DNA of 64,000 bases from Pelagerythrobacter marensis (lineage in GTDB: Bacteria > Pseudomonadota > Alphaproteobacteria > Sphingomonadales > Sphingomonadaceae), in the NCBI RefSeq assembly GCF_036700095.1, contig NZ_CP144918.1, positions 2,295,001-2,359,000 on the forward strand, in the 5' to 3' direction. Under the pieces are notes generated by a model. That model did no database searches and was not told the DNA's origin. It was given only the letters and a program-made list of their open reading frames with translations. A program made the translations under genes and the position numbers. Within the stretch, counting starts at the first letter, position 1; each line of letters begins with the position of its first letter. This document shows, in pieces, positions 1-64,000 of this stretch.

Positions 1-463
1 GCAGCGCCGGCGCTGCCCTCGCTTCGTCGAATACGACCGCTGGCGGCGATGGCGGAGGCGCATAGGGTTCGATCGGTTCGCGCGGAACTTCGACGATACG
101 CACCTGGGCAGGTGGAGGGGTGAGTTGCGGCTGCGGCCTCGGTGCTGGAGGTGTCGTTGGTGCATCTGCAAGCCGGTCGGGCTCGACCGGGCCGGGATCG
201 AGAAACTCGCGCGGCAGCGCGAGCGGCGGCGGGGACGAGATACGTGATGCGGAGTCCGGCAGATTGGCGGTTATCGTCGCCCGTTCGATATCGGCGCGGT
301 TGGCGCTCATGACCGAGAACAACCAGAGGCCGCCGATCAGCAAGGCGGCAAGGAAGAGCCAGAGGCCCAGGTTGCCGGGGCTGGCCCGCGCTACGATCGG
401 GCGGATATCTTCGCCCGGGCTTTCCTCGATCGGATCCTGAGGGGCCGTCGCGGAATCAGCCAT
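1..463 (-). CDS. virB10: Type IV secretion protein VirB10/TrbI, N-terminal part (cut by window edge)
   Basis: This is the start of VirB10, the inner-to-outer-membrane spanning scaffold of type IV secretion systems. Translation from the ATG at 463 gives a short acidic cytoplasmic tail, one membrane segment at about residues 32-50 (LWLFLAALLIGGLWLF), then a proline-rich periplasmic linker, which is the standard VirB10 N-terminal layout. The beta-barrel domain lies outside the window. The start overlaps the end of virB9 by 8 bp, as expected in a translationally coupled virB8-9-10 operon. Identity rests on this topology and gene order, because no diagnostic C-terminal motif is visible. Confidence 0.85.
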   Translation of the reverse strand, partial: MADSATAPQDPIEESPGEDIRPIVARASPGNLGLWLFLAALLIGGLWLFSVMSANRADIERATITANLPDSASRISSPPPLALPREFLDPGPVEPDRLADAPTTPPAPRPQPQLTPPPAQVRIVEVPREPIEPYAPPPSPPAVVFDEARAAPAL

Positions 464-1169
464 CGTGCCTCTCCGGCCTGGTGGAGCGCACGGCGGTCGC
501 CTTCTCCTTGTCGATCCGGAAGACGAGTTCCTGCCACACACGGTCGATCTCGTAGACGTCCCCGCGCATATAGCCGTTCACGACCTGCTCTTCGCCCGAA
601 GGCCCGATGGCGAACACGGCGGGCAGCGCCTGGTCGGGGCCGAACACGATCCGCGTGCGCACGCCGTCGTCGCTGATGGATACCGGTCGTACCTCCCGGT
701 CCCCCTTGATGCGGTAGGTCCAACGCGCACCCGTCGGCTCGGTCGCAGGCTCCGGTATCTGTTCGAAGGCAGGCTCCTGCTCATATCCGTAGAGGAACCG
801 CACCAGATAGGCGGCCATCAGGCCCGTTCCGGTCTGCAGCCGCATGCGGTAATTGCGCTGGTCGGTCGCGACCAACACCGTGCCGGCGGCGTCCTGTACT
901 TGCGGGATCACGAACAATCCATCGCGCTCGGCCGAGACCTTCACCTCGAACGCCCTTGTCGCATCGAGCGTGACGCGCTGGACTTGTTCGCCCGGCTCGA
1001 AAAGCACGGTGAGACCCGTCATCGGGAGTGCCGTCAGCAGGTATTCCCCGTCGGGAGTCCAGTGCACCGTCTGGAGACGCGGGTTCTCGGCGCCGGGCTG
1101 CGGCATGACCTGCGCCTGCAACGGTGCTGCAAGCGCGATTATAGAGACGAGGAAGGCGGGTGCCCTCAT
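456..1169 (-). CDS. virB9: Type IV secretion protein VirB9/TrbG
   Basis: This 237-residue protein begins with a Sec signal peptide (hydrophobic residues about 5-18, cleavage after PLQAQ) and is rich in beta structure. It fits VirB9/CagX/TrbG, the periplasmic partner that forms the outer-membrane core complex with VirB7 and VirB10. The C-terminal half, around WTYRIKGD and PAVFAIGPSGEEQ, resembles the VirB9 C-terminal domain that binds VirB10. The length is slightly shorter than many VirB9 proteins but within range. It overlaps virB8 by 4 bp and virB10 by 8 bp. No VirB7 lipoprotein gene lies between its neighbours. Confidence 0.88.
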   Translation of the reverse strand: MRAPAFLVSIIALAAPLQAQVMPQPGAENPRLQTVHWTPDGEYLLTALPMTGLTVLFEPGEQVQRVTLDATRAFEVKVSAERDGLFVIPQVQDAAGTVLVATDQRNYRMRLQTGTGLMAAYLVRFLYGYEQEPAFEQIPEPATEPTGARWTYRIKGDREVRPVSISDDGVRTRIVFGPDQALPAVFAIGPSGEEQVVNGYMRGDVYEIDRVWQELVFRIDKEKATAVRSTRPERHDG

Positions 1170-1912
1170 GGTGTCCCAGCGCCGTCTACATCGCGAGCGG
1201 CTTCATCGGTCGTGCGCCGGGTCTCGATCACTTCGGGCAACGTCTCGGCATCGCGCCGGTAGCGCGTCACCTGAAATCCCAGCGGGTTGAGCAGCCGGTC
1301 GGCCTCGCTCATCTCCGCAGGTGAGAACCCGTAGTTGACCACCGCTGCCCAGTACTCAGGTGCCTGCGGCTGCGCACCCGGATCGTTTCGGATCGTGGTG
1401 AAACGCACCAGCGAGCTGTCGGCCGAGAGCGACGAGACGCTGCGTATTTCGACCGCGATCGTTCCGCCGCGCGGCATGAAGCTGAGCGGGCTCGCCGGAT
1501 TCGATGCCTGCATCCGCGCGATATAGCGCTGGCGCGCCTCGGGCGCGCTCCACAGCGCGACCTTGCGGTAATCGTTCTGGAGACTGTCGGCATCGAAGCT
1601 CTCGCGCGCGGTGACGTACTGGACGAGGAACGAACGGGTGAGCGCCGCATCGGGCGCGATCACCTGCTCGTCGAGCGGCGCCAGCGCTTCGACATTGCCT
1701 GTCTGGCGGTCGACCAGCAGCGTATAGGGCTCGACCGTCTTGAGCGGCAACAGGATGACCAGCGCGATCGCCAGGAGCAGCGCGATCACGCTCGCGACTG
1801 CGGCCACGATCCATGCCGTACGGCGCGAGCGCTCGAGCGTCTCGGTGACGCTGGTCGCCCAGCTGTCGGCGATCTCGATATCTTCGTGATCGAAGGGTTC
1901 GGGCGCGTTCAC
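1166..1912 (-). CDS. virB8: Type IV secretion protein VirB8/TrbF
   Basis: This 248-residue bitopic inner-membrane protein has a cytoplasmic N-terminus, one membrane segment at about residues 35-57, and a periplasmic domain with the VirB8 fold. The family-like stretch PYTLLVDRQTGNVEAL follows the membrane segment. VirB8 is an assembly factor that contacts VirB6, VirB9 and VirB10. The gene overlaps virB6 and virB9 by 4 bp each, so all three are probably translated together. Nothing is unusual in length or composition. Confidence 0.88.
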   Translation of the reverse strand: MNAPEPFDHEDIEIADSWATSVTETLERSRRTAWIVAAVASVIALLLAIALVILLPLKTVEPYTLLVDRQTGNVEALAPLDEQVIAPDAALTRSFLVQYVTARESFDADSLQNDYRKVALWSAPEARQRYIARMQASNPASPLSFMPRGGTIAVEIRSVSSLSADSSLVRFTTIRNDPGAQPQAPEYWAAVVNYGFSPAEMSEADRLLNPLGFQVTRYRRDAETLPEVIETRRTTDEAARDVDGAGTP

Positions 1913-3114
1913 GATTGTTGTCCCTCCCGGCGCCGCGCAACCATCGAAGCACGGTGCGCGGTGCGGCGATACGAACTGCCCAGCCTTTCACCGGGGCCGA
2001 CCGATGGAGTCGCCGATCCGTGTACAGTGGAAGTCGTGCCCCCGGTCGTCAACGTGCGGTAGCTCATCCGTTCGTGCACAGTGCGCTGCTCGCGGTCGAC
2101 CAGGCGCTCGACACTGTCCGCCGTGCGCTGTGCGCGGCTTTCGAGATAGACAGGAGCGCTGCTGGTTGTCGATGCCGGCCGCAGCTTTGCAAGGCCGTCC
2201 GGCAGCCGCACTTCCGGCACATGGAGCGAAGGCCAGCCGCGCGTGAATGCCACTTTCGCCAGCAGCCAGATCGCACCGGCCTGAATCAGCGCGAAGGCCA
2301 GCGTGATCGCGAACAGCTCGATCGGCGCGGAAGGAACGCCGTAACCGAGCCCGCGCACCCGCACGGCATCGGCGAGCCAGGGCTCGAGGATCGCCAGCTC
2401 CACTGCAAGGACCACACTGATGCCGACCGCGCCAAGCACCGAAAGAACAAGGCCTCGCAACCACCCGGCGAACAGACCCCGGGTGGCCTCGAACAGCAGC
2501 AGGCCGGCAGCAAGCGGGGCGAGCGCAAGCAGCAGGCCGGCAACAAGGCGCAAGAGGCCAACCGAACCGATCGTACCGGCCAGATAAAGCAGACGCGACC
2601 AGCCAAATGCGGCTTCGTCCTGCAGCGCGGTGCCGGCGAACGTGGTGCCCGCTGCGCCGTCGCCAAGCAGTTGCCCCGCCGTGCGGCCGGTGCCGATCTC
2701 GGTCAGGTGCATGATCGCGGCGTCGACCCGCTGCAAACGTTCGACAAATCCCGCGGAGGTATCGCCGATACCGGGCGTTGCGATGCCGCTGGCGATCTCC
2801 GCCGGGCCGGCGATCGCAACGTCATGGACCACCGTTCGGAACGCTGGCCAGGAGAAGGTGAGCGTCAGGACAATGCCGACCTTGAGTGCATCGTAGACGA
2901 GGTCGCGCGCGCCGGGGCCGGGGCCGAACAGAAAGCGCAAGCCGATGATCGCGATGAACAGCGTCAGCAGCCCGGCCACGACCGTGGAGGCGAGCGAACC
3001 CGGCTGCCCCAGCGCCTGATACCCGAAGCTGCCGAGCAGCTGCGCCTGGCAATCGATATGCTCCAGCGTTCTCGACAGGAACCGGTCGCCGGTGACGATG
3101 GCTGCGCAGGCCAT
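1909..3114 (-). CDS. virB6: Type IV secretion inner-membrane channel protein VirB6/TrbL
   Basis: This 401-residue polytopic membrane protein has at least five hydrophobic segments: about residues 40-62, 85-105, 175-200, 205-235 and 265-285. A polar, Arg/Ser/Thr-rich cytoplasmic tail follows. This is the VirB6/TrbL pattern, a central component of the inner-membrane complex that passes substrate to the periplasmic core. It starts 3 bp after the virB4 stop codon and overlaps virB8 by 4 bp. No VirB5 gene is present between virB4 and virB6, where many systems carry it. Confidence 0.85.
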   Translation of the reverse strand: MACAAIVTGDRFLSRTLEHIDCQAQLLGSFGYQALGQPGSLASTVVAGLLTLFIAIIGLRFLFGPGPGARDLVYDALKVGIVLTLTFSWPAFRTVVHDVAIAGPAEIASGIATPGIGDTSAGFVERLQRVDAAIMHLTEIGTGRTAGQLLGDGAAGTTFAGTALQDEAAFGWSRLLYLAGTIGSVGLLRLVAGLLLALAPLAAGLLLFEATRGLFAGWLRGLVLSVLGAVGISVVLAVELAILEPWLADAVRVRGLGYGVPSAPIELFAITLAFALIQAGAIWLLAKVAFTRGWPSLHVPEVRLPDGLAKLRPASTTSSAPVYLESRAQRTADSVERLVDREQRTVHERMSYRTLTTGGTTSTVHGSATPSVGPGERLGSSYRRTAHRASMVARRREGQQS

Positions 3115-3117
3115 GGC

Positions 3118-5499
3118 TCAGGCAGCTTCCCCGAGCAGGGCCGGTATCCAGTCGTCGGGATTGTCGCCGGTGGTCGGCAGCAGGCGGTCGAACAACCGCA
3201 CCGTGCTTTCGCGTCCGGACAGGATCGTCAGCAGATCGTTCTCGCCCGACAGGTCGAGCCGCGCGACCACGCTTTCCTTGCCGTGCCGGATCAGGAAGCA
3301 ATGCGAGGAATCGGGCAGGGTGCGAACAAGATCGAACTCGTGCCGCGTCAGCCCAAACCCGCCCATATAATCTTCCGCGCGCGCCTTGGGATTGATCATG
3401 AAGATCTGCGTCGCGGCTTGTTCGACGATCGCGCTCGCGATCCGGCTCTCGAGCGCGTCCTGCGCGCTCTGGGTCGCAAAACCGACGATCCCGTTGCGCT
3501 TGCGGATCGTCTTCTCCCAATCCTTGATCCGCCGCACGAAGACATCGTCGTCGAGCGCTTTCCAACCCTCGTCGACCACGATGATCGCCGGCGAGCCGTC
3601 GAGCCGCTCCTCCACCCGGTGGAAGAAATAGAGCATGGCCGGGGTGCGCGCTACGGGATCGTCGAGGATCGCGGTCATGTCGAACCCGACTGTCTCCTGC
3701 GCAAGGTCGGTCGTGTCGCGTTCGTTGTCGAACAGCCAGGCGCGCTCGCCATCGCCCCACCACGGGCGCATACGCGAATAGAGATCGCCTGCGCGCGGGC
3801 GGTCGCCACCGCGGAAGAGCTCGACCAGATGGCGCAGCCGGCGCCGCTCGCGCGGCTGAAGATAGTTCGTCTCGATCGCCTCGCGGATCGCCTCCTGCTC
3901 TTCGGCGGAAACGCCGCCGGCAAGCAGCGCAAGCCACTCGCCGAGAAAATCGCGGTTTGCCGGCGTGTCGGGGAGCTGCAGCGGGTTGAGACCCGAGGGC
4001 GCATCGGGCCGCAACCGGTCGTAGCTCCCGCCGATTGCGCGGATGAACAGCTCCGCGCCTCGATCCTTGTCGAAGAAGATAATCCGGGGGCTGAACTTGC
4101 GCGCCTGCGAAAGCAGGAAATTGAGCACCACCGTCTTGCCCGAGCCCGACGGCCCGATCACGGTAAAATTGCCTAGATCGTGATGATGGAAGTTGAAGAA
4201 GTATGGCCCGGCCGCGGTCGTCTCGAACAGCGTCACCGCATCGCCCCAGTGATTGCCGTGCGGCTTACCCACGGGGAAGTTGTGCAGGCTGGCGAGACTT
4301 GCAAAGTTCGTCGTCGAAACCAGCCCGCGCCGGGCGATATACCGGAAGTTGCCGGGGAACTGCGCCCAGAAGGCGGGTTCGAGCGCAATGTCCTCGCGCA
4401 CTGCGTTGATGCCGAGATCGGCCATCAGCGCGATGACTTCGGCGACATTGGCATCGAGCGCCTTGAGGCTGTCGGCGTGCACCGCGATCGTCGTGTGATG
4501 TTCGCCGAAGCCTGCGCGACCCGCGGCCACTTCGTCCTTTGCATTGACGAGTTCGTCGCGCAGCGACAGCGCCTCGTCCTCGGCCGACTGCATCCGCCTG
4601 AGGACGAGGTTCATCCGCGACAAGGCTTCGCGCCGTTCCACGAGCGCGAAGCTCTGCGTCAGGTCGAACGCGAACGGCAGACGGGCGAGTTCGTCGAACA
4701 TGCCCGGCATCGTCCGTCCCGGCCAGTCCTTGATCGAGATCATCGCGGTGAAGCTGCGCGGCAGATGCCCGGCGGGGGCCAGTTCGATCGCGTGCTGGCC
4801 GAAGCTGACCCGCCGCGCCGGCACATGATGGCCGAGGTCGCCCCGCGGCACAGCGACCGGGCGCATATCGTGGTTGAAGAGCCACGAGAGGAACTCGAGC
4901 GGTTCCGATCGGCGGCCTTCGGCCGTCTCGTAGATCGTAAGCAGATGCGGATCGTAGTGCCCGAGCGCCGCCATCAGTGCTTCGCGCGCGTTGTCGAGTG
5001 CGTGCTTTTCGGCTGCGAGCCGTTCGGCATTGCGCCCGCTCGAGCGCGAGAACCAGCTCTTCAAGCGGTCGGCCGAGCCAACACGCCCCTGCAACGGGCG
5101 ACGAACGATCGTCAGGAACAGCTCGTTGACATAAAGCTGCCGCTCCTCGAAGCGCGCCTTCCACCGCGCATCGAGCCAGCGGCTGAAGGAGTCGGGCGGG
5201 TTTGCGCCCATCGCGATTGCCGCAGGCCGTCGCACTAGGTGGTGGTACACCGCATACCGCGACGAGCCGAGCGCGCGCAGCATCGCGTCGCGAAGGGTCG
5301 CGCGGTAGTTGAGTTCGTCGCTGTCGGCAGTCTCGAACAGCAGGCCGCCGAGGCGGATCGTTTGCATCAAGAGGCCGTCGCGTGTCTCGATCGTCGCATC
5401 GTCGATATGCCGGGCATACGGCAGGTGCGCGCCCGCCGGCGCTTCGCGCGCCATCACCTTGGGATCGCGGGTCAGGGACGGTAGGAGTTGCATCGCCAC
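3118..5499 (-). CDS. virB4: Type IV secretion ATPase VirB4/TrbE
   Basis: This 793-residue ATPase powers pilus assembly and substrate transfer. The C-terminal half carries a Walker A motif (GPSGSGKT, about residues 445-452) and a Walker B region (IIVVDEGWKAL, about residue 640). A later segment, IVGFATQSAQDAL, is typical of VirB4/TraC. The N-terminal half matches the CagE/TrbE/VirB4 domain. The first codon is GTG at 5499 and an ATG two codons later (5493) is an equally good start. The gene overlaps the end of virB3 by about 20-28 bp, implying coupled translation. Confidence 0.93.
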   Translation of the reverse strand: MAMQLLPSLTRDPKVMAREAPAGAHLPYARHIDDATIETRDGLLMQTIRLGGLLFETADSDELNYRATLRDAMLRALGSSRYAVYHHLVRRPAAIAMGANPPDSFSRWLDARWKARFEERQLYVNELFLTIVRRPLQGRVGSADRLKSWFSRSSGRNAERLAAEKHALDNAREALMAALGHYDPHLLTIYETAEGRRSEPLEFLSWLFNHDMRPVAVPRGDLGHHVPARRVSFGQHAIELAPAGHLPRSFTAMISIKDWPGRTMPGMFDELARLPFAFDLTQSFALVERREALSRMNLVLRRMQSAEDEALSLRDELVNAKDEVAAGRAGFGEHHTTIAVHADSLKALDANVAEVIALMADLGINAVREDIALEPAFWAQFPGNFRYIARRGLVSTTNFASLASLHNFPVGKPHGNHWGDAVTLFETTAAGPYFFNFHHHDLGNFTVIGPSGSGKTVVLNFLLSQARKFSPRIIFFDKDRGAELFIRAIGGSYDRLRPDAPSGLNPLQLPDTPANRDFLGEWLALLAGGVSAEEQEAIREAIETNYLQPRERRRLRHLVELFRGGDRPRAGDLYSRMRPWWGDGERAWLFDNERDTTDLAQETVGFDMTAILDDPVARTPAMLYFFHRVEERLDGSPAIIVVDEGWKALDDDVFVRRIKDWEKTIRKRNGIVGFATQSAQDALESRIASAIVEQAATQIFMINPKARAEDYMGGFGLTRHEFDLVRTLPDSSHCFLIRHGKESVVARLDLSGENDLLTILSGRESTVRLFDRLLPTTGDNPDDWIPALLGEAA

Positions 5500-5792
5500 A
5501 GCGCGTGGTTCTTCACCCGCGGGCAGTTGCGCACGCGCGTGAGCCAGAGGTCGACGAACCGCGGTTCATGGAGGCATAGGACCATGCCTACGCCGTGAAT
5601 CACAAGCGCCGCGAGCAGCACCCACCAGCTCTTAAAGATCAGGAACAGCTCGACCGCTATGACCGCGTTGATCACGAAATAGCTGTAGGTCACGCCCGCA
5701 AACATCTGCGGCCGGGTGAGCCCGGTAAACAGAACGTCCTGGCGAAGATCTTCGGCCAATGTGTGCGAACCCCTCCCTGAGGTTTGAGTCAT
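5472..5792 (-). CDS. virB3: Type IV secretion protein VirB3/TrbD
   Basis: This small inner-membrane protein (106 residues from ATG 5792) has two adjacent membrane segments near residues 33-68. It contains VLFTGLTRPQMFAGV and CLHEPRFVDLW, both typical of VirB3, which partners VirB4. No clear ribosome binding site precedes the ATG. A purine-rich AGGGAGGGG stands ahead of an in-frame TTG at 5759, a possible alternative start that would remove 11 residues. This is the first gene of the minus-strand virB operon. Confidence 0.85.
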   Translation of the reverse strand: MTQTSGRGSHTLAEDLRQDVLFTGLTRPQMFAGVTYSYFVINAVIAVELFLIFKSWWVLLAALVIHGVGMVLCLHEPRFVDLWLTRVRNCPRVKNHALWRCNSYRP

Positions 5793-5947
5793 ACAAAATT
5801 CGGTGACGATGCAAAGGGGTGTTGGCGAAATAGCTGCTGTCGCTCGTTCAGGTCAGCTCTGTCCGAAGAGAGCGGTGTTGATTCATTGCAATGATCTGCG
5901 AAAGTTCGTTCCGGCGACACACCAAAGTGAGCGAGAATGGGCGTCCC
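5793..5947. promoter_or_regulatory. Divergent intergenic region between virB3 and virB2
   Basis: This 155-bp gap separates the outward-facing virB3 (minus) and virB2 (plus) and must hold promoters in both directions if both genes are transcribed locally. No promoter boxes or operator could be assigned with confidence by eye. Confidence 0.4.
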
Positions 5948-6307
5948 ATGGCCGGGCGGGTGACGATATTCGAACGGACTTCAGCCAGTCCACTGGGCGA
6001 GGCGGTCGGATGGCTCACTGCCACGCTGCTCGGCAGCGTGGCGACCATTCTGTGCGTGCTCGCGATCGCGTTTGTCGGACTGATGATGCTGTCGGGACGC
6101 CTCCCGATCAGGCGCGGGTTTCAGGTCGTGATCGGGTGCTTTTTGCTGCTGGGCGCCCCCCTGGTAGCCTTGACGTTCACCGACGTCTGGCGTCAGCCAA
6201 TACCCTCGCAAGAGCCGGTTATGATCGCGGAACCCGCAGATCCGCGCGGAAATCTTCCGCCCGCGGACTACGATCCATACGCGGGTGCCTCGTTGAGGCG
6301 CGATTGA
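5948..6307 (+). CDS. virB2: TrbC/VirB2 family major pilin
   Basis: This 119-residue protein from ATG 5948 resembles VirB2/TrbC pilins. It has two hydrophobic helices (about residues 25-52 and 60-80) joined by a short polar loop with LSGRLPIRRG, followed by a Pro/Asp-rich tail. An upstream in-frame start at 5891 would add 19 poorly conserved residues. The gene is unusual in pointing away from virB3, since virB2 normally precedes virB3 in the same operon. The Rhs island begins directly beyond it, so the flip could be a rearrangement at the edge of that island. Confidence 0.8.
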   Translation: MAGRVTIFERTSASPLGEAVGWLTATLLGSVATILCVLAIAFVGLMMLSGRLPIRRGFQVVIGCFLLLGAPLVALTFTDVWRQPIPSQEPVMIAEPADPRGNLPPADYDPYAGASLRRD

Positions 6308-6349
6308 CTTTCCGCGCTTGAATTTATCGTCCTGGGCAGACGTCTCGTC

Positions 6350-6990
6350 TCATCGGCGCAGTCGGAGATTCCTTCCGCCATTGAGAAAGTAATCAGAATT
6401 CGTAACAGATGACCTGACTACGTTTGAGGGGGCAGGGGTTTGACGCGATACTTCTGGCTGAGATCGTCCGCTGTCGCGCTTGTCTTGGTAGCCAACGCCA
6501 ATCCCGTCCTGGTGCAGTCCAGCCTGAGGCCTGCGACTATGATCGCCCGAGGTCCGGTTGAGCCGCCCCAGGCCGTCGTAGCGCAACGCCGCAGCCGCCG
6601 TGCCGGCAAGCGTCACGCCCGTCATCCGGTTCTCCGGATCGTAGCTGTAGCTGTTCGCCCCGTCGGAGATGAGATTGCCGCTGTTGTCGTAGGCGAACAC
6701 CGCCGGGCCGGCAGTGGTGTACTGGTTGAGGTTGTTCACCGCATAGTCGCGGTCGGTGTTGACGTGGTAGGCCTTGCCCAGAACGTAAGCATCGTTCGAG
6801 ATCGTCCGTGTCAGCACCTGACCCGCAGGGTTGTAGGTGAAGTCGTAGTAGACCAGCCCCGAGTGGTTGAGCCGCGACGGTCGCGACAGCGGACCATGGG
6901 TTACCACTGTCGCCCGGCTGTTCGCACGGTCGATCCGCGTCATCCGGCCCGGCGCATCGTAGGTGTAACTCACCAGTGCCGTGGTGTCTC
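6350..6990 (-). pseudogene. Tipless Rhs core fragment
   Basis: Reading from about 6985 to 6555 the minus strand is nearly identical to part of the core of the complete Rhs gene, from [10 protein letters not shown] through [10 protein letters not shown] to LGRLNRTSG. Homology then stops abruptly and about 65 unrelated residues run to the stop at 6350. The usual core end ([17 protein letters not shown]) and a toxin tip are missing. No N-terminus, signal peptide or ribosome binding site is present, so this is a recombination relic. Its left flank was not recognised. Its right flank (6986-7015) shares a short segment with the flank of the plus-strand module at 18423. Confidence 0.8.
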
Positions 6991-7047
6991 ATGGGCGCGA
7001 TCGCCATCGCTGCAGCCGTCATCCGATGGCTGTAGTGAATTCAAATC

Positions 7048-7512
7048 CTAGCCGACCGCAAAGAAACTAAAATAATTAAATAAAACATGAATAATAGATG
7101 ATAGAGAAAAAGCGTATAGAATCCGAATTCTGCTACTATAAATAATAGAAGTTGAGGCGTGCATTAACAATGGAAGAATAAAAGCCGTGGTCCACAACCA
7201 GGGGCTGGAGACGATATCTGATGTCATCAACGAAAAGTTTTCACCCAACAAACTTGAAGATTTACTAAAATATGCATTATATAATTTAACAGCCATCTCA
7301 AATATAGCAAAAAACACAATGGATAAAATAATTACAAACCTATTGTGTGAAATGCGAGTGGATGATTTTATAATCTCCTCTAGCAGAACGTAGAAAACAA
7401 ACATTTTAATTCCAAGGAGTAAGAAGAGCGCGCTAGAAAGGAAAGTGGCGATATACAGCGCTGCTCCAATAATTAATGATGTCATCGCCCGCTTAATTAT
7501 TGCCATTTTCAC
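7048..7512 (-). CDS. PrsW-like membrane protein, candidate immunity protein for the adjacent Rhs tip
   Basis: This 154-residue integral membrane protein has about five hydrophobic segments and is strikingly AT-rich. It carries four spaced motifs reminiscent of the PrsW/CPBP intramembrane protease superfamily: LLEEIIK (about residues 42-48), FAIFE, a lone His in LLMHAST, and HVLFN near the C-terminus. The gene overlaps the stop of the preceding Rhs module by 20 bp, the position held by immunity genes throughout this island. Immunity function is inferred from that position. Protease-type motifs in an immunity gene would be unusual, although CPBP proteins are known in bacteriocin self-immunity. 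No distant homology search was possible here. Confidence 0.5.
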
Positions 7513-8644
7513 AGGCCTGTCGCAAGGCTGATTTAGCGGATCCTGAGACAGCTCCGCCTAGCCCGCCTATTATTCTCTTTCTGGCACTCGACTGGGGAAC
7601 AATTTCTGTAGGTGATGGCTCTCCGAGCAGTCTGCGCCCTCCTTTTTCGGCGCCATCAACGGCAACCTGACCGGCATCAATTTCTCCTTCAAGACAATTC
7701 TCAAGGTATTTCTTTGCTTTTTCTCGTTCCTTTTTAGCTTGCTCAAATATCAACTCTGAAAAATATCGCAACAACCCATAACGTTCATCCGGCTGCGGGA
7801 GGGGTACAAGTGCAGAAGCAGCGCTTCCGATAGAGACCGTCGGAATGGGTTTCTTATTCCTGAACCCTTGCACAACGATATGGTTGTCTCCATCGCTTGG
7901 TGCCAATTTATCCTTTTCGATCACGCAGTCACTTTTGACAAGCGCAATGCGCGAGCCAGTGCATAACCCCGTTGGATCGATCCCGTTCGCCGGATCGTTT
8001 CCGACATAGGCATACATGTTCATGCCGTCTTCGTACCCGATGGGATCGGTTTGCATGAACCGGCCGAGGGTGGGGGAGTAGAACCGGGCCTTGTAGTGGT
8101 ACATGCCGACCTGCGGCAGCCACACCTGGCCGGTGTACTGGAACCGCCCGATGTTGTTGGGCGAGGGCATGTCCCTGTTGTCCAGGGTGCCTATGCCCCA
8201 GTCGTCGTAGCTGTTGATCGCGAGGACGCTGCCGGTGCTGCCGGTCACCGCGACGATCGAACCCTGCACATCGGCATGGAGGAAGCGCCGCGCGCTCGCC
8301 GCAGTGCCGGCGCCCTCGTACCACACCAGCGGATCGTCGGCCCCCACTGCCGCGCCGTGCACATACCGGCGGGTGAGCGTGCCGGCGCTGTTGTACTCGG
8401 CCACCAGCGCATCGCCGTCGTAGAGATAGTACCCCGTCGCCTCGCCCCCGCCCGAGGTCCGGTTGAGCCGCCCCAGGCCGTCATAGCGCAACGCCGCAGC
8501 CGCCGTGCCGGCCAGCGTCACGCCCGTCATCCGATTCTCCGGATCGTAGCTATAGCTGTTCGCCCCGTCGGAGATGAGATTGCCGCTGTTGTCGTAGGCG
8601 AACACCGCCGGGCCGGCAGTGGTGTACTGGTTGAGGTTGTTCAC
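7493..8644 (-). CDS. Orphan Rhs C-terminal module with unrecognised tip
   Basis: This silent cassette has 383 codons counted from an in-frame GTG. Residues 1 to about 223 repeat the Rhs core up to the junction signature ([19 protein letters not shown]). The remaining 160 residues are a unique tip with a charged helix ([22 protein letters not shown]) and a glycine/serine-rich end, matching no toxin family I recognise. Core homology stops at about 8660, and no signal peptide or plausible ribosome binding site precedes it, so it is probably unexpressed until recombined into a complete gene. The next gene (7048-7512) overlaps its stop codon. Confidence 0.8.
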
Positions 8645-8807
8645 CGCATAGTCGCGGTCGGTATCGAAAGTGTTTCAGCCGAACACACATCCGTTCGATG
8701 TTCGCACCTCCTTGTGTAAAACGTGCTGCTCGCTTCTTTTTAACCCTTGAATACTAACGCAACGAGGTGCGAATCGCCTGACCGATCGAGCAGATCAGTT
8801 AAGGCGG

Positions 8808-9302
8808 TCAATTGACAGTAAAGTTCCCACCACAAAGGGTCCACATCACAGCGACCTCATCTCCACCTTGAGTGCTTAATATCTCCACAAATCGCGAAAG
8901 AGATCCATCTTGATCTATGTAAAAATTAATATGATTGCCTTCTGATGAATGACCTTCCACTATATAAGAACCGTTTCTTATTTTAAGTGAGCTATCAGAT
9001 ATAGCTTCTGTTATAAAATTACTCTTAGGAAAAGAGAACATAAATTCTCCGTCATATTCATAATGTCCTCCACTGTCCTTTCTTATTATTTCCCCTCCCT
9101 CGAAGTTTCCTTCTGTCATCTCGGAGGCGTCCAGCGCTCCGGAGCTCACAAAGGTTTTCATATCGTCATTTATGTACAACACGGTGTCGTAGCCAGTGCA
9201 GTATTTTGCCATATAGTCAATTTCCGAGGAGCATGACGATAACGTTGCAGGCAAACCTATTGCTGCAATTGCTACACGGTGGGATATTGATTTGCTATCC
9301 AT
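8808..9302 (-). CDS. Putative lipoprotein, candidate immunity protein for the HExxH Rhs tip
   Basis: This 164-residue protein starts with a signal sequence ending in a lipobox-like LSSC (Cys about residue 23), so it is probably a lipid-anchored periplasmic protein. The mature part is beta-rich and acidic and belongs to no family I recognise. It starts 51 bp after the stop of the upstream Rhs module and has its own strong AAGGAG ribosome binding site. The base composition is much more AT-rich than the Rhs core. Position suggests it protects against the tip at 9354, and an extracytoplasmic location would suit a toxin acting on the envelope. Both points are inference. Confidence 0.55.
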   Translation of the reverse strand: MDSKSISHRVAIAAIGLPATLSSCSSEIDYMAKYCTGYDTVLYINDDMKTFVSSGALDASEMTEGNFEGGEIIRKDSGGHYEYDGEFMFSFPKSNFITEAISDSSLKIRNGSYIVEGHSSEGNHINFYIDQDGSLSRFVEILSTQGGDEVAVMWTLCGGNFTVN

Positions 9303-9353
9303 GGCGCTCCTTTTGGAGATGATTTAGGTGTATGGCTTCCATCGCCTTTAATA

Positions 9354-11201
9354 TTAACAGCTAGTGGAGAAGTAAAATCCCTTTAGTGGCGGACATCCCC
9401 CATCAGCCAATCCGTGCCGTTTGATGAAAGCTCGCGCGCGGTTATCAATCACCTGATGCACACCGGGAATAGGGTTCAAGAAAGAATAGAAGGGATGATA
9501 CGCCTCGTGGGCGATCAACCGTGCCATGTGAGAGCCATTCATAAAACTACCTCGAAAAGAGGTGCTAATTAACATGTCACCTCGACTTCCGGATGCGTCA
9601 GGTTGAAATCGGGCTGGAGCTCGCGAAGAACCTTTATATCTGGCTCCGACATAGATGCTGTTTGTTCGGCTCAATAACTGCTGCCCCTGTGACGATTGCG
9701 TGAAAAACTGGGTGACGACACTTACAAATGCGGCCTGGGCCATGGTTGTGCCTATCCCTCGCAATATCGGGGGCACGGAGTTTACATTCTCCGAGATATC
9801 AGCGCCATCGTTCGCTACGATGGCGCTACGAAAATCATCGCCAAGATCATTAAGCTGCCCACGAGATAGGTCGTCTCTACCATTGCCGTCAAAGTCGGCA
9901 TCCACGGTTACGCATGCGCCTCCTTGTCTCACCCTTGAGCCAGTAATAGGTGTGCAGACTTTCGCCATACCGAACGGATCAACCCCATTGACAGGATCGT
10001 TTCCGACATAGGCATACATGTTCATGCCGTCTTCGTACCCGATGGGATCGGTTTGCATGAACCGGCCGAGGGTGGGGGAGTAGAACCGGGCCTTGTAGTG
10101 GTACATGCCGACCTGCGGCAGCCACACCTGGCCGGTGTACTGGAACCGCCCGATGTTGTTGGGCGAGGGCATGTCCCTGTTGTCCAGGGTGCCTATGCCC
10201 CAGTCGTCGTAGCTGTTGATCGCGAGGACGCTGCCGGTGCTGCCGGTCACCGCGACGATCGAATCCTGCACATCGGCATGGAGGAAGCGCCGCGCGCTCG
10301 CCGCAGTGCCGGCGCCCTCGTACCACACCAGCGGATCGTCGGCCCCCACTGCCGCGCCGTGCACATACCGGCGGGTGAGCGTGCCGGCGCTGTTGTACTC
10401 GGCCACCAGCGCATCGCCGTCGTAGAGATAGTACCCCGTCGCCTCGCCCCCGCCCGAGGTCCGGTTGAGCCGCCCCAGGCCGTCATAGCGCAACGCCGCA
10501 GCCGCCGTGCCGGCCAGCGTCACGCCCGTCATCCGATTCTCCGGATCGTAGCTATAGCTGTTCGCCCCGTCGGAGATGAGATTGCCGCTGTTGTCGTAGG
10601 CGAACACCGCCGGGCCGGCAGTGGTGTACTGGTTGAGGTTGTTCACCGCATAGTCGCGGTCGGTGTTGACGTGGTAGGCCTTGCCCAGAACGTAAGCATC
10701 GTTCGAGATCGTCCGTGTCAGCACCTGACCCGCAGGGTTGTAGGTGAAGTCGTAGTAGACCAGCCCCGAGTGGTTGAGCCGCGACGGTCGCGACAGCGGA
10801 CCATGGGTTACCACTGTCGCCCGGCTGTTCGCACGGTCGATCCGCGTCATCCGGCCCGGCGCATCGTAGGTGTAACTCACCAGTGCCGTGGTTCCGTTCT
10901 CCCGGATCGCGGTCACCTGCCCCGCGGGTGAGTAGTCATAGGTGACGTAGAACCCGTCGGGCCAGGTCAGCCGTGTGCGCCGCCCGGCCAGATCGTACTG
11001 ATAATTGAGCTGCCGCCCGTCCTGCGTCGCGCGGCTCCTGCGCCCCAGAGCGTCGTAAAGATAGCTGATCGTCGAAATTCCCGAACGGCTTACCTGCGTC
11101 TCGCGCCCCAGACCGTCGTAGCTGTAGGCGATCGCCGGATCGCTCGTCGAATAGCTCGTCGACGTCAACCGGCCGGCGTCGTCGTAGCCATGGGTGATCA
11201 A
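9354..11201 (-). CDS. Orphan Rhs module with HExxH metallopeptidase-like tip
   Basis: From an in-frame ATG this cassette encodes 615 residues, and core homology continues upstream to about 11367 without a start. Residues 1 to about 407 are YD-repeat core ending in [11 protein letters not shown]. The tip of about 205 residues contains LIAHEAYH (HExxH, His about residue 564) followed by IDNRARAFI, suggesting a zinc-dependent peptidase domain. No signal peptide or start signals are present because the cassette abuts the immunity gene of the complete Rhs gene (gap about 20 bp). It is the nearest replacement tip for that gene. The lipoprotein gene at 8808 is its likely immunity partner. Confidence 0.8.
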
Positions 11202-11367
11202 CTGACCGCGGCGGTTGCGCCGCTGGGTGACGCGCCCGCGACTGTCGTAGGTGAGCTGCTCATAGGTGCTGTCGGGGAAAGTCGTGCGCCAGGGCCGGTC
11301 ATAACTGTCATAGGCATAGTTGGTCCGGTTGCCGTTACCATCCTCGCGCCAAGCGATCTTCCCGTTC
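9981..11367 (-). repeat. Long direct repeat of Rhs core, downstream copy
   Basis: This segment is nearly identical to 12203-13589 at a constant offset of 2222 bp. It runs from the toxin junction up to the codons for KIAWRED. It is a direct repeat because both copies are on the minus strand, so homologous recombination between them would delete the current tip and immunity gene. Confidence 0.9.
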
Positions 11368-11387
11368 TCGCAAGCATATCGCTGATC

Positions 11388-11660
11388 TTAAGAAGGAGAG
11401 AAGTGCAAGTATAAGCGAACGGCCTCCTTAACCTGATCCAAGCTTAAAAAACCAACGTCGGGGGATTTTGGATTCTGCGGGTCAAAAATCGCTAAATCTT
11501 CCTGCAACGAGAGAATTGCCCTTTGCGAAGGATGATCTAACTCATAGATTCTATCTGAGCTGACTAAATCATCGATAAATTTCATTAAATTATCGAATGA
11601 TCCCTCATCATCAGAGAGAAAAAGGCTGGCTAATTTATATAGCTTCTGAATATCGTTCAT
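11388..11660 (-). CDS. Candidate immunity protein for the expressed Rhs toxin
   Basis: This 90-residue, acidic, probably all-helical cytosolic protein ([15 protein letters not shown]...) overlaps the Rhs stop codon by 4 bp (ATGA), the tightest coupling in the island. Small size, acidity, AT-rich composition and position directly after the toxin tip are the hallmarks of immunity genes in polymorphic toxin systems. Its outline faintly resembles small colicin-type immunity proteins, but that is not a firm family match. The partner tip is DUF4258-like, so the predicted role is cytoplasmic neutralisation of a nuclease. Confidence 0.65.
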
Positions 11661-14600
11661 TTTGGTATAAACTTTGACCCCCTGTCAATAACGGTAATGA
11701 TTCTGAATCCCCTTTCATAATTAGCAATAACAGTAATCCCTCGGCCACTTTCCGAGGTTGCTGAAGCTAGATCATAGCGATAATTTCCATTATTTTGCAA
11801 TGTTACGATACCTTTCCGTCTGGCTTCCTCTACCCGCGCTTCTGATATACCCCTTTCCTGCATTCTTTGCCGCGCATGGACGGTGTAACTATCTCCTGGT
11901 TGATCTGAACCTTCACCTGCCGGTTCAGACCAAAGTAGGGAGACCGCTGCACCCCCGATTCGTCCGGCAAACCGGCCGAGCCACTTCAGCACACCCTTGC
12001 TTGCATCATCCTCGTCTAAAGGCGGTCCGTTATTATGTCCCCGTCCCGGCGCCCCCTGCAACCCATTGTTGTTTCCTTTAGGCGCAACATTGGCGGTTTC
12101 CACCCTAGACGGCGTCTCCCTGATCCCGGCGAGGATGGTGTCACCTGAGCAGCTTGCGCTCACATATCCCTTAATCAGAGTCCCGCATGTCCCAGTCGGA
12201 TCAACCCCATTGACCGGATCGTTTCCGACATAGGCGTACATGTTCATGCCGTCTTCGTATCCGATGGGATCGGTTTGCATGAACCGGCCGAGGGTGGGGG
12301 AGTAGAACCGGGCCTTGTAGTGGTACATGCCGACCTGCGGCAGCCACACCTGGCCGGTGTACTGGAACCGCCCGATGTTGTTGGGCGAGGGCATGTCCCT
12401 GTTGTCCGGGGTGCCTATGCCCCAGTCGTCGTAGCTGTTGATCGCGAGGACGCTGCCGGTGCTGCCGGTCACCGCGACGATCGAATCCTGCACATCGGCA
12501 TGGAGGAAGCGCCGCGCGCTCGCCGCAGTGCCGGCGCCCTCGTACCACACCAGCGGATCGTCGGCCCCCACTGCCGCGCCGTGCACATACCGGCGGGTGA
12601 GCGTGCCGGCGCTGTTGTACTCGGCCACCAGCGCATCGCCGTCGTAGAGATAGTACCCCGTCGCCTCGCCCCCGCCCGAGGTCCGGTTGAGCCGCCCCAG
12701 GCCGTCATAGCGCAACGCCGCAGCCGCCGTGCCGGCCAGCGTCACGCCCGTCATCCGATTCTCCGGATCGTAGCTATAGCTGTTCGCCCCGTCGGAGATG
12801 AGATTGCCGCTGTTGTCGTAGGCGAACACCGCCGGGCCGGCAGTGGTGTACTGGTTGAGGTTGTTCACCGCATAGTCGCGGTCGGTGTTGACGTGGTAGG
12901 CCTTGCCCAGAACGTAAGCATCGTTCGAGATCGTCCGTGTCAGCACCTGACCCGCAGGGTTGTAGGTGAAGTCGTAGTAGACCAGCCCCGAGTGGTTGAG
13001 CCGCGACGGTCGCGACAGCGGACCATGGGTTACCACTGTCGCCCGGCTGTTCGCACGGTCGATCCGCGTCATCCGGCCCGGCGCATCGTAGGTGTAACTC
13101 ACCAGTGCCGTGGTTCCGTTCTCCCGGATCGCGGTCACCTGCCCCGCGGGTGAGTAGTCATAGGTGACGTAGAACCCGTCGGGCCAGGTCAGCCGTGTGC
13201 GCCGCCCGGCCAGATCGTACTGATAATTGAGCTGCCGCCCGTCCTGCGTCGCGCGGCTCCTGCGCCCCAGAGCGTCGTAAAGATAGCTGATCGTCGAAAT
13301 TCCCGAACGGCTTACCTGCGTCTCGCGCCCCAGACCGTCGTAGCTGTAGGCGATCGCCGGATCGCTCGTCGAATAGCTCGTAGAGGTCAACCGGCCGGCG
13401 TCGTCGTAGCCATGGGTGATCAACTGACCGCGGCGGTTGCGCCGCTGGGTGACGCGCCCGCGACTGTCGTAGGTGAGCTGCTCATAGGTGCTGTCGGGGA
13501 AAGTCGTGCGCCAGGGCCGGTCATAACTGTCATAGGCATAGTTGGTCCGGTTGCCGTTACCATCCTCGCGCCAAGCGATCTTCCCGTTCAGGGTGTAATC
13601 GAGCTTGATCTCGATATTGCCCGCCGCGCCATTGAGCACGCCGTAACCACCCACTGTCTGCTTGAGGCGGCCGAGTACATCGTAGGTATGCCGCTTGATG
13701 CGGTCCGCTCCCATGCTGCCGGTCGTGCCCAAAGAGCAGGCGGAACTCGGCAGCGAGCCGAATACGGCAGGGTTCATCCGCACGGCCTCGCACAGCAACT
13801 GATTGCGCGCGTCGTAGGTGAACTGCGTCACCGCCTTGAGAGCGGCAGTATTATCATATGTACGAGTGTGGGTGCGCAGCCGGCGGCTGTTGTAGCTGTG
13901 CCGCACGTCCTGCAGGAGAGAGAGCACGGTTGCGGTGGGGCTCGTCACATGGCCGGTCTCGATTCGCGTCGACTGATCGTCGGCGTTCCGGTACGTGATG
14001 CGCGTCGCTGCCCGATTGGTGCCGTTGGCACCCTGTGGTGCGATTTCCCAGGTTCTGCGGCCAGCAGTATCGTATCGGTAGTAGACCGCATCGCCGGTGC
14101 CCGGCAGAGGCCCGTCTTCGGAAATCAGCCGACCGGCGTTGTCGTAGCTGTACGTAGTGATTGCACTCAGCGTTCCCGTGCCGTTGGTTCGTGTTACAGT
14201 GCGCGGGAGCAGCGTGTTGTTCCAGTACGTATAAACGGTGCGCTGCTCGGTCGCAGTCCCGCAGGTGTGCGCTCCGCCACTTGCAGTTACGCTGCATACG
14301 CGTTCGCGCACGAGACGGGTAATCCCGCCGCTCGTCTGGTATTCATAGATGGTCCGCTTGCGATAGCCGTTCGCGCCTGTCGGCTCGGTCCGGGTCAACA
14401 TCCCTCCATGCGTGGCCCAAGTGTAGTCCGTTTGCTTGCCGGCCGCGTCGCGGGTCCAGTTGGGCTTGAAGCACTTCACGTTGGCGCAGGCGCCGCCGCC
14501 CGGCCCGGGGGCGGCGGGCACCGTGTAGTTCGCAGTCTCGACAAGGTCGGTGCCGCTGGTCGGCCGCTCGCGCCTCTCGACGATATTGCCATGATTGTCG

Positions 14601-15832
14601 TAGACAACATGTACCGAATTGCCCCGAGGGTACGTGATCTGCGTCAGCCGCCGCTCGCCATCATAGCCGTAGTGCGTCGTCCGATTGAGGCCGTCCGTGA
14701 CGCTCGATATTACGGCCGCAATCTCGTTGCCGGCTGGCACATCGTTGACCACCGTACGCTTGTAGTTGTTGGGGCCCGTAACAACGACCTGCTCAAGGTC
14801 ACAGTGCGAGTAGCCGCACCGGCCGCTGACGGTAGTTGGCGTAACCGCATAGTTCCAGGTCACGCCGTCCTTCACCACCTTTGTTACCCAACGGCCCGAG
14901 CCTGTTGCAGAAAAGCTGTCGTTGCCCATTCCGGGAAGGCGCTGCGTCACCGCGGCCGTTGTTGAAGGGGTGTATACCAGGTCGGTGCAACAGCCCCACT
15001 GACGGCCGGCGAGATCGGTGATCGTCCCGTCCGTGCCGTAGGTATGCCGCGCAAGCGCCGTCGATAAATCGGCGGAACGGTAGATCGTGGCTTGCGCCAA
15101 TTGGCTCCATTGATAGGTGTCGGGTGCACCTGCTTGATAGGTCATCCGCATCTCGTAGCCGAGGTTGCTGACCACACGTGTCGGCCTGTGGCGGATGAGG
15201 ACATTGGGGATCTCCACCACTTTCTCGTAGGTGAAAGTCAGTGCTTCGCCATTCGGCCAGGTGACAGAGGAGGCATGGAGTGCGAAATCTTCCTTGGACC
15301 CGTTGTCCTGACGGTTGACCAGACTGTCGAATGTGATCCGAACACCTGTCCCGCCTTGCATGTAATAGTAGGTTCGGCCGCCGCTGACCGATGCGCCATT
15401 GTGCGACAGCGTCGATCCGTTATTAGCAACCGGCCAGCAACTATCCTCGATGCACTCAAAACTCTCTGAAGTCCCGCCGCCGGGGTTGATCTGAATAAAA
15501 GTCCGACGAATTTCCTGATTGAAGGTCTCGGACCCGGTCATCACCGGAACCAGGAGCTGCAGCCTTTCGAGCCGAAGATTGGGCGCTGCGGGCACGGAGA
15601 GGACCGGCACCGGATACTTCACTCTGCCCGAGAGCATGTCGACCCCGTTGGCATCGGGCTCCACATTGAGCGGATCGATCTCCTGCGCACGCGCCGGCGC
15701 GGTGAAGATCACCAATGCGGCGAGAAGAATAAAGCCTGCCCTCAGGGACCGTCGCGCAGTGCGTGCCACCTGCCTCCAGAAGCCTGCCGACCGCCTCTTG
15801 CTGTCCAATCCTGCCAAAAACCGATTTCTCAC
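11657..15832 (-). CDS. Complete secreted Rhs/YD-repeat polymorphic toxin with DUF4258-like tip
   Basis: This 1391-residue protein is the only intact Rhs gene in the island. It starts at GTG 15832 behind an AGGGGGA ribosome binding site and has a Sec signal peptide (hydrophobic residues 33-43, cleavage near APARA-Q, residue 49). Dozens of YD repeats follow, then the conserved core end ([17 protein letters not shown], about residues 1186-1206) and a tip of about 180 residues. The tip has a GPPLDEDD linker and a C-terminal DUF4258-like domain ([12 protein letters not shown], then VIDRG), a family related to RNase toxins. No PAAR, VgrG-linked or TcB domain is seen, so type VI delivery is not supported. 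Immunity gene 11388 follows with a 4-bp overlap. Confidence 0.9.
12203..13589 (-). repeat. Long direct repeat of Rhs core, copy inside the complete gene
   Basis: This is the counterpart of 9981-11367. The part from the toxin junction to about 13110 is also present in inverted orientation at about 18410-19340 and, in shorter form, at 20390-20745, 21780-22120 and 23858-24215 on the plus strand. Confidence 0.9.
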
Positions 15833-15884
15833 CGCTTCCCCCTAACGCGTCGATTCCATTATTCTGGGCTGATCAAAGATCGGC

Positions 15885-16412
15885 CTACATGCAGATTGCG
15901 CTGGTCACGTTGACGTACAGCACGCCGTCGCCGGTCGCGCCTCGCGAATCCTCTACGGTGTAGTTGATCGGAAAGCCGCCGGTTGCGCCAGAAGAGGCCA
16001 CCTTGATCGAGGTCGTTCCAGATATGCTGGGCGACAGGGCTCCCGAGACCGCGATCACTTTCAGAGGGTAGTCTCCGTCCGCATCGGTGTCGTTTTGCAC
16101 GACGTTGAACGTGGCGAACGAGCACGCTGGCATGGTCCCATAGTCGGTGTTCGCCACCGGAGGGGTATTCGGCGGAGGCGGGGGTGGGGGAGGAGACGGT
16201 GATGGGGTACCGCCCGCCACCTTGTGGTTCGAACGATTGCCTGCCGGATCGTAACTGGTGATGTTGATCACCCCGCTGGCCGGACCGCCCGAACGCGAAC
16301 TCCCGATCAGCCGCCCCTGGGCGTCGTATTCATAAGTGGTCGTCTCTGCTGCGAACACGCCGCTTGCCAATGCCGCAAGCGACACGGCGGTCAGCCATCG
16401 TCCGGATCTCAC
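15885..16412 (-). CDS. Small secreted YD-repeat/Ig-like protein upstream of rhs
   Basis: This 175-residue protein starts at GTG 16412 after a near-perfect AGGAGGGG ribosome binding site. A signal peptide (cleavage after VFA, about residue 21) leads to one YD-type unit (TTTYEYDAQGRLIGSS). A polyproline linker and a cadherin/Ig-like domain (NTPPVANTDYG ... VVQNDTDADGD) complete it. It lies 52 bp upstream of the complete Rhs gene on the same strand, so the two are probably one operon. An envelope role such as anchoring or presenting the Rhs shell is inference. An alternative is that it is a 5' remnant of an older Rhs gene. Confidence 0.75.
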   Translation of the reverse strand: MRSGRWLTAVSLAALASGVFAAETTTYEYDAQGRLIGSSRSGGPASGVINITSYDPAGNRSNHKVAGGTPSPSPPPPPPPPNTPPVANTDYGTMPACSFATFNVVQNDTDADGDYPLKVIAVSGALSPSISGTTSIKVASSGATGGFPINYTVEDSRGATGDGVLYVNVTSAICM

Positions 16413-16548
16413 GCGCCCCTCCTCGGTTGCTCCCCTGTATGCTGAAACTACCTATTCGGAGCGCTATGTAAATAGGTGATAAGACTCATGCTTTCAGAGT
16501 CGGCGAGCCTCGAAATTTATCTATACTTCATTGCGGTATTACAGTCTC
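16413..16548 (-). promoter_or_regulatory. Upstream region of the rhs operon, cut by IS insertion
   Basis: Only 136 bp separate the first gene of the rhs operon from the IS boundary, so any distal regulatory sequence has been displaced. The stretch is AT-rich near 16465-16540 and could hold a promoter, but no boxes were assigned. Expression might depend in part on the IS end. Confidence 0.35.
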
Positions 16549-16550
16549 TA

Positions 16551-17399
16551 GGCCGTGTTGACAAAAGGGGTTCCCAAGCTGTCCGGGTTCTGATTCAAGA
16601 CTGCTTTTTGCGGAGCAGTTATGGGTCGCGGGGATTTGTCGGACGCGGAATGGGAGGTGATCGGGCCGCTGTTGCCGCCTGAGCGTGGGCGCTGGGCGAG
16701 GCCTGCGGGCGACAACCGGCGCTTTCTCAACGGCATGCTGCATGTCTTGCGGGTCGGTTGTCCTTGGCGCGACATGCACGAGCGATACGGCAAGTGGAAC
16801 TCGGTCTATGTGCGGTTCCGGCGCTGGGCCGAACAGGGTGTCTGGGATGCCCTCCTGCAAACGCTGGTCGATCTGGGGCTTACCGACGACTGGCAGCACA
16901 TGATCGACAGCACCAGCGTTCGCGGCCACGTCTCGGCAGCGGGCGGGAAAGGGGGGCTTGTGCGAACGCTCTTGGTCGATCACGCGGCGGCTTTACGAGC
17001 AAGATCCACGCCCGATCGGACAATCAGGGACGCCCTCTCGGCTTCATCCTGACCGGCGGCGAAGCCTCCGACTACATCGCCGCCGAGCCGCTGATGGCGA
17101 TCCCGGTCGCGACACCCAAGGCCCTGCTGGCAGATAAGGGTTACGATGGCGACCGCTTCCGCGAGAACCTGCTGATCCGAGGCATCCTGCCGATCATCCC
17201 GCCCCGCTCTAACCGCAAGGTGCCCGAGCATCCCGACTACCGTCGCTATAAGGATCGCAACCGCATCAAGCGCATGTTCGGCAAGCTCAAGCAGCAGCGC
17301 CGCATCGCCACACGCTACGACAAGACGATCCTCTCCTTCGAGAGCTTCCTCAACCTCGCCGCAGCGCGCCTATGGCTGAAATCTTATGTCAACACGGCC
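16551..17399 (+). mobile_element. IS5-family (IS427-like) insertion sequence, copy 1
   Basis: This element is 849 bp with terminal inverted repeats GGCCGTGTTGACA / TGTCAACACGGCC and a TA duplication on each side (16549-16550 and 17400-17401). The target appears to have been CTAG. It encodes one transposase in two overlapping frames. A second copy of the same length and apparently the same sequence lies inverted at 25225-26073. Together they bracket the plus-strand Rhs array. Confidence 0.92.
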
Positions 17400-17402
17400 T
17401 AG
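16621..17402 (+). CDS. IS5-family transposase, two frames joined by -1 frameshift
   Basis: Frame A (16621-17052) begins MGRGDLSDAEWEV with the DUF4096-type helix-turn-helix domain and reaches the first catalytic Asp region (HMIDSTSVRGH). Frame B (ending 17402) supplies GRSRGGFTSKIHA, the second Asp (LADKGYDGD) and the C-terminal end. The frames meet at a GGGAAAGGGGGG run near 16945-16956, a likely -1 slippage site as in other IS427-group elements. Where the family normally has the catalytic Glu (NRIER or NLIER), this protein reads NRIKR, a Glu-to-Lys change. The stop codon TAG is completed by the flanking target DNA. Confidence 0.85.
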
Positions 17403-17574
17403 GGCCACACCGACGCAACCCAAGCCTACGCCGATGCCTTGGTGGCTCAGACTATTGAACAGAATTCCTGTGCCGATAATTATTGTTGATCCGCAGATGA
17501 TCCCCCGATGCGACGCGCCTTCGGCGAGTGACGATGCTTGCCAAGCCTGACCAGAAAGTAGTCGAGTACCTGAA

Positions 17575-18219
17575 ATGCAAAGGAAAAATTCGAATGAAGA
17601 GATTAGAAGTTTTTTGAGATGCGGAGAGAATTTGACCCGAGAATGGAAAGATGAAAGATTAGCAGGACAGGTCTGGGATGCTCTTTCCCTTGCGGATAGC
17701 GACGCTGAGGCAGGCCTTGAGAAGCTTACTGACTTGGCAGACCAAAATTCTGCCTTAAGCGCATATTATCTCGGTGATGCTTTCTTATTTGGCCGATACG
17801 GAATTCCAAAAAACTACGACAAAGCAGAGCAATGGCTTCGAAAATCCGCGTCATTGGGATCAGTTGAAGGTCGTTTTTTGCTTGCCCAGTTTCTTCAAGG
17901 CTCTGACAAGCCCAAGAGGGCAATCGAACACTATGAAATATTAGCAAACAAAAAATTCTCGCCAGCCACATACTCACTGGCCATCCAGTATTTGAAAGGA
18001 AATTTACTCAAAAAAGATCTCAATAAAGCCAAGCACTATTTTGAAATGGCCAGGCAACAAGGACATCTACATTCTTGGCATTGGCTATCATTCCTACAGC
18101 GAACTTACGGTGAGAATGTAATTTGCAGAACAAAGGGTCTGATCAATCTGGTGCTTATGTCTGTTCCTTTCATCTACTACAGGGTTTTCCGTCCAGAAAG
18201 TGATCGATTACGAACATGA
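17575..18219 (+). CDS. Sel1-like repeat protein, possible orphan immunity gene
   Basis: This 214-residue protein is made of Sel1/TPR-like helical repeats, visible as SAYYLGDAFLFGRYGIPKNYDKAEQWLRKSA and SLAIQYLKGN...DLNKAKHYFEMAR. It ends in a hydrophobic stretch (INLVLMSVPFIYYRVF) that may be a membrane anchor. It is AT-rich like the other small genes of the island. No Rhs tip precedes it: the IS ends 175 bp upstream and no gene could be assigned in 17403-17574. Sel1-like proteins occur as immunity-type partners in toxin loci, so it may be the survivor of a pair whose toxin was lost. That role is inference. Confidence 0.6.
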   Translation: MQRKNSNEEIRSFLRCGENLTREWKDERLAGQVWDALSLADSDAEAGLEKLTDLADQNSALSAYYLGDAFLFGRYGIPKNYDKAEQWLRKSASLGSVEGRFLLAQFLQGSDKPKRAIEHYEILANKKFSPATYSLAIQYLKGNLLKKDLNKAKHYFEMARQQGHLHSWHWLSFLQRTYGENVICRTKGLINLVLMSVPFIYYRVFRPESDRLRT

Positions 18220-18392
18220 TTTATGCAGTGAGCATTTTAATTTTCCAGATTTTGTGGTTGCTGTTGGCCTACCTCGGCTCATCTGCCGGATCAACCTCCG
18301 CATCCAGCACACTGGACACGGCGCCCGCTGCATATGAAGCGCAACGCGGTCAGGGGGTTGTGCTGATTTTGGCGGTTCGACTGCAGCGATGA
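18216..18392 (+). CDS. Small ORF with hydrophobic N-terminus, possibly chimeric
   Basis: An ATG overlaps the stop of the Sel1-like gene (ATGA) and opens 58 codons beginning MIYAVSILIFQILWLLLAYLG, one membrane segment, followed by a polar Ser/Thr-rich part. The last codons run into the segment shared with the flank of the Rhs fragment at 6985, so the 3' end may not be original. It may be a small membrane protein or the leftover 5' end of a longer gene. Confidence 0.35.
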   Translation: MIYAVSILIFQILWLLLAYLGSSAGSTSASSTLDTAPAAYEAQRGQGVVLILAVRLQR

Positions 18393-18409
18393 CGATCGCG
18401 CCCATGAGA

Positions 18410-19340
18410 CACCACGGTACTGGTGAGTTACACCTACGATGCGCCGGGCCGGATGACGCGGATCGACCGTGCGAACAGCCGGGCGACAGTGGTAACCCAT
18501 GGTCCGCTGTCGCGACCGTCGCGGCTCAACCACTCGGGGCTGGTCTACTACGACTTCACCTACAACCCTGCGGGTCAGGTGCTGACACGGATAATCTCGA
18601 ACGATGCTTACGTTCTGGGCAAGGCCTACCACGTCAACACCGACCGCGACTATGCGGTGAACAACCTCAACCAGTACACCACTGCCGGCCCGGCGGTGTT
18701 CGCCTACGACAACAGCGGCAATCTCATCTCCGACGGGGCGAACAGCTATAGCTACGATCCGGAGAATCGGATGACGGGCGTGACGCTGGCCGGCACGGCG
18801 GCTGCGGCGTTGCGCTATGACGGCCTGGGGCGGCTCAACCGGACCTCGGGCGGGGGCGAGGCGACGGGGTACTATCTCTACGACGGCGATGCGCTGGTGG
18901 CCGAGTACAACAGCGCCGGCACGCTCACCCGCCGGTATGTGCACGGCGCGGCAGTGGGGGCCGACGATCCGCTGGTGTGGTACGAGGGCGCCGGCACTGC
19001 GGCGAGCGCGCGGCGCTTCCTCCATGCCGATGTGCAGGATTCGATCGTCGCGGTGACCGGCAGCACCGGCAGCGTCCTCGCGATCAACAGCTACGACGAC
19101 TGGGGCATAGGCACCCTGGACAACAGGGACATGCCCTCGCCCAACAACATCGGGCGGTTCCAGTACACCGGCCAGGTGTGGCTGCCGCAGGTCGGCATGT
19201 ACCACTACAAGGCCCGGTTCTACTCCCCCACCCTCGGCCGGTTCATGCAAACCGATCCCATCGGGTACGAAGACGGCATGAACATGTATGCCTATGTCGG
19301 AAACGATCCGGCGAACGGGATCGATCCAACGGGTATGTGC
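18410..19340 (+). repeat. Inverted copy of Rhs core
   Basis: This stretch of about 0.93 kb is the reverse complement of about 12190-13110 within the complete Rhs gene, with only a few differences visible by eye. Homology begins at ACCACGGTACTGGTGAG and ends at the toxin junction. It can pair with the complete gene for inversion of the DNA between them. Confidence 0.88.
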
Positions 19341-19907
19341 ACTGGCTCGCACATTACCAACGAAGATGGGACCTGTAAGGCAACTGGCGGTTGGACCACT
19401 GGAATTCAGGGTGCGGCGCAGGGCATGCAGATAAGGCAAGGGATTCGCGAAAATCTTACTCAACAACTAAGAATGGCGGCTGAAGGCCGGTGTGCGGGTC
19501 CAAACTGCCCGACAGATTTTGCCGAACTAAACGACGCCGACAAAAGACTTGCTGGGGAGATACTGAACTCAAAAAAAGTGGTGGCAGCAATGGTGCGATC
19601 TTGGGAGAGGACGCTTCATGGCGGCAAAGAGCGAGGCTTCTGGATTTACGAAGATAGACAAGGACGAGGATTCTTCCCTGGCAAGGAGAAGGTTGGGACT
19701 GAGAAATCGATCCAGCTTGGAAACCCGTTGAATGCGCTCCAACTAAAGAGAGAGCATGGCGGCTGGTACGGGCTACCTCAAGCTCGGTTCCATACTCACC
19801 CAGGAAATTATCCAGATGCCGTACGTCCATCTAGAGCAGACCTAAATAGACCTGCATACCTGATGTTCATTTACACATACCGAGGAATAATATACGGTAG
19901 AAACTAG
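18423..19907 (+). CDS. Orphan Rhs module with JAB/DUF4329-like tip
   Basis: This cassette has 494 codons from an in-frame GTG. Residues 1 to about 304 are the Rhs core, matching the complete gene from [10 protein letters not shown] to [11 protein letters not shown]. The tip of about 190 residues contains [16 protein letters not shown] and then RFHTHPG...PSRADL (His about residue 456). That is the HxHP-x(n)-PSxxD pattern of JAB/MPN metallopeptidase-like domains, as in Rhs-associated DUF4329. No signal peptide or ribosome binding site precedes it. It is the plus-strand module with the longest inverted core homology to the complete gene, and therefore the best partner for an inversion. Immunity candidate 19938 follows after 30 bp. 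Confidence 0.8.
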
Positions 19908-19937
19908 AATTATTTACTTGCAAGGGAGCATCGTGAG

Positions 19938-20282
19938 ATGAGATCGATGTCGGCTATTCTTGGGGTTTTCTGTAATGTAATTATAGCGCCGTTCCTGATG
20001 AGTCAGAGTCTATCATTAGAGATAGATGCAGAGATTCAATCCAAGATTTGTGACGTCAGAAAGGAAGATTTTTCTAGATACTATTGGTATGAATTTATCG
20101 CGACAAGAGATGGCTTCCTAATAGACACAATGAGAGTGCGGTTTGCCATCATTGAAGATGGTAGGAATATTGTTCTACCAGTCGCCCAGCTCCCGAATAA
20201 ATATGAGAATTCTGATAGAATAAAGTCTTTAGGGATTTATAGTATTGAAAGCGGTGAAATAGAAAATGTGAGGTGCTTTTAA
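19938..20282 (+). CDS. Candidate immunity protein for the JAB-like Rhs tip
   Basis: This 114-residue protein has an N-terminal hydrophobic segment ([21 protein letters not shown]), probably a signal peptide or anchor. A polar beta-rich domain containing [14 protein letters not shown] follows. It is AT-rich and lies 30 bp after the JAB-like Rhs module. I recognise no family. An exported immunity protein would suit a toxin acting in the periplasm. The TAA stop at 20280 is immediately fused to the leader of the next module (TAATGCCCC), marking a precise recombination joint. Confidence 0.5.
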
Positions 20283-20295
20283 TGCCCCAAGTGGT

Positions 20296-21237
20296 ATGGC
20301 GCAGTTCATCTATGCGGGAGACGAGTTGACCGCAGAGTTTAATGCTTCGGGCACAATCCTGCGGCGCTATGTTCACGGGACACAGGCCGACGATCCGCTG
20401 GTGTGGTACGAGGGCGCCGGCACTGCGGCGAGCGCGCGGCGCTTCCTCCATGCCGATGTGCAGGATTCGATCGTCGCGGTGACCGGCAGCACCGGCAGCG
20501 TCCTCGCGATCAACAGCTACGACGACTGGGGCATAGGCACCCTGGACAACAGGGACATGCCCTCGCCCAACAACATCGGGCGGTTCCAGTACACCGGCCA
20601 GGTGTGGCTGCCGCAGGTCGGCATGTACCACTACAAGGCCCGGTTCTACTCCCCCACCCTCGGCCGGTTCATGCAAACCGATCCCATCGGGTACGAAGAC
20701 GGCATGAACATGTACGCCTATGTCGGAAACGATCCGATCAATAAAACGGACCCCACCGGCGAGGCCGCAGTCGTTGGAGCGATAGTTGGCGGTGTGCTCG
20801 ATCTGGGAATCCAAACTGTGGTCGAAGGCAAGTCGTTGGAAGAAGTCGACTGGGGCGATGTAGCGATCAGCGCAGTCTTGGGAGCTACAGGCACCGGTTT
20901 GGCAAATGTGGCCAATAAAGCTTTGAAGGCTGAGAGAGCAGCAGCTCGTGCACAGAATGTCCGCCAGGCAGCCCAGCGTTCGTCAGAGCGGGCCGGAGGC
21001 ACCGGGAGACAGCAAAGGGCCGCAGCACAAGATCGGCGCGCTCAAGCTGAGCGAAGAGCTGCACGAAGCGACTCGCGTCGCGCGGTTGCCACTGGTGCCG
21101 CAGCGGCAGCTGCGGGAGAAGCAGCCAAGCGGGCTTCACCGCCGGTCACTACACCGAAGGATGATGGTCAGCGGACTCCTCGGCGTCATGATGAGGACGA
21201 GAGGCGTCGGCGACTAATGGGAAATCTGTTGCAATGA
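20296..21237 (+). CDS. Orphan Rhs module with hydrophobic pretoxin and basic tip
   Basis: This cassette has 313 codons from ATG 20296. The first 35 residues ([18 protein letters not shown]) are Rhs-like but differ from the complete gene. From DDPLVWYEG on, the core is identical to it, so the cassette is a chimera of two Rhs lineages. After [10 protein letters not shown] come two hydrophobic stretches ([14 protein letters not shown] and [15 protein letters not shown]), then a long Arg/Ala/Gln-rich, probably coiled-coil end with no recognisable catalytic motif. The tip may be membrane-targeting, nucleic-acid-binding or degenerate. Candidate immunity gene 21234 overlaps by 4 bp. Confidence 0.72.
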
Positions 21238-21461
21238 AAAATCACAACGCTAGGCGAATGATGGCTATGCTATCCATCATCATCGCGATTGCCTCGGCGG
21301 CCTACCTCAGTACTCAGATTAAGCCTTACGTCAGCTTCGCAGAGCGAGCGGTATTGACCATTGGTTATGCATACGGCGTTGGGATGCTTGGTGTTCAACT
21401 GTCGACGAGTTCGAGGAAGGAACTCGCCCAGAAGTTGCGAACCTTCTTCCTTGGAAGATAG
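21234..21461 (+). CDS. Small two-helix membrane protein, candidate immunity protein
   Basis: This 75-residue protein overlaps the preceding Rhs module by 4 bp (ATGA). It has two hydrophobic segments (about residues 10-27 and 37-57) with basic ends and belongs to no family I recognise. Position and coupling suggest immunity to the hydrophobic tip upstream. A membrane immunity protein would fit a membrane-acting toxin, but this is inference. Confidence 0.5.
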
Positions 21462-21491
21462 CGCTGGCATTTGTCCTAGGCCGTGAATCCA

Positions 21492-21659
21492 TTAACGCGA
21501 CGGTGTCAGAGTCTTCTTGATCTGTCGCACCGCCCAGATGACAATTGGGACTGTCAGGATCACGAACACGATAAATCGGGTGTTCCACTGCTCACCGCTG
21601 AAGAAGGCAATCAAGGCAGCGGCAAAGAAGAATAGTGTCCAAGACATCCAGGCTTTCAT
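21492..21659 (-). CDS. Small two-helix membrane protein on the opposite strand
   Basis: This 55-residue ORF from ATG 21659 ([20 protein letters not shown]...) has two membrane segments and a basic C-terminus ([11 protein letters not shown]). It faces against the surrounding modules and lies between the immunity gene 21234 and the next module. The start is 29 bp from the repeated module leader at 21673. It could be the immunity gene of a module lost after inversion, or a chance ORF. The clear membrane pattern and absence of a competing gene favour a real or once-real gene. Confidence 0.4.
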
Positions 21660-21687
21660 GGGTCCATCGTATAATGCCCCAAGTGGC

Positions 21688-23050
21688 ATGGCGCAGTTCG
21701 TCTATGCGGGAGACGAGTTGACCGCAGAGTTTAATGCTTCGGGCACAATCCTGCGGCGCTATGTTCACGGGACACAGGTCGACGACCCGCTGGTGTGGTA
21801 CGAGGGCGCCGGCACTGCGGCGAGCGCGCGGCGCTTCCTCCATGCCGATGCGCAGGGCTCGATCATTGCGGTGACCGGCAGCTCAGGAAGCGTTCTTGCG
21901 ATCAACAGCTACGACGACTGGGGCATACCTTCGCCAGCTAACCTCGGTCGGTTCCAGTACACCGGCCAGGTGTGGCTGCCGCAGGTCGGCATGTACCACT
22001 ACAAGGCCCGGTTCTACTCCCCCACCCTCGGCCGGTTCATGCAAACCGATCCCATCGGGTACGAAGACGGCATGAACATGTATGCCTATGTCGGAAACGA
22101 TCCGATCAATGGAGTCGATCCGACGGGGTTGAGTTGTGACGACAATTCCGATGGTAAAGAATACAGTTGCAAGGTCGATAACCCAGACGAACCGACACCG
22201 AGCGATGGGGGCAACCTTATCGTCGTTACCGGCAAAAAGCAGGACAGCGGCATCACCGCTGGCGACGTTGGAAATTTCCTCGGCAGGGCCGTACTTGAAC
22301 TGGCCCCTGGCGGCGCTGCGGTGGACTGCATGTTCATCTCGCAATGTGACACCACCGACAAGTTTTTGGCGGGCGTCGATCTGATCCCCGGTCTCGGAAA
22401 ACTCGGAAAACTAGGCAAGCTGCGAAAGCTGGGGCGAGCTTGTGGGTGTGTGGTCGCTGGCGCGTTCGTCTTCACTCCGGAAGGACTTCGTGCGATTGAA
22501 ACACTCGAGGTTGGCGACCTCGTCTATGCTTACGACGTGACGACCGGCGAGGTCGTGCCGCAGTCGGTGCTCGACGTCATCAAGACCGAACCGAAACCGA
22601 CCTACAGCGTCGTACTGCGAGCGGCCAGCGGCGAGATTGCGCGCTTCGAAGCGACCGACGATCATCCTTGGCTCAATGCAGCCAGAGAGTGGCACACCAC
22701 AGAGGAACTAGCCGTAGGCGACCTACTCGTGGCAGCCGATGGCGAGCGGTTTGAAGTGATCGAAGTTGGTCTTACCGGCGACGTGGAAGTCGCCTATACG
22801 CTGACCGTTGACATGCTTCACACCTATATCACCGGTGGTGCATAACGCCTGCCGCACATTGCAGACAGGTGGTAGGACCATCAAAGATTCGACCGCGCAG
22901 GCGTTAGGATTTTCTAACAAGAGAGACGCTGGCAGGGCTTTAGAAGCGATGAAGAGAGACGTGGGCCTGCCCAACAATCACCATGGAAAGATAATGAGCG
23001 ATGGGTCATATGTCGATGCAAGCACAGGCGGCGTTCTTGGAATATATTAG
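21688..23050 (+). pseudogene. Orphan Rhs module with HINT domain and C-terminal toxin, frameshifted
   Basis: From ATG 21688 the frame encodes 385 residues to a stop at 22845: a divergent leader ([14 protein letters not shown]), core to [11 protein letters not shown], then a HINT (intein-like) domain. The HINT starts [26 protein letters not shown] and includes DDHPWL. It breaks off at HTYITGGA-stop, just before the expected HN junction. The +2 frame continues with [18 protein letters not shown] and a tip of about 65 residues ending at 23050 (NNHHGKIMSDGSYVD). Removing one G in the GGTGGTG run at 22834-22840 restores TGVHNAC, a textbook HINT cleavage end. So a single-base insertion separates protease and toxin in this silent cassette. 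Confidence 0.8.
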
Positions 23051-23053
23051 ACT

Positions 23054-23464
23054 ATGCTAACTAATTTTGATGACACGCGGGTGTTTTGCCAGCTTTACAT
23101 ATCTTCAAACGACGTTGATCCGAACTGGATTTCGGATATTCTTGGTTTGAAGGGGCGAGGCTTCTCTAAGGGTGAGCCTGCGGAAATCGGAGGAAAGCAC
23201 GCTGAGCGAGCATACGGCACGTGGAGTTATGAAGCATTTACTGAAGACGAAGTTCCTGACAAAATGGTATCCGAAATGCTCGATTTGATAGCCGCAAAAA
23301 TTCCGGTTTTTAGAGAAATCGTGAAGAGAAGTTGTGCGAAGTTTCGCGTTAGAGTTCATTGCGATGGTTCGACACGTGATCAAATATTCAGCCTTTCAGT
23401 GCCGATGAATAAGTTTGGACAACTTGAAGAGGTCATTTCAGACTTTGAGTTGGTAGTACTGTAG
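23054..23464 (+). CDS. DUF4279-like immunity protein
   Basis: This 136-residue protein begins 3 bp after the toxin frame of the HINT cassette. Its N-terminal part (YISSNDVDPNWISDILGLKGRGFSKGE, then TWSYEA) and its late FELVVL strand match the DUF4279 pattern, a family found repeatedly next to polymorphic toxins. It is therefore the predicted cytoplasmic immunity partner of the tip released by the HINT domain. The gene is intact even though its toxin gene is frameshifted, which fits continued selection or recent damage. Confidence 0.7.
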   Translation: MLTNFDDTRVFCQLYISSNDVDPNWISDILGLKGRGFSKGEPAEIGGKHAERAYGTWSYEAFTEDEVPDKMVSEMLDLIAAKIPVFREIVKRSCAKFRVRVHCDGSTRDQIFSLSVPMNKFGQLEEVISDFELVVL

Positions 23465-23857
23465 TAAGGGATTGCGGGATTACGGTGACCCGTGGGAATT
23501 ACGGTGACACATGCAATAACCTCCAAATAGGTGTTCATCGCGCAAATCTCTTTCCTACACGCCTTTCCTCTGACGGACTCGCCATCCGCTCTTTCGATTC
23601 GTCTGCTCATCCCACCCCCGCTAGCGGCCGCCCACGCACCTCGTGAGAACGCCCGCACCGGAAGTTCCGCCCGGGACCCTGTCATTCCTGTCAACCGCAT
23701 GTGACCTTCGGCGCGCCATCGGCGCCAATTCCGGCCGAACCTTCGCATGACGTTCCGCCGTCCGACAGCGGCTGCCATGGCCAGTGCGAATATTGGGACC
23801 ATTCGCAAGTTCCGGCGTGGGTTCCGGAACACGACACGCAGTTCCGCCCCCGCCCCG
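23465..23857. other. Spacer with short tandem ATTACGGTGAC motifs and no clear gene
   Basis: About 390 bp between immunity gene 23054 and the core of the next module carry no convincing gene. Two copies of ATTACGGTGAC stand 20 bp apart at about 23479-23509. Such motifs often flank REP-associated transposase remnants, but no transposase was found here. The last 157 bp are open in frame with the next module ([15 protein letters not shown]...) and look like low-complexity fill. Confidence 0.4.
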
Positions 23858-24780
23858 ACGATCCGCTGGTGTGGTACGAGGGCGCCGGCACTGCGGCGAG
23901 CGCGCGGCGCTTCCTCCATGCCGATGCGCAGGGCTCGATCGTCGCGGTGACCGGCAGCACCGGCAGCGTCCTCGCGATCAACAGCTACGACGACTGGGGC
24001 ATAGGCACCCCGGACAACAGGGACATGCCCTCGCCCAACAACATCGGGCGGTTCCAGTACACCGGCCAGGTGTGGCTGCCGCAGGTCGACATGTACCACT
24101 ACAAGGCCCGGTTCTACTCCCCCACCCTCGGCCGGTTCATGCAAACCGATCCCATCGGGTACGAAGACGGCATGAACATGTATGCCTATGTCGGAAACGA
24201 TCCGATTAACCTTTCAGACCCTACTGGTATGGTTTCAATGCGCGGTTGCGGCTTTCGGATAGAGGGGGTGAACAACTGTAGCGGCTCTTCTTACTTCGCG
24301 TATGAAAGTGCTCTGTCAGCACACAGAGCAGAAACAGCTAATCTAGGTGACGAACAATCGACAGCTGGTCAAATGGCCGAAGGGATACGACGATCGGAGC
24401 AGCGTGGTGAGCCTGGAGAATCTGGCGCCCAAGCAGCCGCCGCGATTCTCGAAGCCGGAGAGCGAGCTGGCGAAGCGAGCGATATGGGGCAGACAACGGG
24501 CGAGATTATCGCCGCGGTCTTCATCGGAACTATAATCGTCACTCCCGACTCGGATGATTTTAGACAAGGTGGGCGGCTACGTGGTGGAGCCATTCAGGAT
24601 GAGCGCGGGCGCATATTCGTTCGTGATGTGGATGGGCATGGAGGCAGCAGCTGGAAGGTGTGGCGCAGCAGGCGAGAATTTGAAAAAGGAGGACAGCAGT
24701 TCTCTGTTAGGAGCGATGGGCGAATTGTGAAAACGAAGCAAAACCAGACAGGTCGAGGGCGACGTGGGAGGCGCAGGTGA
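23701..24780 (+). CDS. Orphan Rhs module with HGGSxWK-type tip
   Basis: The frame is open from 23701, but Rhs homology begins only at DDPLVWYEG (about 23858). The core ends at [11 protein letters not shown] and a tip of about 185 residues follows. It has an Ala/Glu-rich helical part, one hydrophobic stretch ([13 protein letters not shown]) and a compact C-terminal domain with [23 protein letters not shown]. The HGGSxWK motif plus a small basic end resembles small RNase-type tips such as Ntox21, but I cannot confirm this. No start signals are present, so it is a silent cassette. Immunity candidate 24777 overlaps the stop (GTGA). Confidence 0.72.
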
Positions 24781-25133
24781 ATTCTTTTATTGATGATACG
24801 CTTCCTCCGCTAGAGGTCGACCGTCACCGTCTTATCGAAATTTTGGACAAATTGGTCTCTCTTTGGCCCTCAGAAATCCTATGCGACGAGAAAACCTTGG
24901 GGCTTGATAATTATGCTTGTCGTTCTCTTGTTCAGCCTTCGAGAGATGTGAGAGAAAAATTTGAGCGTCAAGACTGGGAAGACGACATCGAGATCGCCGG
25001 TATAGCTATGGACTTCTTAGGTATGGCAATAAAAAATGCGTCAAGATACCTCACCGTCATTCGGCCAGCAGATTTAGATTTTGATATGATCGTTTCAAAC
25101 ATTCAATCTCGCGATGATGTCCTCGTACGGTAG
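24777..25133 (+). CDS. Candidate immunity protein for the HGGSxWK Rhs tip
   Basis: This 118-residue acidic helical protein starts at GTG 24777, overlapping the toxin stop by 4 bp. It shows no signal peptide or membrane segment, so it is probably cytoplasmic, as expected for immunity against a nuclease-like tip. I recognise no family. It is the last gene of the plus-strand array: 91 bp further on, the second IS copy begins. Confidence 0.55.
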
Positions 25134-25221
25134 CACCGTACGACGTTGAAATTTAACTCGCCCATCACTTCGGTTGAACTGCCCGGCTTCATCACCGGAT
25201 CGTCTCTCGCAGTGGGAAAGC

Positions 25222-26003
25222 CTAGGCCGTGTTGACATAAGATTTCAGCCATAGGCGCGCTGCGGCGAGGTTGAGGAAGCTCTCGAAGGAGAGGATCGTC
25301 TTGTCGTAGCGTGTGGCGATGCGGCGCTGCTGCTTGAGCTTGCCGAACATGCGCTTGATGCGGTTGCGATCCTTATAGCGACGGTAGTCGGGATGCTCGG
25401 GCACCTTGCGGTTAGAGCGGGGCGGGATGATCGGCAGGATGCCTCGGATCAGCAGGTTCTCGCGGAAGCGGTCGCCATCGTAACCCTTATCTGCCAGCAG
25501 GGCCTTGGGTGTCGCGACCGGGATCGCCATCAGCGGCTCGGCGGCGATGTAGTCGGAGGCTTCGCCGCCGGTCAGGATGAAGCCGAGAGGGCGTCCCTGA
25601 TTGTCCGATCGGGCGTGGATCTTGCTCGTAAAGCCGCCGCGTGATCGACCAAGAGCGTTCGCACAAGCCCCCCTTTCCCGCCCGCTGCCGAGACGTGGCC
25701 GCGAACGCTGGTGCTGTCGATCATGTGCTGCCAGTCGTCGGTAAGCCCCAGATCGACCAGCGTTTGCAGGAGGGCATCCCAGACACCCTGTTCGGCCCAG
25801 CGCCGGAACCGCACATAGACCGAGTTCCACTTGCCGTATCGCTCGTGCATGTCGCGCCAAGGACAACCGACCCGCAAGACATGCAGCATGCCGTTGAGAA
25901 AGCGCCGGTTGTCGCCCGCAGGCCTCGCCCAGCGCCCACGCTCAGGCGGCAACAGCGGCCCGATCACCTCCCATTCCGCGTCCGACAAATCCCCGCGACC
26001 CAT
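25222..26003 (-). CDS. IS5-family transposase, copy 2
   Basis: This transposase matches that of copy 1, with the same two-frame organisation (frame A 25572-26003, frame B ending 25222) and the same G-run slippage site. The same NRIKR sequence stands where the catalytic Glu is expected. Two copies sharing this change means the altered element was itself copied, or that the copies have been homogenised. Confidence 0.85.
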
Positions 26004-26073
26004 AACTGCTCCGCAAAAAGCAGTCTTGAATCAGAACCCGGACAGCTTGGGAACCCCTTTTGTCAACACGGCC
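25225..26073 (-). mobile_element. IS5-family (IS427-like) insertion sequence, copy 2 (inverted)
   Basis: This 849-bp copy has the same terminal repeats as copy 1 and TA duplications at 25223-25224 and 26074-26075 within CTAG. It is in the opposite orientation to copy 1, so recombination between the copies would invert the 7.8-kb plus-strand Rhs array. On its right it abuts a helicase fragment. Confidence 0.92.
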
Positions 26074-26075
26074 TA

Positions 26076-26460
26076 GCACACAGACTGGCGGATGTTCGCC
26101 TCGTGGCGCTGACGGCGACGCCGCCATATGATGCCAGTTTTGCTGAATGGTCTCGCTACGAAGAGCTGTGCGGCCCCATCGATCTTGAGATCGGCATTCC
26201 GGAATTGGTGCGGAACGGCGACCTCTGTCCGCACCAGGATCACTTGATCCTGTCGGAGCCGACGGAAGACGCGCTCGCGATGCTGGACAGGCGGCGAGCG
26301 GCCATCGGGCAATTGCAGCTCGACCTTCGCAGTGACGAAGGCCTGCTCGATTGGCTTGCTGCGCATCCTTGGCTCACCGAACCTGAAGGGCATGTCGAGA
26401 AAATCGTGGAAGCACCGGAAATGCTCTCGGCGGTGCTGGTGCTGCTGGCGTCAGCCAAAC
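26076..26460 (+). pseudogene. Internal fragment of a superfamily II helicase
   Basis: The plus strand reads LADVRLVALTATPPYDASFAEW, then YEELCGPIDLEIGIPELV and GDLCPHQDHLILSEPTE, and onward to HPWLTEPEGHVEKIVEAPEML. This is a typical stretch around helicase motif III (ALTATPP) of DEAD/DEAH-type proteins that are usually far longer. The 5' part is missing at the IS boundary and the 3' part is lost near 26460, where recombinase-like sequence begins on the other strand. It is a remnant left by IS insertion and recombination. Confidence 0.7.
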
Positions 26461-26464
26461 GCAT

Positions 26465-26840
26465 CTTCATCATCTTGGGCGCGCCATTCTCGAACAAGCG
26501 AGAAGCTGCGGGCGTGGTTTTGGCCACGCCCCCTGCGGCACTCCGGGCCAGCACGGCTTTCGAGCCGCTGATGCGGATTTCCCGATCGTTCACACGCACC
26601 TCGCTGATCAGCAGCCGGTATAAGTCTGACGCAGGTCAGGCGGGCCGTGGTGCAGCCTATCCCGCAAGAGTAGCGCCAGCTTCTCGATCTTCGCTGGCGT
26701 GGTTACCGGCTCGGCCAAGATGAGGCGACGGGTGGATCGGAAATCTGTTCGGCGAGTTCATCGCGCCTGAACCGCGGATGGACCAACCGCTCGCGCATCG
26801 AAGCGTCCTCGGCATCCATCAGCCCTTCGCAGCCCCCCCT
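26465..26840 (-). pseudogene. C-terminal remnant of a serine recombinase (resolvase family)
   Basis: The minus strand reads TPAKIEKLALLLRDRLHHGPPDLRQ. After a frame change near 26628 it continues DLYRLLISEVRVNDREIRISGS and KAVLARSAAGGVA. That is the characteristic end of large serine recombinases in Sphingomonadales. The frameshift, missing N-terminus and altered tail show it is dead. It suggests that a recombinase-bearing element once occupied this edge of the Rhs island. Confidence 0.65.
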
Positions 26841-26890
26841 GAGCCTAAAGGGTTGCGTCGTATGTCACGTTGTATCATGCCGCTGAGGCA

Positions 26891-28084
26891 ATGAACCGGA
26901 TTTCCTTACCAATCACCGCTGCACCAGCCGTTCCCATCAGCATCCCCGGCGTTCGGCAGCGTATCACTTCGATCGACGCGCTGCGCGGATTCGTCATTCT
27001 GCTCATGCTTGTCGATCATGCGCGCGAGTTCTTCTACTATCACGCGCAGGTCAGCGACCCGATGGACATAGGTGCGACGGATCCGGCGCTGGCGCTGACG
27101 CGCCTTACCGCGCATCTGTGCGCGCCGGTCTTCGTAGCGCTCACCGGATTGGGAGCTTTTCTCTACGGGGAATCCCGAGGGGGCAAGGCGGCCGCGTCGG
27201 AGTTCCTGCTGAAACGCGGGCTCTTCCTCATCGCGCTCGAACTCACCATCGTGAACTTTGCCTGGACGTTCGATCTGACACCCGCGCGGATCTTCCTCCA
27301 GGTCATCTGGGTCATCGGGCTCTCGATGATCGCGCTGGCAGGCTTGCTGTACCTTCCGCGCCGCTGGCTGGCCGCCTTCGGCGTCGTCATCGTCCTCGGG
27401 CACAATCTGCTCGATCCGATTGCGTTTGCGCCGGGCGAGGCCGGCTACGTGCCGTGGGCCGTGCTGCACGACCGCAGCGTCATAGATCTGCCGTGGGGCG
27501 GCGATGCGCGTACGTCCTACCCGCTCTTGCCGTGGATCGGCGTGATCGCGCTCGGCTATGCTGTCGGCCCCTGGTTTCGAGGCGATCTGTCGTCGGCCGA
27601 CCGGCAGCGGCGGCTCGTGTGGCTGGGCGCCGGCATGCTCGCGCTCTTCGCGATCCTGCGCACGATCAATCATTATGGCGACCCGCTGCCGTGGATGACA
27701 GGCCCGACCTTGCTCCACACCATCCTGAGCTTCCTCAACGTGACCAAGTATCCCCCGTCGGCCGACTTCCTGCTGCTGACGCTGGGCTTGGGGGCGCTGA
27801 TCCTGGCATGGTTCGAGCGCCTCCCGGAAGACGCTACGCGGTGGCTGGTCGTCTTCGGATCCGCGCCGCTCTTCTTCTATATTCTGCATCTCTACCTGCT
27901 GCACCTGCTCAACCTGGCCGCGGCCGCGATCTGGGGACCCGGCGAGGCGGCGCTGTTCAGCCTCTCCAGCGTCGGCGCGCTCTGGGCGCTCGCGGCGGCG
28001 GTGGCGATACCCTGCTGGTTCGCGTGTCGCTGGTTCGGCCAGGTGAAGCGAAGCAGCGGCCGATGGTGGATGCGCTACCTCTAA
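26891..28084 (+). CDS. DUF1624 / heparan-alpha-glucosaminide N-acetyltransferase-like membrane protein
   Basis: This 397-residue polytopic protein from ATG 26891 has about ten membrane segments. It opens with RITSIDALRGFVILLMLVDHARE, the signature of the DUF1624/YeiB/HGSNAT acyltransferase superfamily, whose members move acyl groups across membranes onto sugars. A TTG at 26870 is an alternative start but has no better ribosome binding site. It lies just beyond the mobile-element scar and 89 bp before a TonB receptor on the same strand. Substrate is unknown. Confidence 0.8.
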   Translation: MNRISLPITAAPAVPISIPGVRQRITSIDALRGFVILLMLVDHAREFFYYHAQVSDPMDIGATDPALALTRLTAHLCAPVFVALTGLGAFLYGESRGGKAAASEFLLKRGLFLIALELTIVNFAWTFDLTPARIFLQVIWVIGLSMIALAGLLYLPRRWLAAFGVVIVLGHNLLDPIAFAPGEAGYVPWAVLHDRSVIDLPWGGDARTSYPLLPWIGVIALGYAVGPWFRGDLSSADRQRRLVWLGAGMLALFAILRTINHYGDPLPWMTGPTLLHTILSFLNVTKYPPSADFLLLTLGLGALILAWFERLPEDATRWLVVFGSAPLFFYILHLYLLHLLNLAAAAIWGPGEAALFSLSSVGALWALAAAVAIPCWFACRWFGQVKRSSGRWWMRYL

Positions 28085-28143
28085 CCGCACGCCACCGAGG
28101 ACGGCAGCCTGTTGACAACGCGGCTCTCTTTGATCAGTGCGAA

Positions 28144-28155
28144 ATGATACATCAT
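28144..28155. promoter_or_regulatory. Short palindrome upstream of TonB-dependent receptor
   Basis: ATGAT and ATCAT arms with a 2-bp centre lie 18 bp upstream of the receptor start. The sequence resembles the core of a Fur box (ATGATAATCAT), but the centre is one base longer than the consensus. It may be an iron-responsive operator. Confidence 0.35.
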
Positions 28156-28173
28156 AACCTTTGAGGCATTCCC

Positions 28174-30246
28174 TTGTTGCATCGATCCGTCGCAGCGGCG
28201 CTTCTGCCGCCGGTCCTGCTGTGCGCCAACGCCGCATCCGCCCAGACCGGCGAGGCCGACGCTTCGCCCTCCGAAGAGGGCGTGATCGTGGTGCTCGGCA
28301 CCCGCCAGGCGCAAGCCGATCCGACTCTGTCGTCGGGGACCGTGACCGAGACCATGTCGCAATCGAGCCGCGCGATCGAGCGCGACCTCCTGACCGAAGC
28401 GGGGGTCTACCGGCTGTCCGAGGCGCTGGAACTGGTGAGTGGCGTCAGCAACCAGAACAATCGCGGCGGCGTGATGGACAATTTCGCGATCCGCGGCTTC
28501 CTCGGCTCACCCGATGGCGGCGCCGAGTACTATGTGGACGGGTTCCTCGCGAACCGCGGAATGGCCCCGCCGCGCGATCCGGCGACGACCGAGCGGATCG
28601 AGCTCCTCAAAGGCCCCGCCGGCGCGCTGTTCGGCGACATCGATCCGGCGGGCCGGGTCAACATCGTCAGCAAGACCCCGAGTTTCGAGCCCGCGGCCCA
28701 CGCCATCCTCACCTACGGATCGTTCGACACCCGCCGCGCGGAGGTGGACGTGACCGGTCGCGTGACCTCGACGCTGGCCGCGCGGCTCGTGGTCGCCGCC
28801 GAGGATAGCGACGGGTGGCGAGACCATGTCCCTCTCGAGCGGCGCGTGGTGGCACCCTCGCTCACCTGGCGGCCGAGCGACAGCGTTCGCATCACCTATG
28901 TCGGAGAGATCACGCACTTCGACACGATGTTCGACCGCGGCATGCCGGCCATAGACGGCGATGCCAATGCCCTGCCGCGGGAGAACTTCTACGGCGAGCC
29001 GGGCGACGGGCTAACGCACTTTCGCAACGAGAGGCACCAGTTGACCGGCTTCGCGGAGCTGGATGGCATATGGCGCCTTAACGGCGGGATAGCATGGCGC
29101 ACCGGATCGCTTCGCGGCTTCTCATCCGATCAGTCGCGGCTGGTGGACGGGCGGACGCTCTGGCGACAGCGGCGCTCGCGCGACTTCCTGGTGGAGGATC
29201 TGTCGGCGCGGCTCGAGCTGTCGGCCCGGATCGGCAGCCACCGCCTGAGCGTGGGGGCCAAGGGCTACATACTCGACTACGCCGAACGCTGGATGCGCCG
29301 CAATCCGAGCGCCGAGAACCCTTATGCGATCGACGTGTTCGCCCCTGTCTACGGGGCATCCCCGCCCGAGCTTCTGCCTTTTACCAACAATGACGAGAAC
29401 CGCTGGTCGGGGACCATTTATGCCGAAGACATGTGGGAGGTGAGCGACCGCCTGACGCTGGTGGGCGGCGTGCGACTGGACGCCTATCGCCAGCGCATCG
29501 TCAACAACCGCACGGGCGAAACCGGCCGCGCGATCGACGAGCCCGTCAATTTCCGCATCGGCGGGCGCTATCGGCTCAGCGACGTCGTCGCGCTGCACGC
29601 GAACTGGGGCGAAAGCTTCCTGCTCAATTCGGGCACCGACCGTGACGGGCAGGGCTTCGGCCCCGAACGCGCCGAGGGATGGGAGCTGGGCGGCACCGCA
29701 AGCTGGCCAGGAATCGATCTCGCGCTCACCTGGTTCGACATCCGCAAGCAGGGCATCCTTACCAACGATCCCGTCGATCCGAACTATCTGGCACCTGTGG
29801 GCAGTCTCGACAGCCATGGGATCGAAGTGGACCTGTCGGCGAAGCTCGGACCGCACTGGCAGATCGTCGGCAATTACGCCTGGACCCACGCGCGCGCCGA
29901 CGACAGCAGCTTTGCCACCGACAGCGTGCTCAACGTGCCCGAACATGCCGGCACCTTGTTCGCCGTCGGCGAGTTCGTGAACGAGGCGGGGCGGGGCCTT
30001 ACGGTCAGCGCCGGCTTGAACTACGTCGGCGCGCGCCCGGGCGCGATCGACGCAAGCGGGCTCGTCCTGCCTGCCTATGCCAAGGTCAAGGCTGCGGTGA
30101 CTTACGCTTTCTCGCCCCGGCTGAGCGTCCGTGCGGAAGCCGACAATCTTCTCGACGAGCGGTATGCCCACAGCTCCTACAGCCCTTTGTGGATCTTTCC
30201 CGGCCAGCCCCGGACGGTGCGGGTGTCGCTTCGCATGGGATTCTAG
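28174..30246 (+). CDS. TonB-dependent siderophore-type receptor
   Basis: This 690-residue outer-membrane receptor starts at TTG 28174, eight bases after GAGG. It has a signal peptide (cleavage near ASAQ, about residue 24) and a plug domain with NFAIRGFLGSPDGGAEYYVDG and ERIELLKGPAGALFGDIDPAGRVNIVSKTP, typical of ferric-siderophore receptors. A 22-strand barrel ends in an aromatic-terminated strand (RVSLRMGF). No N-terminal signalling (STN) domain is seen, so it probably does not control a FecI/FecR pair directly. Uptake of a ferric siderophore is the likely role. Confidence 0.9.
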   Translation: MLHRSVAAALLPPVLLCANAASAQTGEADASPSEEGVIVVLGTRQAQADPTLSSGTVTETMSQSSRAIERDLLTEAGVYRLSEALELVSGVSNQNNRGGVMDNFAIRGFLGSPDGGAEYYVDGFLANRGMAPPRDPATTERIELLKGPAGALFGDIDPAGRVNIVSKTPSFEPAAHAILTYGSFDTRRAEVDVTGRVTSTLAARLVVAAEDSDGWRDHVPLERRVVAPSLTWRPSDSVRITYVGEITHFDTMFDRGMPAIDGDANALPRENFYGEPGDGLTHFRNERHQLTGFAELDGIWRLNGGIAWRTGSLRGFSSDQSRLVDGRTLWRQRRSRDFLVEDLSARLELSARIGSHRLSVGAKGYILDYAERWMRRNPSAENPYAIDVFAPVYGASPPELLPFTNNDENRWSGTIYAEDMWEVSDRLTLVGGVRLDAYRQRIVNNRTGETGRAIDEPVNFRIGGRYRLSDVVALHANWGESFLLNSGTDRDGQGFGPERAEGWELGGTASWPGIDLALTWFDIRKQGILTNDPVDPNYLAPVGSLDSHGIEVDLSAKLGPHWQIVGNYAWTHARADDSSFATDSVLNVPEHAGTLFAVGEFVNEAGRGLTVSAGLNYVGARPGAIDASGLVLPAYAKVKAAVTYAFSPRLSVRAEADNLLDERYAHSSYSPLWIFPGQPRTVRVSLRMGF

Positions 30247-30400
30247 GGACGCCCGCCCCGCCGAATTATAGTGGTTCAGGCCGCTGTTCCGCTTGGCTTT
30301 GCAGCCCTCATCGTCTCTGTCGTTCGATCGGCTGGCTTCCATTCAGCCGGGCACTCCGAAAGATCCGCGGCTTCATCCTCGTTCGCCGTGTCGTCGGCGA

Positions 30401-31501
30401 TCAGCGATCCGCGGGCGTCGGAGCTGGCTCCGCAGCGGGCCGTGCCTTGTCCCAAACGATCACGTATCGGCCTCCGGCATCCTTGAGCGCCAGGCCCTTG
30501 CGATTAAGCTCGCCTCGCAGCGTCGCGACCGCATTGTCCCGGCTGAAAGTTCCGGAAACCGCGATACTCGCCATGTCCGGGCTATCGAGCGTGAAGTTCC
30601 TGCCGGTGAGCGTTTCCACTTCCGCAACCACGCGGTCCAGCCTTGCGCTGTCGAATTCGAGCCTCGGCGGTGCGGTTCGGGAGCGGTCGCGCCTACCTTC
30701 GGCACGGTCGGCCGACGGCGCTTGGGCACCATACTGCCTCCGCGGCATTGGCGACCCGCCCAGGTCCGCTTTCGTCAGGGTCAGTTTCGACTTGGCCGGG
30801 TCATAGACCGCCGTATCGCCCGATGTCAGCTCGAGGTCTCGAAAGCCTTCTCCCGTAAGGCGGACCGATCCTTCGTTCAGTTTCACGCGGGTGCGTTCCC
30901 GGTCGTGTGCGACTTCGAACCGCGTGCCCGTGACCACCACGGTCACTTCCCCCGCTTCGACGGAAAACCGGGTCCCGTTCGTGCGCACATCGAACGCCGC
31001 CGTACCCTTCATAAGGCGCACCGAACGGGCATCGTCCTCCGACAGGACGAATATTCGCGAGTTCGGAGCGAGGGCGATCTGCGAGCCGTCCTTCATGGCG
31101 ATCTGTTCGGCTTCGCCAGTGGCTACATATTCCAAGTAAGCCGGGCGATCGGGCGGCAGAACCACGACCAGGGCGGCAATTGCAGCCGCAACTGCGGCCG
31201 CTGCGCCGAACCCGCCGAGCGTCAGCGGTCGAAAAACGTTACCGATGAGATCCGCGAACCGAGGCTGGACCCGCTGGTTGGGCACCGCATATTCGGGCGC
31301 GCGGTCCCAGGCCTCGAGGGCGAGATCCAGCGCGGCAACGTGCCGCACGTCCATTCGCAGCCAGTCGTCGAGTTCACGCTTGCGCGCCGGCGTCAGTTCG
31401 CCCGTCTGGATGCGGTTCACCCAGCGCGCGGCTTCGTTCACGATCTGCCGGTCTTCGGGCCCCATTTCCGGTGCTGTCGCGGGTCTCAGCATGGGCGGCA
31501 T
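30401..31501 (-). CDS. fecR: FecR-type anti-sigma factor
   Basis: This 366-residue protein has an N-terminal cytoplasmic DUF4880-like segment (EAARWVNRIQTGELTPARKRELDDWL) and one membrane helix (about residues 95-115). A periplasmic FecR domain follows (AEQIAMKDGSQIALAPNSRIFV ... GTAAFDV). The C-terminal STN-like part includes LDSPDMASIAVSGTFS. It regulates the ECF sigma factor encoded 19 bp upstream in response to a TonB receptor. The natural target is the divergent receptor gene at 32176. Confidence 0.9.
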   Translation of the reverse strand: MPPMLRPATAPEMGPEDRQIVNEAARWVNRIQTGELTPARKRELDDWLRMDVRHVAALDLALEAWDRAPEYAVPNQRVQPRFADLIGNVFRPLTLGGFGAAAAVAAAIAALVVVLPPDRPAYLEYVATGEAEQIAMKDGSQIALAPNSRIFVLSEDDARSVRLMKGTAAFDVRTNGTRFSVEAGEVTVVVTGTRFEVAHDRERTRVKLNEGSVRLTGEGFRDLELTSGDTAVYDPAKSKLTLTKADLGGSPMPRRQYGAQAPSADRAEGRRDRSRTAPPRLEFDSARLDRVVAEVETLTGRNFTLDSPDMASIAVSGTFSRDNAVATLRGELNRKGLALKDAGGRYVIVWDKARPAAEPAPTPADR

Positions 31502-31520
31502 CTGCCCTGTTCCGGCATGA

Positions 31521-32111
31521 TCACCACGACGGGTCGTCCGATCGGGCCAGATCTCGCGAAATCTTGACCAGCGCCCGTTCTATCAGGTGGCTCACCTGTT
31601 TCGAGGTGAGGCCGAGCTTCTTTCCGATGTCCGCGTGTGACAGGCCGTGTACGCGCGCCTGCACGAGCGCCTCGCTCTCTCTTGTGTCCAGCCGCGCGAG
31701 CGAACCTTCCACATCGGCCACGCGCGCCCGGGAGAGCGCGATCCTTTCCGGATCGAACGCGTTGTCGTCAATCAGGTACAAATGGTCATCCAATCCAACA
31801 TGCCGATCCGAATTGCGGGCATTTTTGCGCCGAAAGCTATCGATCAGAATGTTTGACGCAACCCGCGTCAGAAATCCGCGCCAATCGCGAATTTGGGATC
31901 GTTTTTCCGCATCGAGCGCCAGCACCCGGGCCCATACTTCCTGGATGTAGTCGTCGCATTCGTGGTCATTCTTGAGCCGCTTCGACAGATAACGCCGCAA
32001 AAGCAAGCTATTAGCCTCGAAAGTGACCTCGTCGCGCCACGGCGTGCCGGTAGCAGCGGTGTCTCGCTCTTCGTGGAGAAGGGCCCCCGTATCCTTTTTT
32101 TTCGTGGTCAC
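31521..32111 (-). CDS. fecI: FecI-type ECF sigma factor
   Basis: This 196-residue sigma-70 family protein has region 2 (LRRYLSKRLKNDHECDDYIQEVWARVL ... SNILIDSFRRK) and region 4 (LARLDTRESEALVQARVHGLSHADIGKKLGLTSKQVSHLIERAL). It starts at GTG 32111. Codons 4-6 contain a run of eight A residues that could cause frame slippage at low frequency. It is divergent from the TonB receptor at 32176 with 64 bp between, so it is expected to drive that promoter when released by FecR. Confidence 0.92.
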   Translation of the reverse strand: MTTKKKDTGALLHEERDTAATGTPWRDEVTFEANSLLLRRYLSKRLKNDHECDDYIQEVWARVLALDAEKRSQIRDWRGFLTRVASNILIDSFRRKNARNSDRHVGLDDHLYLIDDNAFDPERIALSRARVADVEGSLARLDTRESEALVQARVHGLSHADIGKKLGLTSKQVSHLIERALVKISRDLARSDDPSW

Positions 32112-32175
32112 GCCGGAATTGCCCTGCGGCTTGCGTCAAGTCGGTTGGATCGAACCACTAAGGGGAATTTACGGC

Positions 32176-35100
32176 ATGCGAGTTACAGGCAGAATGGCAG
32201 CTTTTCTGGTGGGCACGGCGTTTGTCGGGGCGCTTCCAGCCGCGCCGCTGATGGCGCAGGAAACCGCTGCGGCAAGCCTGGAGGGCGTCGTCGTGGACGA
32301 GGACGGCCTTGCCGTTCGCGGTGCAACCATCACTCTGCGCGATACCCAAACCAATGCGAGCCAGGTCGCTCTTTCGGACAGCCAGGGGCGCTTTTCGGAA
32401 ACCGCGCTGGTCGCAGGACGCACCTACGAGGTCACCGCCCGCGGACCCGAAGGGAAGCGCACCGAGCCGCAGACCGTGACCGTTTCTGCAGGGAGCAACC
32501 CGGAACTGCGCCTAGCTTATGAGGTCGGCATTGTCGTGACCGGCTCCTTCGCCGGGAGCCTCGAGCGTTCGCTCGACACCAAGCGCCGGGCGGCAACCAT
32601 CTCCGACGCGGTCGTCGCGGCGGATATCGGCAAGCTGCCCGCAGCCAATGTCGCGGAGGCTCTGCAGCGCGTCCCCGGCGTCACGATCGTGCGCGAGGCG
32701 GGCGAGGGCCAGTTCATCAGCGTACGCGGTCTCGGTCCGAACTTCCAGGTGGTGACGCTCAACGGCATGCCGCTGGCCTACAACGAGAATATCCGCAATT
32801 CGGGCCAGTCCGGGCGCCAGTTCCGCCTGCGTGTGCTGCCCGCCGACCTCATCGACGGGATCGTCGTGACCAAGGCACCTACGGCTGACATGGTCGAAGG
32901 CGGCATCGGTTCCAACGCCGACATCCGCTACATCCAGCCGCTCGAGCGCGACTCTTTCGTCGGCATCAATGTGGCAGGCAATTACGTAGAGCGCGCGGAT
33001 GCCTTTGCGCCCGAAGGATCGCTTTCGGCCGCCTGGCGCAACCAGGATCGCACGTTTGGGGCGTTTGCAGGCGTTTCCTATTCCGAGCGCGAAGTGCAGT
33101 TCGAGCGGCTGCGCTATGGCTGGACGGACGCCGAGATCGACGGCCTGGGCACGGTCCGCAGCCCGGGCGATATCCAGCCCTATCTGGAACAGGAGGAGCG
33201 GCAGCGCATCAGCGCGGTAGCGGGCCTCGAGTGGCAGCCGGGCCCGGACGTCACCCTAAGCCTGGGCGGCCTCTATTCGGTATTCAACAATGCGGTCACC
33301 GAACGGCGCCTGACCTATTACATCCCGAGCGAGCTGGAGCGGCTCGATCTTTCGACCGCAGTGGTCGAGGAGGGCCGACTGGTCGCGGGCACCATCAACG
33401 GTGCGCGCATCCGCAATTACACCGAGTTCATGGACCAGTCTCACGAGAACTTCCAGCTCAACGGATCGGTCGAGTGGGCGCTCGGGGATTGGACCATCAC
33501 CCCGCGGGTGAGCTACGCCGAAGCGCGCAGCGACCTCGATACGCCGATCTCGCGCGTCGAATATCGCACCGCGAGGGGCGCAGGCGGCAACCTGACCTTC
33601 GACGTCAGCGGCGATATCGCGAACAAGGCCCGTATTCCCGCGCTCGTCACCGATCTCGATCTGACCGATCCCGCCGCAGTCCCGTATTATCGTTTCCGCA
33701 TCCGGCCGATCAATTCGCGCGACGACGATACGACCGCAATTCTCGACATTTCTCGCCGGCTCGACGCCGATCTTGGCGGGCTGTTTCTGACCGAACTCCG
33801 CTTCGGCGGGCAATATTCGGATCGTTCGCGCGACTATCAGCGCCGCGACCGCGACCTGCGCGACAGCCTGCGGCCCGGCTTCTCGCCCGACGATCCGGAA
33901 TTCCTCGGCACGCTTGTCCCGGGCAATGCGTTCGATCAGTCGATCGACCGGTTCCAGCGCTGGACGAGCGCGGATATCGGCCGCTTCGGCGAGGCCTTTT
34001 TCGTCGATGGGGAATTCGACGGAGCCGCGCCGAGCGCCTACGACCTCGAACCGACTGCCAGCGACTTGCGCAATTCCTACCGGATCGGCGAAGAGATCTG
34101 GGCAGCCTATGGCAGGTTCGATTTCGAAAGCGTGTTCGGCGATGTGCCGGTCTACGGAAATATCGGCGTACGGTACGTCGCCACCGACACGACCGTCGAC
34201 GGCACGCAGGTGGTCGCGGTCACCGACGATCAAGACAATGTGACGACCGAAACCTCGCCCGCCCGGTTCGAATCGTCCTATTCGAAATGGCTGCCGAGCT
34301 TCAACGCCAATTTCGAGCTGAGCCGGGACGTGCTGCTGAGGCTCGCGGTATCCAGGACGATGACGCGTCCTTCGCTTTCGGAGCTGCGCAACTCGATCAA
34401 CACCAACAGCTCGACCGTGTCCGAGATCTTCATCAACGGCGCGGCCGCGCTCGACGATCCGACGCTCGAACTGACGGCAAGCGCGGGCAATCCCGACCTG
34501 AAGCCTTACACCTCGTGGAATGCCGACGCTTCGCTCGAATGGTATTTCAACGAGTTCGGTGCCTTCACCGTCGCGGCCTTCCACAAGAGCGTTTCAGACT
34601 ACATCGCGAGCGACGTCGAACTGCGCACGCTTCCGTTCGCGGTCCAGGACGGATCGACCCTGCCGGTCGACGTGCTGGTCTCGACCCCCGTCAACGTGGG
34701 CGATGCCACCATTACGGGGCTGGAATTCGGCTTCACCGGCAAGCTCGATTCGGGCTTCGGGGTGACGGCCACCGCCACCTTCGCCAGCACCAATCTGGAA
34801 CTCGACAAGGAGGGGCAGGGCTTCGTTTCGGCGCGCGTGCAGGGTGTTTCCGATACCAGCTTCTCGATCACGCCGTTCTTTCAGAAGGGCCCGTTCGAAC
34901 TCAATGTGAGCTACACCTACCGCGGCGACTATCTCACCGACACTGGAGCCACGGTCACCTCGCGCCCGACCGAAGAGGACACGTCGCCTTTCTTCCAGAA
35001 GGGTTTCGGCGTCGTCGATCTCGGCGCGCAGTTCGAATTCACCGACAATGTCGAACTCTATCTGCAGGCGGTGAACATCCTGAACGACCGGCAGGTCTCG

Positions 35101-35181
35101 TTCCAGGGGAGCGAGAAGGAGGTCGCCCAGATCCATACCTTCGGCCGCACCTTCAACTTCGGCGTGCGCGCCCGGTTCTGA
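32176..35181 (+). CDS. TonB-dependent receptor with N-terminal carboxypeptidase-regulatory-like domain
   Basis: This 1001-residue receptor from ATG 32176 has an AAGGGG ribosome binding site and a signal peptide ending near LMAQ. An N-terminal CarboxypepD_reg-like fold follows (ASLEGVVVDEDGLAVRGATITL). The plug (AANVAEALQRVPGVTIVREAGEGQFISVRGLG) and a large barrel ending VRARF complete it. This architecture is common in Sphingomonadales receptors for carbohydrates and other nutrients. Its divergent FecI/FecR pair is its likely regulator. The PHP-domain hydrolase 65 bp downstream may act on the imported substrate. Confidence 0.92.
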   Translation: MRVTGRMAAFLVGTAFVGALPAAPLMAQETAAASLEGVVVDEDGLAVRGATITLRDTQTNASQVALSDSQGRFSETALVAGRTYEVTARGPEGKRTEPQTVTVSAGSNPELRLAYEVGIVVTGSFAGSLERSLDTKRRAATISDAVVAADIGKLPAANVAEALQRVPGVTIVREAGEGQFISVRGLGPNFQVVTLNGMPLAYNENIRNSGQSGRQFRLRVLPADLIDGIVVTKAPTADMVEGGIGSNADIRYIQPLERDSFVGINVAGNYVERADAFAPEGSLSAAWRNQDRTFGAFAGVSYSEREVQFERLRYGWTDAEIDGLGTVRSPGDIQPYLEQEERQRISAVAGLEWQPGPDVTLSLGGLYSVFNNAVTERRLTYYIPSELERLDLSTAVVEEGRLVAGTINGARIRNYTEFMDQSHENFQLNGSVEWALGDWTITPRVSYAEARSDLDTPISRVEYRTARGAGGNLTFDVSGDIANKARIPALVTDLDLTDPAAVPYYRFRIRPINSRDDDTTAILDISRRLDADLGGLFLTELRFGGQYSDRSRDYQRRDRDLRDSLRPGFSPDDPEFLGTLVPGNAFDQSIDRFQRWTSADIGRFGEAFFVDGEFDGAAPSAYDLEPTASDLRNSYRIGEEIWAAYGRFDFESVFGDVPVYGNIGVRYVATDTTVDGTQVVAVTDDQDNVTTETSPARFESSYSKWLPSFNANFELSRDVLLRLAVSRTMTRPSLSELRNSINTNSSTVSEIFINGAAALDDPTLELTASAGNPDLKPYTSWNADASLEWYFNEFGAFTVAAFHKSVSDYIASDVELRTLPFAVQDGSTLPVDVLVSTPVNVGDATITGLEFGFTGKLDSGFGVTATATFASTNLELDKEGQGFVSARVQGVSDTSFSITPFFQKGPFELNVSYTYRGDYLTDTGATVTSRPTEEDTSPFFQKGFGVVDLGAQFEFTDNVELYLQAVNILNDRQVSFQGSEKEVAQIHTFGRTFNFGVRARF

Positions 35182-35246
35182 CATCGTGAAAATGCGGCTG
35201 GCGGCGCTCTTTCGCGCGTCGCCGGCCGCGACAGGAGCTACGTGCA

Positions 35247-36392
35247 ATGCGATTTGGATGTTTTCTCCTCGCGGCCCTGATCGGCCCGGCCGTCGCGCAG
35301 CCTGCGTCGTTCGAGGCAGGACGACTTGCGCAAGGCGAGGGCGAATGGCTGGCGGGGGATCTGCATTCGCATTCGCGCCACAGCGAGGATTCCTCGAACC
35401 ACCCGATCCGGGCAATGCAGGAATTCGCCGCGCGCCACGGCCTCGATTTCCTGCTGATTTCCGATCACGACAACCATGTCGGCGGAGCGACCGCGCAGCA
35501 CACCTGGGTGGATCCCGAATTCGCCTCCGACGAGATCGTGATGCTCTATGGCGCCGAACTCACGGCCGAACGCGGGCACATCAATACGATGAGCTGTGCG
35601 CCCTACGATCATCAGCGGCTCTACGACCTGCGCGACGCTCTCGATATCCAGATACAGGCGGCGGCCAGGGACATGGGCGTACAGCTGTCGGCCAATCATC
35701 CCGCCGGCAAGGATGCGTTCAGCTTCTCCTACGACATGGTCGCCTCGGTCGAGGTCTGGAATTCAGCCTTTTTTGAGGACAAGCAGGCCGCGCTCATGCT
35801 GTGGGACGATCTGCTCAAGTCGGGCAGGATGGTCACCGGCATCGGCGGAAGCGACAGCCATCACGGGATCCGCGCGAATGGCGATCGCAGCACCCCGCGC
35901 GCGCTCGAGGCGCTGACCACCAACCTCGGCACCCCGACGACCTGGGTGCTCGCACAGGCTCGCGATTGTGCGTCGGTGCTCCGCGCGATCGACCGCGGGC
36001 GGGTCTCGATCAGCGCCAACCCTTACGCTCCGCGCGTCGAACTGGCTGCCGATACCGATGGCGATGGGGCAATCGACATGCTGATGGGCGACAACCGGGC
36101 GGCGACGGGCCAGGAAATATCGTTCACCGTCCGCCTCGCCGGCGGCGACCTCGCCGACGCCGCCTATTCGATCGCCATCGTCAAGAACGGCCATCCGTTC
36201 AGGACGCTGGAGCTCGTCGGAGCCCGGTCGCTGACCTTCGCCGACACGACGGAGCCGGGCAAGCGATCCTATTATCGCGTCGAGGTGCTCGGCCCCGTTC
36301 CGGACCATCCCTCCGTGCCCTACCAGAAGAGCGTCGCGGGGCAGACGGTGGCGCTTTCGAACCCGCTCTTCTTCAACTTCGACGGCGGCTGA
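35247..36392 (+). CDS. Secreted CehA/McbA-family PHP-domain metallohydrolase
   Basis: This 381-residue protein has a signal peptide (MRFGCFLLAALIGPAVAQ) and a PHP domain. Metal-binding motifs are visible: GDLHSHSRHSED, LLISDHDNH, GAELTAERGHINTM, LSANHPAGKD and GGSDSHHG. These match CehA/McbA-type enzymes, which hydrolyse phosphate or other esters outside the cytoplasm. The C-terminal part is a beta-sandwich-like extension. It is probably in one operon with the preceding TonB receptor, suggesting that an ester-linked nutrient is processed in the periplasm. Confidence 0.85.
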   Translation: MRFGCFLLAALIGPAVAQPASFEAGRLAQGEGEWLAGDLHSHSRHSEDSSNHPIRAMQEFAARHGLDFLLISDHDNHVGGATAQHTWVDPEFASDEIVMLYGAELTAERGHINTMSCAPYDHQRLYDLRDALDIQIQAAARDMGVQLSANHPAGKDAFSFSYDMVASVEVWNSAFFEDKQAALMLWDDLLKSGRMVTGIGGSDSHHGIRANGDRSTPRALEALTTNLGTPTTWVLAQARDCASVLRAIDRGRVSISANPYAPRVELAADTDGDGAIDMLMGDNRAATGQEISFTVRLAGGDLADAAYSIAIVKNGHPFRTLELVGARSLTFADTTEPGKRSYYRVEVLGPVPDHPSVPYQKSVAGQTVALSNPLFFNFDGG

Positions 36393-36560
36393 GCGACCGG
36401 GTTCGCTTCGAAACAGCATCGGCCAAGGAGATTGGCGAGGCCGGGTTCGACCTGATCACAATGTTCGACTGCCTCCACGACATGGGGCCCCCGCAGCTGT
36501 GCGGAGCACGTGAGCGGCCTCCTCAAGGATGACGGAACGTGGATGCTCGTGGAGCCGGAT
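36393..36560 (+). pseudogene. Remnant of a class I SAM-dependent methyltransferase
   Basis: The sequence directly after the hydrolase stop encodes DRVRFETASAKEIGEAGFDLITMFDCLHDMG and, after a frame change near 36495, LKDDGTWMLVEP. This is the recognisable middle of a SAM-dependent methyltransferase. Both ends are missing, so it is a decayed fragment. Confidence 0.6.
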
Positions 36561-36573
36561 GGCCGATGCCGCT

Positions 36574-37548
36574 TCAGCCCTGCTGAAAACGACCCTGGGA
36601 CGCTCCGATGCCTGTCATCGCTGCCGAGAGGTCCCACAGGCGCGAGGCGGCATTCGCGTCGATCGCATAGCCTTTGACGCCTTCCAGCGTTGCTTCGGCC
36701 GTTTCGTTTCTCTCGGCGACGTCGCAATCTTCGCAATACAGCCCGCCAAGGCCGTCGAGCAGAGGCGACGTCGCGGCCCAGACCTGCGTCGCCGCCCCCT
36801 GCGCAGGCGTCTTGAAGGTCGGGTCGGCAGGGTTCCCCTCGCTGTCTATCCAGCCGGCCTCGATCATTTCGGCCCGGCTTACATGGCGCAGAAGCGGGGT
36901 GAATATCTTGCCGGGATGGATCGAGAACGCGCGGATGCCCCGGTCCCGCCCGATCCGGTCGAGATGGACGGCGAACAGGGCATTTGCCGTCTTGGACTGG
37001 GCATAGGCCAGCCACCTGTCGTAGCCGCGTCGAAACTGCAGATCCTGCCACCGCATAGCCGAATATTGATGGCCGGCCGACGACACGGAAACCACGCGCG
37101 CGCCGTCGCCCAGCAAGGGCCATAGGAGGTTGGTCAGCGCGAAATGGCCGAGATGGTTGACGGCAAAGTGCGCTTCCCATCCCGGTCCCAGGCGGGTTTC
37201 GGGGCAAGCCATGATGCCGGCATTGTTGATCAGCATGTCTATGCGATCGCCTCGCTCGCACACCCGCTCCGCAAATCGGCGAACGCTCGCGAGATCTCCG
37301 AGATCGAGGGACGCCACGGTCACATTGGCGAGATCGGCAGTGGCGGTTCGTGCCGCGGCGCTGTCACGCGCGGCGACGATCACTTCGGCGCCGGCCCCGG
37401 TCAGCGCGCGCGTGGTCTCCAACCCCAGCCCCGAATGGCCTCCGGTAACGATCGCACGCCGACCGCTCAGGTCGACGTCGGCAAGCACGTCCGATGCGGT
37501 GGAGCGGGCGCCGAAGCCCGATCCCGCCGGTTGCTGATGGTCCGTCAT
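36574..37548 (-). CDS. Short-chain dehydrogenase/reductase
   Basis: This 324-residue SDR uses ATG 37548, seven bases after GGAG. An upstream in-frame start at 37605 lacks such a site. It has the Rossmann motif GGHSGLGLET (about residues 36-45), NNAGIM, the catalytic Ser in VSVSSAGHQYS and the YAQSK active-site motif, with PGKIFTPL after it. The sequence resembles the retinol-dehydrogenase-like/WWOX-type SDR group. The divergent AraC-family gene at 37629 is its likely regulator. Confidence 0.88.
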   Translation of the reverse strand: MTDHQQPAGSGFGARSTASDVLADVDLSGRRAIVTGGHSGLGLETTRALTGAGAEVIVAARDSAAARTATADLANVTVASLDLGDLASVRRFAERVCERGDRIDMLINNAGIMACPETRLGPGWEAHFAVNHLGHFALTNLLWPLLGDGARVVSVSSAGHQYSAMRWQDLQFRRGYDRWLAYAQSKTANALFAVHLDRIGRDRGIRAFSIHPGKIFTPLLRHVSRAEMIEAGWIDSEGNPADPTFKTPAQGAATQVWAATSPLLDGLGGLYCEDCDVAERNETAEATLEGVKGYAIDANAASRLWDLSAAMTGIGASQGRFQQG

Positions 37549-37628
37549 GAGCTTTCTCCGAAATCTGGTTTCCGCGAAACCCGGCGGGTCCGCGATGGCG
37601 AACATGATCTTCGACGCGCGGACGATCC

Positions 37629-38606
37629 ATGCGCTATGGTTCGCGAATCTTTCGCGGCCATACGGAAACCGTCACCTTGGATCCCCTCTCCGACGTTCTT
37701 TCCCTTCTGCGGCCGCGGACCGCCATCAGCGCCGGGCTGGATGCGGGCGGGCAATGGGCGATCCGGTTTCCCGGCCATGAGGGGATCAAGTTCAACGCCG
37801 TCATGCAGGGCGCCTGCTGGGTGTCGGTGGAAGGCGAAGTCGAGCCGCAGCGGATCGCCGCGGGCGACTGCTTCCTGCTGACCCGCGGTCGGCCGTTCCG
37901 GCTGGGCACCGACCCGTCGCGACCGACGATCGATTCGGCGACGATCTACGAGCAAGCGAAAGAGGGGATCGCGACTTGCAACGATGGGGGCGATTTCTTT
38001 CTGATCGGCGGGCGCTTCGCTTTCGAGGGCGATCATGCCGGCCTGCTGTTCGGCGAGCTTCCCCCCATCGTCCACGTACGCAATGCGACCGATCAGGCTG
38101 CGGTGCTGCGCTGGTCGCTGGGCCAGCTGGCGATCGAACTGAAACGAACGTCGCCGGGCAGCACTCTGATGAGCGACCATCTGGCGCAGATCATGCTCCT
38201 CCAGGTCTTGCGGCTATGGCTGGCCGGGGAAAGGCGTTCGGGCTGGCTCGGCGCTCTGGCCGATCCGCGACTGGGCCGCGCAATGCAGGCCATGCATGCC
38301 GAGCCCGCGCGACGCTGGACGCTGGCCGGGCTGGCAGCAGAAGCCGGCATGTCGCGGACCAGCTTTGCCGAGCGCTTCCGCGATGTCGTGGGCCAGACCC
38401 CGTTCGATTATCTTTCGGGATGGCGCATGCGACTTGCCGCCGACCGCCTTCGCCGCACCGAAGACAGCGTCGCCGCGATCGGCTACTCGGCCGGCTATGC
38501 CTCCGAAGGCGCCTTCAGCTCGGCATTCCGCCGTGCGATGGGGTGCACACCGACACAATATCGACGCACCGCCGCCGCTGTCCTGTCGGCGCAGGACAGG
38601 GCATGA
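37629..38606 (+). CDS. AraC-family transcriptional regulator with cupin sensor
   Basis: This 325-residue protein has an N-terminal AraC-type cupin (cupin_6: GACWVSVEGEVEPQRIAAGDCFLLTRGRPFRL). Two C-terminal helix-turn-helix motifs follow (WTLAGLAAEAGMSRTSFAERF and DSVAAIGYSAGYASEGAFSSAFRRAMG). It is transcribed away from the SDR gene across 80 bp, the standard arrangement for a regulator controlling its neighbour. Confidence 0.9.
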   Translation: MRYGSRIFRGHTETVTLDPLSDVLSLLRPRTAISAGLDAGGQWAIRFPGHEGIKFNAVMQGACWVSVEGEVEPQRIAAGDCFLLTRGRPFRLGTDPSRPTIDSATIYEQAKEGIATCNDGGDFFLIGGRFAFEGDHAGLLFGELPPIVHVRNATDQAAVLRWSLGQLAIELKRTSPGSTLMSDHLAQIMLLQVLRLWLAGERRSGWLGALADPRLGRAMQAMHAEPARRWTLAGLAAEAGMSRTSFAERFRDVVGQTPFDYLSGWRMRLAADRLRRTEDSVAAIGYSAGYASEGAFSSAFRRAMGCTPTQYRRTAAAVLSAQDRA

Positions 38607-38655
38607 CTCCGCGCAGGTGCGGCCCGGTGCCGCTTCGGCCGCGCCGAAACCGAAT

Positions 38656-39183
38656 CTAGTCTTCCGGGCCCAGGGCCGGATCGAGATCGCGCGGGCGGAC
38701 GAAATGGACCAGTCGCCCGCAATCGGGGCGCAGGTCGGCCCAGTCGTCGATATCGAGTTCGAACACCGCGAAAGTGGCGGTCGGATATTTCGTGGCCGCC
38801 TTGTCGAACAGCCGGTCTTCCGCGGACGGGGGGACCAGAGCGAAGAGCGCCTCCTGCAGGCCGGGGTTGTGGCCTGCCACCAGCACGTTGTCCGCATCGC
38901 CCGCATGATCGCGCACGACCTCGAGGATGGTTTCCGCCTCTGCGAGATAGAGCCGTTGATCGAACACCGGTTCATGCCGGGGCAGCGCCGCCTCCAGCGT
39001 GCGGCGCACGCGTTCGGCCGGGCTGGCCAGCACGATCCCCCAATCCACCCCGTGCGCGGCAATGTGCCGGCCGATCAGCCGCGCACCCTTGCGCCCGCGA
39101 TCGTTGAGGCCGCGGTCGAAATCGCGCTTGCCCACGTCGTCCCAGTCCGACTTGGCATGGCGCAGCAATCCCAGGATCTTCAC
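38656..39183 (-). CDS. sixA: SixA-type histidine phosphatase
   Basis: This 175-residue protein starts at GTG 39183, overlapping the helicase stop by 4 bp. The phosphoglycerate-mutase-like catalytic RHAKSDW is at about residues 8-14, and the second catalytic His is in VLVAGHNPGL. This is the compact SixA subgroup, which removes phosphate from phosphohistidine proteins. It is probably translated with the upstream helicase gene. Confidence 0.85.
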   Translation of the reverse strand: MKILGLLRHAKSDWDDVGKRDFDRGLNDRGRKGARLIGRHIAAHGVDWGIVLASPAERVRRTLEAALPRHEPVFDQRLYLAEAETILEVVRDHAGDADNVLVAGHNPGLQEALFALVPPSAEDRLFDKAATKYPTATFAVFELDIDDWADLRPDCGRLVHFVRPRDLDPALGPED

Positions 39184-41930
39184 GACGGCTGGCAATCCTC
39201 TGTCTGGCTGTCGGCCCCGGCCCCTGAAGCACCTGTGGCCACCCGTTGTAAAGCTTCCGCCAGCGTCAGCCTGATGACAGGCGTGCCGGCGGGGAAGGCG
39301 GAGAGGAGCCGGCTGGGAAAGGCGGCCGACAGAACGACGAAGTGGCCGCGATCGTCTTTCGAACGGATCAGGCGGCCGAAGGCCTGGGCCAGCCGGGCCC
39401 GGATGATCCGGTCGTCGTAAGCCGATCCGCCGTTCGCGGCGCGCCGGGCGCGGTGAAGGATGTCGGGCCGGGGCCAGGGCACCTGCTCCATGACCACGCA
39501 GCGCAGCGAACGGCCCGGGACGTCGACACCGTCGCGCAAGGCGTCGGTGCCGAGCAGGCTGGCGACCGGATCGTCGCGGAAGATGTCGACCAGGGTGCCG
39601 GTGTCGATCGGGTCGACATGCTGGGCATAGAGCGGCAACCCGGCGCGGGCCAGCCGGTCGGCGATCCGTCCGTGAACCGCGCGCAGCCGCCGGACCGCGG
39701 TGAACAGGCCCAGCACGCCGCCGCCCGCGGCCTCTATCAACCGGGCATAGGCGCCCGCCAGCGCGGGCAGATCGCCGCGCTTGATATCGGTCACGATCAG
39801 AACTTCGGCGCGCGAGGCGTAATCGAACGGGCTTTCGGCATGGGCGCGGTGCAACTCCACCTCGATATGCCGCGCGCCTGAGCGTGCGATCGCGCTTTCC
39901 CAGTCGTCCCCGTCGCGCAAGGTGGCGCTGGTCAGCATGACGCCGTGCGCCGGTTGCAGCACGACTTGCGCAAAGGGCTTCATCGGGTCGAGCCAGCGCC
40001 GGTGGATGCCGACATCGAACTCGCGCGCGCCGTGATCGGCGGGGCTGCGATCGACCGCGAGCCAGTCGACGAATTCGGGATCTCCCGGGCCGCCCAGCCG
40101 GTCGAGCAGCGCCTCCCACGCCTGGATCAGGTCGATCCGCCAGGCGAGCGAATGGCGCGCGCCCTCGATCCGGGCGCGGCCCTGGCCGTCGAGCCAGTCG
40201 GGCGCGTCTTCGACGACCGCTTCCAGCCGGGCGCCGAGCTTCGCCAGCGGCCGCCGGATCGCGGCAAGCGCAGACTGCGCGCTCTGGGCCGCCTCGATCA
40301 CGTTTCCGGGCAGGCCCGCAGCTTCCGTTTCGATGCCATAGCCTGCTTCCTGCCCTCCGCTCTCGTCCCGGGCGTAGACGCAGGCTCTCACCGCGGCGAG
40401 CAGCGCCTCGACCGGGCCGTAGGGCTCGCCATCGTGCAGCCGCTGGAGCCACCCGTCGGAGGGGAGCGCCTGCGCAGCCTCCAGCGCGGCTGCGATCGCC
40501 TCGCCGCCCGCCCCGTCGTAACTCGCGACATCGGCCAGTCGCGCCGCGAGGCCGCGCCGGCGCCCGCGATTCTTGCGTTCAGGCCCGACGATCCAGCGCC
40601 GCAGCTCGATCGTCTCCTGCCCGGTCAACGCGGCTGCGAACGTGCTGTCGGCGGCATCGAAGACATGGTGCCCTTCGTCGAACACGATCCGCGTCGGGCG
40701 TTGCGCCTGGTCGCGTCCGGGGCCGAACCCGGCCCGCGCGGCGTTGATCATCACGAGCGCGTGGTTGGCGATTACCAGATCGGCCTGGGCCGAAGCCCGC
40801 GCGGCGCGCTCGATGAAGCATTTGCGATAGTGAGGACACCCCGCATAGACGCATTCGCCGCGCTGGTCGGTAAGCGCGGCGATCCCGCGCTTGCGGAACA
40901 AAGTGCCGAGCCAGCCGGGCAGGTCCCCGCCGATCATGTCGCCGTCGCGGCTATAGGCGGCCCAGCGCGCGACGAGGTGGGCCAGGATCGCCGCCCTTCC
41001 GCCGAAGCCGCCCTGCAGTGCATCCTCCAGGTTGAGCAGGCACAGGTAGTTTTCCCGCCCCTTGCGGACGACCACCGGCTGCGTGTCGTCGGCGCGCCGT
41101 TCGGGCCAGGCGCGGCGGCTTTCGGCACGCAATTGGCGTTGCAGGTTCTTGGTATACGTCGAAACCCATACCGTACCGCGCGCCGCCGCGGCCCAGAGCG
41201 AGGCCGGCGCGAGGTACCCCAGCGTCTTGCCGATTCCGGTGCCCGCTTGCGCCAGCAGGACATGCGGCGCCCCGCGTCCGGCGCGGGGCGCGAAGACTTT
41301 GCCCGCTTCGCGCGCGTAGAGGTATTGGCCCTCGCGCCGTTCGGCGCCGGTGCCGGTGAGGTGGGCCAGTTGCCCCTCGATCTCGGCCTCTTCGATCAGA
41401 ACCTGGCCGGGCGGGGGGCGCTCGGGCGCATCTTCCCATTCGGGCAGGCGGGAGAACAACCACTTTTCGGCCCGTTGCGGGCGAGCGATATGGGGGGAGA
41501 GCACTTGCGCCCAGGGCCAGCGCAGCCTGACCAGCGATTGCAGGGCCGACCAGGCGCCTTCGCGTTCGGGCCACGCGGGATCGGCACAAGTGGCGAGCAG
41601 GACCCCGGCGGCCTGCTGCAGGAGGGCCGGGATAGCGTCGTCCGCCTGCGGTTCGGCCAGGCCGAGCGCGTGCGCCAGCCCCTTGGGGGTGGGGACGCAG
41701 AAGCGCGCGGGATGAACGAACGCGAACAGCTCCAGCAGGTCGAGACCGGAAAGGTCGGGATACCCCAGCCGGTTCGCGACCAGCGGCGCGTTGAGCAGCA
41801 GGACGGGCGTATCCGCCGCTGCCGTGATCGCCTCCCCCTTGGAACACCCGTGCGTCGGCCCCGCGGCTTCGCGCAGCCAGGTCCCGGCATGGCTGGCATG
41901 AAGCGCGGGGAGGGCGACCGGCGGAGGCAT
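39180..41930 (-). CDS. DinG/XPD-like ATP-dependent DNA helicase
   Basis: This 916-residue protein from ATG 41930 has Walker A (QAGTGIGKT) and motif II (VFDEGHH). The iron-sulfur cysteine cluster includes CVYAGCPHYRKCF, and the late motif QAFGRLIRSKDDRG is helicase motif VI. These define the XPD/DinG family of 5'-3' helicases with a 4Fe-4S domain. An N-terminal region of about 280 residues lacks known motifs. A longer frame exists upstream to 42239 but looks non-coding and overlaps the divergent promoter. Confidence 0.88.
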   Translation of the reverse strand: MPPPVALPALHASHAGTWLREAAGPTHGCSKGEAITAAADTPVLLLNAPLVANRLGYPDLSGLDLLELFAFVHPARFCVPTPKGLAHALGLAEPQADDAIPALLQQAAGVLLATCADPAWPEREGAWSALQSLVRLRWPWAQVLSPHIARPQRAEKWLFSRLPEWEDAPERPPPGQVLIEEAEIEGQLAHLTGTGAERREGQYLYAREAGKVFAPRAGRGAPHVLLAQAGTGIGKTLGYLAPASLWAAAARGTVWVSTYTKNLQRQLRAESRRAWPERRADDTQPVVVRKGRENYLCLLNLEDALQGGFGGRAAILAHLVARWAAYSRDGDMIGGDLPGWLGTLFRKRGIAALTDQRGECVYAGCPHYRKCFIERAARASAQADLVIANHALVMINAARAGFGPGRDQAQRPTRIVFDEGHHVFDAADSTFAAALTGQETIELRRWIVGPERKNRGRRRGLAARLADVASYDGAGGEAIAAALEAAQALPSDGWLQRLHDGEPYGPVEALLAAVRACVYARDESGGQEAGYGIETEAAGLPGNVIEAAQSAQSALAAIRRPLAKLGARLEAVVEDAPDWLDGQGRARIEGARHSLAWRIDLIQAWEALLDRLGGPGDPEFVDWLAVDRSPADHGAREFDVGIHRRWLDPMKPFAQVVLQPAHGVMLTSATLRDGDDWESAIARSGARHIEVELHRAHAESPFDYASRAEVLIVTDIKRGDLPALAGAYARLIEAAGGGVLGLFTAVRRLRAVHGRIADRLARAGLPLYAQHVDPIDTGTLVDIFRDDPVASLLGTDALRDGVDVPGRSLRCVVMEQVPWPRPDILHRARRAANGGSAYDDRIIRARLAQAFGRLIRSKDDRGHFVVLSAAFPSRLLSAFPAGTPVIRLTLAEALQRVATGASGAGADSQTEDCQPS

Positions 41931-42127
41931 CGGCCGACGATGCGGCAGCCGGAACGGAAAGTAAACAAGGCCGAACCGCCCGATCCGGCGCCAGACGATC
42001 CGGCGCGCGAGGCGGCGTTCCGATCGCGATGCCGGCAGCGCCGGTGCCGGAAATACATTGGGGATCGAAGTATTGTTTTTTCGGAACGGGGAACGCGGCA
42101 AATTCTTGCTGCGTTGTGGATCTAGAC

Positions 42128-42754
42128 ATGACTGCCAACGACCATCATCGCCGCTATGCTCGCTTCGCAATCGCCGCAATCTTCGCATTTGCCGCCGCGC
42201 CGCAGGCCTGGGCGCAGAAGGCGCAGGCGACGGGCGCAAGCAGCGCCGAGCGCGGAATTATCCTGCGCCTGCCCGTGGACCCGATGGTCGAACCCGACCC
42301 GCCCGAATCGGAAACCGCTCCCCTGCCGCTCGACACTTCGCAGCGTGCCAGCAACCCGGTGGTGATCCAGCTCCCCCCTGCGGAAACGACGCCTCACGAA
42401 CAGCCGTCCGCTATCGCGCCTTCGGCGGAGACGCCGGACCCGGCCTCTCACCCTTCCGGCCCGTCCTTCGCTCCGGAGGGCCAGCGCGCCGAACGCTTTG
42501 GCCGGGCAGGCACCTCCGGTCCGGCCGGCGCCGCGACGCCGGATGCGGAGCGCAGCGCGCCGCCGTCGTCGGAGCGTGCCGCACCGGCGCTCTCGCCGGA
42601 TGCGTCGGCGGTCGCATCGCACGACAGCGCGCCTGGTGCGCAATGGCTCGGCTTTATCGCCCTGGCGTTAGCCGGCCTCATTCCCATCGCCCTCGCGCTC
42701 GTGGCATTCGTGTGGGTGCGGCGGCGCACGCGGTCGGCACGATCCAAGTCATAA
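42128..42754 (+). CDS. Hypothetical exported protein, Pro-rich with C-terminal membrane helix
   Basis: This 208-residue protein from ATG 42128 has a signal peptide (FAIAAIFAFAAAPQAWAQ) and a long Pro/Ala/Ser-rich low-complexity middle. One membrane helix is at about residues 178-200, with a basic cytoplasmic end (RRRTRSARSKS). No catalytic motif is visible and I recognise no family. A strong terminator-like hairpin follows 18 bp after the stop. Confidence 0.6.
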   Translation: MTANDHHRRYARFAIAAIFAFAAAPQAWAQKAQATGASSAERGIILRLPVDPMVEPDPPESETAPLPLDTSQRASNPVVIQLPPAETTPHEQPSAIAPSAETPDPASHPSGPSFAPEGQRAERFGRAGTSGPAGAATPDAERSAPPSSERAAPALSPDASAVASHDSAPGAQWLGFIALALAGLIPIALALVAFVWVRRRTRSARSKS

Positions 42755-42772
42755 CCCGTCAGGGTCGCAGGG

Positions 42773-42803
42773 AAGGGGCGTTTCGCGAGAAGCGCCCCTT
42801 TTC
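42773..42803 (+). terminator. Rho-independent terminator-like hairpin
   Basis: The 8-bp arms AAGGGGCG and CGCCCCTT enclose a 12-nt loop and run into TTTT after the stop at 42754. Confidence 0.65.
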
Positions 42804-42857
42804 GCTGTCCGGCCTTCGCGCTTGCAACGCGGTGCCGCTTGGGCAAGAGGCGGCACG

Positions 42858-44489
42858 ATGACCGAGCAGACCCTTATCGAAGCCGCCCGCGTGTCCAAGG
42901 CCTGGCCGTTCCAGGAGGCGCAGAAGCTGCTCAAACGCTATCCCGACGGCAAGCCGGGCGGCGCGCCGGTGCTGTTCGAAACCGGGTACGGCCCTTCGGG
43001 CCTGCCGCATATCGGCACGTTTCAGGAAGTTCTGCGCACCACGCTCGTGCGCCGCGCCTACGAGGCGCTGATCGGCGCGCGCCCGGAAGACGGGAAGACG
43101 CGGCTGATCGCTTTCAGCGACGATATGGACGGGCTGCGCAAAGTGCCGGACAATTTGCCCAACCGCGAGATGCTGGGCGAACACCTGGGCAAGCCGCTGA
43201 CCCGGATCCCCGATCCGTTCGAGGCCGGCTTCGACAGTTTCGCGCATCACAACAACGCCAGATTGCGCGAGTTTCTCGACCGGTTCGGTTTCGCCTACGA
43301 GTTCGTTTCCGCCAGCCAGATGTACAACGACGGCGCGTTCGACGAGGCGCTGCGGCAAGTGCTGCGGAACAATCGGGCGATCCTCGATATCATGCTGCCG
43401 ACCCTGCGCGAGGAGCGGCGGAGGACTTATTCCCCGGTGCTCCCGATCAGCCCGACCACCGGTGCGGTGCTTCAGGTCCCGGTGGAGGTGGTCGATGCCG
43501 AGGCGGGGATCGTGCGGTTCGAGGACGAGGACGGCAGCACCGTCGAGCAGTCCGCTCTGGGCGGAATGGCCAAGCTGCAATGGAAAGTCGACTGGGCGAT
43601 GCGTTGGTATGCGCTCGGCGTCGATTACGAGATGTGCGGCAAGGACCTGACCGACAGCGTCACCCAGTCGGGCAAGATCGTACAGGTGCTCGGCGGACGC
43701 AAGCCGGAAGGGCTGATCTACGAGTTGTTCCTCGATGCCAATGGCGAGAAGATCTCCAAGTCCAAGGGCAACGGCCTGACGATCGAGGAATGGCTGACTT
43801 ACGGCAGCGAAGAGAGCTTAGGCTTCTATATCTTCCCCAATCCGAAGAGCGCCAAGCAGCTCCATGTCGGGGTGATCCCGCGGGCGGTGGACGATTACTG
43901 GCAGTTCCGCGAACGTCTGGCGGAGCAGCCGCTCGACAAGCAACTGGGCAATCCCGTCTGGCACCTGCTGCGCGCCAACGGCGGTTTCGACGGGGCCGAG
44001 GCGCCGGGCGCGGGCGAGAGTCTGCCGGTGACTTATGGCCTGCTGCTCAATCTCGTGGGCGTGCTTGGCGCCGGGGCGACGCGCGAACAGGTCTGGTCCT
44101 ACCTCGGCAACTATATCGACGATCCCGATCCGGCGAAGCTGCCCGAACTCGACGGGCTGGTCGACAGGGCGCTCGCCTATAGCCGCGACTTCATCGCGCC
44201 CACGCTGAACCGGCGCGCGCCGGCAGCGAACGAAGCGGCCGCGCTCGAAGCGCTCGACCGGGCGCTGGAGACAGTGGCGCCGGATGCCGGGGCGGAGGAA
44301 CTGCAGACGATCGTTTACGAGATCGGCAAGCAGGAGGCGTTCGGGTTCGAGAACCTGCGCGACTGGTTCCGCGCCCTGTACGAAACCCTGCTCGGGTCGA
44401 GCCAGGGGCCGCGCATGGGCAGCTTCATCGCGCTTTACGGCATCGACGACACGCGCAAGCTGATTGCCGAGGCGCTGGCGCGCGCCTGA
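42858..44489 (+). CDS. lysK: Lysyl-tRNA synthetase, class I
   Basis: This 543-residue enzyme charges tRNA-Lys and is the class I (archaeal-type) form common in alphaproteobacteria. It has the HIGH-like motif GLPHIGTF near residue 50 and the KMSKS-like loop KISKSKGNG at about 297-305. The metal-binding-type DYEMCGKDL segment and the family-typical YPDGKPGGAPVLFETGYGPSG are also present. The length fits the family. The start at 42858 is chosen over an upstream frame because homology begins at MTEQTLIEAARVSKAWPF. Confidence 0.93.
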   Translation: MTEQTLIEAARVSKAWPFQEAQKLLKRYPDGKPGGAPVLFETGYGPSGLPHIGTFQEVLRTTLVRRAYEALIGARPEDGKTRLIAFSDDMDGLRKVPDNLPNREMLGEHLGKPLTRIPDPFEAGFDSFAHHNNARLREFLDRFGFAYEFVSASQMYNDGAFDEALRQVLRNNRAILDIMLPTLREERRRTYSPVLPISPTTGAVLQVPVEVVDAEAGIVRFEDEDGSTVEQSALGGMAKLQWKVDWAMRWYALGVDYEMCGKDLTDSVTQSGKIVQVLGGRKPEGLIYELFLDANGEKISKSKGNGLTIEEWLTYGSEESLGFYIFPNPKSAKQLHVGVIPRAVDDYWQFRERLAEQPLDKQLGNPVWHLLRANGGFDGAEAPGAGESLPVTYGLLLNLVGVLGAGATREQVWSYLGNYIDDPDPAKLPELDGLVDRALAYSRDFIAPTLNRRAPAANEAAALEALDRALETVAPDAGAEELQTIVYEIGKQEAFGFENLRDWFRALYETLLGSSQGPRMGSFIALYGIDDTRKLIAEALARA

Positions 44490-44516
44490 GGGTTGCTCGA
44501 TCCCGGCTGGTGCCGG

Positions 44517-45185
44517 TCAGCCCCACTTGCGGGTGCGATACCACTTGGTGATGACATATTTCACCCCGCGTTCCACCGGGGTGCCGGCGTGAAGCGTGTC
44601 GTCGTTGGGCGTGCCGTCGGGCCGGGCGTTGTTCCAGGTCAGCAGCACGCCGGGCTTGGGCGGGATCTTGATGCCGACTTCGGTGAAGTGCGTTTCGCCG
44701 CCGGCCTCCACCGCGTTGAGAAAAGCCATGGCGGTCCACGATCGCTGGCCGCCGCGCTTGCGTTCCGACTTCCAGTAATCCTCGGTCGTATAGAACCAGT
44801 CGTTGTGCGGCTTGAACTGCTGGCCGGGCATATAGCGCTGGCCCTGAATCGCCTCGCCGGTTTCGGCTTTCAGGCCCAGGGCGTCGTCGATCCGCCGCGA
44901 AATGCCCGCGACGAACCGATCGCGCGGATCGAGATTGCCCGAATAGGACGTGCGGAAGCCGGTCGAATAGTCGGCGTCGAACAGCGTGCTGGGCTGGGCC
45001 ACGGCGTCGATCATCAGGATCAGCCGCTGGCATTCGGCCGCGCTCAGGAAATCGCCGAAGGCATAGATCTCGGCCTTTTCGGTCGGCACCTTGTAGGCCT
45101 GCGGATCGGCTTCGAGCCGCTTGCGGACCGATGCGCCGACGCGCTTGAGCGCATCCTTGTCGGGAATCGTTGCGGTCTTGGTCAT
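44517..45185 (-). CDS. 2-oxoglutarate/Fe(II)-dependent prolyl 4-hydroxylase-like oxygenase
   Basis: This 222-residue protein from ATG 45185 is a P4H-alpha type dioxygenase. The iron triad is visible as HND in QQFKPHNDWF and His in DTLHAGTPV, followed by a Lys (KYVITKW) for 2-oxoglutarate binding. GGETHFTEV is a usual core strand. Bacterial members hydroxylate prolines on proteins or act on small substrates. The gene converges on lysK (27 bp between stop codons). Confidence 0.88.
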   Translation of the reverse strand: MTKTATIPDKDALKRVGASVRKRLEADPQAYKVPTEKAEIYAFGDFLSAAECQRLILMIDAVAQPSTLFDADYSTGFRTSYSGNLDPRDRFVAGISRRIDDALGLKAETGEAIQGQRYMPGQQFKPHNDWFYTTEDYWKSERKRGGQRSWTAMAFLNAVEAGGETHFTEVGIKIPPKPGVLLTWNNARPDGTPNDDTLHAGTPVERGVKYVITKWYRTRKWG

Positions 45186-45272
45186 TGCGCGCTTTCCTAT
45201 CAGCGCCAGAATGTGCTTCAAGAGGGCGAACGGGGGCGCCCGTTGGAAACGAGATCCGGGAGGAGAGACGCG

Positions 45273-45830
45273 ATGACCGATATTCCCGCACGCCGATACC
45301 CGAAAGTGGCGATGGTCCTCCACTGGCTACTGGCGATCGGGGTGATCGCGCAGTGGCGGCTGGCTGTGGCGGGCGAGAACGCCGCGTCCGAGGCGGCCGG
45401 GCGCGAGATCATGGGCAATCACTTCTCCCTCGGGGTCGTCATATTGCTGCTGGCGCTGGCGCGCCTGGCGTGGCGCCTGGTGCAGCCCAACCCGCCGCTG
45501 GCGAGCGATCTTGCGGCATGGGAACGCTGGTTGGCGAAGACGACCCACACGTTATTCTACGTCCTCCTGATCGTCATGCCGCTGGCGGGCTGGTATGCGA
45601 TGTCGAAGTACGGCAACGGGGTGGACGTGTTCGGGGTCTTCTCCCTGCCTGCCCTGCCGGTCGCGCCGGATCCGGAAGGGGCGAGCGAGATCTTCGGCCT
45701 CCACGCCGCCGCGGGCGTCGCGCTGCTGGTGCTCGCCGGGCTGCACATTCTCGGCACGCTCAAGCACACGCTGGTCGACCGCGACGGCAACCTGTTCCGC
45801 ATGCTGCCCTTCGGCCAGCCGCGGGCCTGA
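45273..45830 (+). CDS. Cytochrome b561
   Basis: This 185-residue membrane protein from ATG 45273 has a GGAGGAGA ribosome binding site and four hydrophobic helices. Paired heme-ligating histidines are visible: KVAMVLHWLLA, NHFSLGV, FGLHAAAG and GLHILGTLKH. It belongs to the bacterial cytochrome b561/YodB family, which moves electrons from quinol or to small acceptors. It is divergent from the oxygenase gene and followed by a terminator. Confidence 0.9.
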   Translation: MTDIPARRYPKVAMVLHWLLAIGVIAQWRLAVAGENAASEAAGREIMGNHFSLGVVILLLALARLAWRLVQPNPPLASDLAAWERWLAKTTHTLFYVLLIVMPLAGWYAMSKYGNGVDVFGVFSLPALPVAPDPEGASEIFGLHAAAGVALLVLAGLHILGTLKHTLVDRDGNLFRMLPFGQPRA

Positions 45831-45852
45831 CTGTCCGCGCCATCCACGCGAA

Positions 45853-45880
45853 AACCCCCGCCAGGCTGCTGGCGGGGGTT
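45853..45880. terminator. Strong bidirectional terminator between convergent genes
   Basis: AACCCCCGCCA pairs with TGGCGGGGGTT around a 6-base loop. It stands 22 bp after cytochrome b561 (plus) and 48 bp beyond the RcnB-like stop (minus), so it can serve both genes. Confidence 0.8.
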
Positions 45881-45928
45881 CGCAAAGGGTCGCCGGGCTG
45901 AGGGACCCCGGCGACGGGAAAGGCATTT

Positions 45929-46909
45929 TTACCAGAAGAAGTCGTAGATCACGTCGACCACCTGGCCGTTGTAGGTGTTCACCAGCAGGACGTCGTCGTA
46001 ATAGCGGACCCAGCGATAGGGGCCGTATGCCGGCGGCAGGCGATAGCGCCACGGATCGTTGATCCAGTAACGGTTGCTGTAAAACACGCTGCCGATGTGC
46101 AGGCCGATGCTCAGGCGGTCGTAGCGATAGCCGCGATAGGGCGCGTAGTAGCGGCCCGGGCGATAGACATGCCGGTTGGCGGCGCGATAGCGATGCCAGT
46201 TGTAACGGTTGTTGTTGCGCCAGGTGCGGTTCCATGCGCGATGATTGCGGTTGTCGCGGCGGTTGTCCCACCGGTCGCGCCGACGGTCCGATCTGTCGCG
46301 GCGGTTTTCATGGCGATCGCCCCATCGATCGCGCCGATCGTGGTTGCGATCGCGGCGGTTGTCGCGGCGATCCTCCCACCGATCCCGGCGGTCGTCATTG
46401 CGATCGCCCCATCTGTCACGCCGGTTGTCGCGCCGATCTTGCCAGCGATCGCGCCGGTTCTCGTTCCAGTCCCGCCGGCTTTCGCGCCGTTCGCGGGCCT
46501 GTTCGCGGCGACGTTCGATCGCGCGTTCGGCGCGCTGGCGTTCGCGCTGCTGTTCGGCGCGTTGCCGCGCCACGGCCCGGCGCGGGCTCTCGGCATCGCC
46601 CGTCTCAATGCGTGCCGGGCGGGTATTCTCGCGGTTCCAGCCGGTGTTGGAGCGCAGCCCTGTGCGATCGCGGCGCAGCTCGCGGCGGCGTTCGCTGCGC
46701 TGGCCGCGCGCCTCGCGCCGCTGCTGGGCGCGCTCGCTGCGGACCTGGCGGCGATGCTGCCGTGCTTGCTGGCGTTCGCCGCGCTCACGCTGCGCACGCG
46801 GTTGCTCGGCCGCTTCGGCGGCGAAACTCGGGGCGGGAAGGGCGGTCAGCGCCATTGCACCGGCCAGGCCGGTCAGCGCGCTCCCTTTCAGGAATTGTCC
46901 AAATGTCAT
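45929..46909 (-). CDS. RcnB-family protein with long Arg/Asp repeat
   Basis: This 326-residue exported protein has a signal peptide (LTGLAGAMALTALPAPSFA) and a highly charged middle built from repeats of RRDRWxDRxxN. A C-terminal RcnB-like domain follows (YDRLSIGLHIGSVFYSNRYWINDPWRYRLPP). RcnB proteins are periplasmic and linked to metal homeostasis. The repeat is far longer than in E. coli RcnB and may extend across the periplasm or bind anionic polymers. That is inference. Confidence 0.8.
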   Translation of the reverse strand: MTFGQFLKGSALTGLAGAMALTALPAPSFAAEAAEQPRAQRERGERQQARQHRRQVRSERAQQRREARGQRSERRRELRRDRTGLRSNTGWNRENTRPARIETGDAESPRRAVARQRAEQQRERQRAERAIERRREQARERRESRRDWNENRRDRWQDRRDNRRDRWGDRNDDRRDRWEDRRDNRRDRNHDRRDRWGDRHENRRDRSDRRRDRWDNRRDNRNHRAWNRTWRNNNRYNWHRYRAANRHVYRPGRYYAPYRGYRYDRLSIGLHIGSVFYSNRYWINDPWRYRLPPAYGPYRWVRYYDDVLLVNTYNGQVVDVIYDFFW

Positions 46910-47119
46910 GTGCGGCTCTCCGTTCGGTCGAGAAACGCCGCGCCCACCACCAGCGGCCCCTCTGCTGTAATGAGGGCCTTGTACGATGAGGCGAATGACC
47001 GCGAACTGAACCGCTCGTGCAGGCTTCCGTTCAGGTTGAGCGTTGCTGACCTGAATGCGTGCGCACGGTCTGTCGCTCGTCGGGAAGGCCGCGACGAGCG
47101 GACAGGCCGCCGGTCTATC

Positions 47120-48799
<1,680 letters not shown>

Positions 48800-48919
48800 C
48801 AGTCGTCCTTCGGGAAATTCGCGGGGTTTCGGAGTTGGCGCGCAGATAGGGCCTGCCGCGCGCGCGGGCAAGCCGCACTTGGCGGGGAAGCGGCCAGTGC
48901 CGTCTCGACCGGAGCGGCT

Positions 48920-50302
48920 CTACGTCCCGCTGGCGAAGCCCCGTCGCAACAGGAACGGCAGCATGGCGGCCTGAAAGGCGGCGCGGGCGACCAGGAACAG
49001 CGTGAAGGCGAGCCACAGCCCCCAGTTGCCCTGCGGCCAGGCGAACCACAGCGTCAGGGCATAGACCGCGCTGGCACCCAGCATCGACAGCAGCAAAGCA
49101 CGCGTCCAGCTCGCGCCCACGAACACGCCGTCGAAGACGAAGCCGGCGACCCCGGCAAAGGGGATCAGCACCAGCCAGATCGCCTGTTCCTGCGCAGCGC
49201 GCGCCACCGCCGGTGTCGCGGCGAAGCTGGCGAGGACGGGGTCCGCGAGCAGCGCGAAGGCGAGCGCGACCAGCGCAGCGGCACCCATTCCGCGGACCAT
49301 GATCGCGCGGATATAGGCGGCAAAGCCCGCCCGATCCTCGGCGCCGCGTCGTTCCCCGTTCAGCACTTGCGCCGCGTTCTCGAATCCGTCGAGCAGCAGC
49401 GCGGTGAAGACGAACATCTGATAGAGGATGCCGTTCGCCGCCAGCACCACCGCGCCGCGCTCCGCGCTGAGCCGGGTCAGCGCGGCGAGGGCGATCATCA
49501 GGACGACGGTGCGCAGGAACAGGTCGCGGTTGAGCGAGAGGAAGGGGCGCAGGCTGGCCCAGCGCAGCACGGTCTTCTCGCGCGCGGCGGCGAGCAGCGT
49601 CGCCCCGTGGCTGCCACGCGCGACGAAAGCGGCCAGTATCGCCAGCTTGGCATATTCGGCGATGAAGCTCGACCAGCCGACCCCCGCGATTCCGGTGTCG
49701 AGCCCGAGCACGAACCACAGCCCCAGCGCGACGTTGAGCAGGTTGTAGACGACTTCGATCACCAGCACCGCCGCCATTCGCCGCTGCCCGACGAGATAGC
49801 CGACAAGCGCGAGGTTCAGCATCACGCCGGGCGCGGACCAGTACCGGATATCGGCATAGATCCGCGCCGCGGCGAGCACGTCCCCGCGCGCGCCCAGCGC
49901 ATCGAGCAGGGCGGGCATCAGCAGCGGCTTGGCCAGCAGCAGCGCGGCCGCGATGGCAAGGCCGATCGTCGCGCCGCGCAGCAGGATCGCCGCCTGCTCC
50001 GCGGTGCCGCTGCGCGTTCCGGCCTGCGCGACGAGGCCCGTGGTCCCCGTCTTGAGGAAGTTCATCACCGTGAACAGCATCGCGAAAAGGCGCGCGCCGA
50101 CGTCGACCGCGCCCTGCGTCGCCGCGTCGTCGAGCCGGCCGACGATCCACATGTCGCCCAGGCCGATCAGCGCGGTGGCGACGTTGGTGACCATCGCGGG
50201 CAGGGCGATGGCCCAGATCGCGCGGGTATCGAGAGCGTGGCGGGCGCGGCCGGCGGGGGAGGGCGTTTCAGCGGAGATGGCCGTTGCTCCTTTCCGCCTC
50301 AC
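48920..50302 (-). CDS. MATE-family multidrug/efflux transporter
   Basis: This protein has twelve predicted membrane helices of the MATE (DinF-like) family, beginning near [27 protein letters not shown]. It uses cation gradients to export drugs or metabolites. The start is uncertain because the frame is open far upstream into the tRNA-Pro gene and no ATG precedes the first helix. GTG 50302 gives 460 residues, the usual length, and is used here. An AAAGGAG at about 50289-50295 suggests initiation could instead be further downstream at a non-ATG codon. Confidence 0.82.
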
Positions 50303-50365
50303 GCGCTTCGCTTGGGAGCATTTTGGCCGAACCTGTCCCCCGGACACGTTCGAGTCGCAAAATGC

Positions 50366-50442
<77 letters not shown>

Positions 50443-50463
50443 ACCGATGATCGCCGCGGTACC

Positions 50464-50540
50464 TGGTGGGCCCGGCAGGACTCGAACCCGCGACCTAGCC
50501 GTTATGAGCGGCCAGCTCTAACCAACTGAGCTACAGGCCC
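50464..50540 (-). tRNA. tRNA with CAT anticodon (Ile2 or elongator Met)
   Basis: This is a 77-nt cloverleaf with encoded CCA, acceptor GGGCCTG/CGGGCCC, anticodon loop CTCATAA and T-loop GTTCGAGTC. The stem GCCG/CGGC around CTCATAA and the GGGCCTGTAGCTCAG start resemble alphaproteobacterial tRNA-Ile2 (C34 modified to lysidine to read ATA). Elongator Met is the alternative. It lies 21 bp from tRNA-Pro on the same strand. Confidence 0.92.
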
Positions 50541-50594
50541 CCGGGTACCGTTCGGCGCGCGCGGGTTAGCCCGCGCAGCGCGTGCGTGCAAGCA

Positions 50595-51593
50595 TCAGAC
50601 GACGACCGACTGCATGATCTCCGCCACGGTGGTCGGGCGAATGCCGTGCCGGTCGAGATAGGCGAAGACCGCGCGAAACCAGTCGTAGAGGGCGTCGAGA
50701 TCGTCGTCGGTCTCGACATAGGGCGTGTGGCCGAGCGCGAGCGAGGGGCTGTGAAACGACAGCACGATCAGCGGCAGGCCGTCGTCGATCGCCATGTCCA
50801 GCGCGCGGATCGCATCGTCGACGGTCGTTCCTTCGGGCGTCAACGGGATGCGTTCGAGCAGGCCCAGGTTTGCGGCCAGGCCGCGCATCCGCGGCAGCCG
50901 CGAGAGGAGGGGATAGAGCAGGCGCCCCTGCCGGCGCAGCATTCCCCAGTACACGGTCGTCAGCGGCAGTTCGAGAACCGACATCTCGCCGTCGAGCCAG
51001 AACGGTTCGAGCGGATAGTCGGCATAGTCCGGCCCGTGTCCCTTGCGATAATCGAACAGCGGGCGAAAAGAGGTATCGACCCCGACGCCGGCTTCGCGAA
51101 GCAGATCGGTCGTCGCGCTGCCGAAGCCATAGCGCCCGGCGCGATAGAGCTGCGGATTCGCGCCGAAATTCTCCGCGATCGCGTTGCGCAAGGTCAGGAA
51201 CTTCGCGCGTTCGAGATCGGGCGACAGGTTCCCGGCATAGGAATTGTGCGCATCCACATCTTCTTCGAACGGCGGATTGACCCAGGGGTGCAGCTGGATG
51301 CCGACTTCGGCAGTGCCCCGCGCCACCGCACCGCCAAGAATATCCTTCGCGACGGTCGAATTGGCTATCGGCCAGTCGATCAGGTAGCTGGGCACGACCC
51401 CTTTCGCCTCGCAGAATTCCTGGAAATTGCGGAGGCGGGGTACGTGCCGCAGGCCGTGGCGATCGCGCGTGAACGGCCCGTCCCAGTCGAACTCCTCCTC
51501 GGTATCGACGGTCAGCAGGAAGCGGCGCCCGAAGGCGGACGAGAAGCGGGCCCTGGGGCCGGGGGGTGGCAAAGTGCGGGTGGTCTTGTTCAA
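50595..51593 (-). CDS. Polysaccharide deacetylase-family protein
   Basis: This 332-residue protein shows the NodB-homology layout: TVDTEEEFDW (catalytic Asp region), GIQLHPWVNPPF (metal-binding His), YRAGRYGFG and a late LIVLSFHSPSL. It is close to the WalW-type deacetylase-like proteins near exopolysaccharide or histidine-kinase genes in sphingomonads. The histidine kinase gene lies 32 bp upstream on the same strand, so the two are probably co-transcribed. No signal peptide is seen, so a cytoplasmic or peripheral role is likely. Confidence 0.8.
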   Translation of the reverse strand: MNKTTRTLPPPGPRARFSSAFGRRFLLTVDTEEEFDWDGPFTRDRHGLRHVPRLRNFQEFCEAKGVVPSYLIDWPIANSTVAKDILGGAVARGTAEVGIQLHPWVNPPFEEDVDAHNSYAGNLSPDLERAKFLTLRNAIAENFGANPQLYRAGRYGFGSATTDLLREAGVGVDTSFRPLFDYRKGHGPDYADYPLEPFWLDGEMSVLELPLTTVYWGMLRRQGRLLYPLLSRLPRMRGLAANLGLLERIPLTPEGTTVDDAIRALDMAIDDGLPLIVLSFHSPSLALGHTPYVETDDDLDALYDWFRAVFAYLDRHGIRPTTVAEIMQSVVV

Positions 51594-51625
51594 GCGCCGA
51601 TACTCCAGCGGAACGCCGTTGCGAT

Positions 51626-53341
51626 TCAGCGCGCTTCGGGATGTCGCTTCGGCTCGCGACTTTCGGTGGGGCTAGAATCGCGTCCGGTCTCGGTCAAGCG
51701 CGGCAGCGCGAGCCGAAGGGCATCGTCCACACGTTCGAGCGCTCCGCCGACAAGCCCCGCTTCCGCGCGCACCAGCCGCAGCGCGAAGCCGGCGCCGAAC
51801 ATCCCCGCGCTCACCCCGCCCTGCGGCGCGCGGGGCTGGGTCGCGAACACGTCTTCCTCCGCAGCAAGGGCCGCCGGCAGCGTGGCGCTGAGCAGGACCA
51901 CGCCGCGCTCCGCGCGCAGCGCCAGTTCCACCGTCTCGCCTGAGCCCAGAGCGGACGCGAGCGTCGCCAGCAGCCGCCAGGCCAGCGCTTCGCCTTCGCG
52001 CAGGGCAAGCGGGACGATTGCCGGTTCCTGGGGAATGTCGAGCGCGAAGCCCGAGAGGCGGGGTGCCAACACCGGTTCCAGCTGCTTCGCCAGCGCCCGG
52101 CACAGCACGGCGAAGTCGCAATCGCCCTCCAGCGGTTCGAGCGCGCCGGTCTCGATCCGCGCCAGCCGATCCAGTTCGTCGAACCCGGCCAGCATCCGCG
52201 CTGCGTCGCCGGCGATATTGGCGGCCAGCGCGCGGTATTCGTGCGGCACTTCGCCGAAGACCTGCTGCTGGATGACTTCGGCGAAACCCTGGATCGCGTT
52301 TACCGGCGTGCGCAATTCGTGGAGCAGTTGCCGGATACGATCCGCTTCTGCGCAGCTGCCGCCTTCCCGCTCGGTCGCGAGGTGCAGGGCGGGGCGGCGG
52401 AACTTGCCTGCCAGACCGTAAAACCGGCCCCCTTGCGCGGTGAAGCGTGGGCCGGCGTCGACGATCCATTCGCCCGCGATTTGCGGGGCGCCGTGCAGCG
52501 CCATCCGCGCGCCTTCCAGCCGCTGCCACTTTTGCAGGGCAGCGCGGGCCTCGGGCGTGGCGAGCCGCATGCCCACGACCATCGACGCGACGCCGGGTTC
52601 GGCCCAGTCGATGCGGCCGGCAGCGTCGGTGGTAAAGGCGAAGCCGCGCAAGGGCGGCACGTCGTTGTCGCCCTGCTCCCCGAGCGGGAGGCGCGGCGCG
52701 GAATCGATCGCAGGCCCCTCCGCGCGGGCGCGCTGGAAGGCTTCGATCCGCCGCACGAGCGCGCCGATCGCGGTTTCCTCGTCCTCGTCCTCGCCCTCGT
52801 CGTCCCCGCTGTCGTTCGCGGGGACCGTCAGCTCGAGCGGCTCGCGCTCGTCCGCCCGCGGCATCGGCTGGACGACGCTCTCGCGGTCGATGCCGCCCCC
52901 CGGATCGGGCAGCCCGCGGTCGTGGATTCCCAGCCTTTCCAGCAGTTCGATGGCGCGCGGCGGCAGGTTTCGGCGCAGGCGCAGGAAGCCGCGGGCGCGG
53001 ATCGGCAGGCGCGGGATCAGCGCTTCCCAGTCTTCCGCGTCGAGGTCGGCACGCGCCAGCGCCGCCGCCGCCACTTCGGGCTCGTCTTCGGCGAGATGGG
53101 CGGCAAGTTCGGGATTGCGGAAACGCCACCCGGAATCGCGAATCATCGCTGCCCGGTCGGGCGCCGGGATGATTTCGCCGAGCGCGCCCAGCCGAAGCCA
53201 GGCGGAGGAGGTGAGGCCCCGGTCGAACCCGCCGCGCCGGGCACCCAGCAGGTCCAGCAATTGCCGGAATTGCGCGCGCGCCGCGCGCCCGCCGCTCGCG
53301 CGGTGGCGCAATACTGTGGCGAGGCGGTCGTCGAACTGCAT
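51626..53341 (-). CDS. Sensor histidine kinase
   Basis: This 571-residue protein has a HisKA phosphoacceptor (LLHELRTPVNAIQGFAEVI, about residues 336-354) and a degenerate HATPase-type C-terminal domain. No membrane helices are seen, so the kinase is soluble. The N-terminal 200 residues are helical and Arg-rich, followed by an acidic linker (DDEGEDEDEE) and a PAS-like segment. ATP-site G boxes are hard to see and activity may be altered. It precedes the deacetylase gene on the same strand. Its response regulator is not in this window. Confidence 0.8.
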   Translation of the reverse strand: MQFDDRLATVLRHRASGGRAARAQFRQLLDLLGARRGGFDRGLTSSAWLRLGALGEIIPAPDRAAMIRDSGWRFRNPELAAHLAEDEPEVAAAALARADLDAEDWEALIPRLPIRARGFLRLRRNLPPRAIELLERLGIHDRGLPDPGGGIDRESVVQPMPRADEREPLELTVPANDSGDDEGEDEDEETAIGALVRRIEAFQRARAEGPAIDSAPRLPLGEQGDNDVPPLRGFAFTTDAAGRIDWAEPGVASMVVGMRLATPEARAALQKWQRLEGARMALHGAPQIAGEWIVDAGPRFTAQGGRFYGLAGKFRRPALHLATEREGGSCAEADRIRQLLHELRTPVNAIQGFAEVIQQQVFGEVPHEYRALAANIAGDAARMLAGFDELDRLARIETGALEPLEGDCDFAVLCRALAKQLEPVLAPRLSGFALDIPQEPAIVPLALREGEALAWRLLATLASALGSGETVELALRAERGVVLLSATLPAALAAEEDVFATQPRAPQGGVSAGMFGAGFALRLVRAEAGLVGGALERVDDALRLALPRLTETGRDSSPTESREPKRHPEAR

Positions 53342-53553
53342 GAATCTCCGGTGGGCATAGGCTCTTGGCGGAGCCTCGTGAACGCATCATTCTAGCAGTT
53401 TCCACGACCATAGGGCATCTTGCTGCTCAGCGCGTTGCAAAGCGGGACAATTGCTGGCAAGGCTAATAATATTAGGTGGCTGCCGCTGGCGACACCGGTT
53501 TAGTTGCAATTTTGGGGTCGTGCGGTCGCACGGCGCACGTGGGGGCACCCGCA

Positions 53554-54018
53554 ATGGCGAATCTGGACGAAATCGATCGGCGCCTGCTCGCCGAACTGCA
53601 GAACGAAGGGCGTGTCACGAATGTCGAGCTGGCGCATCGCGTCGGGCTGACCGCGCCGCCGTGCCTGCGCCGCGTGCGCTCGCTCGAAGAAGAAGGCGTA
53701 ATTCGCGGCTATCATGCGGAACTGGACGCATCGAAGCTGGGCTTCGCAATCACCGTGTTCGCAATGGTCAGCCTGAAGAGCCAGGCGGAAGATGCGCTGC
53801 GCGAATTCGAAGCGCATATGCAGGAACTGCCCGAGGTGCGCGAAGTGCATATGCTCAACGGCGAGATCGACTTCATCCTCAAGATCGTGAGCCGCGACCT
53901 CCAGAGCTTCCAGGAATTCCTGACCAGCAAGCTGACGCCCGCCCCCAACGTGGCCAGCGTGAAGACCAGCCTGACGATCCGGACCAGCAAGCACGAACCG
54001 GGCGTGCCGCTGGAGTGA
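53554..54018 (+). CDS. Lrp/AsnC-family transcriptional regulator
   Basis: This 154-residue regulator from ATG 53554 has the Lrp helix-turn-helix (LDEIDRRLLAELQNEGRVTNVELAHRVGLTAPPCLRRVRSLEEEGVI). An RAM/AsnC ligand-binding domain follows (VREVHMLNGEIDFILKIV). Members sense amino acids and control amino acid metabolism. It faces away from the histidine kinase gene. The 212-bp gap between them shows no obvious palindrome. Confidence 0.92.
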   Translation: MANLDEIDRRLLAELQNEGRVTNVELAHRVGLTAPPCLRRVRSLEEEGVIRGYHAELDASKLGFAITVFAMVSLKSQAEDALREFEAHMQELPEVREVHMLNGEIDFILKIVSRDLQSFQEFLTSKLTPAPNVASVKTSLTIRTSKHEPGVPLE

Positions 54019-54060
54019 CGCTTTCCCGGGCTGCGCTTCGCGAAACGGAGCGGGGCAATG

Positions 54061-54130
54061 CGGTCCTCCCCATTTTCACGCAGTGCAAATGGGGAGGTGG
54101 CAGCCGCGCCAGCGGCTGACGGAGGGGTTA
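54061..54130. repeat. Left terminal inverted repeat of DUF559 unit
   Basis: This segment of about 70 bp contains CCTCCCCATTTTC, CAAATGGGGAGGTGGC and GCTGACGGAGGGG. Its reverse complement matches 54486-54556 with scattered differences. Each copy can also fold on itself, because CCTCCCCAT pairs with ATGGGGAGG. Confidence 0.8.
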
Positions 54131-54484
54131 CTTGCTTTGGCAGTAACGAACGATCGAATCTGCAATTTCGTTCGCGTCGCGTAGAACCTCGCTCGCCGGA
54201 ATACGAATGACCTCAATATTCTGTGCGCGAAGCCATCGGTCTCGGGCGATATCCCGCTCAGGCCGATCGCCCATGTCGTGTGCCTGGCCGTCAATCTCGA
54301 TAGCGAGCTTCAGTGCCGCCACGTAAAAGTCCAGCACATACCGGCCGAGAGGGTGCTGCCGCCGAAATTTGATATCGCAAGCCTTCCGGCGTAGCTCCTG
54401 CCAGAGAAGCACTTCGGGCAAACTCATCTCTGCGCGCAACCGGCGCGCCCTGCCAATGTCCCGGATGCGCTTCGTGCGCGGCAC
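54128..54484 (-). CDS. DUF559 (Vsr-like endonuclease fold) protein
   Basis: This 118-residue protein has the DUF559 pattern: RARRLRAEMSLPEVLLWQELRR, FRRQHPLGRYVLDFYV, LAIEIDGQAHD, RDRWLRAQNIEVIRIP. The D-(x)n-ExD core (VLDFYVAALKLAIEIDG) marks a restriction-endonuclease-like fold related to Vsr and is intact. The gene fills almost all the DNA between two 70-bp inverted repeats, as if it were the cargo or enzyme of a very small mobile unit. DNA nicking or cleavage is predicted from the fold. Confidence 0.85.
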   Translation of the reverse strand: MPRTKRIRDIGRARRLRAEMSLPEVLLWQELRRKACDIKFRRQHPLGRYVLDFYVAALKLAIEIDGQAHDMGDRPERDIARDRWLRAQNIEVIRIPASEVLRDANEIADSIVRYCQSK

Positions 54485-54485
54485 T

Positions 54486-54556
54486 TTCCCCCTCCGTCAC
54501 CCGCCTGCGGCGGGCGCCACCTCCCCATTTGCGCCTGCGGCGAAAACGGGGAGGAA
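54486..54556. repeat. Right terminal inverted repeat of DUF559 unit
   Basis: This is the inverted counterpart of 54061-54130, containing CCCCTCCGTCACC, GCCACCTCCCCATTTG and GAAAACGGGGAGG. It ends 11 bp before the accC stop codon. Confidence 0.8.
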
Positions 54557-54566
54557 CCCGACCGGC

Positions 54567-55928
54567 TCACGCCTGGCTGTCGGTGCTGCGCTCCTTCAGC
54601 CATTCCTCCAGCCACTTGATCGAATAGTCGCCGTTCAGCACGTCGGGCTGCTTGATCAGTTCCTGGTGCAGCGGGATCGAGGTCTTTACGCCCTCGACCA
54701 CCATTTCCTCCAGCGCGCGGCGCAGGCGCATGATGCAGCGTTCGCGGTTGCGGCCGTAGACGATCAGCTTGGCGATCATCGAATCGTAATAGGGCGGGAT
54801 GCGATACCCGGCATATAGCCCGCTATCGACGCGCACATGCATGCCGCCGGCCGCGTGGTAATAGTTGACCGTGCCGGGGGAGGGGGCGAAAGTCCACGGA
54901 TCTTCCGCATTGAGGCGGCATTCGATCGCGTGCCCGGTAAACGTGATCTCGTCTTGGGTGCACGACAGATCTTTGCCGTCGGCGATGCGGATCTGCTCGC
55001 GCACAAGGTCGATCCCGGTGATCATCTCGGTCACCGGATGTTCGACCTGGAGGCGGGTGTTCATCTCGATGAAGTAGAATTCGCCGTCTTCCCACAGGAA
55101 CTCGATCGTGCCCGCGCCGCGATAACCCATGTCGGCCATCGCCTTCACGCAGACGCCGCCCATGCGGTCGCGCTCTTCGGGCGTGATGACCGGCGACGGC
55201 GCTTCTTCCAGCACTTTCTGGTGGCGGCGCTGGAGCGAACAGTCGCGCTCGCCCAGATGGATCGCGCCGCCGCGCCCGTCGCCGAACACCTGAAATTCGA
55301 TATGGCGCGGGTTGCCGAGATATTTCTCGATATAGACGGTGGCGTCGCCGAAGGCGGCCTTGGCCTCGCTGCCCGCCTGTTTCATCAGGGTTTCGAGCTG
55401 GTCGGGCCCTTCGCAGACTTTCATCCCGCGCCCGCCGCCGCCGCTCGCGGCCTTGATGATGACGGGATAGCCGATCTCGCCCGCGATCCGCCGCGCCTCG
55501 TCGTAATCCGATACGGCGCCTTCGCTGCCCGGCACCAGCGGCAGGCCCAGCGCGCCGGCGGTGCGCTTCGCCTCCACTTTGTCGCCCATCGTGCGGATAT
55601 GTTCGGGCTTGGGCCCGATCCACTTGATGTCGTGCGCCTCCACGATTTCGGCGAACTTGGCGTTTTCGGACAGAAAGCCGTAGCCGGGGTGGATCGCGTC
55701 GGCCTGGGCGATCTCCGCCGCCGAGATGATGTTGGCGACGTTGAGATAGCTTTCGTTCGCGGGCGGCGGGCCGATGCAGACCGCGTGATCGGCCAGCCGA
55801 ACGTGCATCGCGTCGGCATCGGCGGTCGAATGGACCGCGACCGTTTCGATCCCCATTTCGTGGGCCGCGCGGTGGATCCGCAATGCGATTTCGCCGCGGT
55901 TGGCGATAAGGATGCGTGAAATGCCCAC
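54567..55928 (-). CDS. accC: Acetyl-CoA carboxylase, biotin carboxylase subunit
   Basis: This 453-residue enzyme carboxylates biotin on AccB with ATP and bicarbonate, the first half-reaction of fatty-acid synthesis. It starts at GTG 55928 ([18 protein letters not shown]). It shows the ATP-grasp glycine loop [12 protein letters not shown], the catalytic Glu/Asn region [16 protein letters not shown] and the [13 protein letters not shown] end. Length fits the family (E. coli 449). It lies 8 bp after accB in the usual accBC operon. Confidence 0.95.
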
Positions 55929-55936
55929 GATTCGCC

Positions 55937-56434
55937 TCAGCCGATGACGACCAGCGGCTGGTCGAATTCGACCGGCTGCGCGTTTTCGACCAGGATCGCC
56001 TTGACCGTGCCCGCCTTGTCCGCGGCGATCGGATTCATCACTTTCATCGCTTCCACGATCAGCAGCGTGTCGCCCTGCTTCACGCTGTCGCCGACCTTGA
56101 CGAAAGGATCGGCGCCCGGCTCGGCAGCGAGATAGACGGTTCCGACCATCGGCGATTTCAATGCGCCGGCGTGATCGTCCGCCGCGGGCGGCGGCGAGGC
56201 TTCGCCGCCGGGGGCGGCCGGGGCGGGTGTCGCCGGTGCCGCCGGTGCCGGCGCGGCGAAGGTCGCAGGTGCAGCGGCCACCCCGCCGCGCGAAACGCGG
56301 ACTTTGCGGTCGCCGTCCTCGACCTCGATTTCGGTAAGCCCGGTCTCGGCAAGCATTTCGGCCAGCTCGCGGACCAGAGCGGTGTCGACGTCCATGCCGG
56401 GCTTGCGCCCGGCGCTGCCTTTGTTCTCGGCCAT
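55937..56434 (-). CDS. accB: Acetyl-CoA carboxylase, biotin carboxyl carrier protein
   Basis: This 165-residue carrier has an N-terminal helical domain ([28 protein letters not shown]) and a Pro/Ala-rich linker. A biotinyl domain follows with the EAMKVMNPI motif, whose Lys is biotinylated, about residue 128. It is the first gene of accB-accC. aroQ lies 78 bp further along on the same strand direction, possibly in the same transcription unit. Confidence 0.95.
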
Positions 56435-56512
56435 TAAACAACCCTTGTTCGTTACGAACGCCCGCCTATGCGCGGCCCGGCCCGGGCTGGCAAGGGGGCG
56501 AGGGGGGAGAGG

Positions 56513-56947
56513 TTACAATTCCGCTACGGCCTCCAGCGCGATCAGATAGGATCGCGCGCCCAGACCCTTCACCGTCCTTACCACTGCCTCGCCGACATAG
56601 GAATGGTGGCGAAACGCCTCGCGGGTGGAGGGGTCGGACAAGTGCACTTCGATAACCGGCGTTCGGATCGCCTTGACCGCATCGAGCAATGCGATCGAGG
56701 TATGGGTATAGGCGGCGGGGTTGAGCAGGACCGCTTTCGCCCCTTCGGCCTGGGCCTCGTGCAGCCAGTCGACCAGCATCCCTTCGTGGTTGGTCTGGCG
56801 CATATCGATCGCCAGCCCCAGTTCGCGCGCGCGATCTTCCAGCATGGCGGCAATGTCGTCGAGCGTGTCCGATCCGTAGATCTCCGGCTCGCGCAGACCG
56901 AGCAGGTTCAGATTCGGCCCGTTGAGGACATAGACGGTGTTGGACAT
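56513..56947 (-). CDS. aroQ: Type II 3-dehydroquinate dehydratase
   Basis: This 144-residue enzyme of the shikimate pathway shows the family motifs VLNGPNLNLLGLREPEIYG (catalytic Tyr), QTNHEGMLVDWLHEA, NPAAYTHTSIAL and EVHLSDPSTREAFRHHSY. Length matches the dodecameric type II enzymes. It ends 78 bp from accB, the neighbour order commonly seen upstream of accBC in many bacteria. The YoeB-type toxin gene ends 3 bp before its start. Confidence 0.95.
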   Translation of the reverse strand: MSNTVYVLNGPNLNLLGLREPEIYGSDTLDDIAAMLEDRARELGLAIDMRQTNHEGMLVDWLHEAQAEGAKAVLLNPAAYTHTSIALLDAVKAIRTPVIEVHLSDPSTREAFRHHSYVGEAVVRTVKGLGARSYLIALEAVAEL

Positions 56948-56950
56948 TGG

Positions 56951-57217
56951 TCAGTAGTGCCCCTTGCACTGAACGATTTCCAGCCTTTGATCGGGGTGTT
57001 TCCCGGCAATGCGATAGACGAGACGGTCCCTGTGGTTGACCCTGCGGGACCAGAGGCTGGCAAGCTCGCCTCGAAGCGGTTCGGGCTTGCCCGATCCTTT
57101 GAACGGATTCCTGCGGCTCTCTTCGATCAGGCCGTTCAGGCGCAGCAACATCTTCCGGTCGTTCTCGCACCAGTATCGATAGTCTTCCCATGCGTGGGAG
57201 GAGAAGACGATCTTCAC
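56951..57217 (-). CDS. yoeB: YoeB/Txe-family toxin
   Basis: This 88-residue RelE-fold mRNA interferase begins KIVFSSHAWEDYRYWCENDRKML, and the YoeB signature GKPEPLRGELASLWSRRVNHRDRLVYRI carries the catalytic Glu and Arg/His residues. KGHY is the classical C-terminal end with the active-site His and Tyr. It cleaves mRNA in the ribosomal A site. The start overlaps the antitoxin stop by 4 bp, the standard yefM-yoeB arrangement. Confidence 0.93.
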   Translation of the reverse strand: MKIVFSSHAWEDYRYWCENDRKMLLRLNGLIEESRRNPFKGSGKPEPLRGELASLWSRRVNHRDRLVYRIAGKHPDQRLEIVQCKGHY

Positions 57218-57468
57218 GGGCGGATCAATTCACGCTCGATGCCTTCGCCGCGGTCGAGTTCGGCGATGCTTTCGCGCAACCGCCCGGCGTTTTTCGGATT
57301 TGCCAGCAGGTGCTCGGTCTCGACGATCGAGTTCCATTCGGACAGGGAGACCATCACCACGGCCTCTCCGTTGCGGCGGGTGACGACCACTTCGGAACAG
57401 TGGTCCACCACCTTGTCCATCACGCTCTTCAGGTTCTTGCGCGCATCGCTGTAGGTTATCACATCCAC
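57214..57468 (-). CDS. yefM: YefM-family antitoxin
   Basis: This 84-residue Phd/YefM antitoxin starts at GTG 57468 behind GGAGA. The N-terminal DNA-binding part (VITYSDARKNLKSVMDKVVDHCSEVVVTRRNGEAVVMVSLSEWNSI) and acidic C-terminal toxin-binding tail (ESIAELDRGEGIERELI) are typical. It neutralises YoeB and represses the operon through the upstream palindrome at 57487-57514. Confidence 0.93.
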   Translation of the reverse strand: MDVITYSDARKNLKSVMDKVVDHCSEVVVTRRNGEAVVMVSLSEWNSIVETEHLLANPKNAGRLRESIAELDRGEGIERELIRP

Positions 57469-57486
57469 GACAGGTCTCCTTGCGGT

Positions 57487-57514
57487 GCATATGTACATGA
57501 AATTGTACATATGC
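57487..57514. promoter_or_regulatory. YefM-YoeB operator palindrome
   Basis: This is a perfect inverted repeat: arm GCATATGTACA, a 6-bp spacer, arm TGTACATATGC. Each arm contains the hexamer TGTACA known as the core of YefM-YoeB operator boxes. The site lies 18 bp upstream of the antitoxin GTG. Confidence 0.85.
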
Positions 57515-57527
57515 AATGGGAACGGGC

Positions 57528-57941
57528 TCAGGCGTCGATGCCCTTTGCCTTCCCCCACTGGCGTGCGGCGGTGTAGCCGAGATAGCCGGTGCCGAAGAGC
57601 ATGTAGAGTTCTTCGGGCAGGCCGCGCAGATAGGCGGTGATGCCGGCCCCGATGTTCTGTGCGGCGACCGGATCGAACGCCGACAGCACGCCCATCGGCA
57701 GGGCGAACAGCAGCAGGACGTACATGACGTAGAGAAAGCTCGGGCGCGCGCGGCTGGTCCAGGGATCGCGCGAACGGGCCTCCGCCACGATGGCCGAGAG
57801 GCGCGTCTCGATCCGTTTCAGTTCCTGCGTTCCCTCGAGTTCGAGCAGTTCGAGCTTGGCCCTGGCGCGGGCTTCCTTGTCCGGGATGACCTTGTCGATG
57901 ATCGCGGAAATCGGTCCGATGAGTGATTCGATGAGAGGCAT
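57528..57941 (-). CDS. 3TM-type (GTA-like) holin
   Basis: This 137-residue protein from ATG 57941 has an AAGGAG ribosome binding site. It starts with an amphipathic helix, then a charged coiled stretch (DKEARARAKLELLELEGTQELKR). Two or three hydrophobic segments follow (YVMYVLLLFALPMGVL and a late LYMLFGTGYLGYTAARQWGKAKG). This is the layout of the GTA_holin_3TM family found with gene transfer agents and prophages in alphaproteobacteria. No other phage genes surround it, so it may be an isolated GTA-linked or recruited gene. Confidence 0.8.
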   Translation of the reverse strand: MPLIESLIGPISAIIDKVIPDKEARARAKLELLELEGTQELKRIETRLSAIVAEARSRDPWTSRARPSFLYVMYVLLLFALPMGVLSAFDPVAAQNIGAGITAYLRGLPEELYMLFGTGYLGYTAARQWGKAKGIDA

Positions 57942-58014
57942 GGCGAACTCCTTGGTTGCGAGTCGCCAATTCATATAACCATAACGGTTAGTGTAGGAAA
58001 GTGTTTTTTGCCGG

Positions 58015-58923
58015 TCAGGCGTCCAGCCCGGCGTCGGCCAACAGGTTGCGCGCGAGGGCGAGGTGGGGCCGGTCGAGCATCGCGCCGTCGAGGCCGACGG
58101 TCCCGGCGCCGGGATTGGCATCGAATGCGGCAACGACCTTGCGGGCATGGGCGATTTCCTCCTCGCCCGGCGTGAAGGCGTCGTTGATCGCCTCCACTTG
58201 CGCCGGGTGGATCGCCAGCATCCCGCGATAGCCCTGGCCGCGCACCATGCGCGCCCGCTCGCGCAAGCCGTCGAGATCGCGGAAATCGGCCTGGATCGTC
58301 TCGATCGCCGCCACGCCCGCCGCTGCGGCGCCCAGCAGGCACAGGCTGCGGGCGAGTTCGAAGGTCGGCATGTAGCGCCCGTCCGGGCCGAACTGGACGC
58401 GCGCGCCGAGAGCCGAGGAGAGATCTTCCGCGCCCCAGCTCATCGCGACCAGCCGCGGTGCGCCCTCGTAGTCGCCGGTGCAAAACATCGCCCGCGGCGT
58501 TTCGGTGACGAGCGCGGCCACCCGCGTCGTGCCGGGGGCTATGCCGTGAATCGCCTCCAGCTTCGTGAGATGGGCATCGAGCGCCTCGACATCGGCGCGC
58601 CCTTCGGCCTTGGGCAGCATCACGCCGCCCGGACCGGCGGGCATCACCGCCTCCAGGTCGGAAAGCGTCTCGCCGCCCGCCAGCGGATTGACTCTGACCC
58701 ACAGCCGCTCGCGATCGTCCCGCGTAGCCAGGAAATCGTGCACCAGCGCCCGCGCGGCGGGCTTGCTGTCGGGCGCGACCGAATCTTCCAGATCGAGCAG
58801 GACGATATCCGCCGGCCCGTCGGCTGCCTTGGCCATCTTGCGCTCGCTGTCGCCCGGGGCGAACAGCCACGATCGCATACGGGGCCGGGTGCTGGGTGCG
58901 GTGCGGGAAGTGGGCGCGTTCAT
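58015..58923 (-). CDS. CitE-like HpcH/HpaI aldolase/citrate lyase-family protein
   Basis: This 302-residue TIM-barrel enzyme uses ATG 58923 with a strong GGAGGA site. It has RSWLFAPGDSERKMAKA, the metal-region DIVLLDLEDSV, MLPKAEGRADVE and LAIHPAQVEAIN, all typical of CitE and (3S)-malyl-CoA/L-malyl-CoA lyase relatives. It probably cleaves or hydrolyses a CoA thioester such as malyl- or citramalyl-CoA. The precise substrate cannot be assigned. Confidence 0.88.
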   Translation of the reverse strand: MNAPTSRTAPSTRPRMRSWLFAPGDSERKMAKAADGPADIVLLDLEDSVAPDSKPAARALVHDFLATRDDRERLWVRVNPLAGGETLSDLEAVMPAGPGGVMLPKAEGRADVEALDAHLTKLEAIHGIAPGTTRVAALVTETPRAMFCTGDYEGAPRLVAMSWGAEDLSSALGARVQFGPDGRYMPTFELARSLCLLGAAAAGVAAIETIQADFRDLDGLRERARMVRGQGYRGMLAIHPAQVEAINDAFTPGEEEIAHARKVVAAFDANPGAGTVGLDGAMLDRPHLALARNLLADAGLDA

Positions 58924-59025
58924 CGGCAAATCCTCCTGCCGCGCGCGCTAGGGCCGAAGCGGGAAGGGTGCAAGGCCGGCGATGGCCGTTGGAACTGGGG
59001 GACCGCCGGGATGGGGCGATGGGTG

Positions 59026-59078
59026 AAACCACTGGTCGGGACGACTGGATTCGAACCAGCGACCCCCACACCCCCAGT
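59026..59078 (-). repeat. Displaced 3' half of tRNA-Pro(GGG), probable attachment-site copy
   Basis: This 53-bp segment is identical to 60245-60297 (offset 1219 bp). It covers the anticodon loop to the CCA end of tRNA-Pro(GGG) plus 7 bp downstream. Beyond 59078 the two sequences diverge at once. A complete tRNA at one end and a 3' fragment in the same orientation at the other is the classical footprint of site-specific integration into a tRNA gene. Confidence 0.85.
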
Positions 59079-59228
59079 ATCTTCCGCGCCAATTTTACGC
59101 AGCTTTGCGCAGCCTTATGTAGCTTTATAATCAAGCGAGATCAGTTGCTTGGCTCTCGGAACTCGCCGTACCCAAGTTGGCGTAGCTTTACCGCTGCCAC
59201 TTACGGGAATCTTACGGGAGCCAATTCC

Positions 59229-59486
59229 ATGCCAAAGGGCAACTTCCAAGGGTTCGTCGTGCCCGAGCCGTGGGCGAATGACGGCGGAAAGCGGCGCGAG
59301 CCGGTGTTGGATGCTGACCACACACCGCCGCGTGTCGTTCGGCATGTCGGCTGGCAGCACTGCATCACCTGCCGCAAGCCGTTCTGGTCGAATGATGTGA
59401 TCGCCCTACGCCGCTGCCCGTCATGCAAGGGCGTGAAGAACGAATACGCAAAGCCGCTGCGCAAACAGGAGACGGGACGGGCGTAG
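59229..59486 (+). CDS. Small zinc-ribbon-like protein inside tRNA-Pro island
   Basis: This 85-residue ORF from ATG 59229 (MPKGNFQGFVVPEPW...) contains CITCRKPFWSND and RRCPSCKGVKNEY, a C-x2-C ... C-x2-C arrangement suggesting a small zinc ribbon. It lies within the 1.2-kb segment between the two tRNA-Pro repeats. No family is recognised. No integrase gene is visible nearby. Confidence 0.5.
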   Translation: MPKGNFQGFVVPEPWANDGGKRREPVLDADHTPPRVVRHVGWQHCITCRKPFWSNDVIALRRCPSCKGVKNEYAKPLRKQETGRA

Positions 59487-59626
59487 CGGTGCTCGGTCCG
59501 AGTCCAGCCGAGCCGGGGCTTAGCGGAGCAGTCCCCCGTTAAATCCAACCTCCGCAGTAGCGGGGAACTACGCCACCTGACGCTGCCGCCACCTCGCTCC
59601 TTCGGAGCGGGGCGGTGTTCTGAGCT

Positions 59627-60079
59627 TTAGACGAAATACACGTCCTCCGGCGAGAACTTGGAATCGAGCGAGTTTGCCTCAGCGGGCGCATTAGCCTCAA
59701 TGGCCTTCCAGAACTTCTCATCGAAGCGTCCGTCGATGCGGAAGTATTCAAGGGCGTGAATCAGCTTGATGCGGTTCGCTTTATAGCCACCAAACTTCTC
59801 TTCGAGTTTGTAGAATCCCAACCCTTCGAAATCCTCAGCACGTTCCAGTTCATCAACGTACCTGAGCACCTCCGTGGCAAACTCCGCTTTGACGGCATAG
59901 ACGTCCGCGAATGGATCAGCGCCGTAGGTTTCAAGCTCAATGTTCTCATGGAGGATCGGCGCGACGCGATTGAAGTAGGCGAACGCGAGCGCATCATTGA
60001 AGCTCTCTGGATTCTGCTTGTATCCAAGCAAGAATGTGAGGCGCTTCAGTTCGTAAAGAGCAACGAGATTCTGTTCCAA
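59627..60079 (-). CDS. Hypothetical protein inside tRNA-Pro island
   Basis: This 150-residue acidic, helical protein begins at TTG 60079 behind a GGGGGTG purine run (MEQNLVALYELKRLTFLLG...). It has no signal peptide, membrane segment or motif I recognise. Codon use is less GC-rich at third positions than in neighbouring genes, in keeping with horizontal origin. It is the larger of two genes between the tRNA-Pro repeats and reads towards the other. Confidence 0.55.
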   Translation of the reverse strand: MEQNLVALYELKRLTFLLGYKQNPESFNDALAFAYFNRVAPILHENIELETYGADPFADVYAVKAEFATEVLRYVDELERAEDFEGLGFYKLEEKFGGYKANRIKLIHALEYFRIDGRFDEKFWKAIEANAPAEANSLDSKFSPEDVYFV

Positions 60080-60251
60080 GGTAACACCCCCTGCTTGATT
60101 GATTGTTTATAGATGGGGAGTTCCCGTCGAACGGGCAAGAGTTATGCGGAATTCCCGCCACCGCTTACGGTAGGCTTATCACCGACCGCGCATAAGCAAA
60201 CGGGGCGGCTCATGCTGCCCGCTTAACTTGTTGGTTTTGCTTTAAAACCAC

Positions 60252-60328
60252 TGGTCGGGACGACTGGATTCGAACCAGCGACCCCCACACCCCCAGTGTG
60301 ATGCGCTACCAGGCTGCGCTACGTCCCG
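60252..60328 (-). tRNA. tRNA-Pro (anticodon GGG)
   Basis: This is a 77-nt cloverleaf with encoded CCA, acceptor CGGGACG/CGTCCCG, anticodon loop CTGGGGG with GGG anticodon, and T-loop GTTCGAATC. Its 3' half is duplicated at 59026-59078. It reads CCC and CCT proline codons. Confidence 0.95.
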
Positions 60329-60538
60329 TATCCAGTGGAGGGCGGCCCTATAGGGTGCCGGCCGGGTGGTGGCAAGCGCCGATCTTCGCGCCGTGCGCTA
60401 TGCGCGATTCGTTGCTCTCATCTTCCAATGCTGCTAGGCGCGCCCACTTGATCGCCGGGGAGGCGAAGGGCGGGCAGTCGCCGGGCTCTACGCACCCCCC
60501 GCACATGTTCTTGGCTCAAGCTCGATAGGCACATTTCC

Positions 60539-60859
60539 ATGCTCGATTTCCTTGCCGCGGCGGCCAGCGCAGACGCGCCGCCCGCGTGGATCCAATGGCT
60601 TCCGATCGTCGGCATGATCGCGATCTTCTGGTTCCTGATCATCCGCCCGCAAATGCGCCAGCAGAAGCAGCACCGCGAGAAGATCGCCGGGATCAAGAAG
60701 GGCGATCAGGTCGTCACCGCCGGCGGGATCGTCGGCAAGGTCGTCAAGGTGGACGACAACTACGCCGATATCGAGATCGCGCAGGGCGTTCGCGTCAAGA
60801 CGGTGAAGAGCACGATCGGCGATATCGTGCCGCCCGGCGGCGCGGCGGCGAACGACTGA
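60539..60859 (+). CDS. yajC: Preprotein translocase subunit YajC
   Basis: This 106-residue protein has one N-terminal membrane helix (PIVGMIAIFWFLIIRPQMRQQKQH) and the conserved YajC domain (KIAGIKKGDQVVTAGGIVGKVVKVDDNYADIEIA). It is the small accessory subunit of the SecDF-YajC complex and precedes secD by 13 bp. Confidence 0.95.
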   Translation: MLDFLAAAASADAPPAWIQWLPIVGMIAIFWFLIIRPQMRQQKQHREKIAGIKKGDQVVTAGGIVGKVVKVDDNYADIEIAQGVRVKTVKSTIGDIVPPGGAAAND

Positions 60860-60872
60860 GCGGGGCCGGCGG

Positions 60873-62468
60873 ATGCTCGATTTCCCGCTCTGGAAGCGCG
60901 GCTGGTTCTGGGGGCTCACACTGGCCCTGACGGCGCTGGCGCTGCCATCGATCTTCTCGCTTTCGGGCGCCCGCTGGCCGGCGGCGCTGCCCGATCCCGA
61001 GGTCAACCTCGGGCTCGACCTTGCCGGCGGCAGCCACATCCTGCTGGAGGCCGATCCCGCCGAAGTCGCGAGCCAGCGCCTGCGCAACATGGAGGAATCG
61101 GTCCGCTCGACACTCCGCCGGGCGGAGCCGAGCGTCGGTTTCGGCGACGTTTCGACGGCCGATGGCCGGCTGAGCTTCATGGTCGAAAGCGTCGCGGACG
61201 TCGATCGCGCCCGCTCCCTGCTGGAGCCGCTATTGAACGGCGAGGGGCTGGTTCGCGAATGGAACCTGTCGGTGGTCGACGAAACCCGCATCGTGCTGAC
61301 CCCGACCGAGGCCGGGCTGGAAGCTGCGGTCAATGCGGCGATGGATTCGTCGCAGGACGTGATCGACCGGCGCATCAACGCGCTGGGCACGCGCGAACCG
61401 ACCATCATCCGCCAGGGCGAAAACCGCATCGTGGTCCAGGTGCCCGGCCTGCAGGATCCCCAGCAGGTCAAGGAACTGGTGGGTCGCACGGCCAAGCTCG
61501 AATTCAAGCTGGTCAACGAAAACGCCCTGCAGACCGATCTGGCGCAGGGCATTGCCGAACCCGGGCAGCAGATCTTCCCTTATGCCGCCGACAGCGGCTT
61601 TGCCGGGCAGAACGTCGCCGTCTACCGCCTCGGCGGGATCGACGGCGGATCGCTGATCCGGGCGCAGGCCAGCCGCAATCAGGACAATCAGGACGTCGTC
61701 GTCATCCAGTTCGACCAGCAGGGCGGCAACCGCTTCGCCAAGCTGACCTCGGAAAATGTCGGCAAGCAGTTCGCGATCATCCTCGACGGCGAGGTGATTT
61801 CCGCGCCCGTGATCCAGGATCGCATCCTCAGCGGCGTGTCCGAGATTTCAGGCAACTTCACGCCGGAAAGCGCGCAGCAGCTGGCGATCTCGCTCCAGTC
61901 CGGCGCGCTGCCGGTGGACCTGACCGTGGTCGAGGAACGGACGGTGGGGCCGGACCTCGGCGCCGAATCGATCCGCCTCGGCCTGCTCGCGATGCTGGTC
62001 GGCTCGATCGCGGTCGTGACGCTGATGATCGCGTCCTACGGCCGCTTCGGCGTCTATGCGACGATCGCGCTGGTTTTCAACGTGCTGATGATCCTGGGGA
62101 TCATGGCGCTGATGAACACCACGCTGACGCTGCCGGGCATTGCCGGCTTCGTGCTGACGATCGGCGCGGCGGTGGACGCCAACGTGCTGATCAACGAACG
62201 CATACGCGAAGAACGCAAGCGCGGCCGGCGGGTGATCGCAGCGGTCGAGAACGGATATCGCGAGGCGAGCCGCGCGATTTTCGACGCCAATATCACCAAC
62301 TTCATCGCCGGCGTCCTGCTGTTCATGTTCGGCACCGGCCCGATCCGCGGCTTCGCGGTGGTCCTGGTGATCGGCCTGTTCACCAGCGTTTTCACCGCCG
62401 TTTCGCTCACCCGCATGTGGGTGGCCGGCTGGCTGCGCCGGGCGCGGCCGCAAGACCTGAACATTTGA
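60873..62468 (+). CDS. secD: Protein translocase subunit SecD
   Basis: This 531-residue RND-like membrane protein uses the proton gradient to help pull proteins across the inner membrane. The N-terminal helix leads to NLGLDLAGGSHILLE (P1 domain start) and a large periplasmic domain, then five more helices including AAVDANVLINERIREE, with the functional Asp. The neighbouring TNFIAGVLLFMFGTGPIRGFAV segment is typical. It lies between yajC and secF. Confidence 0.96.
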   Translation: MLDFPLWKRGWFWGLTLALTALALPSIFSLSGARWPAALPDPEVNLGLDLAGGSHILLEADPAEVASQRLRNMEESVRSTLRRAEPSVGFGDVSTADGRLSFMVESVADVDRARSLLEPLLNGEGLVREWNLSVVDETRIVLTPTEAGLEAAVNAAMDSSQDVIDRRINALGTREPTIIRQGENRIVVQVPGLQDPQQVKELVGRTAKLEFKLVNENALQTDLAQGIAEPGQQIFPYAADSGFAGQNVAVYRLGGIDGGSLIRAQASRNQDNQDVVVIQFDQQGGNRFAKLTSENVGKQFAIILDGEVISAPVIQDRILSGVSEISGNFTPESAQQLAISLQSGALPVDLTVVEERTVGPDLGAESIRLGLLAMLVGSIAVVTLMIASYGRFGVYATIALVFNVLMILGIMALMNTTLTLPGIAGFVLTIGAAVDANVLINERIREERKRGRRVIAAVENGYREASRAIFDANITNFIAGVLLFMFGTGPIRGFAVVLVIGLFTSVFTAVSLTRMWVAGWLRRARPQDLNI

Positions 62469-62480
62469 GGGAGACGATCG

Positions 62481-63458
62481 ATGAAACTCCTCAAACTCGT
62501 CCCCGACGATACCAACATCAAGTTCCTGCGCTGGCGCGTGCCGTTCTATGTGGTCAGCATCCTGCTGATCGCGGCGAGCTGGGGCCTCGTGTTGACCAAG
62601 GGCCTGAATTACGGCGTCGATTTCGCCGGCGGATTGAACATAACCGCGACTTTCACCGAAAGCACGCAGGCCCCGGTCGGCGAACTGCGCGAAACGGTGG
62701 CGGACCTGGGATACGGCGAACCGATCGTCCAGCGCTTCGGCGAGGACAACCAGGTATCGATCCGCGTCCCGCTGCCCGACAGCGCGGAGGGCAATCCCGA
62801 GGCGGCGCAGAATATCGCCAATGCCATCGTGGCCGAACTGGAAGCAGGCTTCGCCGATTTCCGGCTCGACGGCAACGAGAACGTCTCTGGCAAGGTCTCG
62901 GACGAATTTCGCAGCGATGCGGCCTTCGCGCTGATTGCCGCGATGCTGGCGGTGGCGCTCTACATCTGGATCAGGTTCGAATGGCAGTTCGGCGTGGGCG
63001 CGCTGTTCGCGCTGTTCCACGACGTCTCGCTGACCCTGGGCATGTTCGCGCTGTTCCAGCTCGAATTCAGCCTGCAGATCATCGCCGCGATCCTGGCGAT
63101 CATCGGCTATTCGCTGAACGACACGATCGTTGTGTACGACCGCATTCGCGAGAATCTGAAGAAATACCGCAAGATGCCGACGCCCGAACTGCTCGATCTG
63201 TCGGTCAACGAAACGCTGGCGCGTACGGTTATGACCTCGCTGACTCTGCTGATCGCGCTGGTGCCGTTGCTGCTGTTCGGCCCGGCCAGCCTGTTCGGCA
63301 TGGTCGCGGCGATCACGCTGGGGATTTTCGTCGGCACTTACAGCTCGGTCTACATGGCGGCGCCGATCCTGATCTGGCTGGGGGTCGATTCGCACAGCTT
63401 CGTGCCGGGCGAAACCGATGCGGACAAGCAGGAGAAGGTGGCTCGGGGCGAGGTCTGA
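62481..63458 (+). CDS. secF: Protein translocase subunit SecF
   Basis: This 325-residue partner of SecD opens with a membrane helix and GLNYGVDFAGGLNITATF. It has IIGYSLNDTIVVYDRIREN in helix 4 and LTLLIALVPLLLFG after it, all family hallmarks. It starts 12 bp after secD with a GAGGGAGA site. It is the last gene of the yajC-secDF operon here. Confidence 0.96.
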   Translation: MKLLKLVPDDTNIKFLRWRVPFYVVSILLIAASWGLVLTKGLNYGVDFAGGLNITATFTESTQAPVGELRETVADLGYGEPIVQRFGEDNQVSIRVPLPDSAEGNPEAAQNIANAIVAELEAGFADFRLDGNENVSGKVSDEFRSDAAFALIAAMLAVALYIWIRFEWQFGVGALFALFHDVSLTLGMFALFQLEFSLQIIAAILAIIGYSLNDTIVVYDRIRENLKKYRKMPTPELLDLSVNETLARTVMTSLTLLIALVPLLLFGPASLFGMVAAITLGIFVGTYSSVYMAAPILIWLGVDSHSFVPGETDADKQEKVARGEV

Positions 63459-63492
63459 GGGCGAGTCGCGTGAGCGCTGCTGAAAAGGATCT

Positions 63493-64000
63493 CTAGATAA
63501 ACCCTTCGTAAAGCGCGGCGAGCCGGGCCGCATGCGCCGGCCACCCGAACCCGGCCACCGTTGCAGCCACGCGCTCGCGCGGCGGCGGATCGGCGAAAAT
63601 CCGGCGCAGGGCGGCCGCGATCGCGTCGATCTCGCGCGCGACGACGTATCCCGCGTCCGGCCCGGTCACCAGTTCGCGCGCGCCGCCGGCTTCGGAGATA
63701 ACGATCGGCGTCCCGCAGGCGAGCGCTTCGACCCAGGCGTTGGCCAGGCCCTCCTTCTTCGAAGGCAGCACCATTGCGTTGGCGGCAGACAGGATCACCG
63801 GCAGCGTGTCGTGATCCACCGAGCCGACGAAGTGCACCCGGTCCGCCACGCCAAGATCGCGTGCGAGCGCGCGCAAATGCTTTTCGTCCTCACCCTTGCC
63901 GACCAGCAGCAGGCGAGTGCCGGGAATGCCGGCGATCGCGCCGATCACCAGATCCTGCCCCTTGCGGTCGATCAGCGCCCCCACGGTGGCGACGAGCGGG
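63493..64000 (-). CDS. Glycosyltransferase family 4 protein, C-terminal part (cut by window edge)
   Basis: The visible 169 residues are the C-terminal GT-B domain of a GT4 glycosyltransferase: VGALIDRKGQDLVIGAI, LLLVGKGEDEKHLRALA, VHFVGSVDH and VLPSKKEGLANAWVEALACGTPIVISEAGGARELV, which contains the EX7E-type nucleotide-sugar motif. It transfers a sugar from a nucleotide donor, probably in cell-surface glycan synthesis. The N-terminal acceptor-binding domain lies outside the window. Confidence 0.88.
   Translation of the reverse strand, partial: PLVATVGALIDRKGQDLVIGAIAGIPGTRLLLVGKGEDEKHLRALARDLGVADRVHFVGSVDHDTLPVILSAANAMVLPSKKEGLANAWVEALACGTPIVISEAGGARELVTGPDAGYVVAREIDAIAAALRRIFADPPPRERVAATVAGFGWPAHAARLAALYEGFI

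Follow-up and report, generated by a model that had tools for sequence, protein, structure and literature searches.

A DUF559 nuclease gene between facing two-hairpin repeats in Pelagerythrobacter marensis: probable gene-bearing member of a two-part, REPIN/RAYT-like mobile system

The window analysed here, a stretch of 64,000 nucleotides from Pelagerythrobacter marensis, carries at 54064..54555 a compact unit of 492 bp that consists of a left arm, a DUF559 (PF04480) gene and a right arm. Its neighbours are two convergent genes, one for an Lrp/AsnC-type regulator (lrp, + strand, ending at 54018) and one for biotin carboxylase (accC, − strand, ending at 54567), and the arms sit between the two. 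The left arm (54064..54127, + strand, 64 bp) and the right arm that faces it (54489..54555, − strand, 67 bp) are both of T type and, read inward, are identical at 56 of 64 aligned bases. Both follow the layout TCCTCCCC, hairpin 1, GGGGAGGTGGC, hairpin 2, GACGGAGGGG, with the purine-rich tail toward the gene. Folding places hairpin 1, the outer stem, at 54065..54097 (+) in the left arm and 54520..54554 (−) in the right one, and hairpin 2, the inner and hypervariable stem, at 54101..54118 (+) and 54498..54516 (−), respectively. The nuclease gene (54128..54484, − strand, 118 aa, GTG start) has a stop codon that abuts the left arm and a start codon 4 bp from the right arm, and no further gene lies inside the unit. 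A preliminary description of this DNA had seen a Vsr-like gene nearly filling the space between two imperfect inverted repeats with internal hairpins, the nuclease gene being the sole cargo, and all of this is borne out; its repeats are indeed paired, but they measure 64 and 67 bp rather than 70 bp.

When folded as single-stranded DNA, the left arm outdid 200 of 200 dinucleotide shuffles on either strand (z −6.1), and the two strands of the right arm gave z −3.9 (0/200 shuffles as good) and −3.3 (2/200 as good). The motif GGGGAGGKGG occurs three times in the 64-kb window, against 0.36 expected, twice in the arms of the unit and once inside accC. An Rfam search at the locus returned nothing relevant, its single lncRNA match being far under its gathering score, and PADLOC matched only a methyl-directed restriction model and DpdF, both weakly.

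The protein matches PF04480 over residues 12-115 with an E-value of 4.9e-27 and 94.4 bits (gathering cut-off 20.6), and a sequence profile links it to the EDxHD homing endonuclease family of I-Bth0305I (E 3e-4). Its predicted structure (pLDDT 86.3, pTM 0.79, with residues 68-73 below 50) would place it in the same fold as NGO0050 (3hrl, Z 13.9), the homing endonuclease I-Bth0305I (3r3p, Z 12.7, rmsd 2.5 over 94 residues; Foldseek E 6.7e-5) and Vsr (1cw0, Z 10.4). An alignment of 41 DUF559 sequences has sixteen invariant columns, including E24, D52, E63, D65, H69, D78 and R81; in the EDxHD residue comparison the solved chain differs at aligned positions. Kinship with known nucleases has been noted before: in an excerpt of a 2022 paper, a DUF559 gene from cyanobacteria is already assigned to the EDxHD homing family (PMC9403480), and, according to passages of another, the Caulobacter DUF559 protein VsrA is a Vsr-like nuclease that damages unmethylated DNA (PMC12907096). 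Judged from substitution rates, the gene is under strong purifying selection, with dN/dS over the domain of 0.03-0.19 in 11 computable pairs (one further pair was saturated) and of 0.11 between the window gene and its orthologue in G005, another genome of the genus.

The arms recur far beyond the locus, and their spacing falls into two classes. The pattern TCCTCCCCN{3,24}GGGGAGGKGG, which describes hairpin 1, was searched in seven genomes of the genus with the reversed pattern as control, and it was found 147 times, against a single match of the reversed pattern. Adjacent matches form 52 facing pairs, 44 of them with a gap below 2 kb. These comprise 34 pairs 57-99 bp apart (mode 77), none with a DUF559 gene, and ten pairs 409-457 bp apart, all ten of which enclose one; the window unit, with its hairpin-1 matches 416 bp apart, falls in the latter group. 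Facing pairs with gaps of 100-408 or 458-2000 bp are absent from the seven genomes. The arm pairs therefore come in two forms, one of about 0.5 kb with the gene and one of about 0.15 kb without it. The search pattern, being exact, picks up 10 of 33 DUF559 matches in the seven genomes; the remaining ones are mostly flanked by arms of other families. Among the short dimers, 32/34 combine a T-type arm (GGTGG) with a G-type arm (GGGGG), whereas the ten gene-bearing units are made up as TT (three), GG (four) or TG (three). One whole dimer (L144) folds as a clover-leaf at −60.1 kcal/mol (z −10.5).

DUF559 genes are the near-exclusive cargo of such arms also when loci are collected by the protein alone. 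With 320-bp domain flanks, 80 of 110 distinct DUF559 domains, from all fetched Pseudomonadota loci, have facing arms scoring at least 20; this set derives from 121 fetched loci, from which domains shorter than 75 aa, flanks shorter than 60 bp and repeats of the same protein were dropped. The controls were drawn from loci L074-L101 and L184-L236 with flanks of 250 bp, where DUF559 itself, scored with 320-bp flanks, reaches 20 in 52/77 loci. Only 1/342 other open reading frames does so, and that one is the broken DUF559 gene of L076, while 18 of 7338 control tiles reach this score. With 250-bp flanks for the nuclease as well, DUF559 reaches 20 in 54/82 loci (22/28 and 32/54 in the two sets that follow). 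In the 28 loci matched by the window protein, which come from named genomes and metagenome bins and overlap with the genus set because L074, L076 and L099 are also loci of G005 and G004, 24 DUF559 genes score above all control tiles from the same locus and 22 reach a score of 20; arms are absent from L091, L092 and L097, and L077 is outscored by two tiles, both part of a second DUF559 unit. That second gene, at 8740-9267 of L077, has yet another facing repeat (TTCTTCCCCCTTGATGGGGGAAGG). At the scale of the phylum, a DUF559 match was present in 37/120 Pseudomonadota genomes, and 32/54 strong loci score at least 20 and 22/54 below it, strong meaning matches with E ≤4e-20, with G000 (the window's own genome), the contig-end match G118:C16 and weaker matches left out. 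Nuclease genes of the HNH type, taken from 60 Pseudomonadota genomes (the best 30 places became loci, two of which were dropped for odd length), have facing arms in 0/28 loci with 250-bp and 500-bp flanks alike.

The 30/110 domains scoring below 20 include a divergent group without arms (L007, L051, L057 and L062), whose frames span about 177-231 aa and which is possibly a host-domesticated form. The preliminary description had counted DUF559 genes in relatives lacking these repeats against its own proposal, and the outcome is divided: many relatives without the exact repeat have another facing palindrome family, whereas the divergent group and others have none. DUF559 genes were also seen to recur at transhydrogenase genes across genera (L002 in G000, L138 in G002 and L152 on a Sphingomonas plasmid) and to adjoin acyl-CoA carboxylase genes (L134, L135 and L153).

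The repeat families share a common design, a pyrimidine/purine hairpin and, after it, a tail rich in purines; a second hairpin may or may not be present. Labels were given to 72 domains according to their arms: 36 belong to family A (CCTCCCC), 19 to B (CCCTCTCCC), 10 to C (CCCCTCCC), 4 to D (CCTTCTCCCC) and 3 to E (others). On a maximum-likelihood tree of these domains, which has few alignment columns and many open forks and from which 38/110 domains were left out (24 scoring below 17, the rest with arms of unclear label), the labels change nine times, against a mean of 32.2 in shuffled data, and 0/200 shuffles were as low. Taken by family, A requires two changes and B eight, and no clustering was seen for E. 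The nuclease clades thus track the repeat families, and genome G087 is informative in this respect, as it holds three A, two B and three C units, with A on one side of a starred branch of the tree and B and C on the other; the pairing is therefore not only a species effect.

Pairing is seen at a finer level too, though with exceptions. Loop classes (mid and long) were set by the length of the hairpin-1 match, and within family A the five long-loop units with 'TTTT' (those of the window, G005, G004, Alteriqipengyuania and the plasmid pTHN) require two changes. Genomes G005, with 31/31 long-loop arms, and G001, with 4/4 mid-loop arms, each have a DUF559 gene of the corresponding class, as does G003, where 5/7 arms are mid-loop. 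G004 has 20 mid-loop and 25 long-loop arm matches, and the latter persist even though its DUF559 gene between lrp and accC reads as broken (a 98-aa open frame in a 355-nt match). The misfit is G000, with 23 mid-loop arms without a mid-loop DUF559 gene and only three long-loop arms, though the unit of the window is long-loop. On the Novosphingobium conjugative plasmid pTHN, a long-loop unit (gap 415 bp) is accompanied, about 390 kb away, by a gene-less long-loop dimer with one G-type arm and one T-like, slightly degenerate arm.

The inner stem varies in sequence while its pairing is kept. Among 64 distinct inner cores of G-type arms from all fetched loci, 273/284 pairs from the second pair on are Watson-Crick, with all four pair types represented, and this covariation argues that the hairpin is kept and not its sequence. 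At the first pair, to which G.T is almost confined, this mismatch was found in 30 cores, A-T in 16, G-C in 15 and other combinations in three. Independent choice of purine and pyrimidine would give about 34 G.T and about four A.C pairs; G.T is therefore not in excess, and only the absence of A.C is suggestive of a wobble rule. More speculatively, DUF559 proteins may recognise their arms in part through a Vsr-like preference for G:T at the foot of the inner hairpin.

Orthologous sites point to past gain or loss of both units and dimers. Ten elements (seven dimers and three DUF559 units) were traced to 40 orthologous positions in the genus, with classes read by hand: 26 lack the element, five have one hairpin 1, three have a whole dimer, five have other DNA (0.4-1.0 kb, all at L135) and one could not be aligned. 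The DUF559 unit L135 of G000 splits acyl-CoA dehydrogenase and carboxyltransferase genes that abut in G004. Beside the transhydrogenase genes of G002, the unit L138 is missing in G003, whose left flank is 95% identical, and in G001, G004, G005 and G006; in G000 the same place is occupied by a DUF559 gene. A unit before a carboxylase gene in G004 is missing in G000 and G002, where the spacer is 55 bp; about 2 kb from it the situation is reversed, with a unit in both G000 and G002 and about 143 bp of other DNA in G004. Within a stretch of about 16-19 kb that is collinear in G004 and G000, one dimer is present in the former and missing in the latter. The junctions are not clean at L138 and L139, where some tens of flank bases differ too, and no target-site duplication was consistent over the ten sites, whose flanks are mostly 75-96% alike. 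At five dimer sites in sister species (L314, L315, L329, L331 and L332) one partly degenerate hairpin 1 is left, which would fit collapse of the dimer through a deletion between its outer stems. At one shared spot, the order of the dimer arms differs between two species, T-G against G-T (L132 at about 13010 and the reverse complement of L133 at about 10218), through either inversion or independent insertion.

The lrp-accC spacer itself, for which the preliminary description had proposed a comparison of empty sites, is too variable for a clean junction, and the clean empty sites come from the other units and dimers. The window unit is common to three species (that of the window, G005 and G004) and missing in G003, and is thus an old, inherited insertion. 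Among 30 such loci of the family, fetched out of 59 genomes searched, with lrp in 20/30, a DUF559 gene was found in the window's own spacer alone.

We consider it probable that the unit belongs, as the form that carries the gene, to a mobile system of two parts resembling REPIN/RAYT, in which a nuclease of homing-endonuclease type takes the place of the RAYT. A DUF559 nuclease of predicted Vsr fold is encoded between two facing two-hairpin arms, and the gene-less dimers of about 150 bp would be its dependent copies, as REPINs are of RAYT transposases. The nuclease would recognise its own type of arm when extruded as hairpins, either in single-stranded DNA at the replication fork or as a cruciform, and would nick or cut in the arm or close to it. 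Copies of the arm pair, some including the gene and some lacking it, would then be placed in short intergenic spacers by repair or template switching. We infer both the action of the nuclease on the arms, with mobilisation of arm pairs in trans, and the chemistry of copying. Against such a REPIN/RAYT-like system speak the lack of a consistent target duplication, the presence of some repeats without a cognate nuclease, the 30/110 domains without clear arms and the inherited insertion between lrp and accC; moreover, a nuclease by itself would need host repair for the insertion of DNA. Among the terms used in the preliminary description, 'REP-like' agrees with the DUF559 cargo of all ten unit-size pairs, the commonness of dimers and the variable presence between sister species, and 'homing-like' draws on the kinship of the protein, through the predicted fold that matches I-Bth0305I and Vsr. 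The term 'selfish' is uncertain, given a unit inherited in three species and a gene under strong purifying selection.

The main rival to this REPIN/RAYT-like reading casts the nuclease as a parasite of the repeats, a free-standing homing endonuclease that homes into the middle of dimers that are spread by other means. The DUF559 units do resemble dimers whose short spacer gave way to a gene, the predicted fold is one of homing endonucleases, and such nucleases can be encoded by optional free-standing genes with a conserved gene on either side, as stated in an excerpt of PMC6083498. Even so we regard it as unlikely, because tens of target arms per genome should yield several near-identical copies, whereas the DUF559 genes within a genome are mostly diverged, and because the dimers are nearly always T/G (32/34) whereas the units are TT, GG or TG (3, 4 and 3).

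The strong purifying selection and the inheritance at lrp-accC would suit a host or repeat-control factor, acting in mismatch or hairpin repair or in restriction and merely regulated by, or sheltered between, the repeats, and the activity described for Caulobacter VsrA in the available part of its report (PMC12907096) is in keeping with such a role. Yet patchy orthologous sites and clade-wise pairing with repeats are unexpected of a host repair gene, and the direct neighbours encode an Lrp/AsnC-type regulator and a biotin carboxylase, not a cytosine methyltransferase, so that this explanation appears quite improbable to us. That the arms are ordinary transcription terminators around an isolated small gene, or there by chance, is hardly credible: their position between the convergent lrp and accC would suit terminators, but the terminator scan found no terminator-like site at the arms (its one site lies inside the gene, with 0.6 expected), DUF559 genes fill 10/10 facing pairs with a gap of 409-457 bp, and the corresponding counts are 0/28 for HNH nucleases and 1/342 for other open reading frames. 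The size classes and the controls had already made this last explanation insufficient.

Several known systems share part of these features. As in REPIN/RAYT systems (TnpA-REP, REPtrons), a gene lies between facing palindromes, gene-less facing dimers are scattered over the genome, and the clade of the enzyme tracks the repeat family, as RAYT clades do. The differences are that a Vsr-fold nuclease (PF04480, by prediction) stands here in place of an HUH tyrosine transposase, and that the arms have two hairpins, begin with TCCTCCCC, end with GACGGAGGGG and lack the GTAG tag; RAYT genes are described as flanked by GTAG repeats in the part of PMC3733652 available. Facing repeats around a gene are known for RAYTs, and what differs here is the class of enzyme. 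With the Vsr-fold (EDxHD) homing endonucleases such as I-Bth0305I, the unit shares the predicted fold and the placement of an optional gene between conserved genes, but it encodes a 118-aa single domain without the long DNA-binding regions of the phage enzymes, as far as these are described in an excerpt of PMC3943268, and its gene is set in palindromic arms that are also found as gene-less copies. The very-short-patch repair endonuclease Vsr shares the predicted fold (1cw0, Z 10.4); the DUF559 gene, however, is directly flanked by lrp and accC and not by a methyltransferase gene, and its flanking repeats vary between species. MITEs are similar in being short gene-less derivatives with inverted ends, but no consistent target duplication was seen here and the gene-bearing unit has no DDE transposase. 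CGTC-tagged REPs are dimer-forming palindromes as well, commonest in alphaproteobacteria according to the portion of PMC3733652 at hand; the DUF559 arms differ from them in lacking a CGTC-tagged palindrome with a CCA-like tail, and in the genus the REPs of CGTC type pair with GIY-YIG genes. No paper joining DUF559 or GIY-YIG nucleases to REP-like repeats was among the matches listed in our literature search, which covered subscription journals and preprints thinly.

The GIY-YIG genes of the genus offer a parallel case, GIY-YIG and EDxHD both being families of homing endonucleases in the excerpt of PMC6083498. Of 23 such genes other than uvrC, 19 have facing repeats on their two sides, which by eye are mostly of the CGTC type (loci including L068-L071, L073 and L336-L359), against 0/7 for the UvrC genes of the same genus, told apart by frame length. 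One CGTC subtype gave 98 matches at no more than one mismatch and none with the reversed control, and its facing neighbours less than 3 kb apart are separated by either 9-50 bp (n=29) or 325-330 bp (n=4), with a GIY-YIG gene in 4/4 of the latter. At the scale of the phylum, where at most the best 30 places became loci and 1/29 was dropped for odd length, GIY-YIG genes are flanked less often, in 5/28 (250-bp flanks) to 6/28 loci (500-bp flanks). CGTC families 'apparently lack a dedicated transposase', in the words of a passage of PMC3733652. It is conceivable, at slightly less than an even chance in our judgement, that small homing-type nucleases, Vsr-fold DUF559 proteins and in parallel GIY-YIG proteins, each drive a separate family of facing hairpin dimers with no transposase involved, that such systems are widespread in Pseudomonadota, and that they explain the CGTC REPs and the CCTCCCC and CCCTCTCCC repeats. 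If so, several families would come under one testable rule, namely one nuclease clade per repeat family; and the REPIN/RAYT-like reading, if true, would give DUF559 proteins a role and describe a transposase-free mobile element of about 0.5 kb.

Elsewhere in the window, a YoeB-like toxin gene (56951-57217, − strand; PF06769, E 1.3e-31) lies behind a frame at 57214-57969 (− strand) with a Phd/YefM antitoxin domain at its end (PF02604, E 1.8e-22).
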